Below, one piece after another: positions 1 through 61,117 of a stretch of DNA of 61,117 nucleotides. The notes beneath the pieces were generated by a model. It was not told the DNA's origin, did no database searches, and worked only from the letters and a program-made list of their open reading frames with translations. Location of the stretch: positions 1-61,117 of the forward strand of contig JANXSK010000101.1 in assembly GCA_025352695.1 (NCBI GenBank), in the 5' to 3' direction. The stretch's first letter is position 1; each line of letters starts with the position of its first letter. The position numbers and the translations under genes are program-made. Source of the DNA: Ferruginibacter sp. (GTDB taxonomy: Bacteria; Bacteroidota; Bacteroidia; Chitinophagales; Chitinophagaceae).

Positions 1-1
1 A

Positions 2-568
2 GTATTTTACGGCTACACATTGCCGTTAGGCTTTGATTATGGCGGCCCTTTATTCTTTTCACAATATTCATTTTTAGGATTGAATCCACATGGTTTAAAA
101 GATGAGTATGCAGATTACTGGGAACAAAATAAAAATCATACTCTTATCAATCATGCTTATTGTATAGACAACCCCAAAGCATTTAAAGGATATGGAGAAA
201 AATGCTGGGGTCTTACTGCTTCTGATACCTATAATGGATACAATGCATTCTCCCCTACCAATGATGAAGGTACTATTACACCAACTGCAGCTTTAAGTGC
301 ATTCCCCTACACACCTGAGTTTTCAATGAAAGCGTTAAAGCATTTTTATTATGATCTGGGTGATAAAATATGGAGTCCATATGGTTTTGTAGATGCTTTT
401 AATGAAACTAAAAACTGGTATGCACAAAGCCATTTGGCCATAGACCAGGGGCCTATTATCGTAATGATAGAAAATTATCGTAGCGGTTTACTGTGGAAAT
501 TATTTATGAGCTGCCCTGAAATACACAAGGGGTTAAACAAATTAGGATTTACTCTTCCCAACAATTAA
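2..568 (+). CDS. GH144-type endo-beta-1,2-glucanase (glycoamylase-like family), 5' part missing
   Basis: This is the C-terminal part of a glycoamylase-like protein (Pfam Glycoamylase/GH144 type), a family whose Chitinophaga member hydrolyses beta-1,2-glucan. The frame is open from the window edge, so the true start lies upstream. Visible family motifs are YGGPLFFSQYSFLG, NHTLINHAYC, GYGEKCWGLTASD and the C-terminal IDQGPIIVMIENYRSGL, which closes the (alpha/alpha)6 barrel. The protein is probably periplasmic or surface-exposed, but the signal peptide is outside the window. A decayed paralogue lies at 6050-7134, and a GT2 synthase and a GH3 beta-glucosidase follow. Family assignment is confident; beta-1,2-glucan as the substrate is inferred. 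Confidence 0.85.
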   Translation, partial: VFYGYTLPLGFDYGGPLFFSQYSFLGLNPHGLKDEYADYWEQNKNHTLINHAYCIDNPKAFKGYGEKCWGLTASDTYNGYNAFSPTNDEGTITPTAALSAFPYTPEFSMKALKHFYYDLGDKIWSPYGFVDAFNETKNWYAQSHLAIDQGPIIVMIENYRSGLLWKLFMSCPEIHKGLNKLGFTLPNN

Positions 569-671
569 ATAACTTTTTAAAAAGGGCGCACAACTATTTA
601 GATAAAAGGGTACTAACAATTTTTTAAAATATAGGTTTTAATATATTTTATCGGTATTGTAATAATTTAGT

Positions 672-2111
672 ATGAATATATTCGTTAAGGGTATATTCAG
701 AGAAATAAATTTCAAAGCTTTTGGGATTAACTTTACTAAATTGAATAAGATACAAGTTAAAAATATACATTTAAAAAGATTTCTATGTAGGTTGCTATTA
801 GGTTGTATTGCTTTATTAGTAGTATTAACAGCACTTTTTTATATTACCTCTGGGCCTAAAAATACTAACAACTTTATTGGACCCCGAAGCGTTACCATCC
901 AGTATAAAAATGGCCAGTATAGTTTTTATAAAAATGGTAAACCATTTCTTGTAAAAGGAGGTGCAGGTTATACTTATGTAAAAGAAATGGCTGCATGTGG
1001 TGGTAATACAATTATTTGTTGGGATACTGCTAAAATAGAAAATGCGCTAAAAGAAGCCGAGCAATATCATGTATCGGTTATTATTGGTTTAGATGTACCT
1101 GGCGGCCATGAAATTGAATTTTACAACGATCAAGAAAAGGTAACTGCATTATATAAAGCCTATTCTAACCTAATTCTCCGGTATAAAAATCATTCATCAT
1201 TATTGGCATGGTGCCTTGGCAACGAATTATCAATGCCTTATTCTTTAACCCCTTCACCATTTTACAAATCTTACAATGGTTTATTGAGTATGATGCATAA
1301 TAATGATCCGCATCATCCTGTAGCTACTTCTACTATAAATATTCCAAAAAGACAAATTATTAATATGAAATGGCGAATACCGGCATTGGATTTCATTTGT
1401 ATTAATACTTATAATAGCCTTAAATCATTACCGCAAGAACTTAATAAAATTAAAATGTTTTGGGATGGTCCTTATCTCGTGGGAGAATGGGCACCGGCTG
1501 GAGGATGGGAAGCGAATGTAACTGCCTGGGATGCACCGATAGAGAATACAAGTACCAAAAAGGCGCAACAATACTATGAGTTCTATACTAAATATATGCC
1601 ATTGAAAGATCCCAGGTTTTTAGGTTCACTGGTATTTTATTGGGGAGGTAGCAGGCAGGAGTACACACCCACCTGGTACGGTATATTTAATGAAAAAGGT
1701 TTTTCAACAGAAATAAAAGAAACGATGTATGATTGCTGGAAAGATACAATTACCAGCCATGTTGCCCCAAAACTGCAACAAATGTTAATCGACAAACTTG
1801 GTGCAAAGGATAACATTATTGTAAGTCCGGGTAGCCAACACAATGCATCCGTACTATTAGGTACAATGCATACTGGAGATACCTTAAAATACCACTGGGA
1901 AATTTTAAAAGAAGACTGGCAGCATTGGGGACGAACATGGAATAATTTTAAAAAGCCACAACAAGAACAAGGATTGCTATTTGATAGCACCTTGCAAAAT
2001 ACCAGTTTTAAAGCGCCCTTAAAAGAAGGGCCTTACAGGGTATTGCTTACTGTTTATAATTCAAAAGGGTATTGTGCAACAGCCAACGTACCAATTTATG
2101 TAATTGAATAA
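672..2111 (+). CDS. Membrane-anchored GH2/GH5-like (clan A) glycoside hydrolase
   Basis: The protein has 479 residues with one membrane segment at about residues 38-60, so the catalytic part should face the periplasm. The TIM barrel carries both clan GH-A glutamates: the acid/base in LGNEL (E185) and the likely nucleophile in VGEWAP (E272). A beta-rich C-terminal domain of about 100 residues (from about 370) follows. The stop overlaps the next gene's start by one base (TAATG), so it is translationally coupled to the GT2 synthase at 2111. This suggests a role in trimming or transferring the polysaccharide that the synthase makes. The substrate is unknown. The third domain of the neighbouring synthase looks like a degenerate relative of this barrel. 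Confidence 0.75.
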   Translation: MNIFVKGIFREINFKAFGINFTKLNKIQVKNIHLKRFLCRLLLGCIALLVVLTALFYITSGPKNTNNFIGPRSVTIQYKNGQYSFYKNGKPFLVKGGAGYTYVKEMAACGGNTIICWDTAKIENALKEAEQYHVSVIIGLDVPGGHEIEFYNDQEKVTALYKAYSNLILRYKNHSSLLAWCLGNELSMPYSLTPSPFYKSYNGLLSMMHNNDPHHPVATSTINIPKRQIINMKWRIPALDFICINTYNSLKSLPQELNKIKMFWDGPYLVGEWAPAGGWEANVTAWDAPIENTSTKKAQQYYEFYTKYMPLKDPRFLGSLVFYWGGSRQEYTPTWYGIFNEKGFSTEIKETMYDCWKDTITSHVAPKLQQMLIDKLGAKDNIIVSPGSQHNASVLLGTMHTGDTLKYHWEILKEDWQHWGRTWNNFKKPQQEQGLLFDSTLQNTSFKAPLKEGPYRVLLTVYNSKGYCATANVPIYVIE

Positions 2112-5100
2112 TGAAATTTAACCCAACACCAATACAATCACCTTCTGCAAAAGAAAAGGTAGCACTTAGGTTGATGATATTCATCGGTGTAATATCTATT
2201 GCATTTTTTTTATACAATATGTTCAAAAGAAGTAATATTAGTTATTATCCTTTGTACATTTTGCTGATGTTAACACTGGTGTATTATAGCCTTAAATACC
2301 TGCATGAATGGTATCATTATTTTACTATAGGGACATATAAAAAACCGGTATCAGCAAAAAAATATACAGTAGATGTTTTAACTACCTATTGTGCCGGCGA
2401 ACCTTTTGATATGCTAGAAGAAACACTGATAGCTATTCAAAATATTACCTATCCACATACTGCCTGGTGTTGTGATGAGGCAGATGATCCTAAAGTAAAG
2501 CAATTGTGTATACAGTTAAGTGTAAGACATGTAACCAGAACAGTTAAAAAAGATGCCAAAGCTGGTAATATCAACAATGCCTTGCAACAAGCTTCCGGCG
2601 AACTGTGCCTTGTGCTTGATCCAGACCATATACCGGCACCTAATTTTTTAGATGAGGTGGTAGCTTATTTTGAGGATGATTCTATTGGTTTTGTACAAGT
2701 AGTACAAGCCTATTATAACCAGTCAGAAAGCCTGGTAGCCAAAGGAGCCGCACAACAAACTTATCAGTTTTACGGCCCCATGATGATGGCCATGCATAGC
2801 TATGGCACGGTACAGGCAATAGGGGCTAATTGTACTTTTAGAAGAGCCGCACTCGATTCTATCGGTGGCCATGCCAGTGGATTATCTGAAGATATGCATA
2901 CAGCAATGCAATTGCATGCAAAGGGCTGGCAATCGCTTTATGTACCTGTTATACTTACTAGGGGATTGGTACCTGCAACCATGTCATCTTATTACAAACA
3001 ACAATTAAAATGGAGCCGGGGCACGTGGGAGCTATTGATTACAAGCTATCCAATGCTGTTTAATAAATTCACCTGGCGTCAAAAAATACATTACGGCACA
3101 TTACCTTTTCATTATCTCTGCGGACTTATTTTTTTTATTAATTTTTTAATTCCAGTTGTTTCTTTATTTACAGGCTATATCCCTTTAAAAATGGATGTGG
3201 TTAGTTTTTCTTTGGCGGTTTTTCCTTTTTTTGCCATGGTTATCCTTATCAGGCATTATGTTCAAAAATGGGTAGCAGAAGAGTCGGATAGAGGCTTTCA
3301 TTTAATAGGAGGTATCTTGCAAATTGGTACTTGGTGGATACATTCCGTTGGATTTTTTTATACTATACTTCGTAAAAAAGTACCCTATATCCCTACTCCA
3401 AAAAATGACAATGATCCCTTACCATTTTTGCTTAATCTGCCCAATATATTGGTAGCTGTAATATCGTTGATTGCAATTATATACGGCCTTTGGTATGACT
3501 ATACGCCCTACACTATTTTTATGGTTTTTTTGGCTGCGTTACAAATTTTTTTTATGGTATTTATTTTATCCATTTCAGGATATACCAGCAAAACCAGTAA
3601 GATTAATACTTTAGCACTCCGACTTAGACAAAATACTGCACTCATTGAAAGAACACATGGATTTTTAAGAAGTTATTCAATACCTCTTTCAATTGTAGTA
3701 ATTGTTTTATTTACATTTGGCTTTTGGAAACAACAACAGTTATCTACTTATTTACCAAAGCCATTACCGGGATTGCAGGTTTTTTATAAAGGGTTACATC
3801 AATCGGCCAATGCCGGATCTGCTTTATTACAACAAAATATTTCAATCGCTGAAGAAAGAAATGACATTGCAATAATTTCTTTTGAAATACCCTGGGGTGA
3901 AGGAGAAAATAACAAGTTAGATTTAGCCAGTCTGCAAAAAGTTTATAGCCTCAACGCCATCCCATTACTGCTATTGAATGCCTGGCAAAAAGATAGCGCC
4001 TCTGCTGTTGCAAAAGATACCGCAGTAGTGCGCCACATTAGAGAAGGTAAATATGATACGATTCTTTTGTCTTTTGCTACACAAATCGCTCAATTAGATA
4101 AACCAATTTTTTTGCAGTTTAGTACAGCTGCTGTTCAAAATAAATTTCCGCTATTGGCTTATGATAATTCCAGACCCGAAGATTTTATAGCATCCTGGCG
4201 GTATGTGCACCAGTTGTTTAATAAGGCAGGTGCAGCAAAAGTTATTTGGATATGGACTCCCCGTAACACTACTTCAGTAAATACTTTTTTTCCGGGAAAA
4301 AATTATGTAGACTGGCTTGGTATAAACCTAGCCGAAATAAATACAATTGCCAATAACTATAGTTTTGATACTATTTACCGTCCTTTTCACGAGATGCCAT
4401 TTTTAAAAGCAGGGTTACCAGTAATAATTACAGCAGCCCCAGAGTATGCCGTTAATAATAAAAAATGGTGGAATGAAGCCTGGCAAACAATTGATACCGC
4501 TTTTACCGAAATTAAATCAGTGATGGTTGCTGCTACTGATAACAAATTAAGACAGTTAGGTAATAATCTACCAGCTAGAGAAGCTATAAACAATGTAATG
4601 GCAAATGCACCCATTGGTAGCATGGCAAATAATTTACAGGTGGGTATATTGCCTAAGGCGATAAAAGAAAATCAATTATACCAATTACCTGTTAACACTA
4701 AAAATATTATTTATGATAAAGGATTCTATTGGTTTAGAAACAGGCACACCTTAAATTTAAAAACACTTGAAGCTGATGTAGCAGCAATGAAACAACTTGG
4801 TATCAATACCGTAGAAAGAACAATGCCTGGTTTTTATGATAAAAATTTAAGCAAAGTATTGATAGCAAATGGAATAAACCTGATTCCCCGTTTTTCGTTG
4901 TTGGGTAATCCAGAAATGGTGGCTGATGAGGCACTAATGAAAAGGACAAAAAACAAAATACTGACCGTTATAAAAAATAATCTGTCTACAAAAAACATAA
5001 TTGCATGGAACCTTGGATCGGATGTATTGTTTAGTCTTGCTAACCAAACCTACAAACCAGATTTTTTTTATTACCAGCAAATATATGTAAAATGGCTAGC

Positions 5101-5800
5101 AGATGTTTGTAGTCAAATTCGATTACTTGATACAGTAAGACCAATAATAATTGACCTGCATTGGGACATGAATGGCCGCAATCGTTTTCGCTATTATAAA
5201 GCACATGTACCACAAATTAACTGTTACATGTTGGAGGCAGATGTAAAATATGTGGAATGTTTAAAAGAGCCACTAGAAGAAGGCATGGCCTGGGGAGCAG
5301 TACCCGTAGAACTTTGGCCACTTATACCTGCCATCAATAAATCTGGCACCATACCTGCCTGGCAGGATATTGAAAATACAGACTTCATAACTTTAGACGG
5401 TTTGGTAGACATGCAGGGTAGAAAAAAAGAATCGTACAATAAAGTGGCAACTGCCTGGTCAAACCAGCCAGCGAATAAATCTGCTATACCAGACATTAAA
5501 ATTTTAAGACCAGCTAAAACTACCTACGAAAACACTCAGCTTAAATACCATATTTTATATAAAAATGGCAATACCCAATGGAATCTTTATAAAGAGTCCC
5601 CAAAAGATATTCGCTTTGAATGGTACCTGGTAAGAATTGATCAGTATGACAATACTATGTTTATTAAAAAGGTAGGAGATGGTACATATCTTGAATTAGA
5701 TATACCAATGGAGCCGCAATATTACAAGCTTTATATTGAAGCCATCAAAGGGCAGGAAGTAAAGATGGTGAACGCTACATTAAATACGCCGCTTGAATAA
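2111..5800 (+). CDS. GT2 polysaccharide synthase (BcsA-like) fused to two glycosidase-like domains
   Basis: The protein has 1229 residues. Two N-terminal membrane helices are followed by a GT2 domain with DPDHI (D170, D172), the SED acceptor motif (D261) and a QxxKWxRGTW version of the QxxRW motif (Q297-W301-R303). More membrane helices follow at about 340-500, with another near 525-540. The rest is extracytoplasmic. A GH26-like part (about 555-840) shows RPEDFIASWRYVHQLF and YVDWLGINLAE. A GH2/GH5-like barrel (about 870-1130) and a beta-rich tail follow. Both barrels appear to lack catalytic residues: the second has LGSD (S970-D971) where active members have GNE. They may bind or guide the nascent glucan. 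The gene is coupled to the hydrolase upstream. The product is unknown; a beta-glucan is a guess. Confidence 0.75.
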   Translation: MKFNPTPIQSPSAKEKVALRLMIFIGVISIAFFLYNMFKRSNISYYPLYILLMLTLVYYSLKYLHEWYHYFTIGTYKKPVSAKKYTVDVLTTYCAGEPFDMLEETLIAIQNITYPHTAWCCDEADDPKVKQLCIQLSVRHVTRTVKKDAKAGNINNALQQASGELCLVLDPDHIPAPNFLDEVVAYFEDDSIGFVQVVQAYYNQSESLVAKGAAQQTYQFYGPMMMAMHSYGTVQAIGANCTFRRAALDSIGGHASGLSEDMHTAMQLHAKGWQSLYVPVILTRGLVPATMSSYYKQQLKWSRGTWELLITSYPMLFNKFTWRQKIHYGTLPFHYLCGLIFFINFLIPVVSLFTGYIPLKMDVVSFSLAVFPFFAMVILIRHYVQKWVAEESDRGFHLIGGILQIGTWWIHSVGFFYTILRKKVPYIPTPKNDNDPLPFLLNLPNILVAVISLIAIIYGLWYDYTPYTIFMVFLAALQIFFMVFILSISGYTSKTSKINTLALRLRQNTALIERTHGFLRSYSIPLSIVVIVLFTFGFWKQQQLSTYLPKPLPGLQVFYKGLHQSANAGSALLQQNISIAEERNDIAIISFEIPWGEGENNKLDLASLQKVYSLNAIPLLLLNAWQKDSASAVAKDTAVVRHIREGKYDTILLSFATQIAQLDKPIFLQFSTAAVQNKFPLLAYDNSRPEDFIASWRYVHQLFNKAGAAKVIWIWTPRNTTSVNTFFPGKNYVDWLGINLAEINTIANNYSFDTIYRPFHEMPFLKAGLPVIITAAPEYAVNNKKWWNEAWQTIDTAFTEIKSVMVAATDNKLRQLGNNLPAREAINNVMANAPIGSMANNLQVGILPKAIKENQLYQLPVNTKNIIYDKGFYWFRNRHTLNLKTLEADVAAMKQLGINTVERTMPGFYDKNLSKVLIANGINLIPRFSLLGNPEMVADEALMKRTKNKILTVIKNNLSTKNIIAWNLGSDVLFSLANQTYKPDFFYYQQIYVKWLADVCSQIRLLDTVRPIIIDLHWDMNGRNRFRYYKAHVPQINCYMLEADVKYVECLKEPLEEGMAWGAVPVELWPLIPAINKSGTIPAWQDIENTDFITLDGLVDMQGRKKESYNKVATAWSNQPANKSAIPDIKILRPAKTTYENTQLKYHILYKNGNTQWNLYKESPKDIRFEWYLVRIDQYDNTMFIKKVGDGTYLELDIPMEPQYYKLYIEAIKGQEVKMVNATLNTPLE

Positions 5801-6049
5801 TCATATTGTGAATAGTCTATAAGTTTATTCATGTCATTATTAATGGCAGGCACAATCGTTTTTTTTAATTCTATCTAAGATCAAAAATAAATACCTTTAG
5901 TAACGATTCGTAATTAAAAATGGTAATCCATATTTTAAAATTTCATTCCTCTCAAAAAATAAATTCATAACAATAGCAGGTAAATAAGATTCGAAAAATA
6001 TAACCTGCCATTAAAAATAAAAACTTCAGTAAATTTTATATTTATTGCT

Positions 6050-7134
6050 TTGCCCAAAAAATCAATTTCACTACTCTCTTTATTATGCCTTAGTAGTTGC
6101 CTCTTTGCTCAAAAAATTAATTTTAAAGATGGTTATTCAAACAACATTAATCCAATTGGAATTGTAAAAAACATTAATGATAATACTTTGCTCGAAATAG
6201 TACAGGGGCAAACCTTTCGATATTTCTGGCACTATGCACATCCTGTTAGCGGGCTCGCAAGGGAAAGAGATGTGGCAATAAAGGCGCAATTTTACTAGAA
6301 TTTTTTCAACGAAGCCTGGGATGAACCCAATCTAAGTCAGAATATATTTGGGGTCGGAAGATTGCGCTATTGGTGGCACTGGCATGGGGATTCTTTCTAC
6401 TGTGGTAGCAGTAAACCGTGGTTGGATAGAAAGAGATACCCAGTAAAAAGACTAATAAAAATTGCTGACTTTTTATTAAAAGCAGATTGCTATCATGGGA
6501 ACTATCCACATTTTATGAATGGTACATCAGGTAAAACGGTACCATTTGGCAAGCTGGATGATGGTGCCGCTATTGTAGAAACCTTTTACCTCATGATGGG
6601 ATTTTTTTATTTTTTGAGTAATATACTTTCATAAGTATCAACCCTAACAACCTAACCGATAGCCTTGGTATTAATTATTTTGAACAGGCACAAAACCATA
6701 CACTCATCAATCGGGCATATTGCATTAAAAATCCTAAAAAATCTAAAGGCTATGGAAAAAACAGCTCGGGTCTTACTGCAGGCGATAGTTACAAAGGGTA
6801 TGTAGCCCACTGTCCCGAAGTTGATCTTGGTGTAATACAACCTACGGAAGCATTGTCTTCTATGCCCTTCACACCTGCGTATAGTATGCAGGCGCTTAAA
6901 TATTTTTATTATGATATCGGTAATAAATTATGGAACGATTATGGTTTTGCAGACTGCTTTAGAGAAACACATAACTGGTATACAAAAAGCCATTTACCGA
7001 TTGATCAGGGACCAGTTATTGTGCTGATTGAAAATTACCGCACAGGGTTAATAAGGAATTTATCTATTAAAATATCCGACGTGCAAAATGGATTAAAAAA
7101 ATTAGGATTTAAAAGTAAACAGGTAAAAGAATAA
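6050..7134 (+). pseudogene. Decayed GH144-type glucanase paralogue
   Basis: Family-typical pieces lie in several frames. A signal peptide and the N-terminus, including QTFRYFWHYAHPVSGLARER, run to a stop at 6298. A piece with GGTGMGILSTVVAVNRGWIER (written here in parts: GGTGMGILS, then VVAVNRGWIER) starts near 6380 and ends at a stop near 6445. A third piece (KIADFLLKADCYHGNYPHFMNG) runs to 6634. A last piece, open from about 6634 to 7134, has NHTLINRAYC, MQALKYFYYDIG and IDQGPVIVLIENYRTG. The central part of the barrel, roughly 150 residues by comparison with relatives, is missing between the third and last pieces. It resembles the gene at 2-568, so it is probably a duplicated copy that was lost. 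Confidence 0.85.
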
Positions 7135-7338
7135 GTTGCAATTGGTATTTTAAAAAATTCTTTTTAATGGGTATAAAAATGAGATTATGAATTTATTTCA
7201 ATAGAAATTTTAACTGTGTAAAATAGTTATGTTTTGCAACACTAAATTGAAGCTTTAAAGAATTTTTAAAATTCCTTTGCATAAGTTGAGTAATTTTAAA
7301 ATAGATACTGATAATATATTAAAATAAAAAAATGTCTT

Positions 7339-7773
7339 ATGAGCCGATTCCTATCTCCCATTTCAATTAATACTAAAGCAACCATTGGTATACTTAGAAT
7401 TATTATCGGTGTAATGATGGTCTATCATGGCTGGGAAGTTTTCAGTATTGCACAAATAAAGGAATATGCACAATGGGATATTTTTAAAAATAGCAGCTCC
7501 CCATTAATAATACCCTACATCGGTAAATCTGCTGAACTAATAAGTGGTTTGCTGTTACTGTTAGGATTGTTTACAAGGGTGGGTGCAATTATATTAATAG
7601 GCACAATGGCTTTCATAACTTTCTGGGTTGGTAACGGTATCATTTGGTATGGCGATCAGTATCCATTTATGTTTTTGTTATTTGGAGTATTGTTCTTTTT
7701 TGTAGGCCCGGGTAAATGGAGCCTAGATCATATTGTGTTTAAGCCAAAATCTAAATACACTTCCTACAAATAA
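7339..7773 (+). CDS. DoxX family membrane protein
   Basis: A 144-residue protein with four predicted membrane helices. The family pattern is visible: an N-terminal helix ending in VYHGWEVF, then KSAELISGLLLLLGLFTRVGA in the second helix region, and a C-terminal GPGKWSLDH motif. DoxX proteins are small inner-membrane proteins linked in some bacteria to terminal oxidase or thiol-stress functions; the role here is unknown. It is intact although it lies between two pseudogenes, and its stop is two bases from the start of the next (decayed) gene. Confidence 0.85.
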   Translation: MSRFLSPISINTKATIGILRIIIGVMMVYHGWEVFSIAQIKEYAQWDIFKNSSSPLIIPYIGKSAELISGLLLLLGLFTRVGAIILIGTMAFITFWVGNGIIWYGDQYPFMFLLFGVLFFFVGPGKWSLDHIVFKPKSKYTSYK

Positions 7774-7775
7774 TT

Positions 7776-8891
7776 ATGTTATCAACTTTAGTATTTCAAT
7801 TTAACATCGTTGCAGCACTCCGTTCAAAAGTATTGCTACAATGTGGCATTGGCTGGATGGCTGCAGGGTACTACGCACAGGCACAGTATAAGCAACAAAC
7901 CTACTGTAATCCTTTTAATATCGACTACGGTTATACGCCAATACCAAACTTTAGTGAATGGGGCGGGCATCGTGCTACTGCCGATCCGGTAATTTTAACT
8001 TATAAAGGAGATTACTATTTGTTTAGCACTAACCAATGGGGCTATTGGTGGAGCAGCGATATACTTAACTGGAAATTTATTTCCAAAAAATTTCTTCGCC
8101 TCTGGAATCGGGGGATATATGATGAATTGTGTGCGCCCGTTGTAGGAATTATTGGTAATACAATGGTTTTATTCGGCTCAACCTACACAAGGAATTTTAC
8201 CATCTGGATGTTATTAAACTACAAAAAGCCTGTAATCGTTTCGTCTACACTTGCCAGTTATTACGCCAACAAATCGGTTGACGAAAATATGAAAACCTAC
8301 TGGAGTGCTGCCAGCAGTAACAAAGGAGAATTTATACAAACCGATCTTGGCAGTGTGTTAACATTAAATGGGGTGCAAATAAATTATGCAGACCAGGATG
8401 TAGACAGTTCTTATTTAGGTAAGTCACTAGGTGTATTTTATCAATATAAATTATACTATACAATTGACGGGAAAAATTGGAATAGTTTAACTGATAAAAG
8501 CAATAATAAAATGGATGTACCACACGAATATCTTGAACTGGGAAAACCATTGCAGGCAAGATTTGTAAAATTGGAAAATGTACACATGCCTACTGGTAAA
8601 TTCGTCATAAGCGGTTTGTTAATTTTTGGAAATGGAGGTGGGATAAAACCAACAGTAGTTGAAAATTTTATTGTGTTAAGAACAGAAAAAGATAAACAAA
8701 GCGCTTAAATAAAATAGAAGCCGGTAAACAATGCCTACGCTTATAATATTTATTATGGAACTGATCCACAAAAATTATATACTTGCATGATGGTGCATGA
8801 TTTTAACGAGTATTGGTTAAAAAAAATGGACAACCGAAAGGTATATTTTGCCATTGAAGCTATCAATAAAAATGGAGTATCACAAAAATGA
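7776..8891 (+). pseudogene. Decayed GH43-like glycosidase with discoidin (F5/8C) and FN3-like domains
   Basis: The first open part (7776-8708) holds an N-terminal GH43-like beta-propeller piece with ADPVILTYKGDYYLFSTNQWG and YDELCAPVVG. After TIWM at about 8211 it jumps directly to an F5/8 type C domain (PVIVSSTLASYYANKSVDEN, then QARFVKLENVHM). Most of the propeller is therefore missing, with the frame kept. The frame then meets TAA at 8706 and TAG at 8715, yet remains recognisable in the same frame to the TGA at 8889-8891 as an FN3-like tail (AYAYNIYYGTDP, then VYFAIEAINKNGVSQK). Both stops fall where FN3-like tails of this type would be expected to have tryptophan. It is very unlikely to be active as a glycosidase. 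Confidence 0.75.
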
Positions 8892-8915
8892 ACTATTTTA
8901 AAAGTAGAATAAATT

Positions 8916-9578
8916 ATGAAAAATAAAATTGTAATACTGTGTAGCCTATTTTTATCTACAATTGTATTTGTAAAAGCTCAAGCACCTTTTTACAGTGATA
9001 TCCAAAACTTTAAAAAGCAAGACAGTGCAAATTTTCCTGCAAAGCATACTATCCTGCTTGTGGGTAGTTCTTCCTTTACAAAATGGACTGATGTACAAGA
9101 TTATTTTCCTACTTATCCAATTATTAACAGAGGTTTTGGCGGATCTTCGTTGCTGGATGTAATACGGTATGCCAATGATATTATCTTCCCTTATCAACCG
9201 AAGCAAATTGTAATTTATTGTGGCGAGAATGACTTAGCCGCGGCTGATACTTCTATTTCTGGAAAAATTGTGTTTGAACGATTTAAGCAATTATTTGTCT
9301 TGATAAGGAAACAACTTCCGAAGGTTAATATTGCCTATGTTTCTATGAAGCCAAGCCCAAGCCGGGAAAAGTTATTGCCTAAAATGATTGCAGGAAATTT
9401 GCTTATAAAAAATTACCTGAGCAAACAAAAGAAAACTGTATTTATAAATGTGTTTAATAAAATGTTTAATAAAGATGGTACTATTATAAAAGATATTTTT
9501 ATTAAAGATAACTTACACATGAATGCCAAAGGGTATGTCATTTGGCAAAAAATAATAGCTCCTTATTTACTTAAATAA
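8916..9578 (+). CDS. Secreted SGNH/GDSL-family hydrolase
   Basis: A 220-residue protein with an N-terminal signal peptide ending near residue 21 (FVKAQA). The SGNH blocks are visible: VGSSSF with the likely nucleophilic serine (block I), RGFGGSSLLD (block II), CGENDLA (block III) and DNLHMNAKGY with the Asp/His pair (block V). Such enzymes are esterases that often remove acetyl or other ester groups from carbohydrates. Its place between glycosidase genes suggests deacylation of a polysaccharide in the periplasm. It ends 15 bases before the GH3 gene and is probably cotranscribed with it. The exact substrate cannot be read from the sequence. Confidence 0.85.
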   Translation: MKNKIVILCSLFLSTIVFVKAQAPFYSDIQNFKKQDSANFPAKHTILLVGSSSFTKWTDVQDYFPTYPIINRGFGGSSLLDVIRYANDIIFPYQPKQIVIYCGENDLAAADTSISGKIVFERFKQLFVLIRKQLPKVNIAYVSMKPSPSREKLLPKMIAGNLLIKNYLSKQKKTVFINVFNKMFNKDGTIIKDIFIKDNLHMNAKGYVIWQKIIAPYLLK

Positions 9579-9593
9579 TAAAAATATTCTAAA

Positions 9594-11882
9594 ATGAAAT
9601 TATTTAAAAAAGTGCTGATCGGGTTAATGGTATTTACCTCGTTACAGGCAGCAGGTCAAAGTTCCGATCCTGCTAAAATGAAAGGTTTTATTGATGTACT
9701 GATGAAGAAGATGACGTTGGATGAAAAATTGGGCCAGTTAAATTTACCTGGCGCCGGCGATATTGTTACGGGACAGGCATCCAATTCTGACATTGGAAAA
9801 AAAATACGGGAAGGAAAAGTGGGTGGGCTTTTCAATATTAAATCTGTTGCAAAAATTAAAGCAGTACAAAAAGTAGCGGTAGAAGAAAGTCGCCTAAAAA
9901 TTCCGATGATATTTGGGATGGATGTTATTCACGGGTACCAAACAACCTTCCCAATTCCTTTGGGAATGTCTTGTATTTGGGATATGAACCTGGTAGAAAA
10001 AGCTGCCCGTATTGCAGCGCAGGAAGCCAGTGCAGATGGAATTTGCTGGACCTTTAGCCCGATGGTAGACATTAGCCGTGATCCCCGCTGGGGAAGAATT
10101 TCGGAAGGAAATGGGGAAGATGCCTTTCTTGGATCAAGGATAGCCGAAGCGATGGTAAAGGGATACCAGGGCAACGATCTTTCAAAAAATAATACGATTA
10201 TGGCTTGTGTAAAACACTATGCTATGTATGGCGCTGCAGAGGGCGGACGAGATTATAATACGACTGATATGAGCCGCATCAGAATGTACAATGAATACCT
10301 GCCACCTTACAAAGCTGCGGTTGATGCTGGTGCAGGAAGTATAATGGCATCTTTTAATGAAGTAGACGGCATACCTGCCTCAGCCAATAAATTTTTAATG
10401 ACAGATGTGTTACGCACACAATGGGGTTTTAAAGGATTTGTTGTAACAGATTATACTGGTATTAATGAAATGATAGATCACGGTATGGGCGACCTTCAAA
10501 AAGTTTCTTCACTTGCACTAAATGCAGGCGTAGACATGGATATGGTAGGGGAAGGATTTTTAACCACATTGCAAAAATCATTGACAGAAAAAAAAGTTAC
10601 ACTTCAGCAAATTGATGTTGCCTGCCGCCTTGTGTTGGAAGCAAAATATAAACTTGGCTTGTTTGAAAATCCCTATAAATATTGTGATGAGCAAAGATCA
10701 AAAACAGAAATATTTACACCTGCCAACAGGAAAGCAGCAAGAGCAATTGCGGCAGAAAGTTTTGTGTTATTAAAAAATAATAATAACCTGTTACCCATAA
10801 AAAAAACAGGCACAATTGCATTGATTGGCCCATTGGCCGATGCAAAAGAAAACATGTCTGGAACATGGAGTGTGGCAACAGATATGTCTACCCCGGTATC
10901 TGTTTTGCAAGGATTAAAAAATGCTTTGGGTAGCAATGCAAATGTATTGTATGCAAAGGGATCAAACCTGGATGCAGATAGCTTGCTTGAGGAGCATGCT
11001 ACGATGTTTGGCAAAACATTGCATAGAGATAAAAGATCGAATGAAGTTATTCTTAAAGAGGCATTGGATGTAGCGGCACAATCAGATGTTATAGTTGCCG
11101 CATTGGGCGAATCTGCCGAAATGAGTGGTGAAGCAGCTAGCCGTTCCGATATTAGTATTCCAAAAATTCAACAGGAATTAATGGAGGCGTTATTAAAAAC
11201 AGGCAAGCCCGTAGTACTGGTTTTATTTACTGGACGACCGTTGACATTGAAATGGGAAAATGATCATGTGCCAGCAATTTTAAATGTGTGGTTTAGTGGT
11301 ACAGAGGCAGGTGATGCAATTGCTGATGTATTATTTGGAGATATAAATCCTTCTGGAAAATTGAGTACTACTTTTCCACAAAATGTTGGACAAATACCGT
11401 TGTATTATAACCATAAAAATACAGGGCGCCCCTTACCTGAAGGAAAATGGTTTCAAAAATTTCGTTCAAATTATTTAGATGTTTCCAATGATCCATTGTA
11501 TCCTTTTGGGTATGGATTAAGTTACACCAATTTTAGCTACAGTGTTATTTCTTTAAGCAGCAATATTATTAAGGGTAATCAAACAATTAAGGCTACTGTT
11601 ACACTTACAAATACGGGTACAGTAAGTGGTAAGGAAGTAGTGCAATTATATACCCGTCAACTTGTTGGCACAACTACACACCCGGTAAAAGAATTGAAAG
11701 GATTTCAGAAAATTGAACTTAAAGCGGGTGAGTCAAAAATAGTTACTTTTAATATTTCGGCACAAGACCTTAAATTTTATAATAGCGATCTTAAATATGT
11801 TTCAGAGCCTGGTAATTTTAAATTATTTATTGGAGGAAACAGCAGAGATGTAAAAGATGCCGCTTTTAAGTTGGTGTTGTAG
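9594..11882 (+). CDS. bglX: GH3 family beta-glucosidase (BglX-like), periplasmic
   Basis: A 762-residue full-length GH3 enzyme with a signal peptide ending around LQAAGQ (residue 22). The order is the usual one: a TIM barrel with FGMDVIHGYQTTFPIPLG, ACVKHYAMYGA and the nucleophile Asp in FVVTDYTGI; an alpha/beta sandwich with GESAEMSGEAASRSD; and a C-terminal FN3-like domain (GKEVVQLYTRQ). It should release glucose from the non-reducing end of short beta-glucans. Next to a GH144-type glucanase, sophorose or other beta-1,2-linked oligosaccharides are plausible substrates, but this is inference. A long hairpin at 11965-12004 lies downstream. Confidence 0.9.
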   Translation: MKLFKKVLIGLMVFTSLQAAGQSSDPAKMKGFIDVLMKKMTLDEKLGQLNLPGAGDIVTGQASNSDIGKKIREGKVGGLFNIKSVAKIKAVQKVAVEESRLKIPMIFGMDVIHGYQTTFPIPLGMSCIWDMNLVEKAARIAAQEASADGICWTFSPMVDISRDPRWGRISEGNGEDAFLGSRIAEAMVKGYQGNDLSKNNTIMACVKHYAMYGAAEGGRDYNTTDMSRIRMYNEYLPPYKAAVDAGAGSIMASFNEVDGIPASANKFLMTDVLRTQWGFKGFVVTDYTGINEMIDHGMGDLQKVSSLALNAGVDMDMVGEGFLTTLQKSLTEKKVTLQQIDVACRLVLEAKYKLGLFENPYKYCDEQRSKTEIFTPANRKAARAIAAESFVLLKNNNNLLPIKKTGTIALIGPLADAKENMSGTWSVATDMSTPVSVLQGLKNALGSNANVLYAKGSNLDADSLLEEHATMFGKTLHRDKRSNEVILKEALDVAAQSDVIVAALGESAEMSGEAASRSDISIPKIQQELMEALLKTGKPVVLVLFTGRPLTLKWENDHVPAILNVWFSGTEAGDAIADVLFGDINPSGKLSTTFPQNVGQIPLYYNHKNTGRPLPEGKWFQKFRSNYLDVSNDPLYPFGYGLSYTNFSYSVISLSSNIIKGNQTIKATVTLTNTGTVSGKEVVQLYTRQLVGTTTHPVKELKGFQKIELKAGESKIVTFNISAQDLKFYNSDLKYVSEPGNFKLFIGGNSRDVKDAAFKLVL

Positions 11883-11964
11883 CATACTTTTTACGTTGCA
11901 TTATTGAGTATTTTTTTAAAGATAAAATTCTATCAAATCAATTGGGTAAAAACGCTTTTTATCA

Positions 11965-12004
11965 ACTGGCTACACAATCATTATAAAATGATTGTGTAGC
12001 CAGT
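11965..12004. terminator. Perfect 18-bp hairpin after GH3 gene
   Basis: ACTGGCTACACAATCATT (11965-11982) pairs perfectly with 11987-12004 around the loop ATAA. It is the only structure seen in the 308-base space between the GH3 gene (+) and yqgE (-). It is symmetrical and could stop transcription from both sides. There is no long T-run directly after it, so its role as an intrinsic terminator is likely but not certain. I see nothing else in 11883-12190. Confidence 0.6.
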
Positions 12005-12190
12005 AAAGTTTTGAGTTTATTTAATTTCGGCAATTTTTACTTAACCGATTTGTTTTTTTGCGCATACCTCTATATAAAAAAGGAAGGTCTTTTAAACCAA
12101 TTTCAACTAGTGTCCAATTCATATAAAATAGCCATAAACAAAACAAAAAAGCTTGTAGTATTTTATTAAGTAAATTATTTATTATCTTAA

Positions 12191-12760
12191 TTAATTAAGC
12201 TGCGGATCAATCGGGAAATTAATCATTATTGCATAGTCTCCACCTAAATGTTTCAGACTATCTTTCCAGATATTATCGGGCTGGTGGTGAAATACAAGCT
12301 CCCTTGATGCTTCTACTGTGAGCCAGGTTTTTTCTTTTAACTCATCGTCCAGCTGGTTAAATCCCCAACCACTGTAACCAATAAAAAAACGAACCTTATT
12401 AAAATCTATTTCATTATTTTTTACCATTGCGGAAAGTTTTTCAAAATCCCCACCCCAGTAAATACCTTTCATTACCTCAAGACCGCCTGGCACTTTGTTT
12501 GGATATTGATGCAGAAAATGAATGGTGTCTATTTGTACCGGGCCTCCATAATATACGGGTATAGGATAACCTTCAAAGCCAGCCATTAAATCATCCAGCG
12601 TTTGCTCAAATTGTTTATTTAAAACCAACCCAAAACTGCCTTCGGGTTGGTGTTCGCATACAAAAATTACCGTCCTCATAAAATTTGGATCTTTTAAAAA
12701 AGGATCTGCTATTAACAATATGCCTGGCGCAGGTAAAATCATATTTGTAAAATAATCCAA
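12191..12760 (-). CDS. yqgE: YqgE/AlgH family protein
   Basis: A 189-residue protein of the UPF0301 (YqgE/AlgH) family. The N-terminal family signature is clear: PGILLIADPFLKDPNFMRTV followed by VCEHQPEGSFGLVLNK. Later motifs are VYYGGPVQ and FFIGYSGWGFNQLDDEL, with the usual C-terminal end. Length matches the family. The biochemical function is not established; AlgH affects alginate regulation in Pseudomonas. It is divergent from the histidine kinase at 12888, with a 127-base shared upstream region. Confidence 0.9.
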   Translation of the reverse strand: MDYFTNMILPAPGILLIADPFLKDPNFMRTVIFVCEHQPEGSFGLVLNKQFEQTLDDLMAGFEGYPIPVYYGGPVQIDTIHFLHQYPNKVPGGLEVMKGIYWGGDFEKLSAMVKNNEIDFNKVRFFIGYSGWGFNQLDDELKEKTWLTVEASRELVFHHQPDNIWKDSLKHLGGDYAIMINFPIDPQLN

Positions 12761-12874
12761 TTATTTTACTTATCGAAATATTGACTGTTATTTTTGAAAT
12801 AAGGTTAGTTCTAAAACCTTCGTTAAATTTACCCTTTACAAATTATTAAGCTACTTTAAAGACTGACACTAATT

Positions 12875-12882
12875 TACTTTTG
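12875..12882 (+). promoter_or_regulatory. TAnnTTTG promoter core next to histidine kinase start
   Basis: TACTTTTG matches the Bacteroidota -7 consensus TAnnTTTG. It ends only five bases before the ATG at 12888, so transcription would begin at or next to the start codon and the mRNA would be leaderless or nearly so. A matching -33 element is not obvious. Confidence 0.4.
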
Positions 12883-12887
12883 CAAAT

Positions 12888-14213
12888 ATGAAAAAAATTT
12901 TCCCTGTTATTACCATTCTGATTCTTCTGTCGCTACTGGGTTTGATTTTTTTTCAAATACTTTGGATAAAGGGTTCTATGGAAACAGAAGAGCAAAAATT
13001 TAGGGATCAAATAATTATGGTGACAGCGCAGGCTGCTGAAGACCTGATGCAAGAAAAAGGCAATATGATGCCGCTAATTAAAAAAAAATCAAATATTTTT
13101 CAGAGTGAACGTTTGCAAATTGAATTGTTTAGGCCTACCATTATTCAACGATATTCAATTGATGAAATAAAAAATATCATACAAAGAGCATTTGACAAAC
13201 ACAACCAGAAAAATATTCCTTTTGAATTTGCAATAGGCACAACGTCTATTATTGGTAATGAAATACAATCAGAAAATTTTTATAAACTCTATAGTGATTC
13301 TGCCAATAACAGAGTGGTTGCAATTCCTCTAGAAGCAGCAAGCGGAAGTAACGCTGAAGGTATTGGGCCGGAGGAATTTTTAGAGATTATTGTACCACAT
13401 GTAAAAAGTATTATTTGGAAATCAATGACAAGGATTATTATTGTTTCCATAATTTTTACAATAATAATAGTTTGCGCATTTTACATTACAGTAAGGGCGT
13501 TGTTAAAACAAAAAAAACTAAGTGAGATAAAATCTGATTTTATCAATAATATGACACATGAATTTAAGACACCTTTAGCAACTATTTCTTTAGCGGTTGA
13601 TGCGTTAAAAAATGAAAAAGTAATTAATGACAGAGAGAAAATGAATTACTTTACCGGCATCATAAAAGAAGAAAACAAACGCATGAACAAGCAGGTAGAA
13701 ACCATACTGCAAGCGGCTTTGCTTGATAAGCAGGAAGTACAGCTTAACCTAAAAAAATTGCATGCACATGAATTGATTACAAGTGCTTTAAATAATATTC
13801 AATTACAAGTGGAAGAAAAACATGGAAGGCTTGAAGTTAATTTAGCCGCAACAAAAGATATCTTAATGTTGGATGATGTTCACTTCACTAATTTAATAAG
13901 TAATCTGTTAGATAATGCAGTGAAATATTCGAAAGATAACCTGCTGGTAAAAATAAGTACACAAACTGCAGGTAACACTTTAAAAATAAAAATAGAAGAT
14001 AACGGAATAGGAATGACCAAAGAAACCCTCAGCAGGATATTTGAAAAATTTTACCGGGCACATACCGGTAACCTCCATAATGTAAAAGGTTTTGGCCTTG
14101 GATTAAGTTATGTAAAAACAATGGTAGAGGCGCACCGCGGTACCATAAAGGCTGAAAGTGTAACCGGAAAAGGCACCGCTTTTTTATTAAATTTCCCTTT
14201 AAGTAAAATATAA
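12888..14213 (+). CDS. Two-transmembrane sensor histidine kinase
   Basis: A 441-residue kinase. Membrane helices at about 5-27 and 182-202 enclose a periplasmic sensor region of about 150 residues with no recognisable domain. The HisKA dimerisation helix has the phosphoacceptor H224 in NNMTHEFKTPLATIS. The HATPase domain shows the N box (LLDNAVKYS), G1 (EDNGIGMTKE), F (IFEKFYRA) and G2 (GFGLGLSYVK) motifs. No response regulator gene is beside it, so it is an orphan here and its partner must be encoded elsewhere. It ends 349 bases before mraZ. Confidence 0.9.
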   Translation: MKKIFPVITILILLSLLGLIFFQILWIKGSMETEEQKFRDQIIMVTAQAAEDLMQEKGNMMPLIKKKSNIFQSERLQIELFRPTIIQRYSIDEIKNIIQRAFDKHNQKNIPFEFAIGTTSIIGNEIQSENFYKLYSDSANNRVVAIPLEAASGSNAEGIGPEEFLEIIVPHVKSIIWKSMTRIIIVSIIFTIIIVCAFYITVRALLKQKKLSEIKSDFINNMTHEFKTPLATISLAVDALKNEKVINDREKMNYFTGIIKEENKRMNKQVETILQAALLDKQEVQLNLKKLHAHELITSALNNIQLQVEEKHGRLEVNLAATKDILMLDDVHFTNLISNLLDNAVKYSKDNLLVKISTQTAGNTLKIKIEDNGIGMTKETLSRIFEKFYRAHTGNLHNVKGFGLGLSYVKTMVEAHRGTIKAESVTGKGTAFLLNFPLSKI

Positions 14214-14505
14214 AATCTTACTTTAATTCAAGGCCTGTTTATTGTATTTACGTTGAAGTAATGATTTCAATATCAATACCTAATTGGTTTGTAAATATCT
14301 TCAGTTATTACCTATAAAATTTTTCACTTTGTAATTTCCCTAAAAACATTTTGTGTTTTCATTTTAAAAAAAAGAAATGCACAGGTTATACAACGTTATG
14401 CACAGTTGATTAACCTAAAATTACCAGTAAAAGGCCTTTAAATACACACTGATCCTTCATTTAAGGCTGTGGAAAAAAATCTTTTGTCATTAATTGAAAA
14501 GAAAG

Positions 14506-14530
14506 TGGGAAAAAGTGTTATTTTGTGTTA
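14506..14530 (+). promoter_or_regulatory. Candidate MraZ operator (10-bp periodic repeats)
   Basis: TGGGA (14506), TGTTA (14516) and TGTTA (14526) recur at exactly 10-bp steps upstream of mraZ (ATG 14563). In other bacteria MraZ binds three or four TGGGN repeats with 5-bp spacers, the same period. A near-match to the Bacteroidota -7 element (TTATTTTG, 14518-14525) lies inside the array, so binding would block the promoter. The remainder of 14214-14562 has DnaA-box-like words at 14396-14404 and 14468-14476 and otherwise AT-rich sequence with no gene. Confidence 0.45.
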
Positions 14531-14562
14531 ACATTTATCAAGCATAGACAATTTAATTATTA

Positions 14563-15021
14563 ATGACAGGTTTTTTGGGAGAATATGAGGTTACTATAGA
14601 CGCCAAAGGGCGTTTTCTTGTACCAGCTGCTTTAAAAAAGCAATTGTCGGAAGAAGGTGCTCATCAATTTGTCATCAACAGAGGGTTGGATTCTTGTTTG
14701 AGTTTGTATCCCATGGAAAGCTGGGATCCTTTGTATGCTAAAATTAGCAAACTAAATGATTTTGATACAAAAGCAAGTGCATTTAAGCGTCGTTTTTTAA
14801 ATGGTGCTTCAAAGGTAGAGCTTGATTCTGCAGGAAGGTTATTGCTTCCTAAAACTTTGATGGAATATGCAAACCTTGAAAAGGATGCGGTGCTGGTTTT
14901 TGTAGGAGATAAAATTGAAATCTGGGATAAAATAAAATACAAAGAGTTCTTTGAATCTTTTTCACAGGAAGAATTCAAAATAATGGCTAATGAAGTAATG
15001 GGTTCCAAATCCGATAGTTAA
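14563..15021 (+). CDS. mraZ: Transcriptional regulator MraZ
   Basis: A 152-residue protein with two SpoVT-AbrB-like halves. The first starts at GEYEVTIDAKGRFLVPAALKK; the second has the equivalent KVELDSAGRLLLPKTLMEY. MraZ is the DNA-binding repressor of the division/cell-wall cluster and usually its first gene, as here. The start gives the usual MTGFLGEYE-type N-terminus. A 10-bp-periodic repeat just upstream could be its operator. rsmH follows after 26 bases. Confidence 0.95.
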   Translation: MTGFLGEYEVTIDAKGRFLVPAALKKQLSEEGAHQFVINRGLDSCLSLYPMESWDPLYAKISKLNDFDTKASAFKRRFLNGASKVELDSAGRLLLPKTLMEYANLEKDAVLVFVGDKIEIWDKIKYKEFFESFSQEEFKIMANEVMGSKSDS

Positions 15022-15047
15022 CACTAAAAGTTATTTAATTGTAATGT

Positions 15048-16004
15048 ATGGAACAGGAAAATGAATTGCTACCACACAATCAATTAAAGGAGGAATCCGG
15101 TTATCATGTGCCGGTATTGTTGAAGGAATCTATTGAAGGGCTGGCAATAAAACCAAGTGGGATTTATGTTGATTGCACTTTTGGAGGTGGAGGACATAGC
15201 CGTGCTATTCTGGAACACCTGAACGAACAAGGCAAATTGGTAGCATTTGATCAGGACGATGATGCCCGTAAAAATTTACCAAAAGATGAAAGGGTGGTCT
15301 TTGTACCGCAAAATTTTAGGCACCTGCAACGATTTTTACGACTGCATAAAATTACTAAAGTAGATGGAATATTAGCAGATCTTGGTGTTTCCAGTCATCA
15401 GTTTAATGAGGCCGGCAGAGGATTCTCTATTCGTTTTGATGCAGCGTTGGATATGCGGATGGACCAGCGGCAAACCATCACCGCAGCGGATGTACTTAAA
15501 ACATTTACAGAAACACAATTGCACAAAATGTTTGAACAGAATGGTGAGGTAACCAATGCAAAAACACTGGCCAAAATAATTGTTCAGCAAAGAACAGTTA
15601 CTGCATTAAAAACGATCAATGAATTTAAGCAAGTCGTTCAGTCAGCAGTAAAAGGAAATCCTCAAAAATATTTTGCTCAGGTATTTCAGGCTTTAAGAAT
15701 AGAAGTAAATGATGAATTAGGTGCACTAAAAGAATTGTTGCAACAAATCCCCAGTATATTAAAACCCGACGGCCGGGTAGCCATGATAACATTTCATTCA
15801 TTAGAAGACAGGATTGTAAAAAATTTTTTTAAAGCAGGAACTTTTTTCGATACACAGGTGGATGATATTTATGGCGGCAGGCTTGAAAACCCACTCTATA
15901 TCCTCACTAAAAAACCAATATTGCCAAGTGCAATAGAAACAAAGCAAAATAAAAGAGCAAGAAGTGCAAAACTAAGGATAGCAAAAAGGAAAATAGATAG
16001 CTGA
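15048..16004 (+). CDS. rsmH: 16S rRNA (cytosine(1402)-N4)-methyltransferase
   Basis: A 318-residue RsmH (MraW). The SAM-binding motif is YVDCTFGGGGHSRAIL, followed by DGILADLGVSSHQFNEAGRGFS and the conserved MRMDQ. The C-terminal part has VAMITFHSLEDRIVKNFF and KPILPSAIETKQNKRARSAKLR, typical of the family. It N4-methylates C1402 in the 16S rRNA decoding centre. It is second in the cluster, between mraZ and ftsL, the usual position. Confidence 0.96.
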   Translation: MEQENELLPHNQLKEESGYHVPVLLKESIEGLAIKPSGIYVDCTFGGGGHSRAILEHLNEQGKLVAFDQDDDARKNLPKDERVVFVPQNFRHLQRFLRLHKITKVDGILADLGVSSHQFNEAGRGFSIRFDAALDMRMDQRQTITAADVLKTFTETQLHKMFEQNGEVTNAKTLAKIIVQQRTVTALKTINEFKQVVQSAVKGNPQKYFAQVFQALRIEVNDELGALKELLQQIPSILKPDGRVAMITFHSLEDRIVKNFFKAGTFFDTQVDDIYGGRLENPLYILTKKPILPSAIETKQNKRARSAKLRIAKRKIDS

Positions 16005-16057
16005 TCTCTTAAATAAAATGAGAAGTTAAAGACATAAACAAAAAAATAAAATAGTAG

Positions 16058-16405
16058 TTGGAAGAAGCAACAAAAATATCAGACCAAATAGTGAGTAAAA
16101 AAACAGACTGGAGGCGTTTTTTGAACCATCAATGGGTGGTACAAAACATTCCCTTTTTTTTATTTTTAGCGTTGCTTGCTGTGCTATACATTTTTAACGG
16201 TCATTATGCCGATAAGGTTACAAGAAAAATAGGAGCAACAGAAAAGCATATTAAGGAACTGGAATACGAATACAAAACAATTAAGAGCGAAGTGATATTC
16301 AGAAGCAAGGCAAGCGAACTGGCAAAAGCAGTTGAACCATTGGGATTAAAAGAATTAACAACAGCACCTATATTACTTGACAGCTTGGAAATTAAAAACC
16401 CTTAA
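16058..16405 (+). CDS. ftsL: FtsL-like division protein
   Basis: A 115-residue single-pass membrane protein at the ftsL position between rsmH and ftsI. The order is a cytoplasmic N-terminus of about 30 residues, one membrane helix (FFLFLALLAVLYIFNG), then a periplasmic coiled-coil segment (about 55-90). It starts with TTG at 16058; no ATG gives a complete product. Sequence conservation in FtsL is low, so the name rests mainly on position, size and topology. It would bridge FtsQ and FtsI/FtsW in the divisome. Confidence 0.75.
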   Translation: MEEATKISDQIVSKKTDWRRFLNHQWVVQNIPFFLFLALLAVLYIFNGHYADKVTRKIGATEKHIKELEYEYKTIKSEVIFRSKASELAKAVEPLGLKELTTAPILLDSLEIKNP

Positions 16406-16536
16406 AAAAAGCTCAACCAGGTAAATATTTGTTTGAGGATATTATAAAAATTACAAATAATAAAGTACAATAAAAAAACAGGCTTAATCTTTTTATCTGC
16501 AAAAAAGATAAACAAAATTTAAACCGGAAAGCTATT

Positions 16537-18657
16537 TTGGAAATAAAGAAAGACATATTGTGGAGAGTGTATCTCAGTTTTATTGTAATGATATTGCTGG
16601 GCGTAGTTGTTTTAGGGAGGGCCTTTTATATTCAGGAAGTTGAGGGCAAATTTTGGAATAGAATGGGAGATAGCTTGCACCTGAAATATATGCCACTAGA
16701 AGCAGAGCGGGGTACCATTTACAGTGAAGATGGAAATATGTTAAGTACATCCATTCCTATTTTTGATGTATATGTTGATTTTGGTGCGGATGGTTTAAGA
16801 GAAAAAAAAGGTAAACGGTTTAAGGACAATGTGGATTCATTAAGTATTTATTTGGCGCAGCTTTTTAAAGATAAAACAAGTGCTGCTTACAAAAAAGAAT
16901 TACAACTGGCTTATAAAAATGAGGATCGTTATTATACTTTGAAAAAAAAGATATCATTTGTTGAATACGCACAGCTACGTGAGTTTCCTTTGGTAAAACA
17001 GGGGAGAAATAAAAGTGGGTTTATCATTGATCCAAGAGATAAACGTATTAATCCATATGTGTTGCTGGCAAATAGAACAATTGGTTTATCAAGAGACAAT
17101 GCAACAAAAAATGTGGGGCTAGAACAGAGCTATGATAGTATTTTGAGAGGCACAAGCGGACAGCGTTTGATGCGCTACATAGCAGGTGCATATATGCCGG
17201 TAGAAGGAGCGGAACTGGAGCCGGAAAATGGCAAAGACATCATTACTACTTTAGATACCTACATGCAGGATGTGGCAGAAAATGCTTTAATGAAAATGAT
17301 GGTAGGGAATAATTCATTGCATGGTACAGCGATTGTAATGGAAACGGCTACTGGTAAAATAAAGGCTATAGCAAACCTGGGGAAACAAACGGATGGTACT
17401 TATGCAGAAGATTTAAATTACGGTATTGGTAAAGCAACAGAACCTGGTTCTATTTTTAAACTTGCTACATTACTGAGTTTGTTAGAAGATAAATATGTAA
17501 CTAAAAATTCAATTGTGGATTGTGAGGGAGGTGTAAAGCAATTTTACGGACTAAGAATACATGACACACATCCAAACCACCTGCTAACTGTAAAAGAAGC
17601 TTTTGCCGCTAGTAGTAATGTGGCTTTTGCAAAAATGGCCGATCAGTATTATCATACCCAGCCTTCTAAATTTATTGCCCATTTGCATCGCCTTCGCTTG
17701 GATACCATAACAGGCATTGATATTACTGCTGCATCCGGAAAGCCATTGATAAAAAAACCTACCAACCGAAGTTGGGCTAATACAACAATTCCCTACATGG
17801 CGCATGGATACGAAGAGCTGGTTACGCCGTTGCACATGCTGATGTTATACAATGCGGTTGCCAATGATGGAAAAATGATGAAACCTTACCTGGTAAATTC
17901 AGTAAGAGAATTTGGAGTTGATGTTAAAACAATTCATCCGCAAGTGGTGGTAGAAAAAATATGTAGTGATGAAACACTTGCCCAGTTGAAGGAATGTTTG
18001 CGTGCAGTTGTTGATAGTGAACATGGAACAGGTCATAAAATTTTATTTGACAGCGCCTATGCTATTGCGGGTAAAACAGGCACAGCGGTAACAGCACTTA
18101 ATAACAAGGGATATAATAAAGGGAACAAAATTTATCAGGCATCTTTTCTGGGGTACTTTCCTGCAAATCAGCCAAAATATAGTATGGCAGTAGTTATTCA
18201 AAATAGCAATGAATCAAAACTGATTTATGGAGCAGATGTTTCTGGTACTGTTTTTAAAGAAATTAGTGATCGTATTTATGGCCGCTATCTCAGTAGTAAA
18301 AAATATGTTACCCGTTCTATTGATACCACGCAATACAATTATTATGGTATAAAAAATGAGTGGAATTCGATTTTTAGTATGCTAAAATTACCTTATCATG
18401 ATTCGGCAGAAGGCGGCTATTGGAGGGCTTCCAGCATAAAAAACAATTCAGCTGTTTTAAGCACGCCTGCATATATAACTACGGGTACTTATATTGTACC
18501 GGCAGTAATTGGTATGGGTTTAAAAGATGCGGTGTATTTGATGGAGAACAAAGGATTAAAAATAACAGCAACGGGCAGAGGAAGGGTATTAATTCAGTCA
18601 TTATCCGCGGGGACTTCATTTAAAAAAGGACAAACAGTAGCACTATTTCTAAATTAA
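16537..18657 (+). CDS. ftsI: Division-specific penicillin-binding protein (PBP3/FtsI) with PASTA domain
   Basis: A 706-residue class B PBP. One N-terminal membrane helix (about 10-30), a dimerisation domain with ERGTIYSEDGNMLS, then the transpeptidase domain: SxxK in PGSIFKLAT (S305), SxN in ASSNVAFAKM, and KTG in AGKTGTAV (K513). A PASTA domain closes the protein (IVPAVIGMGLKDAVYLM). It cross-links septal peptidoglycan with FtsW. The start is TTG at 16537; this keeps the short cytoplasmic tail before the anchor. Its stop overlaps the murE start by one base (TAATG). Confidence 0.95.
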   Translation: MEIKKDILWRVYLSFIVMILLGVVVLGRAFYIQEVEGKFWNRMGDSLHLKYMPLEAERGTIYSEDGNMLSTSIPIFDVYVDFGADGLREKKGKRFKDNVDSLSIYLAQLFKDKTSAAYKKELQLAYKNEDRYYTLKKKISFVEYAQLREFPLVKQGRNKSGFIIDPRDKRINPYVLLANRTIGLSRDNATKNVGLEQSYDSILRGTSGQRLMRYIAGAYMPVEGAELEPENGKDIITTLDTYMQDVAENALMKMMVGNNSLHGTAIVMETATGKIKAIANLGKQTDGTYAEDLNYGIGKATEPGSIFKLATLLSLLEDKYVTKNSIVDCEGGVKQFYGLRIHDTHPNHLLTVKEAFAASSNVAFAKMADQYYHTQPSKFIAHLHRLRLDTITGIDITAASGKPLIKKPTNRSWANTTIPYMAHGYEELVTPLHMLMLYNAVANDGKMMKPYLVNSVREFGVDVKTIHPQVVVEKICSDETLAQLKECLRAVVDSEHGTGHKILFDSAYAIAGKTGTAVTALNNKGYNKGNKIYQASFLGYFPANQPKYSMAVVIQNSNESKLIYGADVSGTVFKEISDRIYGRYLSSKKYVTRSIDTTQYNYYGIKNEWNSIFSMLKLPYHDSAEGGYWRASSIKNNSAVLSTPAYITTGTYIVPAVIGMGLKDAVYLMENKGLKITATGRGRVLIQSLSAGTSFKKGQTVALFLN

Positions 18658-20117
18658 TGTTGAAAGATATATTATATAAAGTAAGTCTCCGCTCCGTAAA
18701 GGGTAATACCGGTATAGAGATAAAGGATCTGCAGATTGACTCACGTAAAGTGAGTGATGGTAGCTGCTTTATTGCTATTAAAGGAAGCAATGCAGATGGG
18801 CACAATTATATTGAAACGGCTATTGTAAATGGAGCAAAGGCAATTGTTTGCGAAGTGTTGCCCACTCAGTTTAAGGAGTATGTAACCTATGTAGAAGTTG
18901 AAAACAGCGCATTGGCAGCGGGTTTTATTAGTCATAATTTTTATGGGGAACCTACTTTAAAAATAAAACTTGTTGGTATAACAGGTACCAATGGTAAAAC
19001 AACAATTGCCACTTTATTGTGGAAATTATTTAGTGGGTTGGGATATAAATGTGGATTAATCAGTACAGTACAAAATCAAATCGGAACCGAAATTATTTCT
19101 GCTACGCATACTACGCCTGATGCAATTAGTGTAAATATGTTGTTGAAAAAAATGGTGGATGCAGGTTGCATTTATGTATTTATGGAATGCAGCAGTCATG
19201 CCATTCACCAGCATAGAATTGCTGGTTTATATTTTACCGGGGGCGTTTTCAGTAATATCACACACGACCATTTAGATTATCATAAAACATTTGATGAATA
19301 CATCAGGGTTAAAAAATCGTGGTTTGATGTATTGCCAGCTACGGCGTTTGCCATCAGTAACGCAGATGATAAAAGAGGTGCGGTGATGTTACAAAATACA
19401 GTTGCAAAAAAATATTTCTACAGTCTTAAAACAATGGCTGATTTTAAAGGAAAAATATTGGAGAATAGCCTTGTGGGCTTGCACCTGCTAGTGAATGACA
19501 GTGAAGTATATTTTCGCTTAATTGGGGAGTTTAATGCATATAATTTGTTAGCTGTATTTGGTACAGCAATTTGTTTAGGACAAGAAAAAAGTAAAGTGCT
19601 GCAGGTATTAAGCAGCCTCGATGGTGCAGAAGGAAGATTTGATTGCATGATCAGTAAAAATGATAAAATAATTGCTATTGTGGATTATGCACATACTCCG
19701 GATGCAGTATTAAATGTATTGGTAACTATAAAAAAATTGCGGCAGGGTAATGAGCATATCATTACGGTGGTAGGTTGCGGCGGCGATAGAGATAAAACCA
19801 AAAGACCGATCATGGCTGCAGCAGCTTGTGAGCATAGCAACAGGGTAATTTTTACATCAGATAATCCACGTGGCGAAGATCCTTTAGAAATATTAAAAGA
19901 GATGGAAGCGGGTGTAAGTGTAACAGCAAGAAAAAAATACATCACCATTGCGGATAGAAGGGAAGCAATAAAAACTGCGGTGAGTCTGGCTGTAAAAGAA
20001 GATATCATTTTAATAGCGGGTAAAGGGCATGAAAAATACCAGGAGATAAAAGGAGTAAAGTACAATTTTGATGATAAGGAAATACTGAAAGAAATATTTG
20101 AATTGCTGGATAAATAA
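18657..20117 (+). CDS. murE: UDP-MurNAc-L-Ala-D-Glu--2,6-diaminopimelate ligase
   Basis: A 486-residue Mur ligase that adds the third stem-peptide residue. Motifs: IDSRKVSDGSCFIAIKG in the N-terminal domain, the ATP-binding P-loop VGITGTNGKTT, the FSNITHDHLDYH metal/ATP region and, in the C-terminal domain, SDNPRGEDP. The DNPR sequence (D402 onward) is the hallmark of enzymes that use meso-diaminopimelate, as expected for a Gram-negative wall. It overlaps ftsI by one base and is followed by a 108-base spacer before mraY; murF is not in this cluster. Confidence 0.96.
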   Translation: MLKDILYKVSLRSVKGNTGIEIKDLQIDSRKVSDGSCFIAIKGSNADGHNYIETAIVNGAKAIVCEVLPTQFKEYVTYVEVENSALAAGFISHNFYGEPTLKIKLVGITGTNGKTTIATLLWKLFSGLGYKCGLISTVQNQIGTEIISATHTTPDAISVNMLLKKMVDAGCIYVFMECSSHAIHQHRIAGLYFTGGVFSNITHDHLDYHKTFDEYIRVKKSWFDVLPATAFAISNADDKRGAVMLQNTVAKKYFYSLKTMADFKGKILENSLVGLHLLVNDSEVYFRLIGEFNAYNLLAVFGTAICLGQEKSKVLQVLSSLDGAEGRFDCMISKNDKIIAIVDYAHTPDAVLNVLVTIKKLRQGNEHIITVVGCGGDRDKTKRPIMAAAACEHSNRVIFTSDNPRGEDPLEILKEMEAGVSVTARKKYITIADRREAIKTAVSLAVKEDIILIAGKGHEKYQEIKGVKYNFDDKEILKEIFELLDK

Positions 20118-20225
20118 AACAAATAAATCGAATGTATGGAAATTTTAATAAAAGTAACTAAAGTAAGGATAACAATTAAAAAATCAGCATATTAGCACAA
20201 TAGCTAATTAGCAAATTAACAAAAG

Positions 20226-21542
20226 ATGCTGTATCATTTATTTCGCTGGTTAACCAAAGAAGGGATAAAATTTCCTGGAAGTGGTTTGTTTGAATTCATC
20301 ACATTCCGTGTGTTGTTGGCAGTTATATTAAGCCTGGTGATCACTATAGTGTTTGGAAAAAAACTTATCAGATTTTTGCAGAAAAAACAGTTGGGCGAAA
20401 CTGTAAGGGATCTGGGGCTGACGGGCGAACAACAAAAAAAGGGTACGCCAACAATGGGCGGTATCATTATTATACTAGGTATATTAATACCAACTTTATT
20501 ATTAGCCAATCTCGATAAAGTATATATAAGACTAATGATTTTGTGTACACTTTGGTTAGGTGCCATTGGCTTTATTGATGATTACTTAAAGATTAGATCA
20601 AAACGCCTCGCTCAAGCAAAAGGTGCTGATTATAAAAAGGGAGATAGTGATGGACTGGCAGGCAGATTTAAAATTTTTGGTCAGGTAATGTTAGGGATTA
20701 TTGTTGGTGCAACATTGTACTTTAATCAAAGTGTGGTGGTGCAAAGGGAAGTGTACAATCCTGATATAAAATTTGTAAAAGATTCATTGCTTACATCAGG
20801 ACAAAAATTGATGAGCGACTCGTTTAACATTGTAACTATTGATGGCAAGGAACATCTTTTTGTAAAAGTAAAATCGCCTATTGCCACTATTCCTTTTGTA
20901 AAAACGCATGAATTTAATTATGCTAAATTATTACCAGCTAGCTGGCAGGGATACACTTACACTCTTTACATTATCATAGTTATATTTATAATAACGGCTG
21001 TAAGCAATGGCGCAAATATAACAGATGGATTGGATGGATTGGCAACGGGGGTAAGTGCTGTTATTGGTATTGGCCTGGGCATATTTGCTTATGTAAGTGG
21101 TAATATAAAACTCGCCGAGTATCTTAATATAATGTACATACCAAACTTGGGCGAATTGTCCATTTTCATTGCTGCTTTTGTGGGGGCTTGTATAGGATTT
21201 TTATGGTATAACAGTTATCCTGCACAAGTTTTTATGGGCGACACCGGTAGCCTTGCACTCGGTGGAATTATCGCAGCACTTGCCATTATTGTACGCAAAG
21301 AATTATTGATACCCTTCTTTTGTTTTATTTTTTTAGTAGAGAATTTAAGTGTGGTAATACAAGTAAGCTGGTTTAAATATACGAGGAAGAAATATGGTGT
21401 AGGACGACGGGTATTTTTAATGAGTCCGCTACATCATCACTATCAAAAGCTGGGCTATCACGAAAGTAAAATAGCCGTTCGGTTTTGGATTGTAACAATT
21501 TTAAGTGTGGTTGTAGCAATTGGTACTTTAAAAATGAGGTAA
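20226..21542 (+). CDS. mraY: Phospho-MurNAc-pentapeptide transferase (lipid I synthase)
   Basis: A 438-residue polytopic membrane enzyme joining UDP-MurNAc-pentapeptide to undecaprenyl phosphate. The family motifs are present: [13 protein letters not shown], the catalytic aspartates in [33 protein letters not shown] and the cytoplasmic [15 protein letters not shown]. It is longer than the roughly 360 residues of E. coli MraY because of an extra loop (about residues 170-240) before TM5. Such a loop is common in Bacteroidota. A 314-base spacer with repeats follows. Confidence 0.96.
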
Positions 21543-21650
21543 TAAAGTTTTGAAAAATTAAACAATGAATGAAGTAAAGATCATTCAACGTTTTCAACAT
21601 AAAAATCCGGGAATGTGAAAATTGGTATATCCACGAGCCCATTAAGTTCT

Positions 21651-21838
21651 ATGCTGTTGAAGAACCATTTTAAAAATTTGCAACACGCTGAAAAAACAGT
21701 ATAAGAAACTGTCAAATTTGATGCTGTTGAAGAACCATTCTTTACTGCTGCGGCAGTAAAGAAAAAGAAAAGAACCCGTTAAATTCTTTGCTATTGAAAA
21801 ACCATTTTTTTTAAAAATCCTGTTACTGGGTAACAGGT
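21651..21838. repeat. Three repeat-plus-hairpin units between mraY and murD
   Basis: ATGCTGTTGAAGAACCATT occurs identically at 21651-21669 and 21721-21739 (70 bp apart) and as TTGCTATTGAAAAACCATT at 21788-21806. Each copy is followed by a different hairpin: ACAGT/ACTGT (21697-21713), TTTACTGC-TGCG-GCAGTAAA (21741-21760) and CCTGTTAC-TGG-GTAACAGG (21820-21838). Copies 1 and 3 share a further TTAARTTCT on their 5' side. This is the only structure in the 314-base space; I see no gene there. Confidence 0.7.
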
Positions 21839-21856
21839 AATTATTTGTAATTATTA

Positions 21857-23248
21857 ATGAATATATCTGCCAATTTAAAAGCTGAACAACAACTACTTAA
21901 AAAGGGTGGTTTAGGCAGGCTTGTAATACTGGGAGCCGGCGAAAGCGGTGTAGGCGCAGCATTGCTGGCGCAGCAGCAGGGGTATGATGTATTTATAAGT
22001 GATGCAGGTGGTATTAAAGAATCATATAAAACGGTATTGCAAAAAAACAATATTGAGTTTGAAGAGGGGCAACATACTGAAAGTAAAACTTTATTGGCAG
22101 ATGAAGTGATTAAAAGTCCGGGTATTGCTGAAAAGAATGAATTGATAAAAAAGATTAGGGCAAAGGGGATACCTGTTATAAGCGAAATAGAATTTGCTTA
22201 TCGGTACAAAGGCAACAGTAAAATAATTGCCATTACCGGTAGTAACGGAAAAACTACTACCACCTCATTAATCTACCACATGTGTAAACTAGGAGGTCTT
22301 GATTGTGCCTTGGTGGGCAATATTGGGTACTCATTTGCAATGCAAATAGTCACCAATCCAAAGCCATTGTATGTGTTAGAAATAAGTTCTTTTCAGTTAG
22401 ATGATATAAAAACCTTCAGGCCGGATGTTGCTGTGCTAACCAATATTACAGAAGATCATTTGGACAGGTACGATTATAACATTCAAAACTATATCAACAG
22501 TAAGTTTCGCATTGTAGAAAACCAGCAAAAAGGCGATGTATTCATCTATTGCCAGGATGATGAAACAACTATAAAAAATATTAGCAAATACACCATTAAA
22601 TCAACTTTATACCCCATCACCATGAGTAAAGAACTACCGCAGGGAGCATACCTGGCCAATGCAAAAATGCACCTGAAATGGAAAAGTGAAGAAATGCAGA
22701 TGAGCATAGATGACTTTAAAATGAAAGGAAAACACAATCAATATAATAGTATGGCAGCTAGTCTTGCCGCAACCGCGGTTGATATAAGAAAGGAAAAAAT
22801 TAGAGAAGCATTGCAAACTTTTGAAAGTTTGGAACACAGGATGGAGCCGGTTGCTACTATCAAAGGGGTAGAATTTATTAACGACAGTAAAGCCACCAAT
22901 GTTAATAGCACTTGGTTTGCTTTAGAAAGTATGGAAAAACCAACTATTTTAATTTTAGGAGGTGTTGATAAAGGCAACGACTATTCGCTGCTGAAAGAAA
23001 TGGTTACAGAAAAAGTAAAAGCAATTGTATGCATGGGTACCGATAACCGGAAAATTCATGAATCGTTTGGGGACATTGTTTCGCTGATTGTTAACACCAC
23101 AACAGCCGAAGAAGCAGTACAGACTTCTTTTCATTTTGCCAATAAAGGAGATGTGGTATTGCTCAGCCCTGCATGTGCAAGTTTTGATTTATTTAAAAAT
23201 TATGAAGATAGGGGTAATCAGTTTAAGCAAGCCGTGAAGAATTTATAA
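21857..23248 (+). CDS. murD: UDP-MurNAc-L-alanine--D-glutamate ligase
   Basis: A 463-residue Mur ligase adding D-Glu, the second stem residue. It has an N-terminal Rossmann-like UDP-binding domain (LVILGAGESGVGAALLAQ), the P-loop IAITGSNGKTTTTSLIYH, the NITEDHLDRYD motif and a C-terminal domain with FINDSKATNVNSTWFALES and LILGGVDKGNDY. The end (LLSPACASFDLFKNYEDRG) is the diagnostic MurD terminus. The start at 21857 leaves about 20 residues before the first beta strand, slightly longer than usual. Confidence 0.96.
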   Translation: MNISANLKAEQQLLKKGGLGRLVILGAGESGVGAALLAQQQGYDVFISDAGGIKESYKTVLQKNNIEFEEGQHTESKTLLADEVIKSPGIAEKNELIKKIRAKGIPVISEIEFAYRYKGNSKIIAITGSNGKTTTTSLIYHMCKLGGLDCALVGNIGYSFAMQIVTNPKPLYVLEISSFQLDDIKTFRPDVAVLTNITEDHLDRYDYNIQNYINSKFRIVENQQKGDVFIYCQDDETTIKNISKYTIKSTLYPITMSKELPQGAYLANAKMHLKWKSEEMQMSIDDFKMKGKHNQYNSMAASLAATAVDIRKEKIREALQTFESLEHRMEPVATIKGVEFINDSKATNVNSTWFALESMEKPTILILGGVDKGNDYSLLKEMVTEKVKAIVCMGTDNRKIHESFGDIVSLIVNTTTAEEAVQTSFHFANKGDVVLLSPACASFDLFKNYEDRGNQFKQAVKNL

Positions 23249-23340
23249 TAAGCAAAAAGCATAAGGCAAAAAGCTTAAAGCAAAAAACGAAAAGCAAAGA
23301 GCATAAAGTATGAAATAATGAGTTAGTTCAAAATATTAAA
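23249..23340. repeat. A-rich low-complexity spacer with repeated GCAAAAAGC/GCATAAAG words
   Basis: The murD-ftsW spacer consists of short degenerate repeats built from AGCAAAAAGC, AAGGCAAAAAGC, AAAGCAAAAAACG and AAGAGCATAAAG. It has no coding potential and no clear hairpin. A shorter spacer of similar kind (TTAGCA-type words, 20180-20220) precedes mraY. These look like slippage-prone filler rather than a defined element. Confidence 0.5.
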
Positions 23341-23373
23341 CACTAAACCAAAAGGAAAATACAAAACAGCAGA

Positions 23374-24639
23374 TTGGCAGACAACATCAATATAAAAGAA
23401 TTTTTTACACCCAACATCAGTAATATGGGGGGCAATTTGGTTAGCAAAACCAGGGGCGATAGAGTTATATGGGCCATTGTAATAATTCTTACATTGATAA
23501 GTTTACTGGTAGTGTACAGCAGTACTGGTTCGCTGGCATACAAATATAGTAAGAGCACCGAAAGCTTTTTGTTTAAACAATTTGCTTTTATTATTCTCGG
23601 TGTACTTATCATATACTTTGCTCACAAGGTAAATTATACGATCTATTCAAGAATAGCACTTATCTTATTTATGATTGCTATTCCTTTATTGATTTATACT
23701 TATTTTTTTGGAGCTAGAATAAACGAAGGCAGCCGTTGGATAAAACTACCTGTAATCAACATGACGTTTCAAACATCCGATCTTGCAAAGCTTGCGCTAT
23801 TCATGTACATGAGCAGGCAGTTAAGTCGCAAGCAACAGGTTATTAAAGATTTTAAAAAAGGGTTTTTACCCATTATTATTCCTGTGGTAATTATTTGCTT
23901 ACTGATAGCACCCGCAAATTTATCTACTGCAATTTTGGTAGCTGCCACCAGTTTATTACTCATGTTTATTGGCAGGGTTAATACAAAACATATTTTACTA
24001 ACTATCGGTATCGCAATGATACCTGTTATTATTTTATTAACGATTGCAGTAAAATATTACGATACAGCAGCACATAAAACAAAAGATCTGCCGGCTATTT
24101 TTTCAGTAGCACGTGTACCAACCTGGGTAGGAAGGATACAAACATTTATGTACAGTAATAAAGAAGATAATAATGAAAAGTTATACCAGATTAACCAGGC
24201 AAAAATTGCTATTGCAAATGGAGGATGGTTTGGTGTAGGACCCGGCAATAGTAGTGCACGTAATTTTTTGCCACATTCTTACAGCGATTTTATTTTTGCC
24301 ATTATTTTAGAAGAGTATGGTTTGCTGGGCGGTACATTTATTGTTTTTATTTATTTGTTGTTTTTGTATCGGTGTATCAGGTTGTATAGAAAATGCCCTT
24401 TTGCATTTGGCGCTTTTTTAGCGCTGGCACTGAGTTTTACGCTGGTAATACAAGCCATTGCCAACATGGGGGTAAATGTAAACGTGTTTCCAAATACGGG
24501 TGTAACGTTACCACTGGTAAGTATGGGCGGAAGTAGTTTTCTCTTCACTTGTTTATCAATCGGTATTATTTTAAGTGTGGCAAGAAATGTAGAACAGCTG
24601 GAAGGAAAAAGTGCACTGGTTGAAGCAGCAACAGCTTAG
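23374..24639 (+). CDS. ftsW: SEDS peptidoglycan polymerase FtsW
   Basis: A 421-residue SEDS-family glycosyltransferase with about ten membrane helices. The conserved parts are LVVYSSTGSLAYKY in the first helix region, GSRWIKLP, FQTSDLAKLALFMYMSRQL, the large periplasmic loop ending GGWFGVGPGNSSARNFLPHSYSDFIFAIILEEYGLLGG, quoted here as short motifs GVGPG, LPHSYSDFIFA and EEYGLLGG, and the late PLVSMGGSS. It polymerises septal glycan with FtsI. The start is TTG at 23374, giving a cytoplasmic N-terminus of about 30 residues. FtsW rather than RodA follows from its place between murD and murG. Confidence 0.93.
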   Translation: MADNINIKEFFTPNISNMGGNLVSKTRGDRVIWAIVIILTLISLLVVYSSTGSLAYKYSKSTESFLFKQFAFIILGVLIIYFAHKVNYTIYSRIALILFMIAIPLLIYTYFFGARINEGSRWIKLPVINMTFQTSDLAKLALFMYMSRQLSRKQQVIKDFKKGFLPIIIPVVIICLLIAPANLSTAILVAATSLLLMFIGRVNTKHILLTIGIAMIPVIILLTIAVKYYDTAAHKTKDLPAIFSVARVPTWVGRIQTFMYSNKEDNNEKLYQINQAKIAIANGGWFGVGPGNSSARNFLPHSYSDFIFAIILEEYGLLGGTFIVFIYLLFLYRCIRLYRKCPFAFGAFLALALSFTLVIQAIANMGVNVNVFPNTGVTLPLVSMGGSSFLFTCLSIGIILSVARNVEQLEGKSALVEAATA

Positions 24640-24715
24640 ATGGCGAAGAGAATATATTTAATAAATAAGTGAATATTGGCCAAACGATAATACCCTGATT
24701 TAACATCCTTGTGTC

Positions 24716-24733
24716 AGCCGATAGCTATCGGCT
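24716..24733. repeat. Perfect 18-bp extragenic palindrome
   Basis: AGCCGATAGCTATCGGCT is a perfect palindrome in the ftsW-murG spacer. It could form a short cruciform or mRNA hairpin with no loop bases. Similar CCGATAGCTATCGG words are, as far as I recall, scattered in other Bacteroidota genomes; this could not be counted here. Confidence 0.7.
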
Positions 24734-24794
24734 CACTTGTACCAGGTTAAAATAATTAAACGCAATAAAAAGTAATACTGGTTCAACCAGCATA

Positions 24795-25940
24795 ATGATT
24801 GAAGAAAATAAAAATATTAATAACTTAAATTCCTCAAAGCAACAGCTGCAACCAGTAAGAATTATTATTGCAGGTGGCGGTACAGGCGGACATATTTTTC
24901 CGGCAATAGCCATTGCCAACAAAATAAAAAAATTAGCACCTGGTACAGAAATTTTATTTGTAGGTGCTAAAAGAAAAATGGAAATGGAAAAAGTGCCATT
25001 GGCAGGTTATGCTATAGAGGGGTTAGATATCGCAGGTTTTAACAGAAGTTCTTTGATAAAAAATATTTCACTGCCTTATAAACTGATAAAGAGTTTTTTT
25101 CAGGTAGGGCAAATATTCAAGGCTTTTAAGCCCATTGCTGTAATAGGTGTAGGTGGGTATTCAAGTTTTCCAGTACTGCGTTTTGCTCAATCAAAAGGAA
25201 TAAAAACTTTTATACACGAGTCTAATTCCTTTGCAGGCAAAAGCAATATACTGCTTGCAAAAAAGGCAACTAAAATTTACGTGGCTACGGATGGCATGGA
25301 AAAGTTTTTTCCAGCAGCAAAAATGATGGTAACGGGTAATCCTGTTAGAGAAGCCATTTCAAGCAGCTTCTTAACAAGAGAAGAAGGTATTGAGTTTTTT
25401 AATCTTGATCCAAATAAAAAAACCATTTTATCCATTGGCGGCAGTCTTGGTGCAAAAAATATCAATGAAGCATTGGCTGCTCATTTAGATGAGTTTGAAA
25501 AAAATAACCTGCAATTGATTTGGCAAACTGGTAAACCATTTGTAGCCATTGCAAAAACGCTGGCTGCTGAAAGACCGGCAATTTGGGTAAACGATTTTAT
25601 TATGCAAATGGAATATGCATATGCTGCCGCAGATGTGGTAATTAGCAGAAGTGGAGCCATGGCAGTTACAGAGATTTCTGTACAAAAAAAAGCTGCACTG
25701 TTTGTGCCTTATCCATTTGCGGCTGAAGATCATCAAACAGCCAATGCGCAAAAGCTGGTTAATAAAAATGCAGCTATGATGGTTAAAGACAGTGAGGCGT
25801 TGAATACATTGGTGCCGGCTATTATTGCTTTATCAAAAGATGAACAAAAGCAGCTCACTTTTAAAACCAACATCAGTACGTTGGCAATTACCAATGCAGA
25901 TGAAGTAATTGCAAAAAATATTTTAAGTTCAATTTCATAG
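24795..25940 (+). CDS. murG: UDP-GlcNAc--lipid I N-acetylglucosaminyltransferase
   Basis: A 381-residue GT28 enzyme forming lipid II at the inner face of the membrane. Motifs: the N-terminal glycine-rich loop IIIAGGGTGGHIFPAIAIA, VGVGGYSSFPVL, IHESNSFAGKSN and, in the C-terminal half, LSIGGSLGAKNINEAL plus the donor-binding VISRSGAMAVTEI and PYPFAAEDHQTANA. The N-terminus has about 20 extra polar residues before the first strand. It lies between ftsW and murC, in the usual order. Confidence 0.96.
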   Translation: MIEENKNINNLNSSKQQLQPVRIIIAGGGTGGHIFPAIAIANKIKKLAPGTEILFVGAKRKMEMEKVPLAGYAIEGLDIAGFNRSSLIKNISLPYKLIKSFFQVGQIFKAFKPIAVIGVGGYSSFPVLRFAQSKGIKTFIHESNSFAGKSNILLAKKATKIYVATDGMEKFFPAAKMMVTGNPVREAISSSFLTREEGIEFFNLDPNKKTILSIGGSLGAKNINEALAAHLDEFEKNNLQLIWQTGKPFVAIAKTLAAERPAIWVNDFIMQMEYAYAAADVVISRSGAMAVTEISVQKKAALFVPYPFAAEDHQTANAQKLVNKNAAMMVKDSEALNTLVPAIIALSKDEQKQLTFKTNISTLAITNADEVIAKNILSSIS

Positions 25941-25999
25941 AGGGCTGGCTAACGCTAATCCCAATAAAATAATTTTAAAAAACACCGGTGCTATAATAA

Positions 26000-27439
26000 A
26001 TGAACAACTATAATAACATATTGACATACTTAAACTTGCCGCCTTTAGAAAGTGATAAGCAAGCTGCGGCTGGGATATATTTCCTCGGCATTGGCGGCAT
26101 TGGTATGAGTGCACTTGCAAGGTATTTCAATAGTATTGGTGTAAGGGTAAGTGGTTACGACAAAACAGCTACACCATTAACGCAACAATTAATTGCAGAA
26201 GGAATTAACATTCATTTTGAAGATTCAGTTGTACTAATTGATAAAGCGGTACAGTTAGTGGTATACACACCTGCAGTCCCCAATAATCATACAGAGTTAA
26301 ATTTTTATCAGCAAAATAATTACAAAGTAGTAAAGCGTAGTGCAGTATTGGAAGCCATTACCAATAGATCTTTTAATATCTGCATTGCAGGAACCCACGG
26401 TAAAACTACTACAAGTGCAATGGTGGCGCATATTTTAACGCACAGCAAATTTGGTTGCAATGCATTTCTTGGAGGCGTTGCAGTTAACTACAATACCAAT
26501 TTTTGGGGCAGCGATAAAAATGTATGTGTGGTGGAGGCGGATGAGTATGATAGAAGTTTTTTAAAACTCAGTCCTGATGTGGCAGTAGTAAGTAGTATGG
26601 ATCCGGATCATCTGGATATTTATGGCACAGCCGAAAATATGGAACAGGCATTTATTGATTTTTCTGCCAGGATAAGACCAGGCGGTTTATTGCTGAGCAA
26701 GTTAGGTTTAAAAAGAGAAGCAGAATTAAAAGGCGATCATCAATTAAGTTATCATCTTGAAAATGACAAGGCCGATGTATTTGCTGCTAATATTAAAATG
26801 AACAAAGGAAGTTATCATTTTGATGTAATAACAAAAGGGTGGATATTAAAAGAGGTAGTATTAAATATGGGAGGATTGCACAATATTGAAAATGTATTAG
26901 CAGCAATTTCTGTAGCACATCATTTACAAATTGAGGATGCAAAAATAGTAAATGCAGTTGCTGCTTTCAGTGGAGTAAAAAGAAGGTTTGAGTATATAGT
27001 AAAAACGGATAAGCTGGTATATATCGATGATTACGCCCATCACCCCGAAGAGTTGAGGGCCTTAATTACGGGAGCCAAAAAATTGTTTGCAAATAAGAAA
27101 TGTATTCTAATATTTCAGCCACATCTTTTTAGCAGAACAAAAGACCTGGCAGATGGCTTTGCCGAAGTATTGGATATGGCAGATGAAATAATATTATTAG
27201 AAATTTATCCTGCAAGAGAATTACCAATGAAAGGCGTAAGCAGCGAAATGATTATTGAAAGGATGCACAGTGAAAATAAAATGGTACTAAGTAAAGAAAA
27301 TCTTTTAAAGCATTTGATGCAGGAAAAGGAGGCACATGTAGAAGAAGGATTTGAAGGAGCTTTAATTATATCTGCAGGGGCAGGAGACATTGACACATTA
27401 ATTGAACCCATTAAAAAAATAATAACCGCTGACAATTAA
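26000..27439 (+). CDS. murC: UDP-MurNAc--L-alanine ligase
   Basis: A 479-residue Mur ligase attaching L-Ala, the first stem residue. Motifs: YFLGIGGIGMSALARYFNSIG in the UDP domain (given as IGGIGMSALARYF), the P-loop CIAGTHGKTTTSAMVAH, the VVEADEYDRSFLKLSPD loop, MDPDHLDIY and the C-terminal IDDYAHHPEELRA and FQPHLFSRT. The GTHGKTT form of the P-loop and DDYAHHP distinguish MurC from MurD and MurE. Its stop lies at the putative ftsQ start. Confidence 0.96.
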   Translation: MNNYNNILTYLNLPPLESDKQAAAGIYFLGIGGIGMSALARYFNSIGVRVSGYDKTATPLTQQLIAEGINIHFEDSVVLIDKAVQLVVYTPAVPNNHTELNFYQQNNYKVVKRSAVLEAITNRSFNICIAGTHGKTTTSAMVAHILTHSKFGCNAFLGGVAVNYNTNFWGSDKNVCVVEADEYDRSFLKLSPDVAVVSSMDPDHLDIYGTAENMEQAFIDFSARIRPGGLLLSKLGLKREAELKGDHQLSYHLENDKADVFAANIKMNKGSYHFDVITKGWILKEVVLNMGGLHNIENVLAAISVAHHLQIEDAKIVNAVAAFSGVKRRFEYIVKTDKLVYIDDYAHHPEELRALITGAKKLFANKKCILIFQPHLFSRTKDLADGFAEVLDMADEIILLEIYPARELPMKGVSSEMIIERMHSENKMVLSKENLLKHLMQEKEAHVEEGFEGALIISAGAGDIDTLIEPIKKIITADN

Positions 27440-28628
27440 AAAAACGATATTAAAAAAAATATTTACTGTACTGTGGCTTGCTATTGGTACAGGTACTATT
27501 ATATTGCTGGTAGCAGCCATAAAAAGGAAAGATGCGCAACATTGCAGCGGCGTAAATATTACTATTGAAGGAGTAGATAATAATTTTTTTGTTGATAAAA
27601 AAGATATTTTAAATAGCATTAAAGCAGAAGTTGGTGGTAACCCAACCGGCAAAATTATCAGTGCTTTTGATTTAAGAAAACTGGAAGCTCAGCTGCAAAA
27701 AGATATTTGGATAAAGTCGTCTCAACTATTTTTTGATAACAACAATAAGCTGGTAGTAAAGGTATTGGAAAGAGAACCTATGGCCCGGATATTTACAACA
27801 GCAGGCACCACCTTTTATATTGATAGTTCGTTGGCCATGTTACCTTTAAGCGAAAAGTTTTCAGCCAGATTGCCTGTATTTACCGGTTTTCCTTCAGATA
27901 AAATTGTATTGTCATATTCGGATAGCGCTTTGCTAAAGGATATTTTAAGTGTAAGTACAGCCATTCAAAAAGATATTTTTGCGGCCGCTTTAATTGACCA
28001 GATTGATATTACGGCGCAACGCAATTTTGAAATGATTCCTAAAATTGGCAACACCATTATTGTTTTTGGCGATGCTTCGGATGTGGAAGAAAAATTAAAA
28101 AAGCTTTTGCAGTTCTATCGACAGGTGATAATAAAGGCAGGATGGAATAAATACAGTGTAGTAAATGTAAAGTTCAAAGGGCAGGTAGTAGCAAAAAGAA
28201 AAGGTGCAGAAGAAATATCATCGGATAGCCTTCGCACCCTACAACTTATGATGGCCATTGCCGAAAATACAGAAAGGCAAACAAGTGATTCGTTGCATAC
28301 GATTATACCCGACAATGAAAATAATACCACCAATACTGATTTGATTCAGCAATCAATTCAAAGAGATGACGAGCATGGACCGGAAGGCGTTGATAAATCA
28401 CCAGTAATGCCAGTTTCAGTAATGGTGGCAAAGCCAGTTGCAAAGTCGCCAGTTTCATTAACAGCAAAGCCCAATGCATTACCTGTAAAAAAGCCTGTTA
28501 TAAAAAAAACGGCTACACCTGTAATAAAACCTAAAACTGTGCCTGTTAAAAATACAGTAAAAGAAATTAAAACACCAAAGGCGGTAATGCCAAAGGCTAT
28601 AAAAAAAGTAACAAATGAATACAAGTAA
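27435..28628 (+). CDS. ftsQ: Cell division protein FtsQ/DivIB-like
   Basis: This is a bitopic divisome protein. The frame opens at 27426 after a TAA (27423-27425). The membrane anchor (KKIFTVLWLAIGTGTIILLV) lies upstream of the first standard start, TTG at 27504, and no ATG or GTG precedes that TTG. I place the start at ATT 27435, which gives a typical IKKTILKK beginning and overlaps the murC stop; CTG at 27429 is an alternative. A POTRA-like/FtsQ domain follows (GNPTGKIISAFDLRKLEAQL and LVVKVLEREPMARIF). The last 80 residues are a Lys/Pro/Val-rich low-complexity tail of variable function. Confidence 0.8.
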   Translation: MKKTILKKIFTVLWLAIGTGTIILLVAAIKRKDAQHCSGVNITIEGVDNNFFVDKKDILNSIKAEVGGNPTGKIISAFDLRKLEAQLQKDIWIKSSQLFFDNNNKLVVKVLEREPMARIFTTAGTTFYIDSSLAMLPLSEKFSARLPVFTGFPSDKIVLSYSDSALLKDILSVSTAIQKDIFAAALIDQIDITAQRNFEMIPKIGNTIIVFGDASDVEEKLKKLLQFYRQVIIKAGWNKYSVVNVKFKGQVVAKRKGAEEISSDSLRTLQLMMAIAENTERQTSDSLHTIIPDNENNTTNTDLIQQSIQRDDEHGPEGVDKSPVMPVSVMVAKPVAKSPVSLTAKPNALPVKKPVIKKTATPVIKPKTVPVKNTVKEIKTPKAVMPKAIKKVTNEYK

Positions 28629-28848
28629 CTATGACTTTTTTTTAAAAAAGAATTTTAAAAACGACAATTAAAATAACTGTTGACAGATATAAATTGATAA
28701 ATCTACATTTTAAAAAATACTATAAAAATCGGCTATAAGTAAGTATAATTATTGGCGTATAGCTCCAAAAAAGCATTGATTTTAAGCAACAAAAAATAAC
28801 AAGCAATAAATTAAAAACACACAAACACACACATACAAAAACACAATT

Positions 28849-30273
28849 ATGAGCAACGAACAAAACACAACAAACGATAGCGGGCTGGTAAATACCAATC
28901 CTGTTATTGTTGGTCTGGATATTGGTACAACAAAAATAGCAGCCATTGCCGGACGTAAAAATGAATACGGTAAACTGGAAATACTAGGCTTTGGGCGAGC
29001 CAACAGCAACGGCGTTCAACATGGCATGGTACTCAATATTGATCAAACGATTAAGGCTATTCAAACAGCATTAGAAAACTGCTACGCATCAAATCCAAAT
29101 CTGGTGTTGAGCGAAGTGTATGTTGGTATTGCCGGTCATCATATTAAAAGCTTGCAAACTCGTGGTGATATAGTTCGCCAGGCAACAGAAGAAGAAATAC
29201 GGCAGGATGAAATTGATCGCTTAATTGCAGATCAGTATCGTACCTACATACCTGCAGGTGATCAGATTATTGATGTTATTCCCCAAGAATTTACGGTAGA
29301 TAATTTTCAAAATATCCCTAACCCCATTGGTTACAGCGGCGTAAAAGTGGGTGCTAACTTTCATATTATCACCGGTGATAAAAATGCAATTCGTAACATA
29401 AACCGCAGTGTAGAAAAAGCCGGGTTAAAAACGCAGGATCTTGTGTTGCAGCCTTTGGCATCAGCTGCCGCTGTTATGTGCGATCAGGATTTGGAAGCCG
29501 GCGTAGCAATTGTAGATATTGGCGGTGGCACAACTGACCTTGCAGTTTTTTATGAAGGCATATTAAAGCACACAGCAGTAATTCCTTTTGGGGGCGAAAA
29601 CATTACCAATGATATCAAGAATGGCTTAGGTGTTTTAAAAACACAGGCCGAGCAAATGAAAGTTCAGTTTGGTAGTGCACTTGCAGATGAAGCAAAAGCA
29701 AATGCATTTATAACCATCCCGGGATTGCGTGGCATGCAGCCTAAAGAGATCAGTGTAAAAAACCTGGCAAGTATTATTCAGGCTCGCATGAGTGAGATTA
29801 TGGATTTTGTTACCTATCATTTAAAACAGGTTGGCTTGGATACCCGATTATTAAATGGCGGCGTAATACTTACTGGTGGCGGTTCTCAATTAAAGCACCT
29901 GATTCAGTTAACGGAATATGTTACGGGATTAAATGCAAGAATTGGTTATCCTAACGAACATTTGGCAGGTGGTCACATTGATGAGTTGGCTAAACCAATG
30001 TACAGCACTTGTATTGGTTTAATTTTAAAAGGATACAACGATTACGAAAATAAGAATAAGCAGCTTGAAGATAATTTCCGTAGGGTTGAAGTACCAAAAG
30101 CATTGCAAGTGTTACCTGTAGACGAAACATTAGATACAGTGAAAGAAGCACCGGAAGAAGATATGGTAAAAGTATCCAAAGTAAAAGAACGTAAATCTTT
30201 AAAAGGTTTTATGGATTCTTTTAAAATTGGATTGATTGATTTGTTTAAAGAAGAAGAAGATTCAAAGTTATAA
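28849..30273 (+). CDS. ftsA: Cell division protein FtsA
   Basis: A 474-residue actin-like ATPase that tethers FtsZ to the membrane. Motifs: the phosphate-1 loop VGLDIGTTKIAAIAG, the SHS2-like 1C domain with EVYVGIAGHHIKS, phosphate 2 VDIGGGTTDLAVF and the adenosine motif LTGGGSQLKHL. The C-terminus (KGFMDSFKIGLIDLFKEEE) is a plausible amphipathic membrane-targeting helix. The 220-base upstream spacer ends in a CA/A-rich leader (about 28815-28848), the sort of unstructured leader expected in a phylum that rarely uses Shine-Dalgarno pairing. Confidence 0.96.
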   Translation: MSNEQNTTNDSGLVNTNPVIVGLDIGTTKIAAIAGRKNEYGKLEILGFGRANSNGVQHGMVLNIDQTIKAIQTALENCYASNPNLVLSEVYVGIAGHHIKSLQTRGDIVRQATEEEIRQDEIDRLIADQYRTYIPAGDQIIDVIPQEFTVDNFQNIPNPIGYSGVKVGANFHIITGDKNAIRNINRSVEKAGLKTQDLVLQPLASAAAVMCDQDLEAGVAIVDIGGGTTDLAVFYEGILKHTAVIPFGGENITNDIKNGLGVLKTQAEQMKVQFGSALADEAKANAFITIPGLRGMQPKEISVKNLASIIQARMSEIMDFVTYHLKQVGLDTRLLNGGVILTGGGSQLKHLIQLTEYVTGLNARIGYPNEHLAGGHIDELAKPMYSTCIGLILKGYNDYENKNKQLEDNFRRVEVPKALQVLPVDETLDTVKEAPEEDMVKVSKVKERKSLKGFMDSFKIGLIDLFKEEEDSKL

Positions 30274-30425
30274 TCCTTCCATTCAACCCAGAGAATATAA
30301 AAGCAGTAACCTATTAATAAAATAACAAGCAGCTGATTTTCTACCTTACTAAACAGAAAATAAGACGCATACAAATTAAAAAACACTGGTTCTATTTTTA
30401 ATAAAAAAAATTGAGTAAGTGTTTT

Positions 30426-30430
30426 GGAGG
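30426..30430 (+). promoter_or_regulatory. Canonical Shine-Dalgarno sequence of ftsZ
   Basis: GGAGG lies nine bases before the ftsZ ATG (30440). This fixes the ftsZ start. It stands out because the other genes in the window show A-rich leaders rather than clear Shine-Dalgarno sequences. Confidence 0.7.
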
Positions 30431-30439
30431 AAATAAATT

Positions 30440-32353
30440 ATGATACATTTTGATTTACCAAAAGAGCAATCGTCCATCATCAAAGTGATTGGTGTAGGCG
30501 GTGGCGGAAGCAATGCAGTTAACCATATGTTTTCGCAAAATATTGAAGGTGTAAACTTCATCATCTGTAATACAGATGCACAGGCAATTGCGCAGAGTAA
30601 GGTGCCTAATAAAATTCAGTTAGGGCCACATTTAACGCAAGGGCTTGGTGCTGGCGCAAACCCTGCTATTGGTAAGCAGGCTACAGAAGAAAGTCTGGAA
30701 GAAATAAAACGTATCCTGGAAGTGAATACCAAAATGGCATTTATTACTGCAGGCATGGGTGGTGGTACCGGCACAGGAGGTGCACCCATACTTGCAAAAA
30801 TCTGTAAAGACCTTGGTATACTTACCGTTGGTATAGTAACAACACCTTTTGCATACGAAGGAAAGAAAAGATTGGCTCAGGCAGAGGAAGGTATTCGCTT
30901 GTTGAAAGACCATGTAGATACGTTGCTGGTAATCAGTAACGATAAACTGCGTCACCAGTTTGGCAATTTAAAAATGAAGGAAGCTTTTGCCAAGGCAGAC
31001 AATGTATTGGCAACTGCAGCTAAATGTATTACAGATGTAATTAACAGCACTGGTCAGATAAATGTGGATTTTGCAGATGTATGTACTGTTATGAGCAATG
31101 GTGGTGTAGCAATATTGGGAAGTGCAACTGCAGAAGGGGAGAATAGGGCACAAATGGCCATTGAAAATGCATTGAACTCACCTTTGCTGAATGACAATGA
31201 TATACGTGGTGCAAAATGGATACTTATTAATATTAACTCCTGCGAAGGGGAAAATGAATTCACCATGGATGAAGTTGAGATCATTCAAAATTATTTAATG
31301 GCGCAGGCCGGGCCTGATAGCGATGTAATTTTAGGTTTGGGTTACGATAATACTTTAGGAGCAGAAATTAGTATAACACTGATAGCTACCGGCTTTGAGC
31401 ACAAAGATCCCTTTGCAAAAACAATCAACCAGCCCAAAGAACTAAAGAAGGATGATAAGATTGTAATGGCATTGGCCACACCCGAAAAGGAAGTGGTTAA
31501 AATGCTACAGCCAATGCTGCAATTTGAAGAAGATGCAGCGCCCGCTACACCAGTTGTAAAAACAAACCCTGTAGCAACTGACTACGCAATTGAAAAAACA
31601 ATTGTTGAATTGATGACTCCAATCTTATCAGTTTTGCCGGAGGATAATTTTTTCGTAAATTTACCTAGTAAAAATACTGTGGAAAAATCAAATGAGGAAC
31701 CAGTTTTTTTTGAAATATCTTCGACAACAGATCAAATACCTGTAATAGAATTTGATGTACCTCAATCTCCCGAACCCATTGATAAGCCCACAAGTAACAG
31801 TAGTTCAAAAACATTATTTTCATTAGATAACAAAGCAGCTAGCACGTCTGTTTCGTCAACAGGCGGTTTTTTGGTAAAGCCCTCTAGAATATATGCGGAG
31901 GAGCAGCAGCCTAAACCAGAATCCAACACTAAAGAAGAGCTACCCCTTTTGCGGAGTACAGTGAAGGAAGACGAGCCTTTATTTGAAATGCAAATGGTGG
32001 TTAAAGAAGCCCACAAAGCGGCGGAGGAGCAACAACCAATTGTACAACAAATTCAGCCAATCATGATGTCCAATGTTGAGGAGCAGGCAGTAGCTGACGA
32101 AACAGAGGAATTACGGCGCCGGGCTATGGATCGCATTGCAAAACTGCGTAATTTGTCATTCAACATTAACGTGGCCGATCCGAATAATGAGTTTGAAACG
32201 GTACCTGCCTACCTCCGTCGCAATATGGAGTTACACAACTCTATTGCAGATGTAGAAAGTTTTTACAGCAACTATACGGTTAAATCAGACGAAAATAACC
32301 AGGCTGAAATTGGCACTATCAATACTTTTTTGGACGGTAAAAAACCAGATTAA
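30440..32353 (+). CDS. ftsZ: Cell division protein FtsZ (long C-terminal linker)
   Basis: A 637-residue tubulin-like GTPase, the Z-ring subunit. The GTPase core (residues 1 to about 320) has IGVGGGGSNAVNHM, the G-box GMGGGTGTGGAPILA and the T7-like loop NVDFADVCTVM. The remaining 300 residues form a linker rich in Pro/Glu/Ser/Thr, ending in a conserved patch (VPAYLRRNMEL) and a short tail. E. coli FtsZ has about 380 residues; the long linker is common in Bacteroidota. The gene ends the dcw cluster, and a hairpin terminator follows at 32422. Confidence 0.97.
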   Translation: MIHFDLPKEQSSIIKVIGVGGGGSNAVNHMFSQNIEGVNFIICNTDAQAIAQSKVPNKIQLGPHLTQGLGAGANPAIGKQATEESLEEIKRILEVNTKMAFITAGMGGGTGTGGAPILAKICKDLGILTVGIVTTPFAYEGKKRLAQAEEGIRLLKDHVDTLLVISNDKLRHQFGNLKMKEAFAKADNVLATAAKCITDVINSTGQINVDFADVCTVMSNGGVAILGSATAEGENRAQMAIENALNSPLLNDNDIRGAKWILININSCEGENEFTMDEVEIIQNYLMAQAGPDSDVILGLGYDNTLGAEISITLIATGFEHKDPFAKTINQPKELKKDDKIVMALATPEKEVVKMLQPMLQFEEDAAPATPVVKTNPVATDYAIEKTIVELMTPILSVLPEDNFFVNLPSKNTVEKSNEEPVFFEISSTTDQIPVIEFDVPQSPEPIDKPTSNSSSKTLFSLDNKAASTSVSSTGGFLVKPSRIYAEEQQPKPESNTKEELPLLRSTVKEDEPLFEMQMVVKEAHKAAEEQQPIVQQIQPIMMSNVEEQAVADETEELRRRAMDRIAKLRNLSFNINVADPNNEFETVPAYLRRNMELHNSIADVESFYSNYTVKSDENNQAEIGTINTFLDGKKPD

Positions 32354-32421
32354 ATAAACATTGTCATCTTACATATTAAATAGAATAGACAGATAATTCG
32401 TTTTGCTTATAGTTTGTATAA

Positions 32422-32449
32422 AAGCCCCTTGCTGCAAAGTAAGGGGCTT
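32422..32449 (+). terminator. Terminator hairpin after ftsZ
   Basis: AAGCCCCTT (32422-32430) pairs with AAGGGGCTT (32441-32449) around a 10-base loop, followed by TGTGTTTTG. Position directly after ftsZ marks the end of the division/cell-wall cluster. Confidence 0.75.
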
Positions 32450-32608
32450 GTGTTTTGTGGGTAAATTTTTTAGTAGTAAAGTTGGAATAGAAAAATAAAC
32501 AGCTTTCTAAAATGATTATAAAAAAATAAAAAATTAATCTAGCAAGAGATGATATAATTTGCAAATTCAACTTTTTTGGAAAATCAATAGACTTTAATCA
32601 GCTAATTT

Positions 32609-34258
32609 ATGATGTATTTACTTTTTTTTCTGCTACTGTTAACAATTGTAGGGATGGTATCTTCACGTAGTAATATAATTAAACAACAAAAAAAGATAGC
32701 GGCATTAAAAGAACAGTGGAGCCAGGCAAAAAATGCTGAGTTTAATTTTAATTTTATCTCCATCTTTAACGAGGTTAACAAAGAAAAAAACTTTCACCAA
32801 TTATCGGCTCAGACAAAAAGTGATATTGATTTCGATGATCTATTTTGCTTAGTTGACAGAACAACGAGTAATGTTGGTCAGCAATATTTTTATGATACAT
32901 TGAGCAAGCCAACCAACGATGTAACAGCTTTAAAAGAATTAAATGAGCAGGTTATTTTTTTTACAAAAAATGAAAAAATACGTGAAGAGGTGCAACAATT
33001 ATTGATAGCCCTTAGTAACAACAATACCTATTTTATATCCTCCCTGCTTGGCGATCAGCTACCTGAAAAGCCAGCCTGGTCCAAGTTTCTTTTACCTTAT
33101 ATGGCTTGTATATTTTTATTGATATTGCTGGCTTATTTTCGTCCAATTTTGTTTTTGTTACTGGTGTTGCCCTTTTCAGTAAATGTATTTCTTCATTTTA
33201 GAAACAGAAACCACACCAAGCGATTTAATAAATCTTTTCCACAACTTAATGTACTCATCCGTATTTGCGAAAAATTGGCAGAAAAAAACATTCCATTTGA
33301 TAGCAATACAATAAACAAAAGCATACAGCATTTAAAGCCTTTGCAAAGAAAAAGTAGGTTGTTAACTTTTGATGATGCTACTTTTAAAGATGAACTTACA
33401 CAGGCTTTATTGTACTTTTTTGAATTGATAAAGGCATTTTTTTTAGTGGAGTTTTTTACTTTTTATAGCATGATTAAAGAAGTAAAAAACAAGCAGACTG
33501 ACATTTTAAATCTTTTTAAATATGCCGGGTCAATAGATTCAGCTATTTCTATTGCCTCTTTGCGAGCAGGACATTTAAAAACCTGCGAGCCTTTTTTTTT
33601 ACCTGATGAAAAGCAACTGGCTGGTAAAGAAATATATCATCCTTTAATTGAAAATTGCATTAGCAATGATATTACTGTACAATTTAAAAGTATTTTAATT
33701 ACAGGATCTAATATGTCGGGTAAAACTACTTTTCTAAGAACATTGGCACTCAATACAATTTTGGCTCAAACTATTTACACCTGTTTTGCAGAAAGCTTTC
33801 ATACACCGGTTTTAAAATTACACTCCTCTGTTAGGATAGATGATAATTTACTGGATGGTAAAAGTTATTATTTTGAAGAAGTAACAGTGATGTCGGGATT
33901 GATTAGTGAAGTGAAACAATCCGGACAAAGTATTTTTATATTGGATGAAGTTTTTAAAGGTACCAATACTATTGAGCGCATTGCATCTGCAAAAGCAATT
34001 CTTTCTTATCTAAATAAAAATAACCACCTTGTTTTTGTAACTACGCATGATGTTGAGCTAGCAGCACTTTTGGCAGAGGAATATGCCTTATATCATTTTG
34101 CAGAAAAAATAGAAAATGATGAGTTTAAGTTTGACCATAAATTAAAACCGGGTCCATTAAAAACCAGTAATGCCATCCGGATTTTGGAGATGTACAATTA
34201 TCCTGCAGAAATAATAAGTGAAGCAAGGGCAATCAGTAAAAATTTATCTCAATCATAA
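32609..34258 (+). CDS. Membrane-associated MutS-like ATPase
   Basis: A 549-residue MutS-related protein. There is an N-terminal membrane helix and a second hydrophobic block (about 165-200, LLPYMACIFLLILLAYF), then a helical lever-like region and the MutS domain V ATPase at the C-terminus: Walker A in LITGSNMSGKTTFLRTL, GKSYYFEEVTVM, Walker B in IFILDEVFKGTNTIERI and VFVTTHDVELAALL. The mismatch-recognition domain is absent, so it is not a normal mismatch-repair MutS. Membrane-linked proteins of this type are common in Bacteroidota but of unknown role. A ModF-like ATPase gene follows after 41 bases. Confidence 0.8.
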   Translation: MMYLLFFLLLLTIVGMVSSRSNIIKQQKKIAALKEQWSQAKNAEFNFNFISIFNEVNKEKNFHQLSAQTKSDIDFDDLFCLVDRTTSNVGQQYFYDTLSKPTNDVTALKELNEQVIFFTKNEKIREEVQQLLIALSNNNTYFISSLLGDQLPEKPAWSKFLLPYMACIFLLILLAYFRPILFLLLVLPFSVNVFLHFRNRNHTKRFNKSFPQLNVLIRICEKLAEKNIPFDSNTINKSIQHLKPLQRKSRLLTFDDATFKDELTQALLYFFELIKAFFLVEFFTFYSMIKEVKNKQTDILNLFKYAGSIDSAISIASLRAGHLKTCEPFFLPDEKQLAGKEIYHPLIENCISNDITVQFKSILITGSNMSGKTTFLRTLALNTILAQTIYTCFAESFHTPVLKLHSSVRIDDNLLDGKSYYFEEVTVMSGLISEVKQSGQSIFILDEVFKGTNTIERIASAKAILSYLNKNNHLVFVTTHDVELAALLAEEYALYHFAEKIENDEFKFDHKLKPGPLKTSNAIRILEMYNYPAEIISEARAISKNLSQS

Positions 34259-34299
34259 TTGAAACCCTTTTTTATTTAAATAAATAATTTTTTTTAGGT

Positions 34300-35565
34300 A
34301 TGGCCAATAATAATCATTGGGCTTTTTTTTTGTCAAACAAGGCGGATAAACAATTGTTGGTAGAGTTATTGGTTGGTAAAGACAGACCTGAACTATTTGA
34401 AGGATTTTTAGACGTAACTCCAGCGCTTTTTTCAGCCATTGCAATTAAAGAATTGATTGAAGAAGAAGAACGACACGAATATGTTGAAGTGGCTATAACT
34501 GACAATCGGCATCTCCGATTTTTATCGGGTGGCGAGCAAAAGAAAGCGTTGTTAACGTATTTGCTTTCTCAAAAACCAGGCTGTATAATTGTAGATAATC
34601 CAATGGATAATTTAGATACGTTGTCGCAAGTAGCTTTATTACAGCAACTAGAGGAAGTAGCAGCGAATTTACCCATTATCCAACTTGTAAACCGTACAAA
34701 AGATTGTTTGCCTTTTATAAAAAATGCAATAAATATTGAGGATGATAATAGTTGGGTTTATTGTGATAGTGTAGAGGCTTGTCTTAGTCAGCATCGCATA
34801 AATAATAAACCCGTTTTTTTTGGTTCAATTCCTTCATCAGATTATCAATACGGTTTGATAAATGATCCAATGATTGAATTAAAAAATATAACTGTTCAGT
34901 ATGAAGAAAACGTAATTGTAAACAGTATCTGCTGGCAAATAAATCAGGGAGAATTCTGGCATTTAATTGGTCCGAATGGTGCAGGTAAAACCACGTTGTT
35001 ATCATTGATAACTGGAGATAATCCAAAGGGGTACGGGCAAGATCTTACCTTATTTGGCAAACGAAAAGGAACCGGAGAAAGTGTTTGGTCAATAAAAGAA
35101 AAGATTGGTTACTTTACGGCATCCATGATAGAGTTGTTTAGTAGGTATTCTTCTGTTGAACAGATGGTTATTTCTGGTTTTTTTGATTCGATAGGGTTAT
35201 ATGCAAAACCATCCGGCAGGCAATTAAAACTGGCGCATGCATGGCTTTCTCTTATTGGTTTATGGCATTTAAAACAAATATCTTTTTATAAACTTTCCTT
35301 GGGGCAGCAAAGATTAATAATGATTGTGAGGGCAATGGTAAAACACCCACCCTTATTAATTTTGGATGAACCAACAGTTGGTTTGGATGATGACAATGTA
35401 GCTATTGTAACTGCACTGATAAATAAAATGGCGGTAGAAAGTAATACTGCTATTTTGTACGTATCTCATCGTGCAGAAGAGGAGCTTACACCAACATTTA
35501 TTTTTGAATTAACGCCGGGTAAATCCGGATCTTCAGGAAGTGTTTTACTAAATATATTAAAGTAA
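34300..35565 (+). CDS. ModF-like double ABC ATPase with degenerate first half
   Basis: A 421-residue protein resembling E. coli ModF, which has two ABC domains and no membrane part. The second domain (about 190-421) is complete: Walker A GPNGAGKTTLLSLITGD, the ModF-typical LTLFGKRKGTGESVW, signature LSLGQQRL and Walker B LLILDEPTVGLD. In the first domain the Walker A position reads LSNKADKQ instead of GxxGxGK(S/T), and Walker B ends in DNP instead of DEP. The signature LSGGEQ is kept. The first site is therefore probably unable to hydrolyse ATP. No permease gene is nearby, and the function is unknown. Confidence 0.8.
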   Translation: MANNNHWAFFLSNKADKQLLVELLVGKDRPELFEGFLDVTPALFSAIAIKELIEEEERHEYVEVAITDNRHLRFLSGGEQKKALLTYLLSQKPGCIIVDNPMDNLDTLSQVALLQQLEEVAANLPIIQLVNRTKDCLPFIKNAINIEDDNSWVYCDSVEACLSQHRINNKPVFFGSIPSSDYQYGLINDPMIELKNITVQYEENVIVNSICWQINQGEFWHLIGPNGAGKTTLLSLITGDNPKGYGQDLTLFGKRKGTGESVWSIKEKIGYFTASMIELFSRYSSVEQMVISGFFDSIGLYAKPSGRQLKLAHAWLSLIGLWHLKQISFYKLSLGQQRLIMIVRAMVKHPPLLILDEPTVGLDDDNVAIVTALINKMAVESNTAILYVSHRAEEELTPTFIFELTPGKSGSSGSVLLNILK

Positions 35566-35666
35566 AATTCTTTATTAATATCAGTTTCTTATAGTTGTTA
35601 AATTTGTTTATTGGATAGAAATATACAAGGTGACAGCAAGGACAGGTTTATTTTTTTACTGACTTT

Positions 35667-37016
35667 TTAGTTTTTAAATTCTGTAGTGTTATTAAAAAAA
35701 TTGATAGCTGTAAAAGATACCGGCGTGTTGGCGCCTTCTTTTTTGGGAAGTATAAAATGGCTGTTGCGAATGGTTGCTTTTTCTTCATCAATTTTTGCAT
35801 TGGATGTATTTAGCCACACAAGCAATTTTGTGTGTGGTATAAAAGTACAGCTGTCAAATAGTATTCTTCTTGGGCCATCACATTCCAACAAAAATTTTCC
35901 GTAAGGAGCATTTCCATTGTATGTTTTATCCTCAAAATTGCAACTAATAAAGCGGGTAGCTTCCGTTTCGTTATTGGCATTATAGCCATGTACAATGCTT
36001 CCATAAAAGTTACAGCCGGTAAATGTAAAAGCGGGTGCAGATATCCAAACAGACCAATATGTTGTCCCCCAAAAAGTACAGTTTTTAAATTGGCAATTAC
36101 TTGCCTTGTCTCCCGATGTTACTACACCACATCCGTTATTATTTACGAATGCACAATTTTCAAAATTACCGTTGCTTATTGTATTTACTTCAGGTTCAAT
36201 ATCCAGTCCGGCACCAGGAGGAGAATTATATGCGCTTCTACCGGTATGATTAAACCTGCAATTTTTTACTGTAAGTGAATTTCCGCCCACCCATGAAAAT
36301 CCCTGCCTGCAATTGTATTCAAATGTCGAATTTAAAATGTTTATTTTATCTGGTTCGGGAGATGCGATATTAGATACCTGAATGCCATCTAAGCCAAAAT
36401 AACTTGCATTAATACCATCAATAAGTATAGAATGACAATTGTTTATATAAATACCTGTATGTGATAATTGAATACCTGCATCTGCATACTGGCCACCATA
36501 CACAATTGATTTATTATTTCCATCTAGTGTTAAAAGTTTAACCGAAATATTGCTGCAGTTATTTAGCGAAATGCAATTGCCAATATAAGCAGCAAATTTT
36601 GCATCAGGACTTGAAGGATTATTGTTAGTAAAATTTTTGCCGCTTACAGGATCAAAACTTCCAAATTTTAATTTGGCTGTAAATTTTAAAATAGTTCCTT
36701 TTTCTCCTTGTATTAACAGGTTTTTAATATTGTTAAAAGCAAGTATATTCACGCCAGTACAGGCACTTTTATTTGTATCTCCGTTACCACGAATTTGCTT
36801 GCCAACAATGTAAATTCCTTTGGGTATTATAAGCGTTCCGTTGCCGCCCCGATCATTAAAAAAAATAGCAGCTTTAATAAAGGCTTCTGTATCATTTGTT
36901 ATTCCATCACCTTTAGCACCAAAAGAGTGGATATTTTTTGTAGTGTTATTTTGAGAAAAAGCATAACTGCTAATTCCAGTAAAAAGCAATACATAAAGAC
37001 AAAAATATTTGTTCAT
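35667..37016 (-). CDS. Secreted right-handed beta-helix protein (pectate-lyase-like)
   Basis: A 449-residue protein with a signal peptide ending near residue 21 (SSYAFSQ). The N-terminal KNIHSFGAKGDGITNDTEAF motif is that of pectate-lyase/GH28-type beta-helix proteins. The rest is repeats rich in Asn, Gly and Phe, such as NSTFEYNCRQGFSW and NCRFNHTGRSAY, that fit parallel beta-helix coils. It probably cleaves or binds a polysaccharide outside the cytoplasm. Catalytic residues could not be assigned, so it may be a lyase, a hydrolase or a binding protein. It converges on the ModF-like gene. Confidence 0.75.
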   Translation of the reverse strand: MNKYFCLYVLLFTGISSYAFSQNNTTKNIHSFGAKGDGITNDTEAFIKAAIFFNDRGGNGTLIIPKGIYIVGKQIRGNGDTNKSACTGVNILAFNNIKNLLIQGEKGTILKFTAKLKFGSFDPVSGKNFTNNNPSSPDAKFAAYIGNCISLNNCSNISVKLLTLDGNNKSIVYGGQYADAGIQLSHTGIYINNCHSILIDGINASYFGLDGIQVSNIASPEPDKINILNSTFEYNCRQGFSWVGGNSLTVKNCRFNHTGRSAYNSPPGAGLDIEPEVNTISNGNFENCAFVNNNGCGVVTSGDKASNCQFKNCTFWGTTYWSVWISAPAFTFTGCNFYGSIVHGYNANNETEATRFISCNFEDKTYNGNAPYGKFLLECDGPRRILFDSCTFIPHTKLLVWLNTSNAKIDEEKATIRNSHFILPKKEGANTPVSFTAINFFNNTTEFKN

Positions 37017-37226
37017 ATAGATTTATTTATGCTATACAATTTACCCATTTTACTATTAGGGAGTTGCATTTATTTATTAAGTTATAAAATATGTAATCAG
37101 GGTTTTGTAAATAAACCAATCGGAAATTCAGGAAAAATAAATTCGTACTATGTTTTGTTCTTTGTTGTAACATTTCCGGATATCTGTTTATGAAATTAAT
37201 TCTTTACAAAATAAATGTTTTCAATA

Positions 37227-37234
37227 TACATTTG
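37227..37234 (+). promoter_or_regulatory. kup: TAnnTTTG promoter core upstream of kup
   Basis: TACATTTG matches the Bacteroidota -7 consensus, 70 bases before the kup GTG start, in the divergent spacer between the beta-helix gene and kup. Confidence 0.4.
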
Positions 37235-37303
37235 CAGCGGTAATTGCAGTATTATTTGGCGTATAAACACTGCTGCGTTTAACCAATTTACTAAAATCAG
37301 AAC

Positions 37304-39289
37304 GTGGTGTCAAAGCAAGTCAACAAAGTAACAGCAGCAGGTTTAATAGTTGCTTTAGGAATTATTTATGGAGATATTGGAACTTCTCCCCTATATGTTT
37401 TTAATGCCATTATAAATAGCAAAGTAATAAATGAAATATTAATTGTTGGTGGCCTATCCTGCATTATTTGGACACTTACATTACAAACAACACTTAAATA
37501 TGTAGTGCTCACTTTGCGGGCAGATAATAAGGGTGAAGGAGGTATTTTTTCTTTGTATACTTTGGTAAGACGACAAAAAAGATGGTTGGTAATACCGGCT
37601 ATGTTAGGCGGAGCTGCATTGCTGGCGGATGGAATGATTACGCCACCTATTTCTGTGTCTTCTGCTATTGAAGGGTTAAAACAAATAGAAGCTTTTAAAA
37701 ACATCGAACAACATACTATTATATATATTGTATTGGGGATTTTGTTATTCCTGTTTTTTTTACAGCAATTTGGAACTGCTTCAATCGGTAAATTATTTGG
37801 GCCAATTATGATGATCTGGTTTACGATGTTGAGTGTATTTGGTATAATCCACATCACAGATGATTGGAGTATTTTTAAAGCATTTAATCCTTATTACGCC
37901 GTTAAATTGTTAACTCAATATCCCAAAGGATTCTGGATATTAGGAGCCGTTTTTTTATGTACAACAGGTGCAGAAGCATTGTACAGCGACCTTGGTCATT
38001 GCGGCAGGGCTAACATCAGGTTTTCATGGATTTTTGTAAAAACCTGCCTGATATTAAATTATCTTGGTCAGGGAGCTTGGTTACTGGCGAATCATAGCGG
38101 TCATACTATTACAGATGAAATGATTAAGGGAGGCTTTAATCCCTTTTTTGGAGTAATGCCAGAACAGTTTCGGTTAATAGGATTGGTGATTGCAACTTTG
38201 GCAGCTATTATTGCAAGCCAGGCATTAATAAGTGGCTCTTTTACACTTATTGCAGAAGCCATCCGGCTAAATCTTTGGCCAAAAATGAAGATCAATTATC
38301 CCTCAGAAGCAAAAGGCCAGCTATATATTCCAGGCATCAATTTATTGTTGTTTATCGGTTGCTGTGGTATTGTTTTATACTTTAAATCTTCCAGTGCTAT
38401 GGAAGCAGCTTATGGGTTAGCCATTACGCTGTGTATGTTATCTACTACAATATTATTTGCTAATTTTTTAATTTCCAGACGAACCTCCAGAATTTTTATT
38501 TACCTTTTTTTAGTTGTTTATTTAGCACTCGAAATGAGTTTTCTTGCAGCCAATCTTGATAAATTTCCGCATGGTGGGTTTATTGCTTTGCTGGTAGGCG
38601 GCGGTTTATTTGTAGTGATGTATGTTTGGTACAGAAGCCGCAAAATAAAAAATCGTTATGTAGAATTTGTGCGCATGGAAGAATATGTTCCAAAACTGGA
38701 AGAATTGAGTAATGATACCACTGTGCCTAAGTATGCTACTCATTTGGTGTACATGACTAGTGCCAATAACCCCAAAGAAATTGAGCACAAAATAATTTAC
38801 TCTATTTTAAGTGGTAAACCAAAGCGTGCAGATATATTTTGGTTTGTTCACTTGGATACACTCGATGATCCCTATACCTGTGAATATGTTGTAGACCATA
38901 TTATTCCAAATGATATCATACGGGTCGAATTCAGGTTAGGCTTTAGAATAGCTCCAAGAATAAACCTGATGTTTAAGAAAGTAGTAGAAGATTTAGTTGC
39001 CAATAAAGAAGTGAATGTTACCAGCAGGTATGAGAGCCAGCAACGAAACAATGTAGTGGGCGATTTTCAATTTGTAGTAATGGAAAAGTTTTTATCGCAG
39101 GATAATGAATTGCCTTTTATAGAACGGATTATCATGCACTTGTATTTTTGGATAAAAGAAATATCATTGAGTGAGGAAAAGGGTTTTGGTTTACAGCAAA
39201 GCAATGTATCTGTTGAAAAATATCCATTGGTTGTAGCACCTACAACTAAATTTAAATTAAATAGAATTTATACCGATGAAAATGAATAA
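37304..39289 (+). CDS. kup: Kup-family potassium uptake protein
   Basis: A 661-residue K+/H+ symporter of the KUP/HAK/KT family. It begins with the family signature ALGIIYGDIGTSPLYVF, followed by GEGGIFSLYTLVRR, ADGMITPPISVSSAIEGL and TGAEALYSDLGHCGR. About twelve membrane helices occupy residues 10-445; a C-terminal cytoplasmic domain of about 200 residues follows. The start is GTG at 37304, which places the first helix about ten residues in, as in relatives. It stands alone, and a TAnnTTTG promoter core lies 70 bases upstream. Confidence 0.95.
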   Translation: MVSKQVNKVTAAGLIVALGIIYGDIGTSPLYVFNAIINSKVINEILIVGGLSCIIWTLTLQTTLKYVVLTLRADNKGEGGIFSLYTLVRRQKRWLVIPAMLGGAALLADGMITPPISVSSAIEGLKQIEAFKNIEQHTIIYIVLGILLFLFFLQQFGTASIGKLFGPIMMIWFTMLSVFGIIHITDDWSIFKAFNPYYAVKLLTQYPKGFWILGAVFLCTTGAEALYSDLGHCGRANIRFSWIFVKTCLILNYLGQGAWLLANHSGHTITDEMIKGGFNPFFGVMPEQFRLIGLVIATLAAIIASQALISGSFTLIAEAIRLNLWPKMKINYPSEAKGQLYIPGINLLLFIGCCGIVLYFKSSSAMEAAYGLAITLCMLSTTILFANFLISRRTSRIFIYLFLVVYLALEMSFLAANLDKFPHGGFIALLVGGGLFVVMYVWYRSRKIKNRYVEFVRMEEYVPKLEELSNDTTVPKYATHLVYMTSANNPKEIEHKIIYSILSGKPKRADIFWFVHLDTLDDPYTCEYVVDHIIPNDIIRVEFRLGFRIAPRINLMFKKVVEDLVANKEVNVTSRYESQQRNNVVGDFQFVVMEKFLSQDNELPFIERIIMHLYFWIKEISLSEEKGFGLQQSNVSVEKYPLVVAPTTKFKLNRIYTDENE

Positions 39290-39361
39290 TCATTAAAATA
39301 GTACTGTATTTTAAATTGGTGTATGTGTGTAAATTATTGACTATTTGTAATTCATTTTGTA

Positions 39362-39670
39362 ATGCAGGATATAAACAATATTACAGTAACACAACTTTTT
39401 GAGCTAATAAATGCCAATAAAGATTTTCAGCTTATTGATACAAGAGAACCTACTGAGCATGCAGAATTTAATATCGGAGGCACCCTAATTCCGCTGGGTG
39501 ATATTATCAAAAACCTGCACCAGATAGATAAGGAAAAGAAGGTAGTTCTATATTGCAGGCATGGCATACGCAGCCAGATTGCCATACAACGTTTACAGCA
39601 AAAATTTCCATTTAAAAATCTCGTTAACCTGGTTGGCGGTATCGAGGAATGGAAAAAGCATTTCTCTTAG
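39362..39670 (+). CDS. Rhodanese-like domain protein
   Basis: A 102-residue single rhodanese domain. The order is typical: FQLIDTREPTEHAEFNIGG, then the active-site loop LYCRHGIRSQIA with the catalytic cysteine, and the C-terminal NLVGGIEEWKK. It should carry a persulfide for sulfur transfer in the cytoplasm; no signal peptide is present. The partner protein cannot be inferred from the neighbours (Kup upstream, alpha/beta hydrolases downstream). Confidence 0.92.
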   Translation: MQDINNITVTQLFELINANKDFQLIDTREPTEHAEFNIGGTLIPLGDIIKNLHQIDKEKKVVLYCRHGIRSQIAIQRLQQKFPFKNLVNLVGGIEEWKKHFS

Positions 39671-39736
39671 CTTGTAAGTTTTTAAGTTATTTACTGTAAT
39701 TTTTACACTTATTTGGCAATGTCAATGAACTGAAAA

Positions 39737-40525
39737 ATGTCTCCAACAATTATTTACATAATAGCCGGCTACCTGATTTTGTTGGTGGCAGCGTATTTGT
39801 TGCAGGAGCGTTTAATTTTTAAACCGGAAAAACTTCATCAGGATTTTAAATATAAATATGACGCACCTTTTAAAGAATTATTTTTTGAAGTAGCGGAAGG
39901 TGTAAGAATTAATGGATTGCATTTTTATGTAGAAAAGCCATTGGGATTAATTCTCTATTTTCATGGAAATTCAAGAAGCATAAAAGGTTGGGCAAAATAT
40001 GCAAAAGATTTTTTCAGGTATCAGTATGATGTGGTTTTGGTTGATTACAGAGGTTTTGGAAAAAGCACTGGCAAGCGTAGTGAAAAAGATATGCACAGCG
40101 ATATGCAGTTTGTGTACGATAACCTTACAACCACTTATCATGAAAATCATTTGATAGTGTATGGAAGAAGCCTTGGCAGCGGATTTGCAGCTAACCTGGC
40201 AAGCGAAAACAAACCCCGCTATTTAATTTTAGATGCACCTTATTTTAGCTTTAAAAAAGCAGTAGAGCGGTTTTTACCGATACTTCCCATGCGGTTGGTA
40301 CTCCGTTTTCACATGCGTACAGATAAGTGGATACCGAAAGTAAATTGCCATACTTATATTCTGCATGGTACAAAAGATTGGTTGATCCCGATCAGCAACA
40401 GTGAAAAGTTACAGTCTTTAAACCCAAGAAAAATAACTTTAATTCGTATCCAGGGCGGAGGTCACAATAACCTGCCTTCTTTTCCGGAATACCATAATTT
40501 CATAAGAGATATTTTATCGCCATGA
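39737..40525 (+). CDS. Membrane-anchored alpha/beta hydrolase (first of a tandem pair)
   Basis: A 262-residue protein with an N-terminal membrane helix (IIYIIAGYLILLVAAYLL) and an alpha/beta-hydrolase domain of the Abhydrolase_1/BAAT-like group. The oxyanion region is LILYFHGNSRSIKGW, the nucleophile elbow VYGRSLGSGFAANLA, the acidic residue in LHGTKDWLIP and the histidine in GGGHNNLPSFPEY. All triad parts are present. The substrate is unknown; it is a serine hydrolase tethered to the membrane. The next gene is a paralogue starting 25 bases later. Confidence 0.85.
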   Translation: MSPTIIYIIAGYLILLVAAYLLQERLIFKPEKLHQDFKYKYDAPFKELFFEVAEGVRINGLHFYVEKPLGLILYFHGNSRSIKGWAKYAKDFFRYQYDVVLVDYRGFGKSTGKRSEKDMHSDMQFVYDNLTTTYHENHLIVYGRSLGSGFAANLASENKPRYLILDAPYFSFKKAVERFLPILPMRLVLRFHMRTDKWIPKVNCHTYILHGTKDWLIPISNSEKLQSLNPRKITLIRIQGGGHNNLPSFPEYHNFIRDILSP

Positions 40526-40550
40526 AGCGTAATGATTAATAACCGCATAC

Positions 40551-41369
40551 ATGAAACCGCTGTATAAAACAAGACTATTCAAATGGGGTAAAATTATTTT
40601 GATACTGTATGTGTCTATCGGCTTGCTGTTGTTTTTATTGCAGGATTATTTATTATTTCATCCGGTTGCCCTTGAAAGAAATTATCGTTACCAGTTTAAT
40701 TCCCCGTTTCAGGAAGTTAATATTCCTTTTGGTAAAACAGATACGATCAGTATGGTGAAATTTTTTGCAACAGGTACTGTTCACAAAGGAGTAGTGCTTT
40801 ATTTTCATGGCAATAAAGACAACATCAACCGCTATGCAAAGTTTGCAGCTAATTTTACCCAACGCGGCTACGAAGTATGGATGGAAGATTATCCTGGCTT
40901 TGGGAAAAGTACTGGGATCCGCAACGAACAGGTACTTTACCGGCAGGCAGAAAAAATTTATTCAATGGCTGCTGCCAGTTTTAATAAAAACCAGGTTGTA
41001 GTGTATGGGAAATCTTTTGGAAGTGGCATTGCAGCCTACCTTGCTTCAGTTAAAGATTGTAAACAATTGATCCTGGAAACACCTTACTACAGTATCCCTA
41101 ATTTACTTGCATGTTATGCACCAGTATATCCAACCGGCAGTATGACAAAATATAAAATACCCTCTTATCAATTCCTGCAACAGGTAAAAGTACCCATCAC
41201 TATTTTTCATGGAACCGATGATGGTGTGATACCTTACCGTTGTGCCCAACAACTAAAAGCAGTTTTAAAACCTTCCGATCAGTTTATAACAATCGTAAAT
41301 GGAACACACCATAATTTAAACGACTTTCCTTTGTTTCATCAAAAGCTTGATTCTTTGCTGGGGCAATAG
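40551..41369 (+). CDS. Membrane-anchored alpha/beta hydrolase (second of a tandem pair)
   Basis: A 272-residue paralogue of the preceding gene with the same layout: an N-terminal helix (IILILYVSIGLLLFLLQ), VVLYFHGNKDNINRYAKFA, the nucleophile elbow VYGKSFGSGIAAYLA, FHGTDDGVIPY and NGTHHNLNDFP. Both proteins also share the FHPVAL/FKPEKL-type segment after the anchor. The duplication is old, since only the motifs remain strongly alike. It converges with the LD-carboxypeptidase gene at 41374 with a four-base gap and no visible terminator. Confidence 0.85.
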   Translation: MKPLYKTRLFKWGKIILILYVSIGLLLFLLQDYLLFHPVALERNYRYQFNSPFQEVNIPFGKTDTISMVKFFATGTVHKGVVLYFHGNKDNINRYAKFAANFTQRGYEVWMEDYPGFGKSTGIRNEQVLYRQAEKIYSMAAASFNKNQVVVYGKSFGSGIAAYLASVKDCKQLILETPYYSIPNLLACYAPVYPTGSMTKYKIPSYQFLQQVKVPITIFHGTDDGVIPYRCAQQLKAVLKPSDQFITIVNGTHHNLNDFPLFHQKLDSLLGQ

Positions 41370-41373
41370 TTAT

Positions 41374-42285
41374 TTATTTTTCAGATAGTCTTACCGTTTT
41401 TGTACCAATACTTAACTGATACGTACTACCAATTTTTAACGCATAGTTTTCTTTAGCATGGCTTACAGGAAAATTAAAACAGACTGGGTAAGAATATTCT
41501 TTTACAAGCTCGTGTATGGTCTCGTATACAGTTTTACCAAAAGGCTTGTCAGTATCTTTTATGTCTGTAAAGCCACCAATAACCAAACCAGCCAGGTTAT
41601 CCAGTTTGCCGCTTCTTTTTAATTGATACAGCATACGGTCAATGCCATAAATATATTCCCCGATATCTTCTATAAAAAGAATTTTATTTTTTGTGCTAAT
41701 GTCAGATACAGTGCCGGTTATATGTGCCAGCAAAGAAAGATTACCGCCAACGAGTTCGCCGGTAACTGCACCTTGCTTATTGAATATGTGTGTGGCACAA
41801 CCATACTTATTTTTTTTACCCGTCAATATTTTTTTTAACGACAGTACAAATTCATTTTGTGCTCCACCATCATTAAAAGCCGAAGCCATTGGAGCATGAA
41901 TACTGGCTGTTTTACAATTTGTTAAAATGTGGGCATGCAAAACAGTAACATCACTAAAGCCAATTATCCATTTTGGTTTCTTTTTAAATTTTTTAAAATC
42001 AAGCTTGTCAATAATTCTGCTAACACCATAACCACCACGTCCGCATAAAATGGCATTGATAGTATCATCGTCCAGCATCGCCTGCATTTCAATTAACCTT
42101 TCTTCATCTGTGCCTGAAAAATAATTTGTCGATTTACTGCCAATTGTTTTACCAACCACTACCTGATAGCCCCATTGCTGCAGCGTATCAATACAGGTTT
42201 GGGCTTTTTCTTTCGCCATATAACCGGCAGGGCAAGTAATACCAATGGAATCACCTTTTTTTAAATAGGGAGGAATTTTTATCAT
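41374..42285 (-). CDS. LD-carboxypeptidase (peptidase family S66), second copy
   Basis: A 303-residue S66 peptidase without a signal peptide. The Ser-Glu-His triad is readable: the serine in IIGFSDVTVLHAH, the glutamate in ILFIEDIGEYIYGIDRM and the histidine in FPVSHAKENYAL. It should cleave the L,D bond between diaminopimelate and D-Ala in murein tetrapeptides, a cytoplasmic recycling step. Its start overlaps the end of the upstream paralogue by four bases (42282-42285), so the two are translationally coupled. Confidence 0.9.
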   Translation of the reverse strand: MIKIPPYLKKGDSIGITCPAGYMAKEKAQTCIDTLQQWGYQVVVGKTIGSKSTNYFSGTDEERLIEMQAMLDDDTINAILCGRGGYGVSRIIDKLDFKKFKKKPKWIIGFSDVTVLHAHILTNCKTASIHAPMASAFNDGGAQNEFVLSLKKILTGKKNKYGCATHIFNKQGAVTGELVGGNLSLLAHITGTVSDISTKNKILFIEDIGEYIYGIDRMLYQLKRSGKLDNLAGLVIGGFTDIKDTDKPFGKTVYETIHELVKEYSYPVCFNFPVSHAKENYALKIGSTYQLSIGTKTVRLSEK

Positions 42286-43304
42286 TGTATTTCAGTTAAA
42301 CTGCATTCGGTTGTAGCAATGTTTAATGTATGTTTTATGCCACATTTTAGTGCAAAATTATTTTTTTGATGCCCCACAGGAAAATCAAAACAAACCGGGT
42401 AATTAAACTCATTTACTTTTTCTAACACAATTTCTTCCAGTGTTTTTCCAAACTCTTCGCCTGCATCATCTTTTTTAATTTTGAAGCCACCAATAATCAG
42501 GCCCACCAGGTTAGATAATTTACCACTTCGTTTCAGGTTCCAGAACATGCGGTCGATGCTGTATAAATACTCACCGGTATCTTCTACAAATAAAATTTTA
42601 TTAGTTGTTATCAAATCGCTTTTGCTGCCTGCCAGCGATTCAATTGTTTTTAAATTTCCCCCAACTAAAATGCCGGTTGCACTGCCGGTTTTATTTTTTT
42701 GATTTGGTATTATAGGGTAATTCAATTTTTCACCGGTCAGACATTTTTGAATACTTTCAATGGTTTCTTTTTGTGCTGGTTCTGCCTTGCTCCAGTCATC
42801 CGGAAAACTATTACACATTTTTGAGTGGATAGAAGCTATGCCATAGTTCCTGTTCAGGTGGCTGTGTATTATTGTTATATCACTGAATCCGATTATCCAT
42901 TTTGAATGAACTGCAAATTGTTTAAAATCAATTTTGTCAATGATTCTCACTACACCATAGCCACCTCTTGCACATAAAATAGCCTTTATTTTTTTATCAT
43001 CCAGCATCTGTTGAAAGTCATTCAGCCTTTCTTCATCCGTGCCGCCAAACGTAAAATCTTTTTTACCTACCGTATTGCCAATACTTATTTCAAAACCCCA
43101 CTCTTTTAGTTTAATGATTGCCGGTAAAATTTCCTCAGCAGTTATATAACCTGCCGGACATGTAATACCAATAGTATCTCCTTTTTTAAGGTAAAGCGGT
43201 ATAATATTTCGGTCGTTAGGGTCTTCTGTTGTATTTATTGTTGAACCTTCTGCAAATGAAGCAACAAGCGGAACAAATGAGGATAGAAATTTTTTTCTGT
43301 TCAT
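42282..43304 (-). CDS. LD-carboxypeptidase (peptidase family S66), first copy with N-terminal extension
   Basis: A 340-residue paralogue of the gene at 41374. Triad parts: IIGFSDITIIHSHL, ILFVEDTGEYLYSIDRMFW and FPVGHQKNNFAL. It carries about 35 extra N-terminal residues beginning MNRKKFLSSFVPLVASFAEG, which could be a weak signal peptide; if so, this copy would act in the periplasm and its partner in the cytoplasm. I chose the ATG at 43304; a TTG at 43316 would add four residues. The coupled pair suggests recent functional splitting after duplication. Confidence 0.85.
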   Translation of the reverse strand: MNRKKFLSSFVPLVASFAEGSTINTTEDPNDRNIIPLYLKKGDTIGITCPAGYITAEEILPAIIKLKEWGFEISIGNTVGKKDFTFGGTDEERLNDFQQMLDDKKIKAILCARGGYGVVRIIDKIDFKQFAVHSKWIIGFSDITIIHSHLNRNYGIASIHSKMCNSFPDDWSKAEPAQKETIESIQKCLTGEKLNYPIIPNQKNKTGSATGILVGGNLKTIESLAGSKSDLITTNKILFVEDTGEYLYSIDRMFWNLKRSGKLSNLVGLIIGGFKIKKDDAGEEFGKTLEEIVLEKVNEFNYPVCFDFPVGHQKNNFALKCGIKHTLNIATTECSLTEIQ

Positions 43305-43875
43305 AAAAGAATACAATTCATTTTAGTACCGGCTGTCCGATTTATCAAACAAACCCGTTTATGGTTTTACGCTCACTCTTTTTTATACAGATCAAATTTA
43401 TAATAATAATGGGTTTTAAATGCATCTCTTTAAAAGGTATATACAATCCTTTTACACAGGCTTAGCAACGTACTGCCAAAGAACTTTGCCAAACGAACTT
43501 TTTACTTTCATTTTAATAACTGTCCTGGTTTTCCCGGAAACAAGCTTCTTAATGAACCGGTTGTATGGGTATAAGAATTAAATTATATTAAATCATAAAA
43601 AAAAATTATCATTATTTCGTAATAACGCAATGCCAGATAGAAAGCTGCCATAAAAAAAACTTCTTATTACTGTAATAGTTCTGGCTATTACTTTTGTAGC
43701 AGTACAGTTTAATTCTTTTTTTTGCTATAATCTTTATTAATGCTGTTTTTTATGAAGGTAAAACGCCAATGATTTGTTGCTGTAAGTAACAAGTGACTGT
43801 AATGTATAAATGGAGCTTGATCAATAAAAATATATTTATAAAAAATTTTAATGACCCCCTATCCGGGAGATACTG

Positions 43876-43983
43876 TCGTAGTAGGCTTTAAACGGATATT
43901 TGCCCATGCAGAATTGCGGGCATAAAATACTTTTTTGTAAAGCACGAGATATGCCCGCCGATCTTTCGCAAGCATTACTACGA
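43876..43983. other. Nested inverted repeats in the gene-free kilobase before metG
   Basis: The 1048-base stretch 43305-44352 holds no credible gene. Within it, TCGTAGTA (43876-43883) pairs with TACTACGA (43976-43983). Inside that, GCGGGCATA (43916-43924) pairs perfectly with TATGCCCGC (43950-43958) around a 25-base loop. Together they could fold as a 108-base nested structure, perhaps a small RNA or a leader element. A further small hairpin (TCCGC-AATA-GCGGA, 44286-44299) lies 53 bases before metG. None matches an RNA family I recognise. Confidence 0.35.
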
Positions 43984-44116
43984 TCTTTAATAACGTGAAG
44001 AAAATAATAGGTTAGCCGGATCATCTGAAAGCAATTACAAACTGGGCTGTTAAGCGGGGTTTTTTGTTTGTTTGGGGATTGTACTTGCTTTAGGTAAATT
44101 TGCAGTGCTTAACGGG

Positions 44117-44136
44117 AACCTGCCTGCAGGCAGGTT
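44117..44136. repeat. Perfect 20-bp extragenic palindrome
   Basis: AACCTGCCTGCAGGCAGGTT is a perfect palindrome in the gene-free region before metG. The core CCTGCCTGCAGGCAGG is, from memory, a recurrent palindrome in Bacteroidota; copy number in this genome could not be checked. Confidence 0.7.
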
Positions 44137-44352
44137 TTGGTGGATTAGCAGTATTGCATGGTTTTTGGATTTGTAATGTTTAAAAACCTGTTTAACCTTA
44201 GAACTGATTTATTAACACTACTTATTTATGAAAAGATTGATAAAATTGAAGGCAATCAATAACGGTATATGATACAATGGAGTGATCCGCAATAGCGGAC
44301 AAGCTACAACGATGCTTAATATTAGTACAAATGTTAAGTACAAAAAGAAATT

Positions 44353-46995
44353 ATGACAGATCCAAAAAGATATTTAATTACTTCTGCATTGCCTTATGCC
44401 AACGGGCCTAAACACATTGGGCATTTGGCAGGAGCTTATTTGCCGGCAGATATTTATGTGCGTTATTTAAGGGCGCAAAAAAAGGATGTAGTGTATGTAT
44501 GTGGCAGTGACGAACATGGGGCTGCTATTACCATTCAGGCGATGAAGGAAGGCACCACGCCACGAGAAATTGTAGACAAGTACCACGCCATGCTAAAAAG
44601 CAATATGGCCGATTTGGGTATTTCGTTTGACATTTATCATCGTACTTCTGCACCCATTCATCATGAAACTGCACAGGAATTTTTCACTGCATTAAATGAC
44701 AAAGGCGATCTGGAAGTAAAAGATACCGAGCAATATTTTGACGAAGAGGCCAACACCTTTTTAGCCGATCGTTACATTGTGGGCACTTGTCCGGTTTGTG
44801 GTAATGAAAATGCTTTTGGTGATCAGTGTGAAAAATGCGGCACTTCTTTAAGCCCTGAAGAACTGATCAACCCGAGGAGTACTTTAAGCGGTAATGCACC
44901 TATAAAAAAAGCTACCAAACATTGGTATTTGCCTTTAAACAGGCATGAAGAATTTTTACGCAAATGGATTCTGGAAGATCATAAAAATGATTGGAAAGCG
45001 AATGTTTTGGGGCAATGTAAAAGTTGGCTGGATGCAGGTTTGCAGCCAAGAGCTGTAACACGTGATCTAGATTGGGGAATTAAAGTACCCAGCCCTCTCG
45101 CCCCCCAAGGGGGGATCTTAGAACCAGAGAATTCGGATGAGCCTTTTGATTATCAAACAGCCGACCCTATTGTTTATGGGCTGCTAAAGGAATTTGTAAG
45201 CAAACATAGAAGCAGTCCTACCGAGGCTGAAAATATTTTATGGCAAATTTTAACGGGTAAAAAATTAGATGGCTATAAATTCAGACGTCAGCATATTATT
45301 GGAAATTTTATTGCACATTTCGTCTGTCTTTCTCAAAAAGTAATAATAGAAGTTGATGGATTGATACATCAGTTAAAAGAAAATCAAATTAGTGATAGCG
45401 AAAGAACAATTGAATTAAATAAGTTTGGTTTTGATGTGATCAGATTTACCAATAATGAGGTAATAGGTGATACAGATAGTGTATTAAACAAGATACTTAA
45501 CAAATTATCGGAAAAGAGTTCAAAAGAATTATACACCAGGAACCCTCCTTTGGAGGGTAGGGAGGCTGTAGAAGCAGGGAAGGTATTGTATGTTTGGTTT
45601 GATGCACCCATAGGTTACATCAGCGCAACCAAACAGTGGGCATTGGACAATAACAAAGATTGGAAACCATACTGGTATAATGAAGATACCAAGCTGGTGC
45701 ATTTTATCGGCAAGGATAATATTGTTTTTCACGCCATTATTTTTCCGGTGATGTTGAAGTTGCATGGAAATGTGTTGCCGGATAATGTACCCAGTAATGA
45801 GTTTATGAATCTGGAAGGAGATAAGATGAGCACAAGCCGTGGATGGAGCATTGAGATGGATGATTACATCAACGATTTTGTAAAGAAAGAAAATGGTGGT
45901 GACCAGATGGTGGATGCGTTGCGCTATTATTTAAATGCCATTGCTCCTGAAACAAAAGACAGTGAGTTTACCTGGAAGGGATTTCAAGATACGGTGAAAG
46001 GTGAACTGGTGGATGTGTTTGGTAATTTTGTAAACAGGGCTTTTGTACTGATGCATAAATTATGCAAGGGCAAAGTACCGGCATTGCATGCGGATATCCT
46101 TGATGATGCAGACAGGAATATGTTTACTGAAATAGCTGCGGCAAAAGCCACCATTGAAAACTTAATAGAAGGATACAAATTTAGGGATGCACAGTATGAA
46201 GTTATTGACATGGCAAGAAAGGGCAATAAATATATGCAGGACAAGCAGCCATGGATAGTAGCGAAAACACTGGAATTAAATCCTGAAGGGCAAAAGTTAA
46301 TTGACAACTGTCTGCACATTTGTTTACAGCTTACTGCAAACCTGGCTGTTTTTATCAATCCATTTTTACCATTTGCAGCAAAGAAAATGTGCTATATGAT
46401 GAAGGTTGTAGATAAGATGCTGGACTGGCAAAATGCAGGCAAACCCAACTTGTTAAGTGTAGGCTATTCGTTGAGAGAACCGCAACTATTGTTCAGAAAA
46501 ATTGATGATACAGAAGTGGCTGAGCAAGTGGAAAAATTAAAAATTAAAAGCGAAAAAATAAAAATGGAAAATGAAAATAAGGAACCTACAGAACAGGGGA
46601 AGTCTTCGATAGCTGTGCAAGCAGCAGTAGGGTCGTTGAATAACTCCCCTTCAGGGGATGGGGGCAAACCCGAAATAAGTTTTGAAGATTTTGCAAAAAT
46701 AGATTTAAAAGTAGGGACCATTTTATCAGCAGAAAAAGTAGCAAAAGCTGATAAATTATTAAAATTAGAAGTTGACCTTGGCTTTGAAGTAAGAACCATC
46801 GTAAGTGGCATTGCATTACATTTTGAACCTGCAGCTATCGTGGGTAAACAAGTTACAGTGGTTACCAATCTTGCCCCAAGAAAAATGAGGGGTATTGAAA
46901 GTAATGGTATGATTCTGATGGCTGAAGATGCAGACGGTAAACTAAAATTTATAAATCCTGATGAAGTGGTTAAAAATGGAAGTGGCGTAAGTTAA
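44353..46995 (+). CDS. metG: Methionyl-tRNA synthetase interrupted in frame by a DUF559-bearing insert
   Basis: An 880-residue class I synthetase charging tRNA-Met, against about 690 in relatives. Catalytic parts: HIGH (21-24), the zinc knuckle CPVCG/CEKCG (146-162), WFDAPIGYISATKQW, and KMSTS (491-495). The anticodon domain and a C-terminal tRNA-binding domain (FEDFAKIDLKVGTIL) follow. Between GIKVP (to 246) and VEAGKVLYVW (from 406) lies a 159-residue insert with a DUF559 nuclease-like domain (about 276-386). A second unusual stretch, rich in Gly/Ser/Asn, is in the linker near residues 745-772. The frame is intact throughout. The insert has no intein splice motifs, so the host enzyme probably carries it as an extra domain. 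Confidence 0.95.
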   Translation: MTDPKRYLITSALPYANGPKHIGHLAGAYLPADIYVRYLRAQKKDVVYVCGSDEHGAAITIQAMKEGTTPREIVDKYHAMLKSNMADLGISFDIYHRTSAPIHHETAQEFFTALNDKGDLEVKDTEQYFDEEANTFLADRYIVGTCPVCGNENAFGDQCEKCGTSLSPEELINPRSTLSGNAPIKKATKHWYLPLNRHEEFLRKWILEDHKNDWKANVLGQCKSWLDAGLQPRAVTRDLDWGIKVPSPLAPQGGILEPENSDEPFDYQTADPIVYGLLKEFVSKHRSSPTEAENILWQILTGKKLDGYKFRRQHIIGNFIAHFVCLSQKVIIEVDGLIHQLKENQISDSERTIELNKFGFDVIRFTNNEVIGDTDSVLNKILNKLSEKSSKELYTRNPPLEGREAVEAGKVLYVWFDAPIGYISATKQWALDNNKDWKPYWYNEDTKLVHFIGKDNIVFHAIIFPVMLKLHGNVLPDNVPSNEFMNLEGDKMSTSRGWSIEMDDYINDFVKKENGGDQMVDALRYYLNAIAPETKDSEFTWKGFQDTVKGELVDVFGNFVNRAFVLMHKLCKGKVPALHADILDDADRNMFTEIAAAKATIENLIEGYKFRDAQYEVIDMARKGNKYMQDKQPWIVAKTLELNPEGQKLIDNCLHICLQLTANLAVFINPFLPFAAKKMCYMMKVVDKMLDWQNAGKPNLLSVGYSLREPQLLFRKIDDTEVAEQVEKLKIKSEKIKMENENKEPTEQGKSSIAVQAAVGSLNNSPSGDGGKPEISFEDFAKIDLKVGTILSAEKVAKADKLLKLEVDLGFEVRTIVSGIALHFEPAAIVGKQVTVVTNLAPRKMRGIESNGMILMAEDADGKLKFINPDEVVKNGSGVS
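45091..45567 (+). mobile_element. Frame-preserving palindrome-bounded DUF559 element inside metG
   Basis: This 477-bp segment (159 codons) encodes a DUF559 domain (TEAENILWQIL, YKFRRQHIIGNFI, VIIEVDGLIHQ, FDVIRFTNNEVI). Its left end, AGCCCTCTCGCCCCCC then AA and GGGGGG (45091-45114), and the reverse complement of its right end, AGCCTCCCTACCCTCC then AAA and GGAGGG (45543-45567), match at 10 of the first 16 positions, and all six differences are transitions. Each end is also an internal palindrome. Removal rejoins GIKVP to VEAGKVLYVW, the normal synthetase sequence. A GTA triplet flanks it on both sides (45085 and 45568), possibly a target duplication. Confidence 0.7.
46644..46665 (-). repeat. 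Solo copy of the metG palindrome family
   Basis: Read on the minus strand, GCCCCCATCCCCTGAAGGGG matches the ends of the DUF559 element (a GCC start, a pyrimidine-rich arm, then CCCC/GGGG around a short A-rich centre). It lies in the linker before the C-terminal tRNA-binding domain of MetRS and is translated as part of NNSPSGDGGK. The surrounding codons (about 46587-46672) look like added sequence, but exact borders cannot be fixed without relatives. Confidence 0.55.
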
Positions 46996-47051
46996 TAATA
47001 CTTACAGACTCAATTTTTACTATTATAATTATTTACTTTTTAATAAATATT

Positions 47052-47080
47052 AACAGGCTTTAACAGCCTGTTTTTATTTT
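47052..47080 (+). terminator. Intrinsic terminator after metG
   Basis: AACAGGCT (47052-47059) pairs with AGCCTGTT (47065-47072) around a five-base loop and is followed by TTTATTTTTT. This is a standard Rho-independent terminator for metG. Confidence 0.85.
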
Positions 47081-47179
47081 TTATGATGCTTTTATAAATT
47101 GTCTTAATTTCGAATTATAAAAAATAGTTGTTTAACTAACTATCCATATGATTTAAATAATTGCGTAAAAGGGATACAT

Positions 47180-49561
47180 ATGAAAAGAATTATAAAAAAA
47201 GTAGCCGTATTAGGAAGTGGAATAATGGGTAGTCGTATTGCCTGCCATTTTGCAGGTATCGGTTTGCAAGTTTTATTGTTGGATATTCAGCCGAAAGCTT
47301 TACCTGCAACTGCAAAAGTTTCGGAGAAAAACAAAATAGTAAATGATGCGTTGGCTGCAGCTATCAAATCAAACCCTTCGCCGGTTTATACCAAAGATGT
47401 TATAAAAAAAATTACTACTGGCAACTTCACAGATAATATGAAAGAGATTGCCCAGTGCGATTGGGTAATAGAAGTGGTGGTAGAGCGTCTCGATATTAAA
47501 CAAGCCGTTTTTACAGAAGTTGAAAAGCATCGCAAACAGGGCACCTTAATTAGTTCCAATACTTCTGGTATTCCAATACACATGATGGCAGAAGGCAGAA
47601 GTGATGATTTTAAAAAGCATTTCTGCGGAACACATTTTTTTAATCCGCCTAGGTATTTGCGGTTGCTGGAAATTATTCCAACACCCTTTACGGATGGGGA
47701 AGTGGTTGATTTTTTAATGGAATATGGAAGCCTTCAATTGGGAAAAACAACTGTATTGTGTAAAGACACGCCAGCGTTTATTGCTAACAGGATAGGCGTA
47801 TTTGGTATGATGGCCATTATGAATACGATGGATAAATTGCAGTTATCTGTTGATGAAATTGAAGCACTAACCGGCCCTATTATTGGCCGACCAAAATCTG
47901 CTACTTTCCGCACTGCAGATGTAGTGGGAATTGATACGTTGGTTAAAGTGGCAAAAGGTGTTTATGAGAATTGTCCGGAGGATGAAGCAAAAGAACAATT
48001 TGTTATTCCTGCCTGGTTAAATAAAATGACAGAAAATAATTGGTTAGGCGATAAAACGGGACAGGGATTTTTTAAGAAGCTGCCAACATCTGAAAAAGGA
48101 GAAAAGGAAATCCAGGTTTTAAACCTTGCTACGCTTGAATATGAGCCACGTAAAAAGCCAAGGTTTGCTACAATTGAAACAGCCAAACCAATAGATGATT
48201 TAAATGCAAGATTAAAAGCTTTGTGTGGTGGTACCGATAAAGCAGGCGAATTTTATCGCCTGTTTCACTATAATTTATTTTCCTACATCTCCTATAGAAT
48301 TCCAGAAATAAGTGACGAATTATATCGTATTGATGATGGTATGATGGCTGGCTTTGGCTGGGAAATTGGAGCCTTTGAAAGTTGGGATGCATTAGGTGTT
48401 GCTAAAACAGTAGCAGCCATGAAAGTAGCTGGTTTTAAAGTAGCACCCTGGGTAGAGGAAATGTTGGCAACCGGTGCAATATCTTTTTATAAAGTAGCAA
48501 ATGGGAAGCGGCTTTACTACGATGCTATTACCAAAGATTACAAAACCATTCCGGGAGGAGATGCATTTATTGTAATGAAAAATTTTACTAACGCAACCAT
48601 TTGGAAAAATAGCGCTTGTCGTACCTATCATTTAGGCGAAGAAGTGGTGGGCCTGGAATGGTACACCAAAATGGGAAGCATCGGCGGAGAAGTGTTAGAA
48701 GGTATTGAAAAGTCAATTGCAATTGCTGAAGAAAAGTACAAGGGATTGGTAATTGCAAATGATGGTCCCAATTTTAGTGCAGGTGCCAACGTGGGAATGA
48801 TATTTATGCTTGCCATCGAACAGGATTATGATGAAATAGATATGGCCATCCGAACGTTTCAAAACACCATGATGAGGGTGCGTTATTCCGGTATTCCGGT
48901 GGTACTTGCACCGCATGGATTGGCGTTGGGTGGCGGTTGTGAAATTTGTTTACATGCTGATAAAGTAATTGCTGCCGCTGAAACATATACCGGATTGGTA
49001 GAAGTAGGTATAGGCGTAATACCTGGTGGCGGTGGCACTAAGGAATTTGTGTTAAAGGCTGCTGATGAAACGCATGATGGTGAAGTTGATACGCTCACTT
49101 TGCAAAACCGGTTTTTAACAATTGCTACAGCAAAAGTGGCTACTTCTGCACAGGAAGCTTTCGATATGGGGATTTACCGCAAAGGAATAGATTTGGTTAG
49201 TGTTAATTTAGGAAGGCGGATAGCGGAAGCTAAACAAGCTGTTATTGAATTGTACAACGATGGTTATGTAATGCCTGTAAAACGTACCGATATTAAAGTA
49301 TTGGGTCGGTCTGCATTGGGTACAATGTTAGCGGGGATCAATGGTATGTACAAAGGCAATTTCGCAACAGACCATGATGTGACCGTTGCTAAAAAATTAG
49401 CGTATGTAATGTGTGGCGGCGATTTAAGTGAACCTACTTTAGTAAGCGAGCAATATTTACTAGATCTTGAAAGAGATGCATTTTTAAGCCTTACCGGAGA
49501 AAAGAAAACGTTGGAAAGAATACAGAGTGTATTAAAAAGTGGTAAGCCTTTAAGGAATTAA
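47180..49561 (+). CDS. 3-hydroxyacyl-CoA dehydrogenase/enoyl-CoA hydratase fusion (FadN-like)
   Basis: A 793-residue fatty-acid beta-oxidation enzyme. The NAD-binding dehydrogenase part comes first (VAVLGSGIMGSRIACHFAG, then GTHFFNPPRYLRLLEIIPT and DTPAFIANRIG). The crotonase part is near residues 500-700, with GPNFSAGANVG, LALGGGCEICLHAD and GLVEVGIGVIPGGGGTKEF; the two glutamates needed for hydration are present. This order, dehydrogenase before hydratase, is that of B. subtilis FadN/YusL, not of E. coli FadB. It would hydrate enoyl-CoA and oxidise the 3-hydroxyacyl product; a thiolase gene would be elsewhere. Confidence 0.92.
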   Translation: MKRIIKKVAVLGSGIMGSRIACHFAGIGLQVLLLDIQPKALPATAKVSEKNKIVNDALAAAIKSNPSPVYTKDVIKKITTGNFTDNMKEIAQCDWVIEVVVERLDIKQAVFTEVEKHRKQGTLISSNTSGIPIHMMAEGRSDDFKKHFCGTHFFNPPRYLRLLEIIPTPFTDGEVVDFLMEYGSLQLGKTTVLCKDTPAFIANRIGVFGMMAIMNTMDKLQLSVDEIEALTGPIIGRPKSATFRTADVVGIDTLVKVAKGVYENCPEDEAKEQFVIPAWLNKMTENNWLGDKTGQGFFKKLPTSEKGEKEIQVLNLATLEYEPRKKPRFATIETAKPIDDLNARLKALCGGTDKAGEFYRLFHYNLFSYISYRIPEISDELYRIDDGMMAGFGWEIGAFESWDALGVAKTVAAMKVAGFKVAPWVEEMLATGAISFYKVANGKRLYYDAITKDYKTIPGGDAFIVMKNFTNATIWKNSACRTYHLGEEVVGLEWYTKMGSIGGEVLEGIEKSIAIAEEKYKGLVIANDGPNFSAGANVGMIFMLAIEQDYDEIDMAIRTFQNTMMRVRYSGIPVVLAPHGLALGGGCEICLHADKVIAAAETYTGLVEVGIGVIPGGGGTKEFVLKAADETHDGEVDTLTLQNRFLTIATAKVATSAQEAFDMGIYRKGIDLVSVNLGRRIAEAKQAVIELYNDGYVMPVKRTDIKVLGRSALGTMLAGINGMYKGNFATDHDVTVAKKLAYVMCGGDLSEPTLVSEQYLLDLERDAFLSLTGEKKTLERIQSVLKSGKPLRN

Positions 49562-49598
49562 ACTAACTGGTCTGGCGGGAACTTTAGACCAGTTAGTT
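49561..49598. terminator. Bidirectional terminator hairpin between convergent genes
   Basis: AACTAACTGGTCT (49561-49573) pairs perfectly with AGACCAGTTAGTT (49586-49598) around a 12-base loop. It fills the 46-base gap between the beta-oxidation gene (+) and the Rieske oxygenase gene (-) and probably serves both. Confidence 0.75.
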
Positions 49599-49607
49599 TA
49601 GCCTACA

Positions 49608-50696
49608 TTAATGATTCATACTTTCTGCCAGCAGGCGGTGAAAATGGTGTGTGCCCTGTTCTCTTGTAACAGAATACCTGCCATGTTTATAAAATCTTGA
49701 TACAACACCTTTCTGTACATTCTGAACAATTTCTTCATCTTCCATTTCAACCTTATCCAAATCACTACCAGCTCCTTTATCGTATTTATCTGCTTTCCAC
49801 ATAAAGGTTAAAAATTCAACTTTAGTTTTATTAACGCCAACCGGGCTTACAATATTTACTGATAAACCCCAGGGGTAAAAATTAAACATCATGTTAGGAT
49901 ATACCCAAAAATAATAAGCTGCCACATTGGTTCCATAATCAATAGACGATGCCGGTAAATCAAAGCAATTGGCAGCATCTTTACTTACACCTAATTGCAA
50001 ACTTGCTTTCGCATACAACTCAGTAGTATAGTCGCCAAAACTTAATGCTGCATTTAATGAGGCATGTACAAAAGGAATGTGAAAACCTTCTAAATAATTT
50101 TCGCAATACAGTGCCCAGTTAGCATCTATATCAAATGATTTATTTAACTCCGGGCGGTAAACAAATTCCTCAATAGGCAGCCAGTGCAAACGCTCCATCA
50201 TTTCACTTAAATAAACATACACATCTTCTTTTTTGTTGAGGCAGGTAAACAATAAATTGCCCCAGTTAAACAATGGCAGCACAGGTAAATTATCAGCGTC
50301 GCACGGAAAATTTTCTACTTCTTTAAATTCCGGCATCGAAACAAATTTGCCAGATAATTCAAATAACCTGCCATGATACTTACACCGTAAATTAGTTGCT
50401 TTACTGCATTGTTTATACGCAATAATATTACCCCTGTGGGTACAAACATTCGACAGGCAGTGAACTTCCCCTTCTGCGTCTTTGGTAAGTAGCAGCGGTT
50501 CATTCAGGTACTTTTCCAGTAAGGTAAAAGGTTGGACATCGCCATTAAATTTCACTAATTCATTACTGCCAATAAATTGCCAGGATGAGGCAAATATTTT
50601 TTCTTTAGCAGCCTCAAAAAGAGTTACACTATTATAAATAGCTGTTGATATGGTATTGGCTTTCGCAATGTTAGGATCAATAAATAAGTGACTCAT
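49608..50696 (-). CDS. Rieske-type aromatic ring-hydroxylating/choline monooxygenase-like oxygenase, alpha subunit
   Basis: A 362-residue Rieske non-heme iron oxygenase. The [2Fe-2S] ligands are in CTHRG and CKYHG (C-x-H ... C-x2-H). The mononuclear iron site reads NYLEGFHIPFVH, with two histidines and an acidic residue expected further on. The closest general type is the choline/carnitine monooxygenase-like group of alpha subunits. No beta subunit, ferredoxin or reductase gene is adjacent, so the electron donor is unknown. The substrate cannot be predicted. Confidence 0.88.
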   Translation of the reverse strand: MSHLFIDPNIAKANTISTAIYNSVTLFEAAKEKIFASSWQFIGSNELVKFNGDVQPFTLLEKYLNEPLLLTKDAEGEVHCLSNVCTHRGNIIAYKQCSKATNLRCKYHGRLFELSGKFVSMPEFKEVENFPCDADNLPVLPLFNWGNLLFTCLNKKEDVYVYLSEMMERLHWLPIEEFVYRPELNKSFDIDANWALYCENYLEGFHIPFVHASLNAALSFGDYTTELYAKASLQLGVSKDAANCFDLPASSIDYGTNVAAYYFWVYPNMMFNFYPWGLSVNIVSPVGVNKTKVEFLTFMWKADKYDKGAGSDLDKVEMEDEEIVQNVQKGVVSRFYKHGRYSVTREQGTHHFHRLLAESMNH

Positions 50697-50845
50697 AAAA
50701 AGGATTATTTAAATTGTAAAATAGTATTTAAAAAAAGTTAGTATGATCGAAGGTATATTTTTTAGTCAGCAATAATTTATATCAACAACACATTACTGTA
50801 AAATAACAAATTTATACGTCCTGATCACTTGCTACACTATTACGA

Positions 50846-50853
50846 TAATTTTG
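50846..50853 (+). promoter_or_regulatory. TAnnTTTG promoter core next to metalloprotease start
   Basis: TAATTTTG fits the Bacteroidota -7 consensus and ends four bases before the ATG at 50858. As with the kinase gene at 12888, this predicts a leaderless or nearly leaderless transcript. Confidence 0.4.
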
Positions 50854-50857
50854 TAAG

Positions 50858-51511
50858 ATGGGAGAAATAGAATTAAAACCGGATGCAAAAAAACTGATCA
50901 TACATTCCGTACTATTTTTTTACGGTGATGCCGCAAGCGATACATTGGGTTTTCAAATTGCTGTAGATATTGCAGATCATTGGAATGCAGCAAAAGGGAA
51001 AGCAAAGATTAAAAATATTGTATATGATGTAATTTTTGATATCCAAAGTCTTTGGGAAAGATCGCTTTCACCAGAAATGGTTTTTGAAAATACCAACCCA
51101 CGAAATAATTATTTCAGGATAGAAGAATATGCATCCGGCAATATTTCCTTTGTAGATGACATAGGCTGCAACACCGGCTATTTTAAATTAGATAACCTCC
51201 TCAATCATTCCACTACCGCAGCGCATGAATATGGACATACAATTGGTTTACACCATCCACAAATAGTAGATATCCGGGGAAAAGGAATTCCGGGTATCAT
51301 GTATCCAAGGGGGACTATTGTTGATGCCATTTACCAATACAGTCCAGTGGCAGTGCCATTGGCACCCGGTGGTACAATAAATCCCATTTACAGAAAAGTA
51401 TTGCAGAAAGATATTGACAATCTCAACTTGCAGCATCTTGCCTACAATTCCTCTGGTAAAGCAATCATCGGAAACTTTAGTAATATTTGGCATCAGCAAC
51501 ATCAGCCTTAA
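50858..51511 (+). CDS. Zinc metalloprotease of the metzincin type
   Basis: A 217-residue protein with the extended zinc motif HEYGHTIGLHH (HExxHxxGxxH) in AAHEYGHTIGLHHPQ, followed by GIMYPRG, a metzincin Met-turn. It probably cleaves peptides. No signal peptide or pro-domain is visible, unusual for this group, so it may be cytoplasmic or exported by another route. The first 130 residues match nothing I recognise. Its end lies 76 bases before the ABC transporter start, with no evidence of a shared function. Confidence 0.75.
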   Translation: MGEIELKPDAKKLIIHSVLFFYGDAASDTLGFQIAVDIADHWNAAKGKAKIKNIVYDVIFDIQSLWERSLSPEMVFENTNPRNNYFRIEEYASGNISFVDDIGCNTGYFKLDNLLNHSTTAAHEYGHTIGLHHPQIVDIRGKGIPGIMYPRGTIVDAIYQYSPVAVPLAPGGTINPIYRKVLQKDIDNLNLQHLAYNSSGKAIIGNFSNIWHQQHQP

Positions 51512-51587
51512 CTGCCACTTATACCAATTTGTATATCTGTCAATAATAAAATCACTTATCTTCAAAGCTCAATCATTAATACAGCTT

Positions 51588-52475
51588 ATGTCAATTCTTT
51601 CTGTTGAAAACCTTTGTAAAAATTACGGGCAGGTGCAGGCACTAAAGGGAGTTAGTTTTAGTGTGCCAAGAGGAACAGTTTTTGGGATATTAGGACCTAA
51701 CGGTAGCGGTAAAACAACACTGTTAGGAATAATTATGGACATACTTAAACCAACCAGTGGCAGTTATAACTTATTTGATGCAACACCTGATGAAACGTAT
51801 CGCCGCAAGATTGGAACATTTTTAGAAACACCTAATTTTTATCATTATTTATCTGCCCAAAAAAATTTAGAAATTGCGGCAGCCTTAAAAGAAAGGGGTG
51901 CTCAAGATATTCCGAGAGTGCTGGATCTGGTGAATCTTACCCAGAGAAAGGATTCTCGTTTTAGCACCTATTCTTTAGGAATGAAACAGCGACTAGCTAT
52001 AGCATCTTGCTTGTTAGGCGATCCTGAAGTATTAATTTTAGATGAACCTACCAACGGACTTGATCCGGTAGGAATTGCAGAAATACGGCAGTTGATAAAG
52101 CAATTGCACCAACAAGGAAAAACTATAATTATGGCTAGCCATTTATTAGATGAAGTAGAAAAAGTTTGTACGCATGTGGCTATTTTAAAAAAGGGAAATT
52201 TGGTAGCAGCCGGAGATGTAAATGAAATATTGGCCAATGAAGATATTGTTGAAATTGGCGCTACAGATATGAAGCAACTGGCAGCTATAGTAACGTCTAT
52301 GCAAGGCCACAGCAATATAAAAAATCAGGATAAAATAATACAACTTTTTTACCCTATTGGTACCGCTGATGTGGAAAGTATTAACAAACATTGTTTTAAT
52401 AGTGGAGTAGTGCTTAATCATTTACAGCTTAAAAAGAAAAGCCTGGAAGCTAAATTTTTTGAATTAACCAACTAA
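51588..52475 (+). CDS. ABC transporter ATP-binding protein
   Basis: A 295-residue ABC ATPase. Motifs: LSVENLCKNYGQVQALKGVS, Walker A LGPNGSGKTTLLGII, Q-loop region, the signature YSLGMKQRLAIA and Walker B VLILDEPTNGLDP, followed by MASHLLDEVEKVCTH. The frame extends to 51414 upstream, but that part overlaps the metalloprotease gene and lies before the usual start, so I chose ATG 51588. It pairs with the permease gene 13 bases downstream to form a small ABC-2 type exporter, perhaps for a lipid, drug or peptide. Confidence 0.92.
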   Translation: MSILSVENLCKNYGQVQALKGVSFSVPRGTVFGILGPNGSGKTTLLGIIMDILKPTSGSYNLFDATPDETYRRKIGTFLETPNFYHYLSAQKNLEIAAALKERGAQDIPRVLDLVNLTQRKDSRFSTYSLGMKQRLAIASCLLGDPEVLILDEPTNGLDPVGIAEIRQLIKQLHQQGKTIIMASHLLDEVEKVCTHVAILKKGNLVAAGDVNEILANEDIVEIGATDMKQLAAIVTSMQGHSNIKNQDKIIQLFYPIGTADVESINKHCFNSGVVLNHLQLKKKSLEAKFFELTN

Positions 52476-52488
52476 TCAACTGTTTTGT

Positions 52489-53316
52489 ATGATAAAATTA
52501 TTGAAGGTAGAATGGATGAAGATCAGAAGCTACAATGCTTTTATTGTGATCAGTGCTTTTTTCGCAGTAGGCGTATTTGCTTCTAATTACCTAGCTTATT
52601 CATTTAAAAAAAATGTTATTGATCCAGCAGATCCAACAGGTTTGATCTCTGCTGGTTCACCTTTTGGTTTTCCAAATGTTTGGCAAACTGTAAGTTACTA
52701 TAGTGGCTTAATGTTGTTATTGCCGGGCTTGTTGTTGCTCATTTTAGTAACCAATGAATTTACTTATAGAACACACAGGCAAAATATTATTGATGGAATT
52801 AGTCGTAATCAATTTACACAAGTAAAGTTATTGATGGGTGTTATTGCAGCCCTAGTATCTACCCTACTTGTTTTTATTGCGGTACTTTTATTTGGATTAC
52901 TTGTCAATACCGGTTCATTTTCATTTTCAGGAATAGTAAATATCTGGTACTTTTTTTTAAAGGCGCTTACCTATAATTTTATAGCAATTTTAATTGGCGT
53001 ATTGGTTAGGCGTACTGGTTTTGCTATTGCGGTATTTTTTATTTACTCGGTGCTGGAAAATGGAATCTCAATTCTTTTGCTTGTGTGGGCAATAAACATA
53101 AAAAAGAACAATAACATCGATCTTGGAAATATGGGAAACTATTTACCAATGAATGCTGCTGATGGATTGCTTTACTCGCCTTTTGATTCCTTTACAAACA
53201 TGGCAAATAAATTTTTACCGTCAGATTATACTTGGCTGGTATTTTTATTAGCAATAATTTACCTGGCTTTATTTTATTTTTGGAGCCAACAAAGAATGCT
53301 AAAATCAGACTTATAA
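52489..53316 (+). CDS. ABC-2 type transporter permease
   Basis: A 275-residue membrane protein with about six helices: one near the N-terminus (NAFIVISAFFAVGVFASNYL), a cluster at 75-190 and one near the C-terminus (WLVFLLAIIYLALFYFW). The early ILVTNEFTYRTHRQNIIDGISRNQF stretch, shown here as NEFTYRTHRQNIIDG, is the cytoplasmic coupling region typical of these permeases. It works with the ATPase encoded just upstream. The substrate is unknown. The gene converges with the TIGR01777 gene, with seven bases between stops. Confidence 0.85.
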   Translation: MIKLLKVEWMKIRSYNAFIVISAFFAVGVFASNYLAYSFKKNVIDPADPTGLISAGSPFGFPNVWQTVSYYSGLMLLLPGLLLLILVTNEFTYRTHRQNIIDGISRNQFTQVKLLMGVIAALVSTLLVFIAVLLFGLLVNTGSFSFSGIVNIWYFFLKALTYNFIAILIGVLVRRTGFAIAVFFIYSVLENGISILLLVWAINIKKNNNIDLGNMGNYLPMNAADGLLYSPFDSFTNMANKFLPSDYTWLVFLLAIIYLALFYFWSQQRMLKSDL

Positions 53317-53323
53317 AATTTAA

Positions 53324-54253
53324 TCAGGCTTTACAGAGTTGTTTAAGTGCCGAATCTATTGTTGGATATAAAAATGTAAAGCCAGTTTTTTTTATTTTGT
53401 CGCAACTAACAGTAGTACTTTTTAATACTTCAGTACTTCTTTCACCTAACATTATTTTTAAAATAATAGCAGGTACGTGCATCGGAATAAAAAATTTTCC
53501 TTTCATTTTTTTTGCAAGTTCAATGGTAAGGGTTTTATTAGTTACGGGTTCGGGTGCAACTGCATTGTAACTTCCCGAAAGCAGGTTATTTTCAAGTGCA
53601 TTTATAAACAGGCGGCAAAGATCATCAATGTGTATCCAGCTTATTATTTGTTTGCCACTTCCTAAAATTCCGGCAATGCCTAATTTAATTGGCTTTTTAA
53701 ATTCGGCAAGTGCACCGCCATCATTACTTAGTACAATACCTAAGCGCAGTTTTACCAATCGTTTTTGTAATGCTTCAACTGGGTCAATACTTTGTTCCCA
53801 AAGGAGGCAAGTTTCGCCTAAAAATCCTTCGGCCGATAAATCGTTCTCTTCAAATGCCTTTTTATTTTCACTGCTATCTGCTCCATACCAGCCAATCGCA
53901 GATGCACTTACAATTGTTTTAACTTTATTTGAGTTGTTACTTAAAGCCAGCAATATTAATTTGCTACTTTCTGTGCGGCTATTTTGGATTTCAAGTTTGT
54001 AAGAAGCAGTCCATTTTTTATCAACAACACCTGCACCTGCCAGGTGTATGATGTAGTCTGCTTTTTGCAAGGCAGTTATATCAATCGTTTGGTTATTAGG
54101 GTTCCACACTGCGTAATCAACAAACTGAATCTTGTTTTTATTTGCAGGCAGCTGCCTGGTAAGTATAATCACTTTGTAACCATTAGCCAATAAATGCTTT
54201 GTGATAGCTACACCCACCATGCCGGTACCGCCGGTTATTAAAACTGTTTCCAT
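53324..54253 (-). CDS. TIGR01777 family NAD-dependent epimerase (SulA/YfcH-like)
   Basis: A 309-residue extended short-chain dehydrogenase-like protein. It starts with the Rossmann motif VLITGGTGMVGVAITKHLL. Further signs are IIHLAGAGVVDKKW, the SASAIGWYG region and YNAVAPEPVTNKTL, all typical of the TIGR01777 family; the C-terminal DUF1731 part carries VPAIILKIMLGERSTEVL. E. coli YfcH is a member. The physiological reaction is unknown. The protein is cytoplasmic. Confidence 0.9.
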   Translation of the reverse strand: METVLITGGTGMVGVAITKHLLANGYKVIILTRQLPANKNKIQFVDYAVWNPNNQTIDITALQKADYIIHLAGAGVVDKKWTASYKLEIQNSRTESSKLILLALSNNSNKVKTIVSASAIGWYGADSSENKKAFEENDLSAEGFLGETCLLWEQSIDPVEALQKRLVKLRLGIVLSNDGGALAEFKKPIKLGIAGILGSGKQIISWIHIDDLCRLFINALENNLLSGSYNAVAPEPVTNKTLTIELAKKMKGKFFIPMHVPAIILKIMLGERSTEVLKSTTVSCDKIKKTGFTFLYPTIDSALKQLCKA

Positions 54254-54425
54254 GAAATTATTTTAAAAAATTCTTAAACAATTTATTTATTTATATAAAT
54301 AGAAAATGAATTTCTGATATTAAAAACGCATGTTAATTTTTAGATAAAAACAAAACTTACACTATCTTATTTATATTTTTATTAAAAGATTATAGCTTAA
54401 TTTTAATTTCAAAATATGTTTTTGT

Positions 54426-55946
54426 ATGAAGGGAATATTTGTAAATATATGCCTCCTGTTTTTAGTGCCTGTAATTTGTTTTTCACAAAAAATTACTTTT
54501 TCTGATGTGTTGAAGGAAAATAGCCGTGATATGGATTTTGAGATTATTGGTAAAGTGAGTGGAAATATATTGGTATTTAAAAATATAAGTACGAGTTATG
54601 CAGTTTCCATTTATCAGGGAGAAATGGATCTGAAAGAAAAAATTGAACTGGATTTTATACCCTCAAAATCCTTTAATGTTGATTTTGTAGTGTATCCTGA
54701 TTTTTTCTTTATGATTTATCAGTATCAAAAAAAAGGAGTTGTTTATTGTATGGCAGCTAAATTGGATGGCAACGTTAAAAATATTGGAGAACCCATTTTG
54801 CTTGATACTACACATGTTGGAACTTTTGGCGATAACAAAATATACAGTGTTATTAATAGTGAAGACAAACAAAAAATAATGGTATTTAAAATACAAAAAA
54901 AGGAAGAGAATTTCAATTTTGTTACATTGCTTTTTGATAATCAACTACAGTTAATTCATAAAACCCGTCAGTCATTAACCTATAATGACAGAAAGGATGT
55001 TTACAGCGATTTTTCGCTTGATAACGAAGGAAATTTTGTTTTTACAAAATCGATTAAATCGGGAAGCAGGGATGATATTGGAACACTCGATCTAATAACA
55101 AAAACTTCTATGCAGGATACTTTTTCAATAAAAATGCTTCCTCTTAAAAAAATGTATATTGATGAAGTGAAAATTAAAATTGATAATGTAAATAAAAAGT
55201 ATATCCTCAATTCATTTTATTATGTAGAGCGCCGGGGCAATATTGCCGGTTTATATGTTTCAATATGGGATATAAAAGGTGATAGTACTTCTGCAAATGT
55301 TTTTACATCTTTGGCAGATAGTATAAGAAGTGAAGCTAAAGAAACTGGCGGACTGCGGTATGCCTTTAATGATTACTTTATCCGCAATATTGTATTAAAA
55401 AAAGATGGCGGTTATTTATTGGCTGCAGAAGATTATTCTACTCAAAGTTCAGGCAATAACAATTGGAATCGCTGGGATTATTTATACAATTCGCCATTTA
55501 GTAATCCTTACTATTATAACTATTACAATCCTTATTATGGAGGTTATTACAGGCCTTATAATAATTTTGGCGGCTACAATTCTACCAGGTATTATTATTA
55601 CAATATATTGATATTAAGCATAAGTAGTAATGGTGTGCCGGAGTGGAGCAATATTGTTCACAAAGATCAGTCTTCTTCAGAAACCGATAATTTTATGTCT
55701 TACGCCACCTTTAACACCGGGGCTGGCATTCATTTCTTATTTAATAATTCCGACAAGCGAAACCCGTTGTTAATTGATAATTTGATTGGCGCTGATGGAA
55801 CTATTACCCGAAATCCAAGTTTAAAAAGTTATGAGAATGGATACAATTTTATGATAAGATTTGCCAAACAAACCGGTGCCAAACAAGTTATTGTACCCTG
55901 CTCTTATCGTAACCAGATATGTTTTGCTAAAATTGATTTTCAATAA
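54426..55946 (+). CDS. Secreted protein of unknown function with a Tyr/Asn-rich segment
   Basis: I do not recognise this 506-residue protein. It has a signal peptide (VNICLLFLVPVICFSQ) and beta-strand-rich sequence throughout. Around residues 355-395 there is a striking Tyr/Asn/Pro-rich stretch (NPYYYNYYNPYYGGYYRPY). It lacks a lipoprotein cysteine and a recognisable C-terminal sorting domain. It could be an outer-surface or periplasmic protein with a beta-propeller-like body and a tyrosine-rich loop, but this is only a guess. Confidence 0.8.
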   Translation: MKGIFVNICLLFLVPVICFSQKITFSDVLKENSRDMDFEIIGKVSGNILVFKNISTSYAVSIYQGEMDLKEKIELDFIPSKSFNVDFVVYPDFFFMIYQYQKKGVVYCMAAKLDGNVKNIGEPILLDTTHVGTFGDNKIYSVINSEDKQKIMVFKIQKKEENFNFVTLLFDNQLQLIHKTRQSLTYNDRKDVYSDFSLDNEGNFVFTKSIKSGSRDDIGTLDLITKTSMQDTFSIKMLPLKKMYIDEVKIKIDNVNKKYILNSFYYVERRGNIAGLYVSIWDIKGDSTSANVFTSLADSIRSEAKETGGLRYAFNDYFIRNIVLKKDGGYLLAAEDYSTQSSGNNNWNRWDYLYNSPFSNPYYYNYYNPYYGGYYRPYNNFGGYNSTRYYYYNILILSISSNGVPEWSNIVHKDQSSSETDNFMSYATFNTGAGIHFLFNNSDKRNPLLIDNLIGADGTITRNPSLKSYENGYNFMIRFAKQTGAKQVIVPCSYRNQICFAKIDFQ

Positions 55947-56026
55947 TGAGCAGAATATTTTATTTGCCAATTTCGTAAAACAATAATTATTGCTCATTTT
56001 TGTAATGATTAAACTTAATAATTATT

Positions 56027-57010
56027 GTGACAGGCACGTTTAAAGCCAATAATCATTACAATGCCTTTTTGCTATTGGTGTACGGGCTGCTGCTAAAGTT
56101 GCCGATGTTTTTGCATCCAACTATTCCGCTTCCTCAACAAACGAACGGGTTTTTATATAACGCATTATTGGGTCAACTTACAAAAACTATTGGCAGTAGT
56201 TTTCCATTTATTTATCCCTTCATTAGTTTTTTACTATTGTATACACAGGCGATCACTTTTAATAAGCTGGCCAACGACCAACGCCTGATGCAAAAGCCTA
56301 ATTATCTTGCTGCAATGTCATATTTGCTTATTACTTCTATGTTTAAAGAATGGAATGTTTTATCTGCTCCACTTATTGTGAATACTTTCTTAATTTGGGT
56401 TTGGGCAAATATGAGTGGTTTGTATAATGATAAAAAAGCAAAATCAACTCTTTTTAATATAGGCATAGGTATTGGAGTTGCTACTTTTTTTTATTTTCCC
56501 TCTATAGCATTTTCTTTATTGATAATAGTAGGCTTAACTGTAACAAGGCCATTTAAATTGGCAGAATGGATGATAGCGTTGTTAGGTATAATAACACCTT
56601 ATTATTTTTTACTTGCCTACGTTTTTTTAATGGATAAATGGAAGGGGTATAAATTTCCAGACTTTGCTATTAGTCTGCCTAAATTTTACGAATCCCGCTG
56701 GGCATTAGTCGCTGTAATAATTGTTTCGGTAGCAACAGTTGTTGGTCTTTTTTATATACAGCAAAATTTTCGCCGCCAATTGGTGCAAACACGGAAAAGC
56801 TGGAATCTTGTTTTCCTGTATTTTCTTGTGGCTGTTTTTATACCTTTTATTAATGCCACACACAGTTTTCAATATTGGATTTTATCCGCCATTCCACTTT
56901 CTGCTTTTGTGGCAAGTGCATTTTTATATCCATCAAAAAAATGGTTCCCGCTATTACTCCATTGGTTGATGGTTGCTTTTGTTATTGCATTTAGCTACTT
57001 CGTAAAATAA
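56027..57010 (+). CDS. Polytopic membrane protein of unknown function (DUF6427-like)
   Basis: A 327-residue protein with about eight to nine membrane helices and little soluble sequence. It starts at GTG 56027 with TGTFKANNHYNAFLLL, which leaves a short polar tail before the first helix. The profile resembles the Bacteroidota family DUF6427, whose role is unknown; I am only moderately sure of that label. It lies upstream of purQ, though purQ has its own promoter-like sequence at 57025. Confidence 0.7.
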   Translation: MTGTFKANNHYNAFLLLVYGLLLKLPMFLHPTIPLPQQTNGFLYNALLGQLTKTIGSSFPFIYPFISFLLLYTQAITFNKLANDQRLMQKPNYLAAMSYLLITSMFKEWNVLSAPLIVNTFLIWVWANMSGLYNDKKAKSTLFNIGIGIGVATFFYFPSIAFSLLIIVGLTVTRPFKLAEWMIALLGIITPYYFLLAYVFLMDKWKGYKFPDFAISLPKFYESRWALVAVIIVSVATVVGLFYIQQNFRRQLVQTRKSWNLVFLYFLVAVFIPFINATHSFQYWILSAIPLSAFVASAFLYPSKKWFPLLLHWLMVAFVIAFSYFVK

Positions 57011-57024
57011 TAAAAATGTAATTG

Positions 57025-57032
57025 TACTTTTG
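57025..57032 (+). promoter_or_regulatory. purQ: TAnnTTTG promoter core upstream of purQ
   Basis: TACTTTTG fits the Bacteroidota -7 consensus and lies 109 bases before the purQ ATG. The leader in between shows no clear riboswitch. Confidence 0.4.
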
Positions 57033-57140
57033 CATTAAATTATTTAAAAAGTATTTCATTTCAGTAAATCTTTACTGGTAGAAGCAGTTCAGTATTTTTT
57101 GCAGAGTTAATAAAATTTTTAAAAAAGATAAATCACTAAT

Positions 57141-57812
57141 ATGAAATTTGGCGTAGTAGTTTTTCCAGGAAGTAATTGCGATAGAGATATGATTGATGCC
57201 CTTAAAAATGATATGGGACAGCAAGTAATTGAACTTTGGCATAAAGACAAAGATCTTGGCAGGTTTAATACGGAAGATTGTATTGTATTGCCCGGTGGTT
57301 TTAGTTATGGGGATTATTTGCGTTGTGGAGCAATTGCTAAGTTTAGCCCGATGATGCAAAGTGTTATCGAGTTTGCTAAAAACGGTGGAAAAGTATTGGG
57401 TATTTGTAATGGTTTTCAAATTTTATGCGAAAGTGGATTGTTGCCTGGCATTTTATTAAGAAATAGCCATCAACAATTTGTATGTAAAAATGTTTTTATT
57501 AAAGAAGCTGCCGCAGATACCTGCGAAGTACTAAAAATTCCTGTAGCACATGGCGAAGGCAGATACTTTGCAGACGATAAAACACTGGAAGAATTGGAAA
57601 TGCACCGGCAAATAATCTATCGGTATTGCGACGAAAAATGTGTTGTTACCGGCGAAAGTAATCCGAATGGAGCTATTCATAATATTGCAGGCATTTGCAA
57701 TAAAGAAAGAAATGTGTATGGTATGATGCCGCATCCGGAAAGAGCCTGCAGTAACACATTGGGCAATGAAGATGGACGAAAAGTATTTGCCCACTTGTTT
57801 GGCATTAATTAA
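57141..57812 (+). CDS. purQ: Phosphoribosylformylglycinamidine synthase glutaminase subunit
   Basis: A 223-residue class I glutamine amidotransferase, the small subunit that supplies ammonia to PurL in purine synthesis. Motifs: [35 protein letters not shown], the nucleophile cysteine in [18 protein letters not shown], and the His/Glu pair in MMPHPERA. Length matches PurQ. It means that this organism uses the three-part PurL/PurQ/PurS enzyme instead of the single large chain; the partners are not in the window. Confidence 0.96.
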
Positions 57813-57903
57813 ATAGAAAGCTGTACCAAATTAATTAACACTGTTTTACATCTTATTTATACATTTGGTTATTAAATTGCAATTAAAGTATTAAAAATTT
57901 ATA

Positions 57904-58353
57904 ATGAAAAAAATATTTGTTGCTATTTTATTTATTACGCTAGCAGCTACTTCTACTGCACAACAAAAAATTAGCTGGAATTTTTTTGCTAAAAAATTAG
58001 CTGGTAATAGCTACGAAATGCACATGACAGCCACGCCTCCATTAGGTTGGCATATTTATTCTCAAACAACGCCAGATGGCGGTCCGATACCTACAGAATT
58101 TAAATTTACTACCAATGCGTTGGTAACAGTACCCGTTACAAAACCAAAGGAATCAGGGAAATTGGTTACTTATTTTGATAAGAATTTTAAGGTAGATGTA
58201 AAATATTTTGAAGGGAAAGTTGATTTTGTAAAAACAATTACAGTAAAAGGCAAAATAAAAACCAATATTAGTGGCACGGTAGAATCTATGATTTGTAACG
58301 ATAGAACCTGTATGCCCCCAACAACCGAAAAATTCAATATCGCATTAAATTAG
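57904..58353 (+). CDS. DsbD N-terminal-like periplasmic domain protein
   Basis: A 149-residue protein with a signal peptide (AILFITLAATSTAQ). The rest matches the DsbC/DsbD N-terminal domain family (PF11412 type), with PLGWHIYSQTTPDGGPIPTEF and, near the end, MICNDRTCMPP, a C-x4-C pair like the redox-active one of DsbD-alpha. It probably receives electrons from the DsbD-like membrane protein encoded 17 bases downstream, with which it forms an operon. It is a separate subunit, not fused to the membrane part. Confidence 0.8.
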   Translation: MKKIFVAILFITLAATSTAQQKISWNFFAKKLAGNSYEMHMTATPPLGWHIYSQTTPDGGPIPTEFKFTTNALVTVPVTKPKESGKLVTYFDKNFKVDVKYFEGKVDFVKTITVKGKIKTNISGTVESMICNDRTCMPPTTEKFNIALN

Positions 58354-58370
58354 AGGAATAAATAGTTGAG

Positions 58371-60398
58371 ATGATAAAATGTAAATTATTGTTTATAGTG
58401 AGTTTCCTTTTGTCACTTACAATTACTGCACAGGATCAACCACCTGTGCAGTTTAATTTTGATAAGGTTGATAATGGGAAAGGAGAATTTATACTGAATA
58501 TAACCGCAAAACCTACACCTGGAATAAAGCTTTTTTCTATTCAAAAAATTTCCGGTGTTCTCCCTGTAAATACAGTTATTAATTTTGATTCTTCCATAAA
58601 AAAATATTTACAGGATAGCCTTGTTGAAACTGGTAAACTGCAAATCGAAAAAGATCCTTCACTAGATAATGCAACCATAAAATTTTACACTGATTCTTTG
58701 CAATGGACACAAAAAATTAAATTAAGTCCGGGTGATAGTATAAGGATCATTGGTAACATCAATTACTATTATAAAAAAGGCGAAAGTGTAGAATCTGGGG
58801 AGAAAGGAATTTCTAAGCAGTTTGTTTACTTACAATCATCTGGAGCTACAACAATCAATCCTGCAATAGAAGGATCTTTTGAAAATAAATCTTGGATAAT
58901 TTTATTGCTGTTAGGAATGGGAGCCGGGTTGCTGGCCTTTATTACTCCTTGTGTGTATGCGTTGGTGCCCGTTACGGTAAGCCTGTTTTTAAAGAGAAGC
59001 AAAACTGCTTTACAGGGTAGAAAAAATGTCTTATTTTATGCAGTTTCAATAATTCTTATTTATAGTGCTATTGGTGCATTGGCTTCAGTTGTACCAAAAA
59101 CCTTTTGGAATAATTTATCTACGCACTGGATATTTAATTTGTTTTTGTTTTTAATGTTCCTGATTTTTGGACTTTCTTTTTTAGGAGCATTTGATATTAA
59201 TTTGCCCTCCTCCTGGGCAAATAAATTAGATAGTAAATCAAATTCTAACAGTTATGCAGGTATATTTTTTATGGCATTTACACTGGTAGTGGTCTCTTTT
59301 AGCTGTACGGGTAATTTTGTTGCTTCAATATTAGGATTAGCGGGGGGCAAGGCTGGAAATCTTGGTCCGGTCAGTGGTATGTTTGGTTTTGGTTTTGGCC
59401 TGGCATTTCCATTTATAATTTTTGCTTTCTTCCCAAAACTATTGACGGTATTAACAAAAAGTGGCGGCTGGCAGAATGCATTGAAAGTAACGCTTGGATT
59501 TGTTGAACTTGCATTTGCCTTAAAATTTTTAAGCAATGTAGATGTAGCAAAAAATTTACGAATTTTAGATAGAGAAGTATTTATTGTTTTATGGGTAGTT
59601 ATATTTTCCTTACTCGGATTTTATTTGTTAGGCAAATTAAAATTCAAACATGATAGTGAATTACCAAAAAATGATTGGGGATTGGAGTACATTCCAATTC
59701 CAAGGTTGTTGCTGGCAATTGCCTCATTGGCATTTTCCTTATACCTGATTCCAGGATTGTGGGGAGCACCATTAAATGCAGTGTCTGCCTTTGTTCCTGC
59801 TGCCGGAACACAGGATTTTATATTGTACAATCAAACGGATAAATCAGCATCCTTCAATAACACCACTTCATTTAACTCAGCTGCATTACCTCCGGTAAAA
59901 TATGTGAAGCGCCTAAGTAATTACGAGCCATTGGCGGCAAAACAAAATAACTTAACTATATACTACGATTATATAGAAGCGTTGGCAGCGTCAAAAGTTT
60001 TGCATAAACCTGTAATGATTGATTTTACTGGTATTCAATGTGTAAACTGTAGAAAATTTGAAGCATCCATTTGGTCTGATAATGCGGTAATCTCAAAAAT
60101 GAAAAATGATTTTATCATAGTTTCTTTATTCAGCGATTATGATGATGAGGAGTTGCCCGATAACGAAAAGTTTTTTTCTAAAGTTTTGAATGGAGAAGTA
60201 GTAACTGTTGGAGACAAAAATGAAGATCTTCAACAGCAACTTATTCAGGCTTCCGGGCAGCCAAATTATGTTTTTGTTGATAGTGGTGGTAAATTACTTG
60301 TTCCTGGAGGTTACGGTTACGATCCAACAAAAGGAGCTAAAGAATTTGCTTCCCATTTGGATACTGTGTTACAAATTTTTAAAAAGCGGTCTCCTTAA
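58371..60398 (+). CDS. dsbD: Thiol:disulfide interchange protein DsbD-like
   Basis: A 675-residue protein that moves electrons from cytoplasmic thioredoxin to periplasmic partners. A signal peptide and an N-terminal beta domain (about 20-165) come first. An eight-helix DsbD/CcdA membrane domain follows (about 175-470), with the redox cysteines in ITPCVYALVPV and SFSCTGNFVA. A C-terminal thioredoxin domain carries GIQCVNCRKFE (CxxC). The N-terminal domain of this protein lacks the cysteine pair, which is instead found on the separate small protein upstream. Confidence 0.93.
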   Translation: MIKCKLLFIVSFLLSLTITAQDQPPVQFNFDKVDNGKGEFILNITAKPTPGIKLFSIQKISGVLPVNTVINFDSSIKKYLQDSLVETGKLQIEKDPSLDNATIKFYTDSLQWTQKIKLSPGDSIRIIGNINYYYKKGESVESGEKGISKQFVYLQSSGATTINPAIEGSFENKSWIILLLLGMGAGLLAFITPCVYALVPVTVSLFLKRSKTALQGRKNVLFYAVSIILIYSAIGALASVVPKTFWNNLSTHWIFNLFLFLMFLIFGLSFLGAFDINLPSSWANKLDSKSNSNSYAGIFFMAFTLVVVSFSCTGNFVASILGLAGGKAGNLGPVSGMFGFGFGLAFPFIIFAFFPKLLTVLTKSGGWQNALKVTLGFVELAFALKFLSNVDVAKNLRILDREVFIVLWVVIFSLLGFYLLGKLKFKHDSELPKNDWGLEYIPIPRLLLAIASLAFSLYLIPGLWGAPLNAVSAFVPAAGTQDFILYNQTDKSASFNNTTSFNSAALPPVKYVKRLSNYEPLAAKQNNLTIYYDYIEALAASKVLHKPVMIDFTGIQCVNCRKFEASIWSDNAVISKMKNDFIIVSLFSDYDDEELPDNEKFFSKVLNGEVVTVGDKNEDLQQQLIQASGQPNYVFVDSGGKLLVPGGYGYDPTKGAKEFASHLDTVLQIFKKRSP

Positions 60399-60410
60399 TA
60401 TTTTTCTTGT

Positions 60411-60454
60411 TTTAAATTATAAACCCCTTCAATTGAAGGGGTTTATAATTTAAA
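60411..60454. terminator. Perfect 44-bp palindromic bidirectional terminator
   Basis: The sequence from 60411 to 60454 is a perfect palindrome with the core AAACCCCTTCAATTGAAGGG and A/T-rich outer arms. It lies between the convergent dsbD and sigma factor genes. Each strand gives a GC-rich hairpin followed by a T-rich stretch, so both genes can stop here. Confidence 0.8.
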
Positions 60455-60476
60455 ATGGGGATTACAGTGTTTTAAA

Positions 60477-61058
60477 TTATAGTGCAATTTGTTTTTCTGC
60501 AATCATTTTACGCATGTTTATCAAACCATATCTCATACGCCCTAAAGCAGTATTGATGCTGCATTTGGTGAGATCTGCAATTTCTTTAAAACTTAAATCT
60601 GCATAGTGACGCATAATGATAACTTCACGCTGGTCTTCGGGTAGCATGTCAATCATTCTGCGAACTCTGTCATGGCTTTGGTTCTGCATCATACGATGTT
60701 CTGCACTTGGTTCTGAAAAATTCAGTACTTCAAAAATGTCACGGTCGTCACTTGTTTTAATGCTTGGACTGCGTTTAACTTTTCTGAAATGATCTACACA
60801 AAGATTGTGTGCAATACGGAGCGCCCAGGGTAAAAACTTACCTTCATCTGTATATCGACCGCCTTTAAGCGTATCAATAATACGGATAAACACATCCTGA
60901 AACAGATCTTCTGCCAGGTACTTGTCTTTAACAAGCAAATAAATGGAGGTGTAAATTCGATCCTTGTAGCGTGATACAAGTGCTGAAAGAGCGTCAGTAT
61001 CTCCATCCATGTAAAGATGTACTAACTGCTGGTCGGTTAAATTAATTAGGCATTTCAT
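60477..61058 (-). CDS. ECF-type RNA polymerase sigma factor
   Basis: A 193-residue group 4 sigma factor. Region 2 has LAEDLFQDVFIRIID and the -10-binding GKFLPWALRIAHNLCVDHFR; region 4 has MLPEDQREVIIMRHYADLSFKEIADL with the helix-turn-helix CSINTALGRMRYGL. There is no anti-sigma gene next to it in the window; one may lie beyond the 3' edge on the upstream side. It resembles the widespread Bacteroidota ECF sigma factors rather than a FecI-type factor tied to a TonB receptor. Confidence 0.92.
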   Translation of the reverse strand: MKCLINLTDQQLVHLYMDGDTDALSALVSRYKDRIYTSIYLLVKDKYLAEDLFQDVFIRIIDTLKGGRYTDEGKFLPWALRIAHNLCVDHFRKVKRSPSIKTSDDRDIFEVLNFSEPSAEHRMMQNQSHDRVRRMIDMLPEDQREVIIMRHYADLSFKEIADLTKCSINTALGRMRYGLINMRKMIAEKQIAL

Positions 61059-61117
61059 AAACTTCTACAGTTTTTGTTGGTTTAGGACTTTTGTTTGGAA
61101 ACCAATAAGAGAGAATT

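What the first reader, a model, noticed from the sequence alone, without database searches (positions are those of the whole stretch)
45091..45567. In-frame mobile element with a DUF559 nuclease-like domain inside the essential gene metG
Seen: an 880-residue MetRS frame contains exactly 159 extra codons between GIKVP and VEAGKVLYVW. The insert codes for a DUF559 domain, a Vsr-like PD-(D/E)XK relative. Its two ends are G/C-rich palindromes that are imperfect inverted copies of each other (10 of the first 16 positions identical, all six changes transitions). Excision in silico restores the normal synthetase loop. Known: DUF559 proteins occur as free-standing genes of unclear function; inteins splice, but no intein motifs are present here. 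Inference: this is a mobile unit in which the nuclease moves palindromic ends, conceptually like REP/RAYT pairs or Rickettsia palindromic elements, and whose ends are translatable, so it can live inside coding genes. I am not aware of such a system having been described.
Basis: partly seen in the sequence, partly recalled or inferred. Interest (0 to 1): 0.93.

Follow-up and report, generated by a model that had tools for sequence, protein, structure and literature searches.

The report
Nuclease mobile element inside essential genes
A 159-residue nuclease-type domain sits in frame inside this bacterium's methionyl-tRNA synthetase, bounded by inverted copies of a C-rich palindrome; related bacteria carry such units with such ends in more than a dozen different genes while other relatives lack them there, so it is likely a mobile DNA element, predicted to be moved by its own nuclease and to have ends that could fold into a DNA triplex.

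Summary
In detail: metG (44353-46995) carries a 477-nt in-frame insert (45091-45567, AGCC...GGCT) coding for a DUF559 domain between inverted C-rich palindromes. It belongs to a large family. At the places listed in 294 genomes of the taxonomic family, 153 DUF559 domains were read; 100 lie in frame inside long host ORFs (leuS at two sites, metG, aroC, cinA, metH, argB, mutase, adenine deaminase and others). Of these, 82 have a C-rich hairpin on both sides (about 5% of control windows have one); the two ends are inverted and match each other. Outside each hairpin lies a third block that mirrors its 5' arm; this replicated in a second set. Hairpin plus mirror block is the layout of the published BoxC/PIT/TM 'intrastrand triplex' repeat, whose authors found no mobility gene near it. 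Filled and empty metG alleles alternate on the metG tree, one protein can carry two copies, and mini-elements with such ends but no DUF559 lie in frame in congeners. Best reading: a DUF559 (Vsr/homing-endonuclease fold) mobile element with triplex-motif ends, surviving in frame in essential proteins. That the nuclease does the moving is inferred. The window's copy has lost a conserved Asp (D to H, residue 322) and is probably inactive.

The parts
44353..46995 (+). metG, methionyl-tRNA synthetase (880 aa), host gene
45091..45567 (+). in-frame element, AGCC...GGCT, 159 codons
   Evidence: absent in empty metG alleles
45091..45114 (+). left end: pyrimidine block CCCTCTC plus hairpin CCCCCC-AA-GGGGGG; the mirror block is decayed
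45193..45507 (+). DUF559 (PF04480) nuclease domain
   Evidence: fold
45316..45318 (+). codon 322, CAT (His), where 99 of 100 in-gene and 53 of 53 free copies have Asp: probable loss of the active site
   Evidence: (printed there as 327, counted from the preceding stop); P0004, a close homologue, has Asp
45543..45567 (-). right end, read on the minus strand: mirror block CCTCCC, spacer TA, hairpin CCCTCC-AAA-GGAGGG; third block 6 of 6
46644..46667 (-). solitary end-like palindrome in frame in the metG linker (NNSPSGDGGK); same type as ends beside DUF559 at argB; arm of only 5 bp and not picked up by the triplex scan
   Evidence: homologous MetRS proteins carry other end-like peptides in this linker

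Best explanation
The insert in metG is one copy of a family of DNA elements made of a DUF559 nuclease gene between two inverted copies of a C-rich palindromic repeat, and such an element likely moves because its own nuclease cuts DNA and host repair then copies the element into the break. Shown: the unit and its matched inverted ends, its in-frame presence in many unrelated genes, empty alleles, mini-elements with such ends and no nuclease, and a conserved set of active-site residues in most copies. Shown: each end is typically a hairpin with an outward third block that mirrors the 5' arm, the sequence rule of an intrastrand triplex and the layout of the published BoxC/PIT/TM repeat. Inferred: the nuclease recognises or cuts the folded ends, or an empty target, and the element spreads by homing-like repair to the same site in other alleles and now and then to a new gene. 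Inferred: only in-frame insertions in tolerant loops survive in essential genes; the ends are then translated as flexible linkers and the nuclease stays in the protein as a folded extra domain. Inferred: solo and paired ends without nuclease are non-autonomous derivatives. The copy in this window is probably an inactive resident, because a conserved Asp is His.
Against: No movement or cleavage was observed. Within six host sites insert identity beats both host flanks in 0 of 21, 0 of 21, 0 of 6, 0 of 21, 1 of 351 and 0 of 15 pairs (amino acids), which fits long residence and co-inheritance with losses as well as homing; the rows of leuS2, IcmF, cinA and leuS1 that did not parse were skipped (3, 4, 1 and 1). 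Insertion at metG often replaces a few host codons and shows no target-site duplication. 18 of 100 in-gene and 24 of 53 free copies lack a recognised hairpin on at least one side. In free copies of the first set the mirror block is no better than antiparallel (12 against 9 left, 11 against 13 right). The window's left end has lost its mirror block. None of 27 leuS alleles without DUF559 whose borders were found holds an end at site 1, so ends are not pre-existing landing pads. Outside Bacteroidota ends reach the threshold on both sides in 3 of 14 loci read. Four genomes with solitary type-A hairpins have no DUF559 match.
Confidence: 0.62

Rival explanations
1. The ends spread by themselves: triplex or hairpin repeats break during replication and illegitimate recombination spreads them; DUF559 is cargo kept for another use.
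For: Holder et al. 2015 (PMC4666352; abstract, sections 15-18, part 1 of sections 3 and 20 read) link TM repeats to instability in E. coli and report no mobility gene; four of 24 genomes with solitary type-A hairpins have no DUF559 match.
Against: Ends match within one element even against other elements at the same site; solitary hairpins are commoner in DUF559 genomes (20 of 24 against 136 of 270, p 0.002; not corrected for kinship); active-site columns conserved and dN/dS well under 1.
Confidence: 0.15
2. A RAYT/IS200-type Y1 transposase mobilises the palindromic ends and DUF559 rides along.
For: REPs are tagged hairpins thought to be mobilised by RAYTs (PMC3733652, abstract read); Y1_Tnp matches in 9 of 10 genomes tested, the window's genome included.
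Against: G052, rated 100% complete, has no Y1_Tnp match but three DUF559 elements, two of them with hairpins on both sides; the outer block is a mirror of the arm, not a GTAG or CGTC tag. Elements were retrieved by DUF559, so ends around Y1 genes were not looked for.
Confidence: 0.1
3. It is an inherited accessory domain of MetRS and the other enzymes, with a host function such as DNA repair or defence, and is not mobile.
For: Insert divergence follows host divergence; purifying selection; long-lived site-specific lineages.
Against: Scattered presence and near-identical empty alleles; many unrelated hosts; two copies in one protein; a different insert lineage in a close host; matched inverted ends and mini-elements.
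Confidence: 0.1
4. It is spliced out, as an intein or intron would be.
For: It lies in a conserved essential gene.
Against: The frame is open throughout; the insert ends in Ala followed by Val, without the Asn and Cys/Ser/Thr of inteins (motif recalled); the domain is predicted to fold as a nuclease alone. In-frame copies were found by their long ORFs, so the frame count alone is no proof.
Confidence: 0.03

Closest known systems
BoxC / PIT / TM intrastrand triplex repeats (Holder et al. 2015, PMC4666352)
   Same: Same three-block layout: pyrimidine arm, purine arm, third block in triplex register, short loops. The published E. coli pattern matches exactly at L325:1998-2032, downstream of the E. 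coli DUF559 gene ycjD.
   Different: Described there as always intergenic in MG1655 and without a mobility gene; here they are inverted ends of a nuclease element and lie in frame inside genes.
REP / RAYT systems
   Same: A nuclease gene near palindromes with an unpaired block on one side; solo and inverted-pair derivatives.
   Different: DUF559 (Vsr fold) instead of a Y1 transposase; mirror block instead of the GTAG or CGTC tag; in-frame residence in essential genes.
Rickettsia palindromic elements
   Same: Palindromic, translatable, in frame in unrelated genes (passages of the review PMC10969869).
   Different: About 150 bp, and those passages name no nuclease; here 477 nt with a nuclease.
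EDxHD / Vsr-fold homing endonucleases (I-Bth0305I)
   Different: Described as group I intron endonucleases (passages of PMC3943268), where the intron splices; this one stays in the host protein and has palindromic ends.

Membership tests
DUF559 (PF04480) | Score over the curated cut-off | tested here: met
   107.6 bits, cut-off 20.6
DUF559 (PF04480) | Conserved residues intact in this copy | tested here: not met
   Residue 322 is His, Asp in 99 of 100 and 53 of 53 others
Intein | C-terminal Asn followed by Cys/Ser/Thr (recalled motif) | tested here: not met
   Insert ends GREA, next residue Val
EDxHD homing endonuclease | Catalytic-domain relationship | tested here: inconclusive
   [not shown]
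EDxHD homing endonuclease | Cuts the empty allele and is copied into it | not testable with these tools
   Needs biochemistry or a homing assay
BoxC/PIT/TM triplex repeat | Hairpin plus third block in triplex register, stem of 6 or more, short loops | tested here: met
   Window right end 6 of 6; statistics. The window's left end does not meet it
BoxC/PIT/TM triplex repeat | Forms a triplex | not testable with these tools
   Shown in vitro for the E. coli motif by CD and NMR in PMC4666352, not for these sequences; that paper's in vivo footprint did not show stable triplex
REP/RAYT | GTAG or CGTC tag beside the palindrome | tested here: not met
   Outer block is a C-rich mirror of the arm
REP/RAYT | Linked Y1 transposase | tested here: not met
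   The unit encodes DUF559; the two Y1 matches of G000 lie on other contigs, G052 has none
Insertion sequence / DNA transposon | Terminal inverted repeats | tested here: met
   Inverted in 82 of 82 pairs
Insertion sequence / DNA transposon | Target-site duplication | tested here: inconclusive
   None visible at metG; insertion often replaces a few codons
Rickettsia palindromic element | In-frame insertion in unrelated genes | tested here: met
   16 host clusters
Rickettsia palindromic element | Short element of about 150 bp | tested here: not met
   477 nt with nuclease; mini-elements of 101-158 nt exist

The most novel reading that the evidence does not exclude
The BoxC/PIT/TM triplex repeats scattered over bacteria, E. 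coli included, are the ends and the non-autonomous offspring of a new class of mobile element: a DUF559 nuclease that reads a DNA triplex at its own ends, homes into essential genes in frame, and lives there as an unspliced extra domain of the host protein.
Probability: 0.45. Interest if true: 0.94.

Novelty: categorically new. Interest (0 to 1): 0.87.

Why it matters
BoxC/PIT/TM repeats have been known since the 1990s without an explanation of how they spread; a linked nuclease would give them one and make it testable. Elements that stay translated inside essential enzymes without splicing, in more than a dozen genes, would be a further way for selfish DNA to hide in coding sequence and a source of new protein domains. 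The mirror-block rule ties a non-B DNA structure to a mobile element through sequence covariation. DUF559, a widespread family of unclear function, would gain a role. Practically, many annotated synthetases and metabolic enzymes of Bacteroidota carry an extra nuclease domain that automatic annotation reads as a fusion.

Tried and rejected
Exact end pattern with spacer of two: too strict, 14 places in 9 of 294 genomes, 8 of the 9 with DUF559; replaced by the hairpin alone. Pre-existing palindromes as landing sites: rejected, no end at leuS site 1 in 27 alleles without DUF559 whose borders were found. Recent invasion across genera: not seen at six host sites; insert-to-host distance ratio falls from about 4-5 in close to 1.9 in distant MetRS pairs, which lateral transfer or saturation could explain. 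Clustering of copies by genome: not seen (141 label changes for 153 rows). Mini-elements in 20 MetRS with long open frames: none in the 11 that parsed, 9 did not parse; the extra length is mostly upstream of the start codon where that could be read. Clean empty site of ycjD in E. coli: not found; in the three strains read without ycjD an efflux operon follows sapF. The reverse-orientation count is uninformative, because a palindrome is the same on both strands. Two host names first given by eye were wrong and are mended by Pfam: one 'aconitase' is GcpE/IspG and one 'membrane protein' is an Lhr-like helicase. dN/dS: 160 of 925 prefiltered pairs were computed and 15 had usable dS, most over 1. 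Literature: searches over an open-licence PMC library; listings showed no paper that joins DUF559 to these ends; subscription papers are not covered.

Full report

2. It is one of many. DUF559 is in 156 of 294 genomes of the family. I fetched the places listed there (a capped list, best scores first) and found 153 domains after dropping duplicates. 100 lie in ORFs with at least 170 aa of host sequence (or at argB of the window's genome), in 16 host clusters. Pfam on 19 of these ORFs names leucyl-tRNA synthetase, chorismate synthase, CinA, cobalamin-dependent methionine synthase, an amino-acid kinase (argB), methylmalonyl-CoA mutase with MeaB, adenine deaminase, GcpE, a GHMP kinase, PriA, acetyl-CoA synthetase, an M23 peptidase, a nucleotidyl transferase, a type I restriction subunit, homocysteine S-methyltransferase and an Lhr-like helicase. 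Hairpins on both sides occur in at least one copy of 13 of these hosts; the single copies in thrB, priA and the nucleotidyl transferase lack them. In a second collection of named genomes, the best 80 loci of at least 558 are all Bacteroidota, and 67 of the 80 domains are in host ORFs, among them methionine synthase of Flavobacterium frigidimaris, leuS of Gillisia mitskevichiae and recG-like genes of Flavobacterium difficile and Aequorivita todarodis (the gene names of this set are by eye).

3. The ends. 82 of 100 in-gene copies have a C-rich hairpin of 5 bp or more within 260 nt on both sides; per side 87 and 92 of 100, against 101 of 2000 control windows of the same loci. Free copies have both in 29 of 53. 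The two ends are more alike inverted than direct in 82 of 82 in-gene pairs and 28 of 29 free pairs, with no pair the other way; within-element similarity is 0.432 against 0.194 between elements, and no permutation of 5000 reaches it, also when shuffled only among elements at the same host site. So the ends belong to the element, not to the site.

4. The third block. Outside the hairpin, after two or three bases, lies a block that mirrors the 5' arm, that is, pairs in parallel register with the 3' arm. Over 59 distinct arms of in-gene copies the match is 0.782 against 0.687 antiparallel (32 arms for, 9 against) and 0.679 with arms swapped between ends; it sits on the outer side in 53 arms against 3. 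In the second set (77 elements after dropping 3 exact overlaps) it is 0.844 against 0.722 (29 for, 2 against) and 0.698. Free copies of the first set do not show it clearly. A protein cannot read a mirror image as the same site, whereas a third strand lying in the groove parallel to the purine strand needs exactly this; that step is inference.

5. The link to a known repeat. Holder et al. 2015 describe BoxC/PIT/TM repeats with the same three blocks, in vitro triplex formation, and no mobility gene in their surroundings (PMC4666352; parts read are named in rival 1). Their E. coli pattern matches exactly at L325:1998-2032, about 170 nt downstream of the E. coli DUF559 gene ycjD, which is in 3365 of 5426 E. 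coli genomes; it is on one side only. Of 42 plasmid-collection records with DUF559 outside Bacteroidota I read 14: 11 of 28 flanks reach the triplex-motif threshold against 62 of 1187 windows, both sides in 3 (a Sphingomonas and two Pseudanabaena, one of them inside a long ORF), none on either side in 6. One hairpin type, CCCCTCTCC-NNN-GGAGAGGGG, occurs in 33 of 294 family genomes with no match for the reversed pattern; 29 of the 33 have DUF559, against 127 of 261. Leaving out hairpins that belong to a DUF559 element, 20 of 24 genomes have DUF559, against 136 of 270 (p 0.002; counted by hand, not corrected for kinship). One genome, G233, has 34 copies.

6. Mobility. On a host-only metG tree of 32 rows the 7 filled alleles need 6 changes, at least 5 forced by well-supported branches; filled rows are no more clustered than shuffled labels. 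G128 (filled) and G037 (empty) are sisters with tip branches of 0.016 and 0.010. Most filled alleles lack a few host codons at the site. Among 37 filled MetRS proteins, host data unite P0087 with the window's clade (support 98) and insert data reject that (p-AU 0.002); host data reject uniting P0020 with the clade (p-AU 0.004), whereas insert data do not reject it (p-AU 0.44). These groups were picked after quick trees. The domain tree follows host site (29 changes, shuffled mean 93) with switches among aroC, leuS and the helicase and among metG, cinA, adenine deaminase and metH. 17 of 120 listed homologues of 890 carry two domains in one protein, and seven MetRS proteins carry at a second site a 41-51-residue stretch with both end peptides but no domain. 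In ten congeners the window's hairpin occurs 21 times in five genomes, once in the window's genome. At the 17 loci fetched, DUF559 is at 2, and three ORFs hold a 101-, 142- or 158-nt in-frame mini-element with two ends and no DUF559; two loci (L368, L369) show no third block. Against recent movement: insert identity almost never exceeds host identity at six sites.

7. Selection. The columns E, D, E, D, H, D of the predicted active site are kept in 99-100 of 100 in-gene copies each, and dN/dS is 0.14-0.35 in the 14 in-gene pairs that could be used. A dead passenger would not look like this; a nuclease that is needed, for its own spread or for the host, would.

8. Mechanism. I commit to nuclease-driven movement: cut by DUF559 at folded ends or at the empty target, then copying by host repair; in-frame survivors are retained in loops, and solo or paired ends are derivatives. 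The first half of that sentence is inferred. The nearest analogies are REP/RAYT for parts, Rickettsia palindromic elements for translatability, and EDxHD homing endonucleases for the enzyme; none fits as a family (membership table). Y1 transposases are present in 9 of 10 genomes tested but absent in G052, which has three DUF559 elements.

9. Verdict. A real, widespread system; to the extent of ten open-literature searches I found no description of it. The window's copy is an old, probably inactive member.

Noticed in passing
44119-44134: Perfect palindrome CCTGCCTGCAGGCAGG upstream of metG, 0 expected in shuffles; a similar repeat may be translated as LPTGQAG inside MetRS P0001. A second palindrome family, unrelated to the DUF559 ends by eye.
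   Followed up: partly
metG 44353-46995: The window's MetRS N-part is 82% identical to other genera (G098, G104) but only 70-71% to congeners G034 and G126: metG may have been exchanged horizontally.
   Followed up: no
L169 (G047), metG site: The same metG loop holds a different in-frame insert of 27 residues built of GGTCAAC repeats, so this loop tolerates several kinds of insertion.
   Followed up: no
L002 / L151 (G000:C143): The second DUF559 of the window's genome is fused in frame before argB; eight other genomes have DUF559 at the same place.
   Followed up: partly
L152 (G052): A type I restriction subunit carries DUF559 and a GIY-YIG nuclease domain in one 1380-aa frame.
   Followed up: no
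G000:C72:2363-2719: A Y1 transposase match of the window's genome has two in-frame TAG stops.
   Followed up: no
L328-L330 against L332 (E. coli): Between sapF and fabI E. coli strains carry either ycjD or an efflux operon after sapF.
   Followed up: partly
[not shown]
   Followed up: no
L320:1854-2976 (Photobacterium): Array of inverted C-rich hairpin pairs, many overlapping, beside a DUF559 gene.
   Followed up: no
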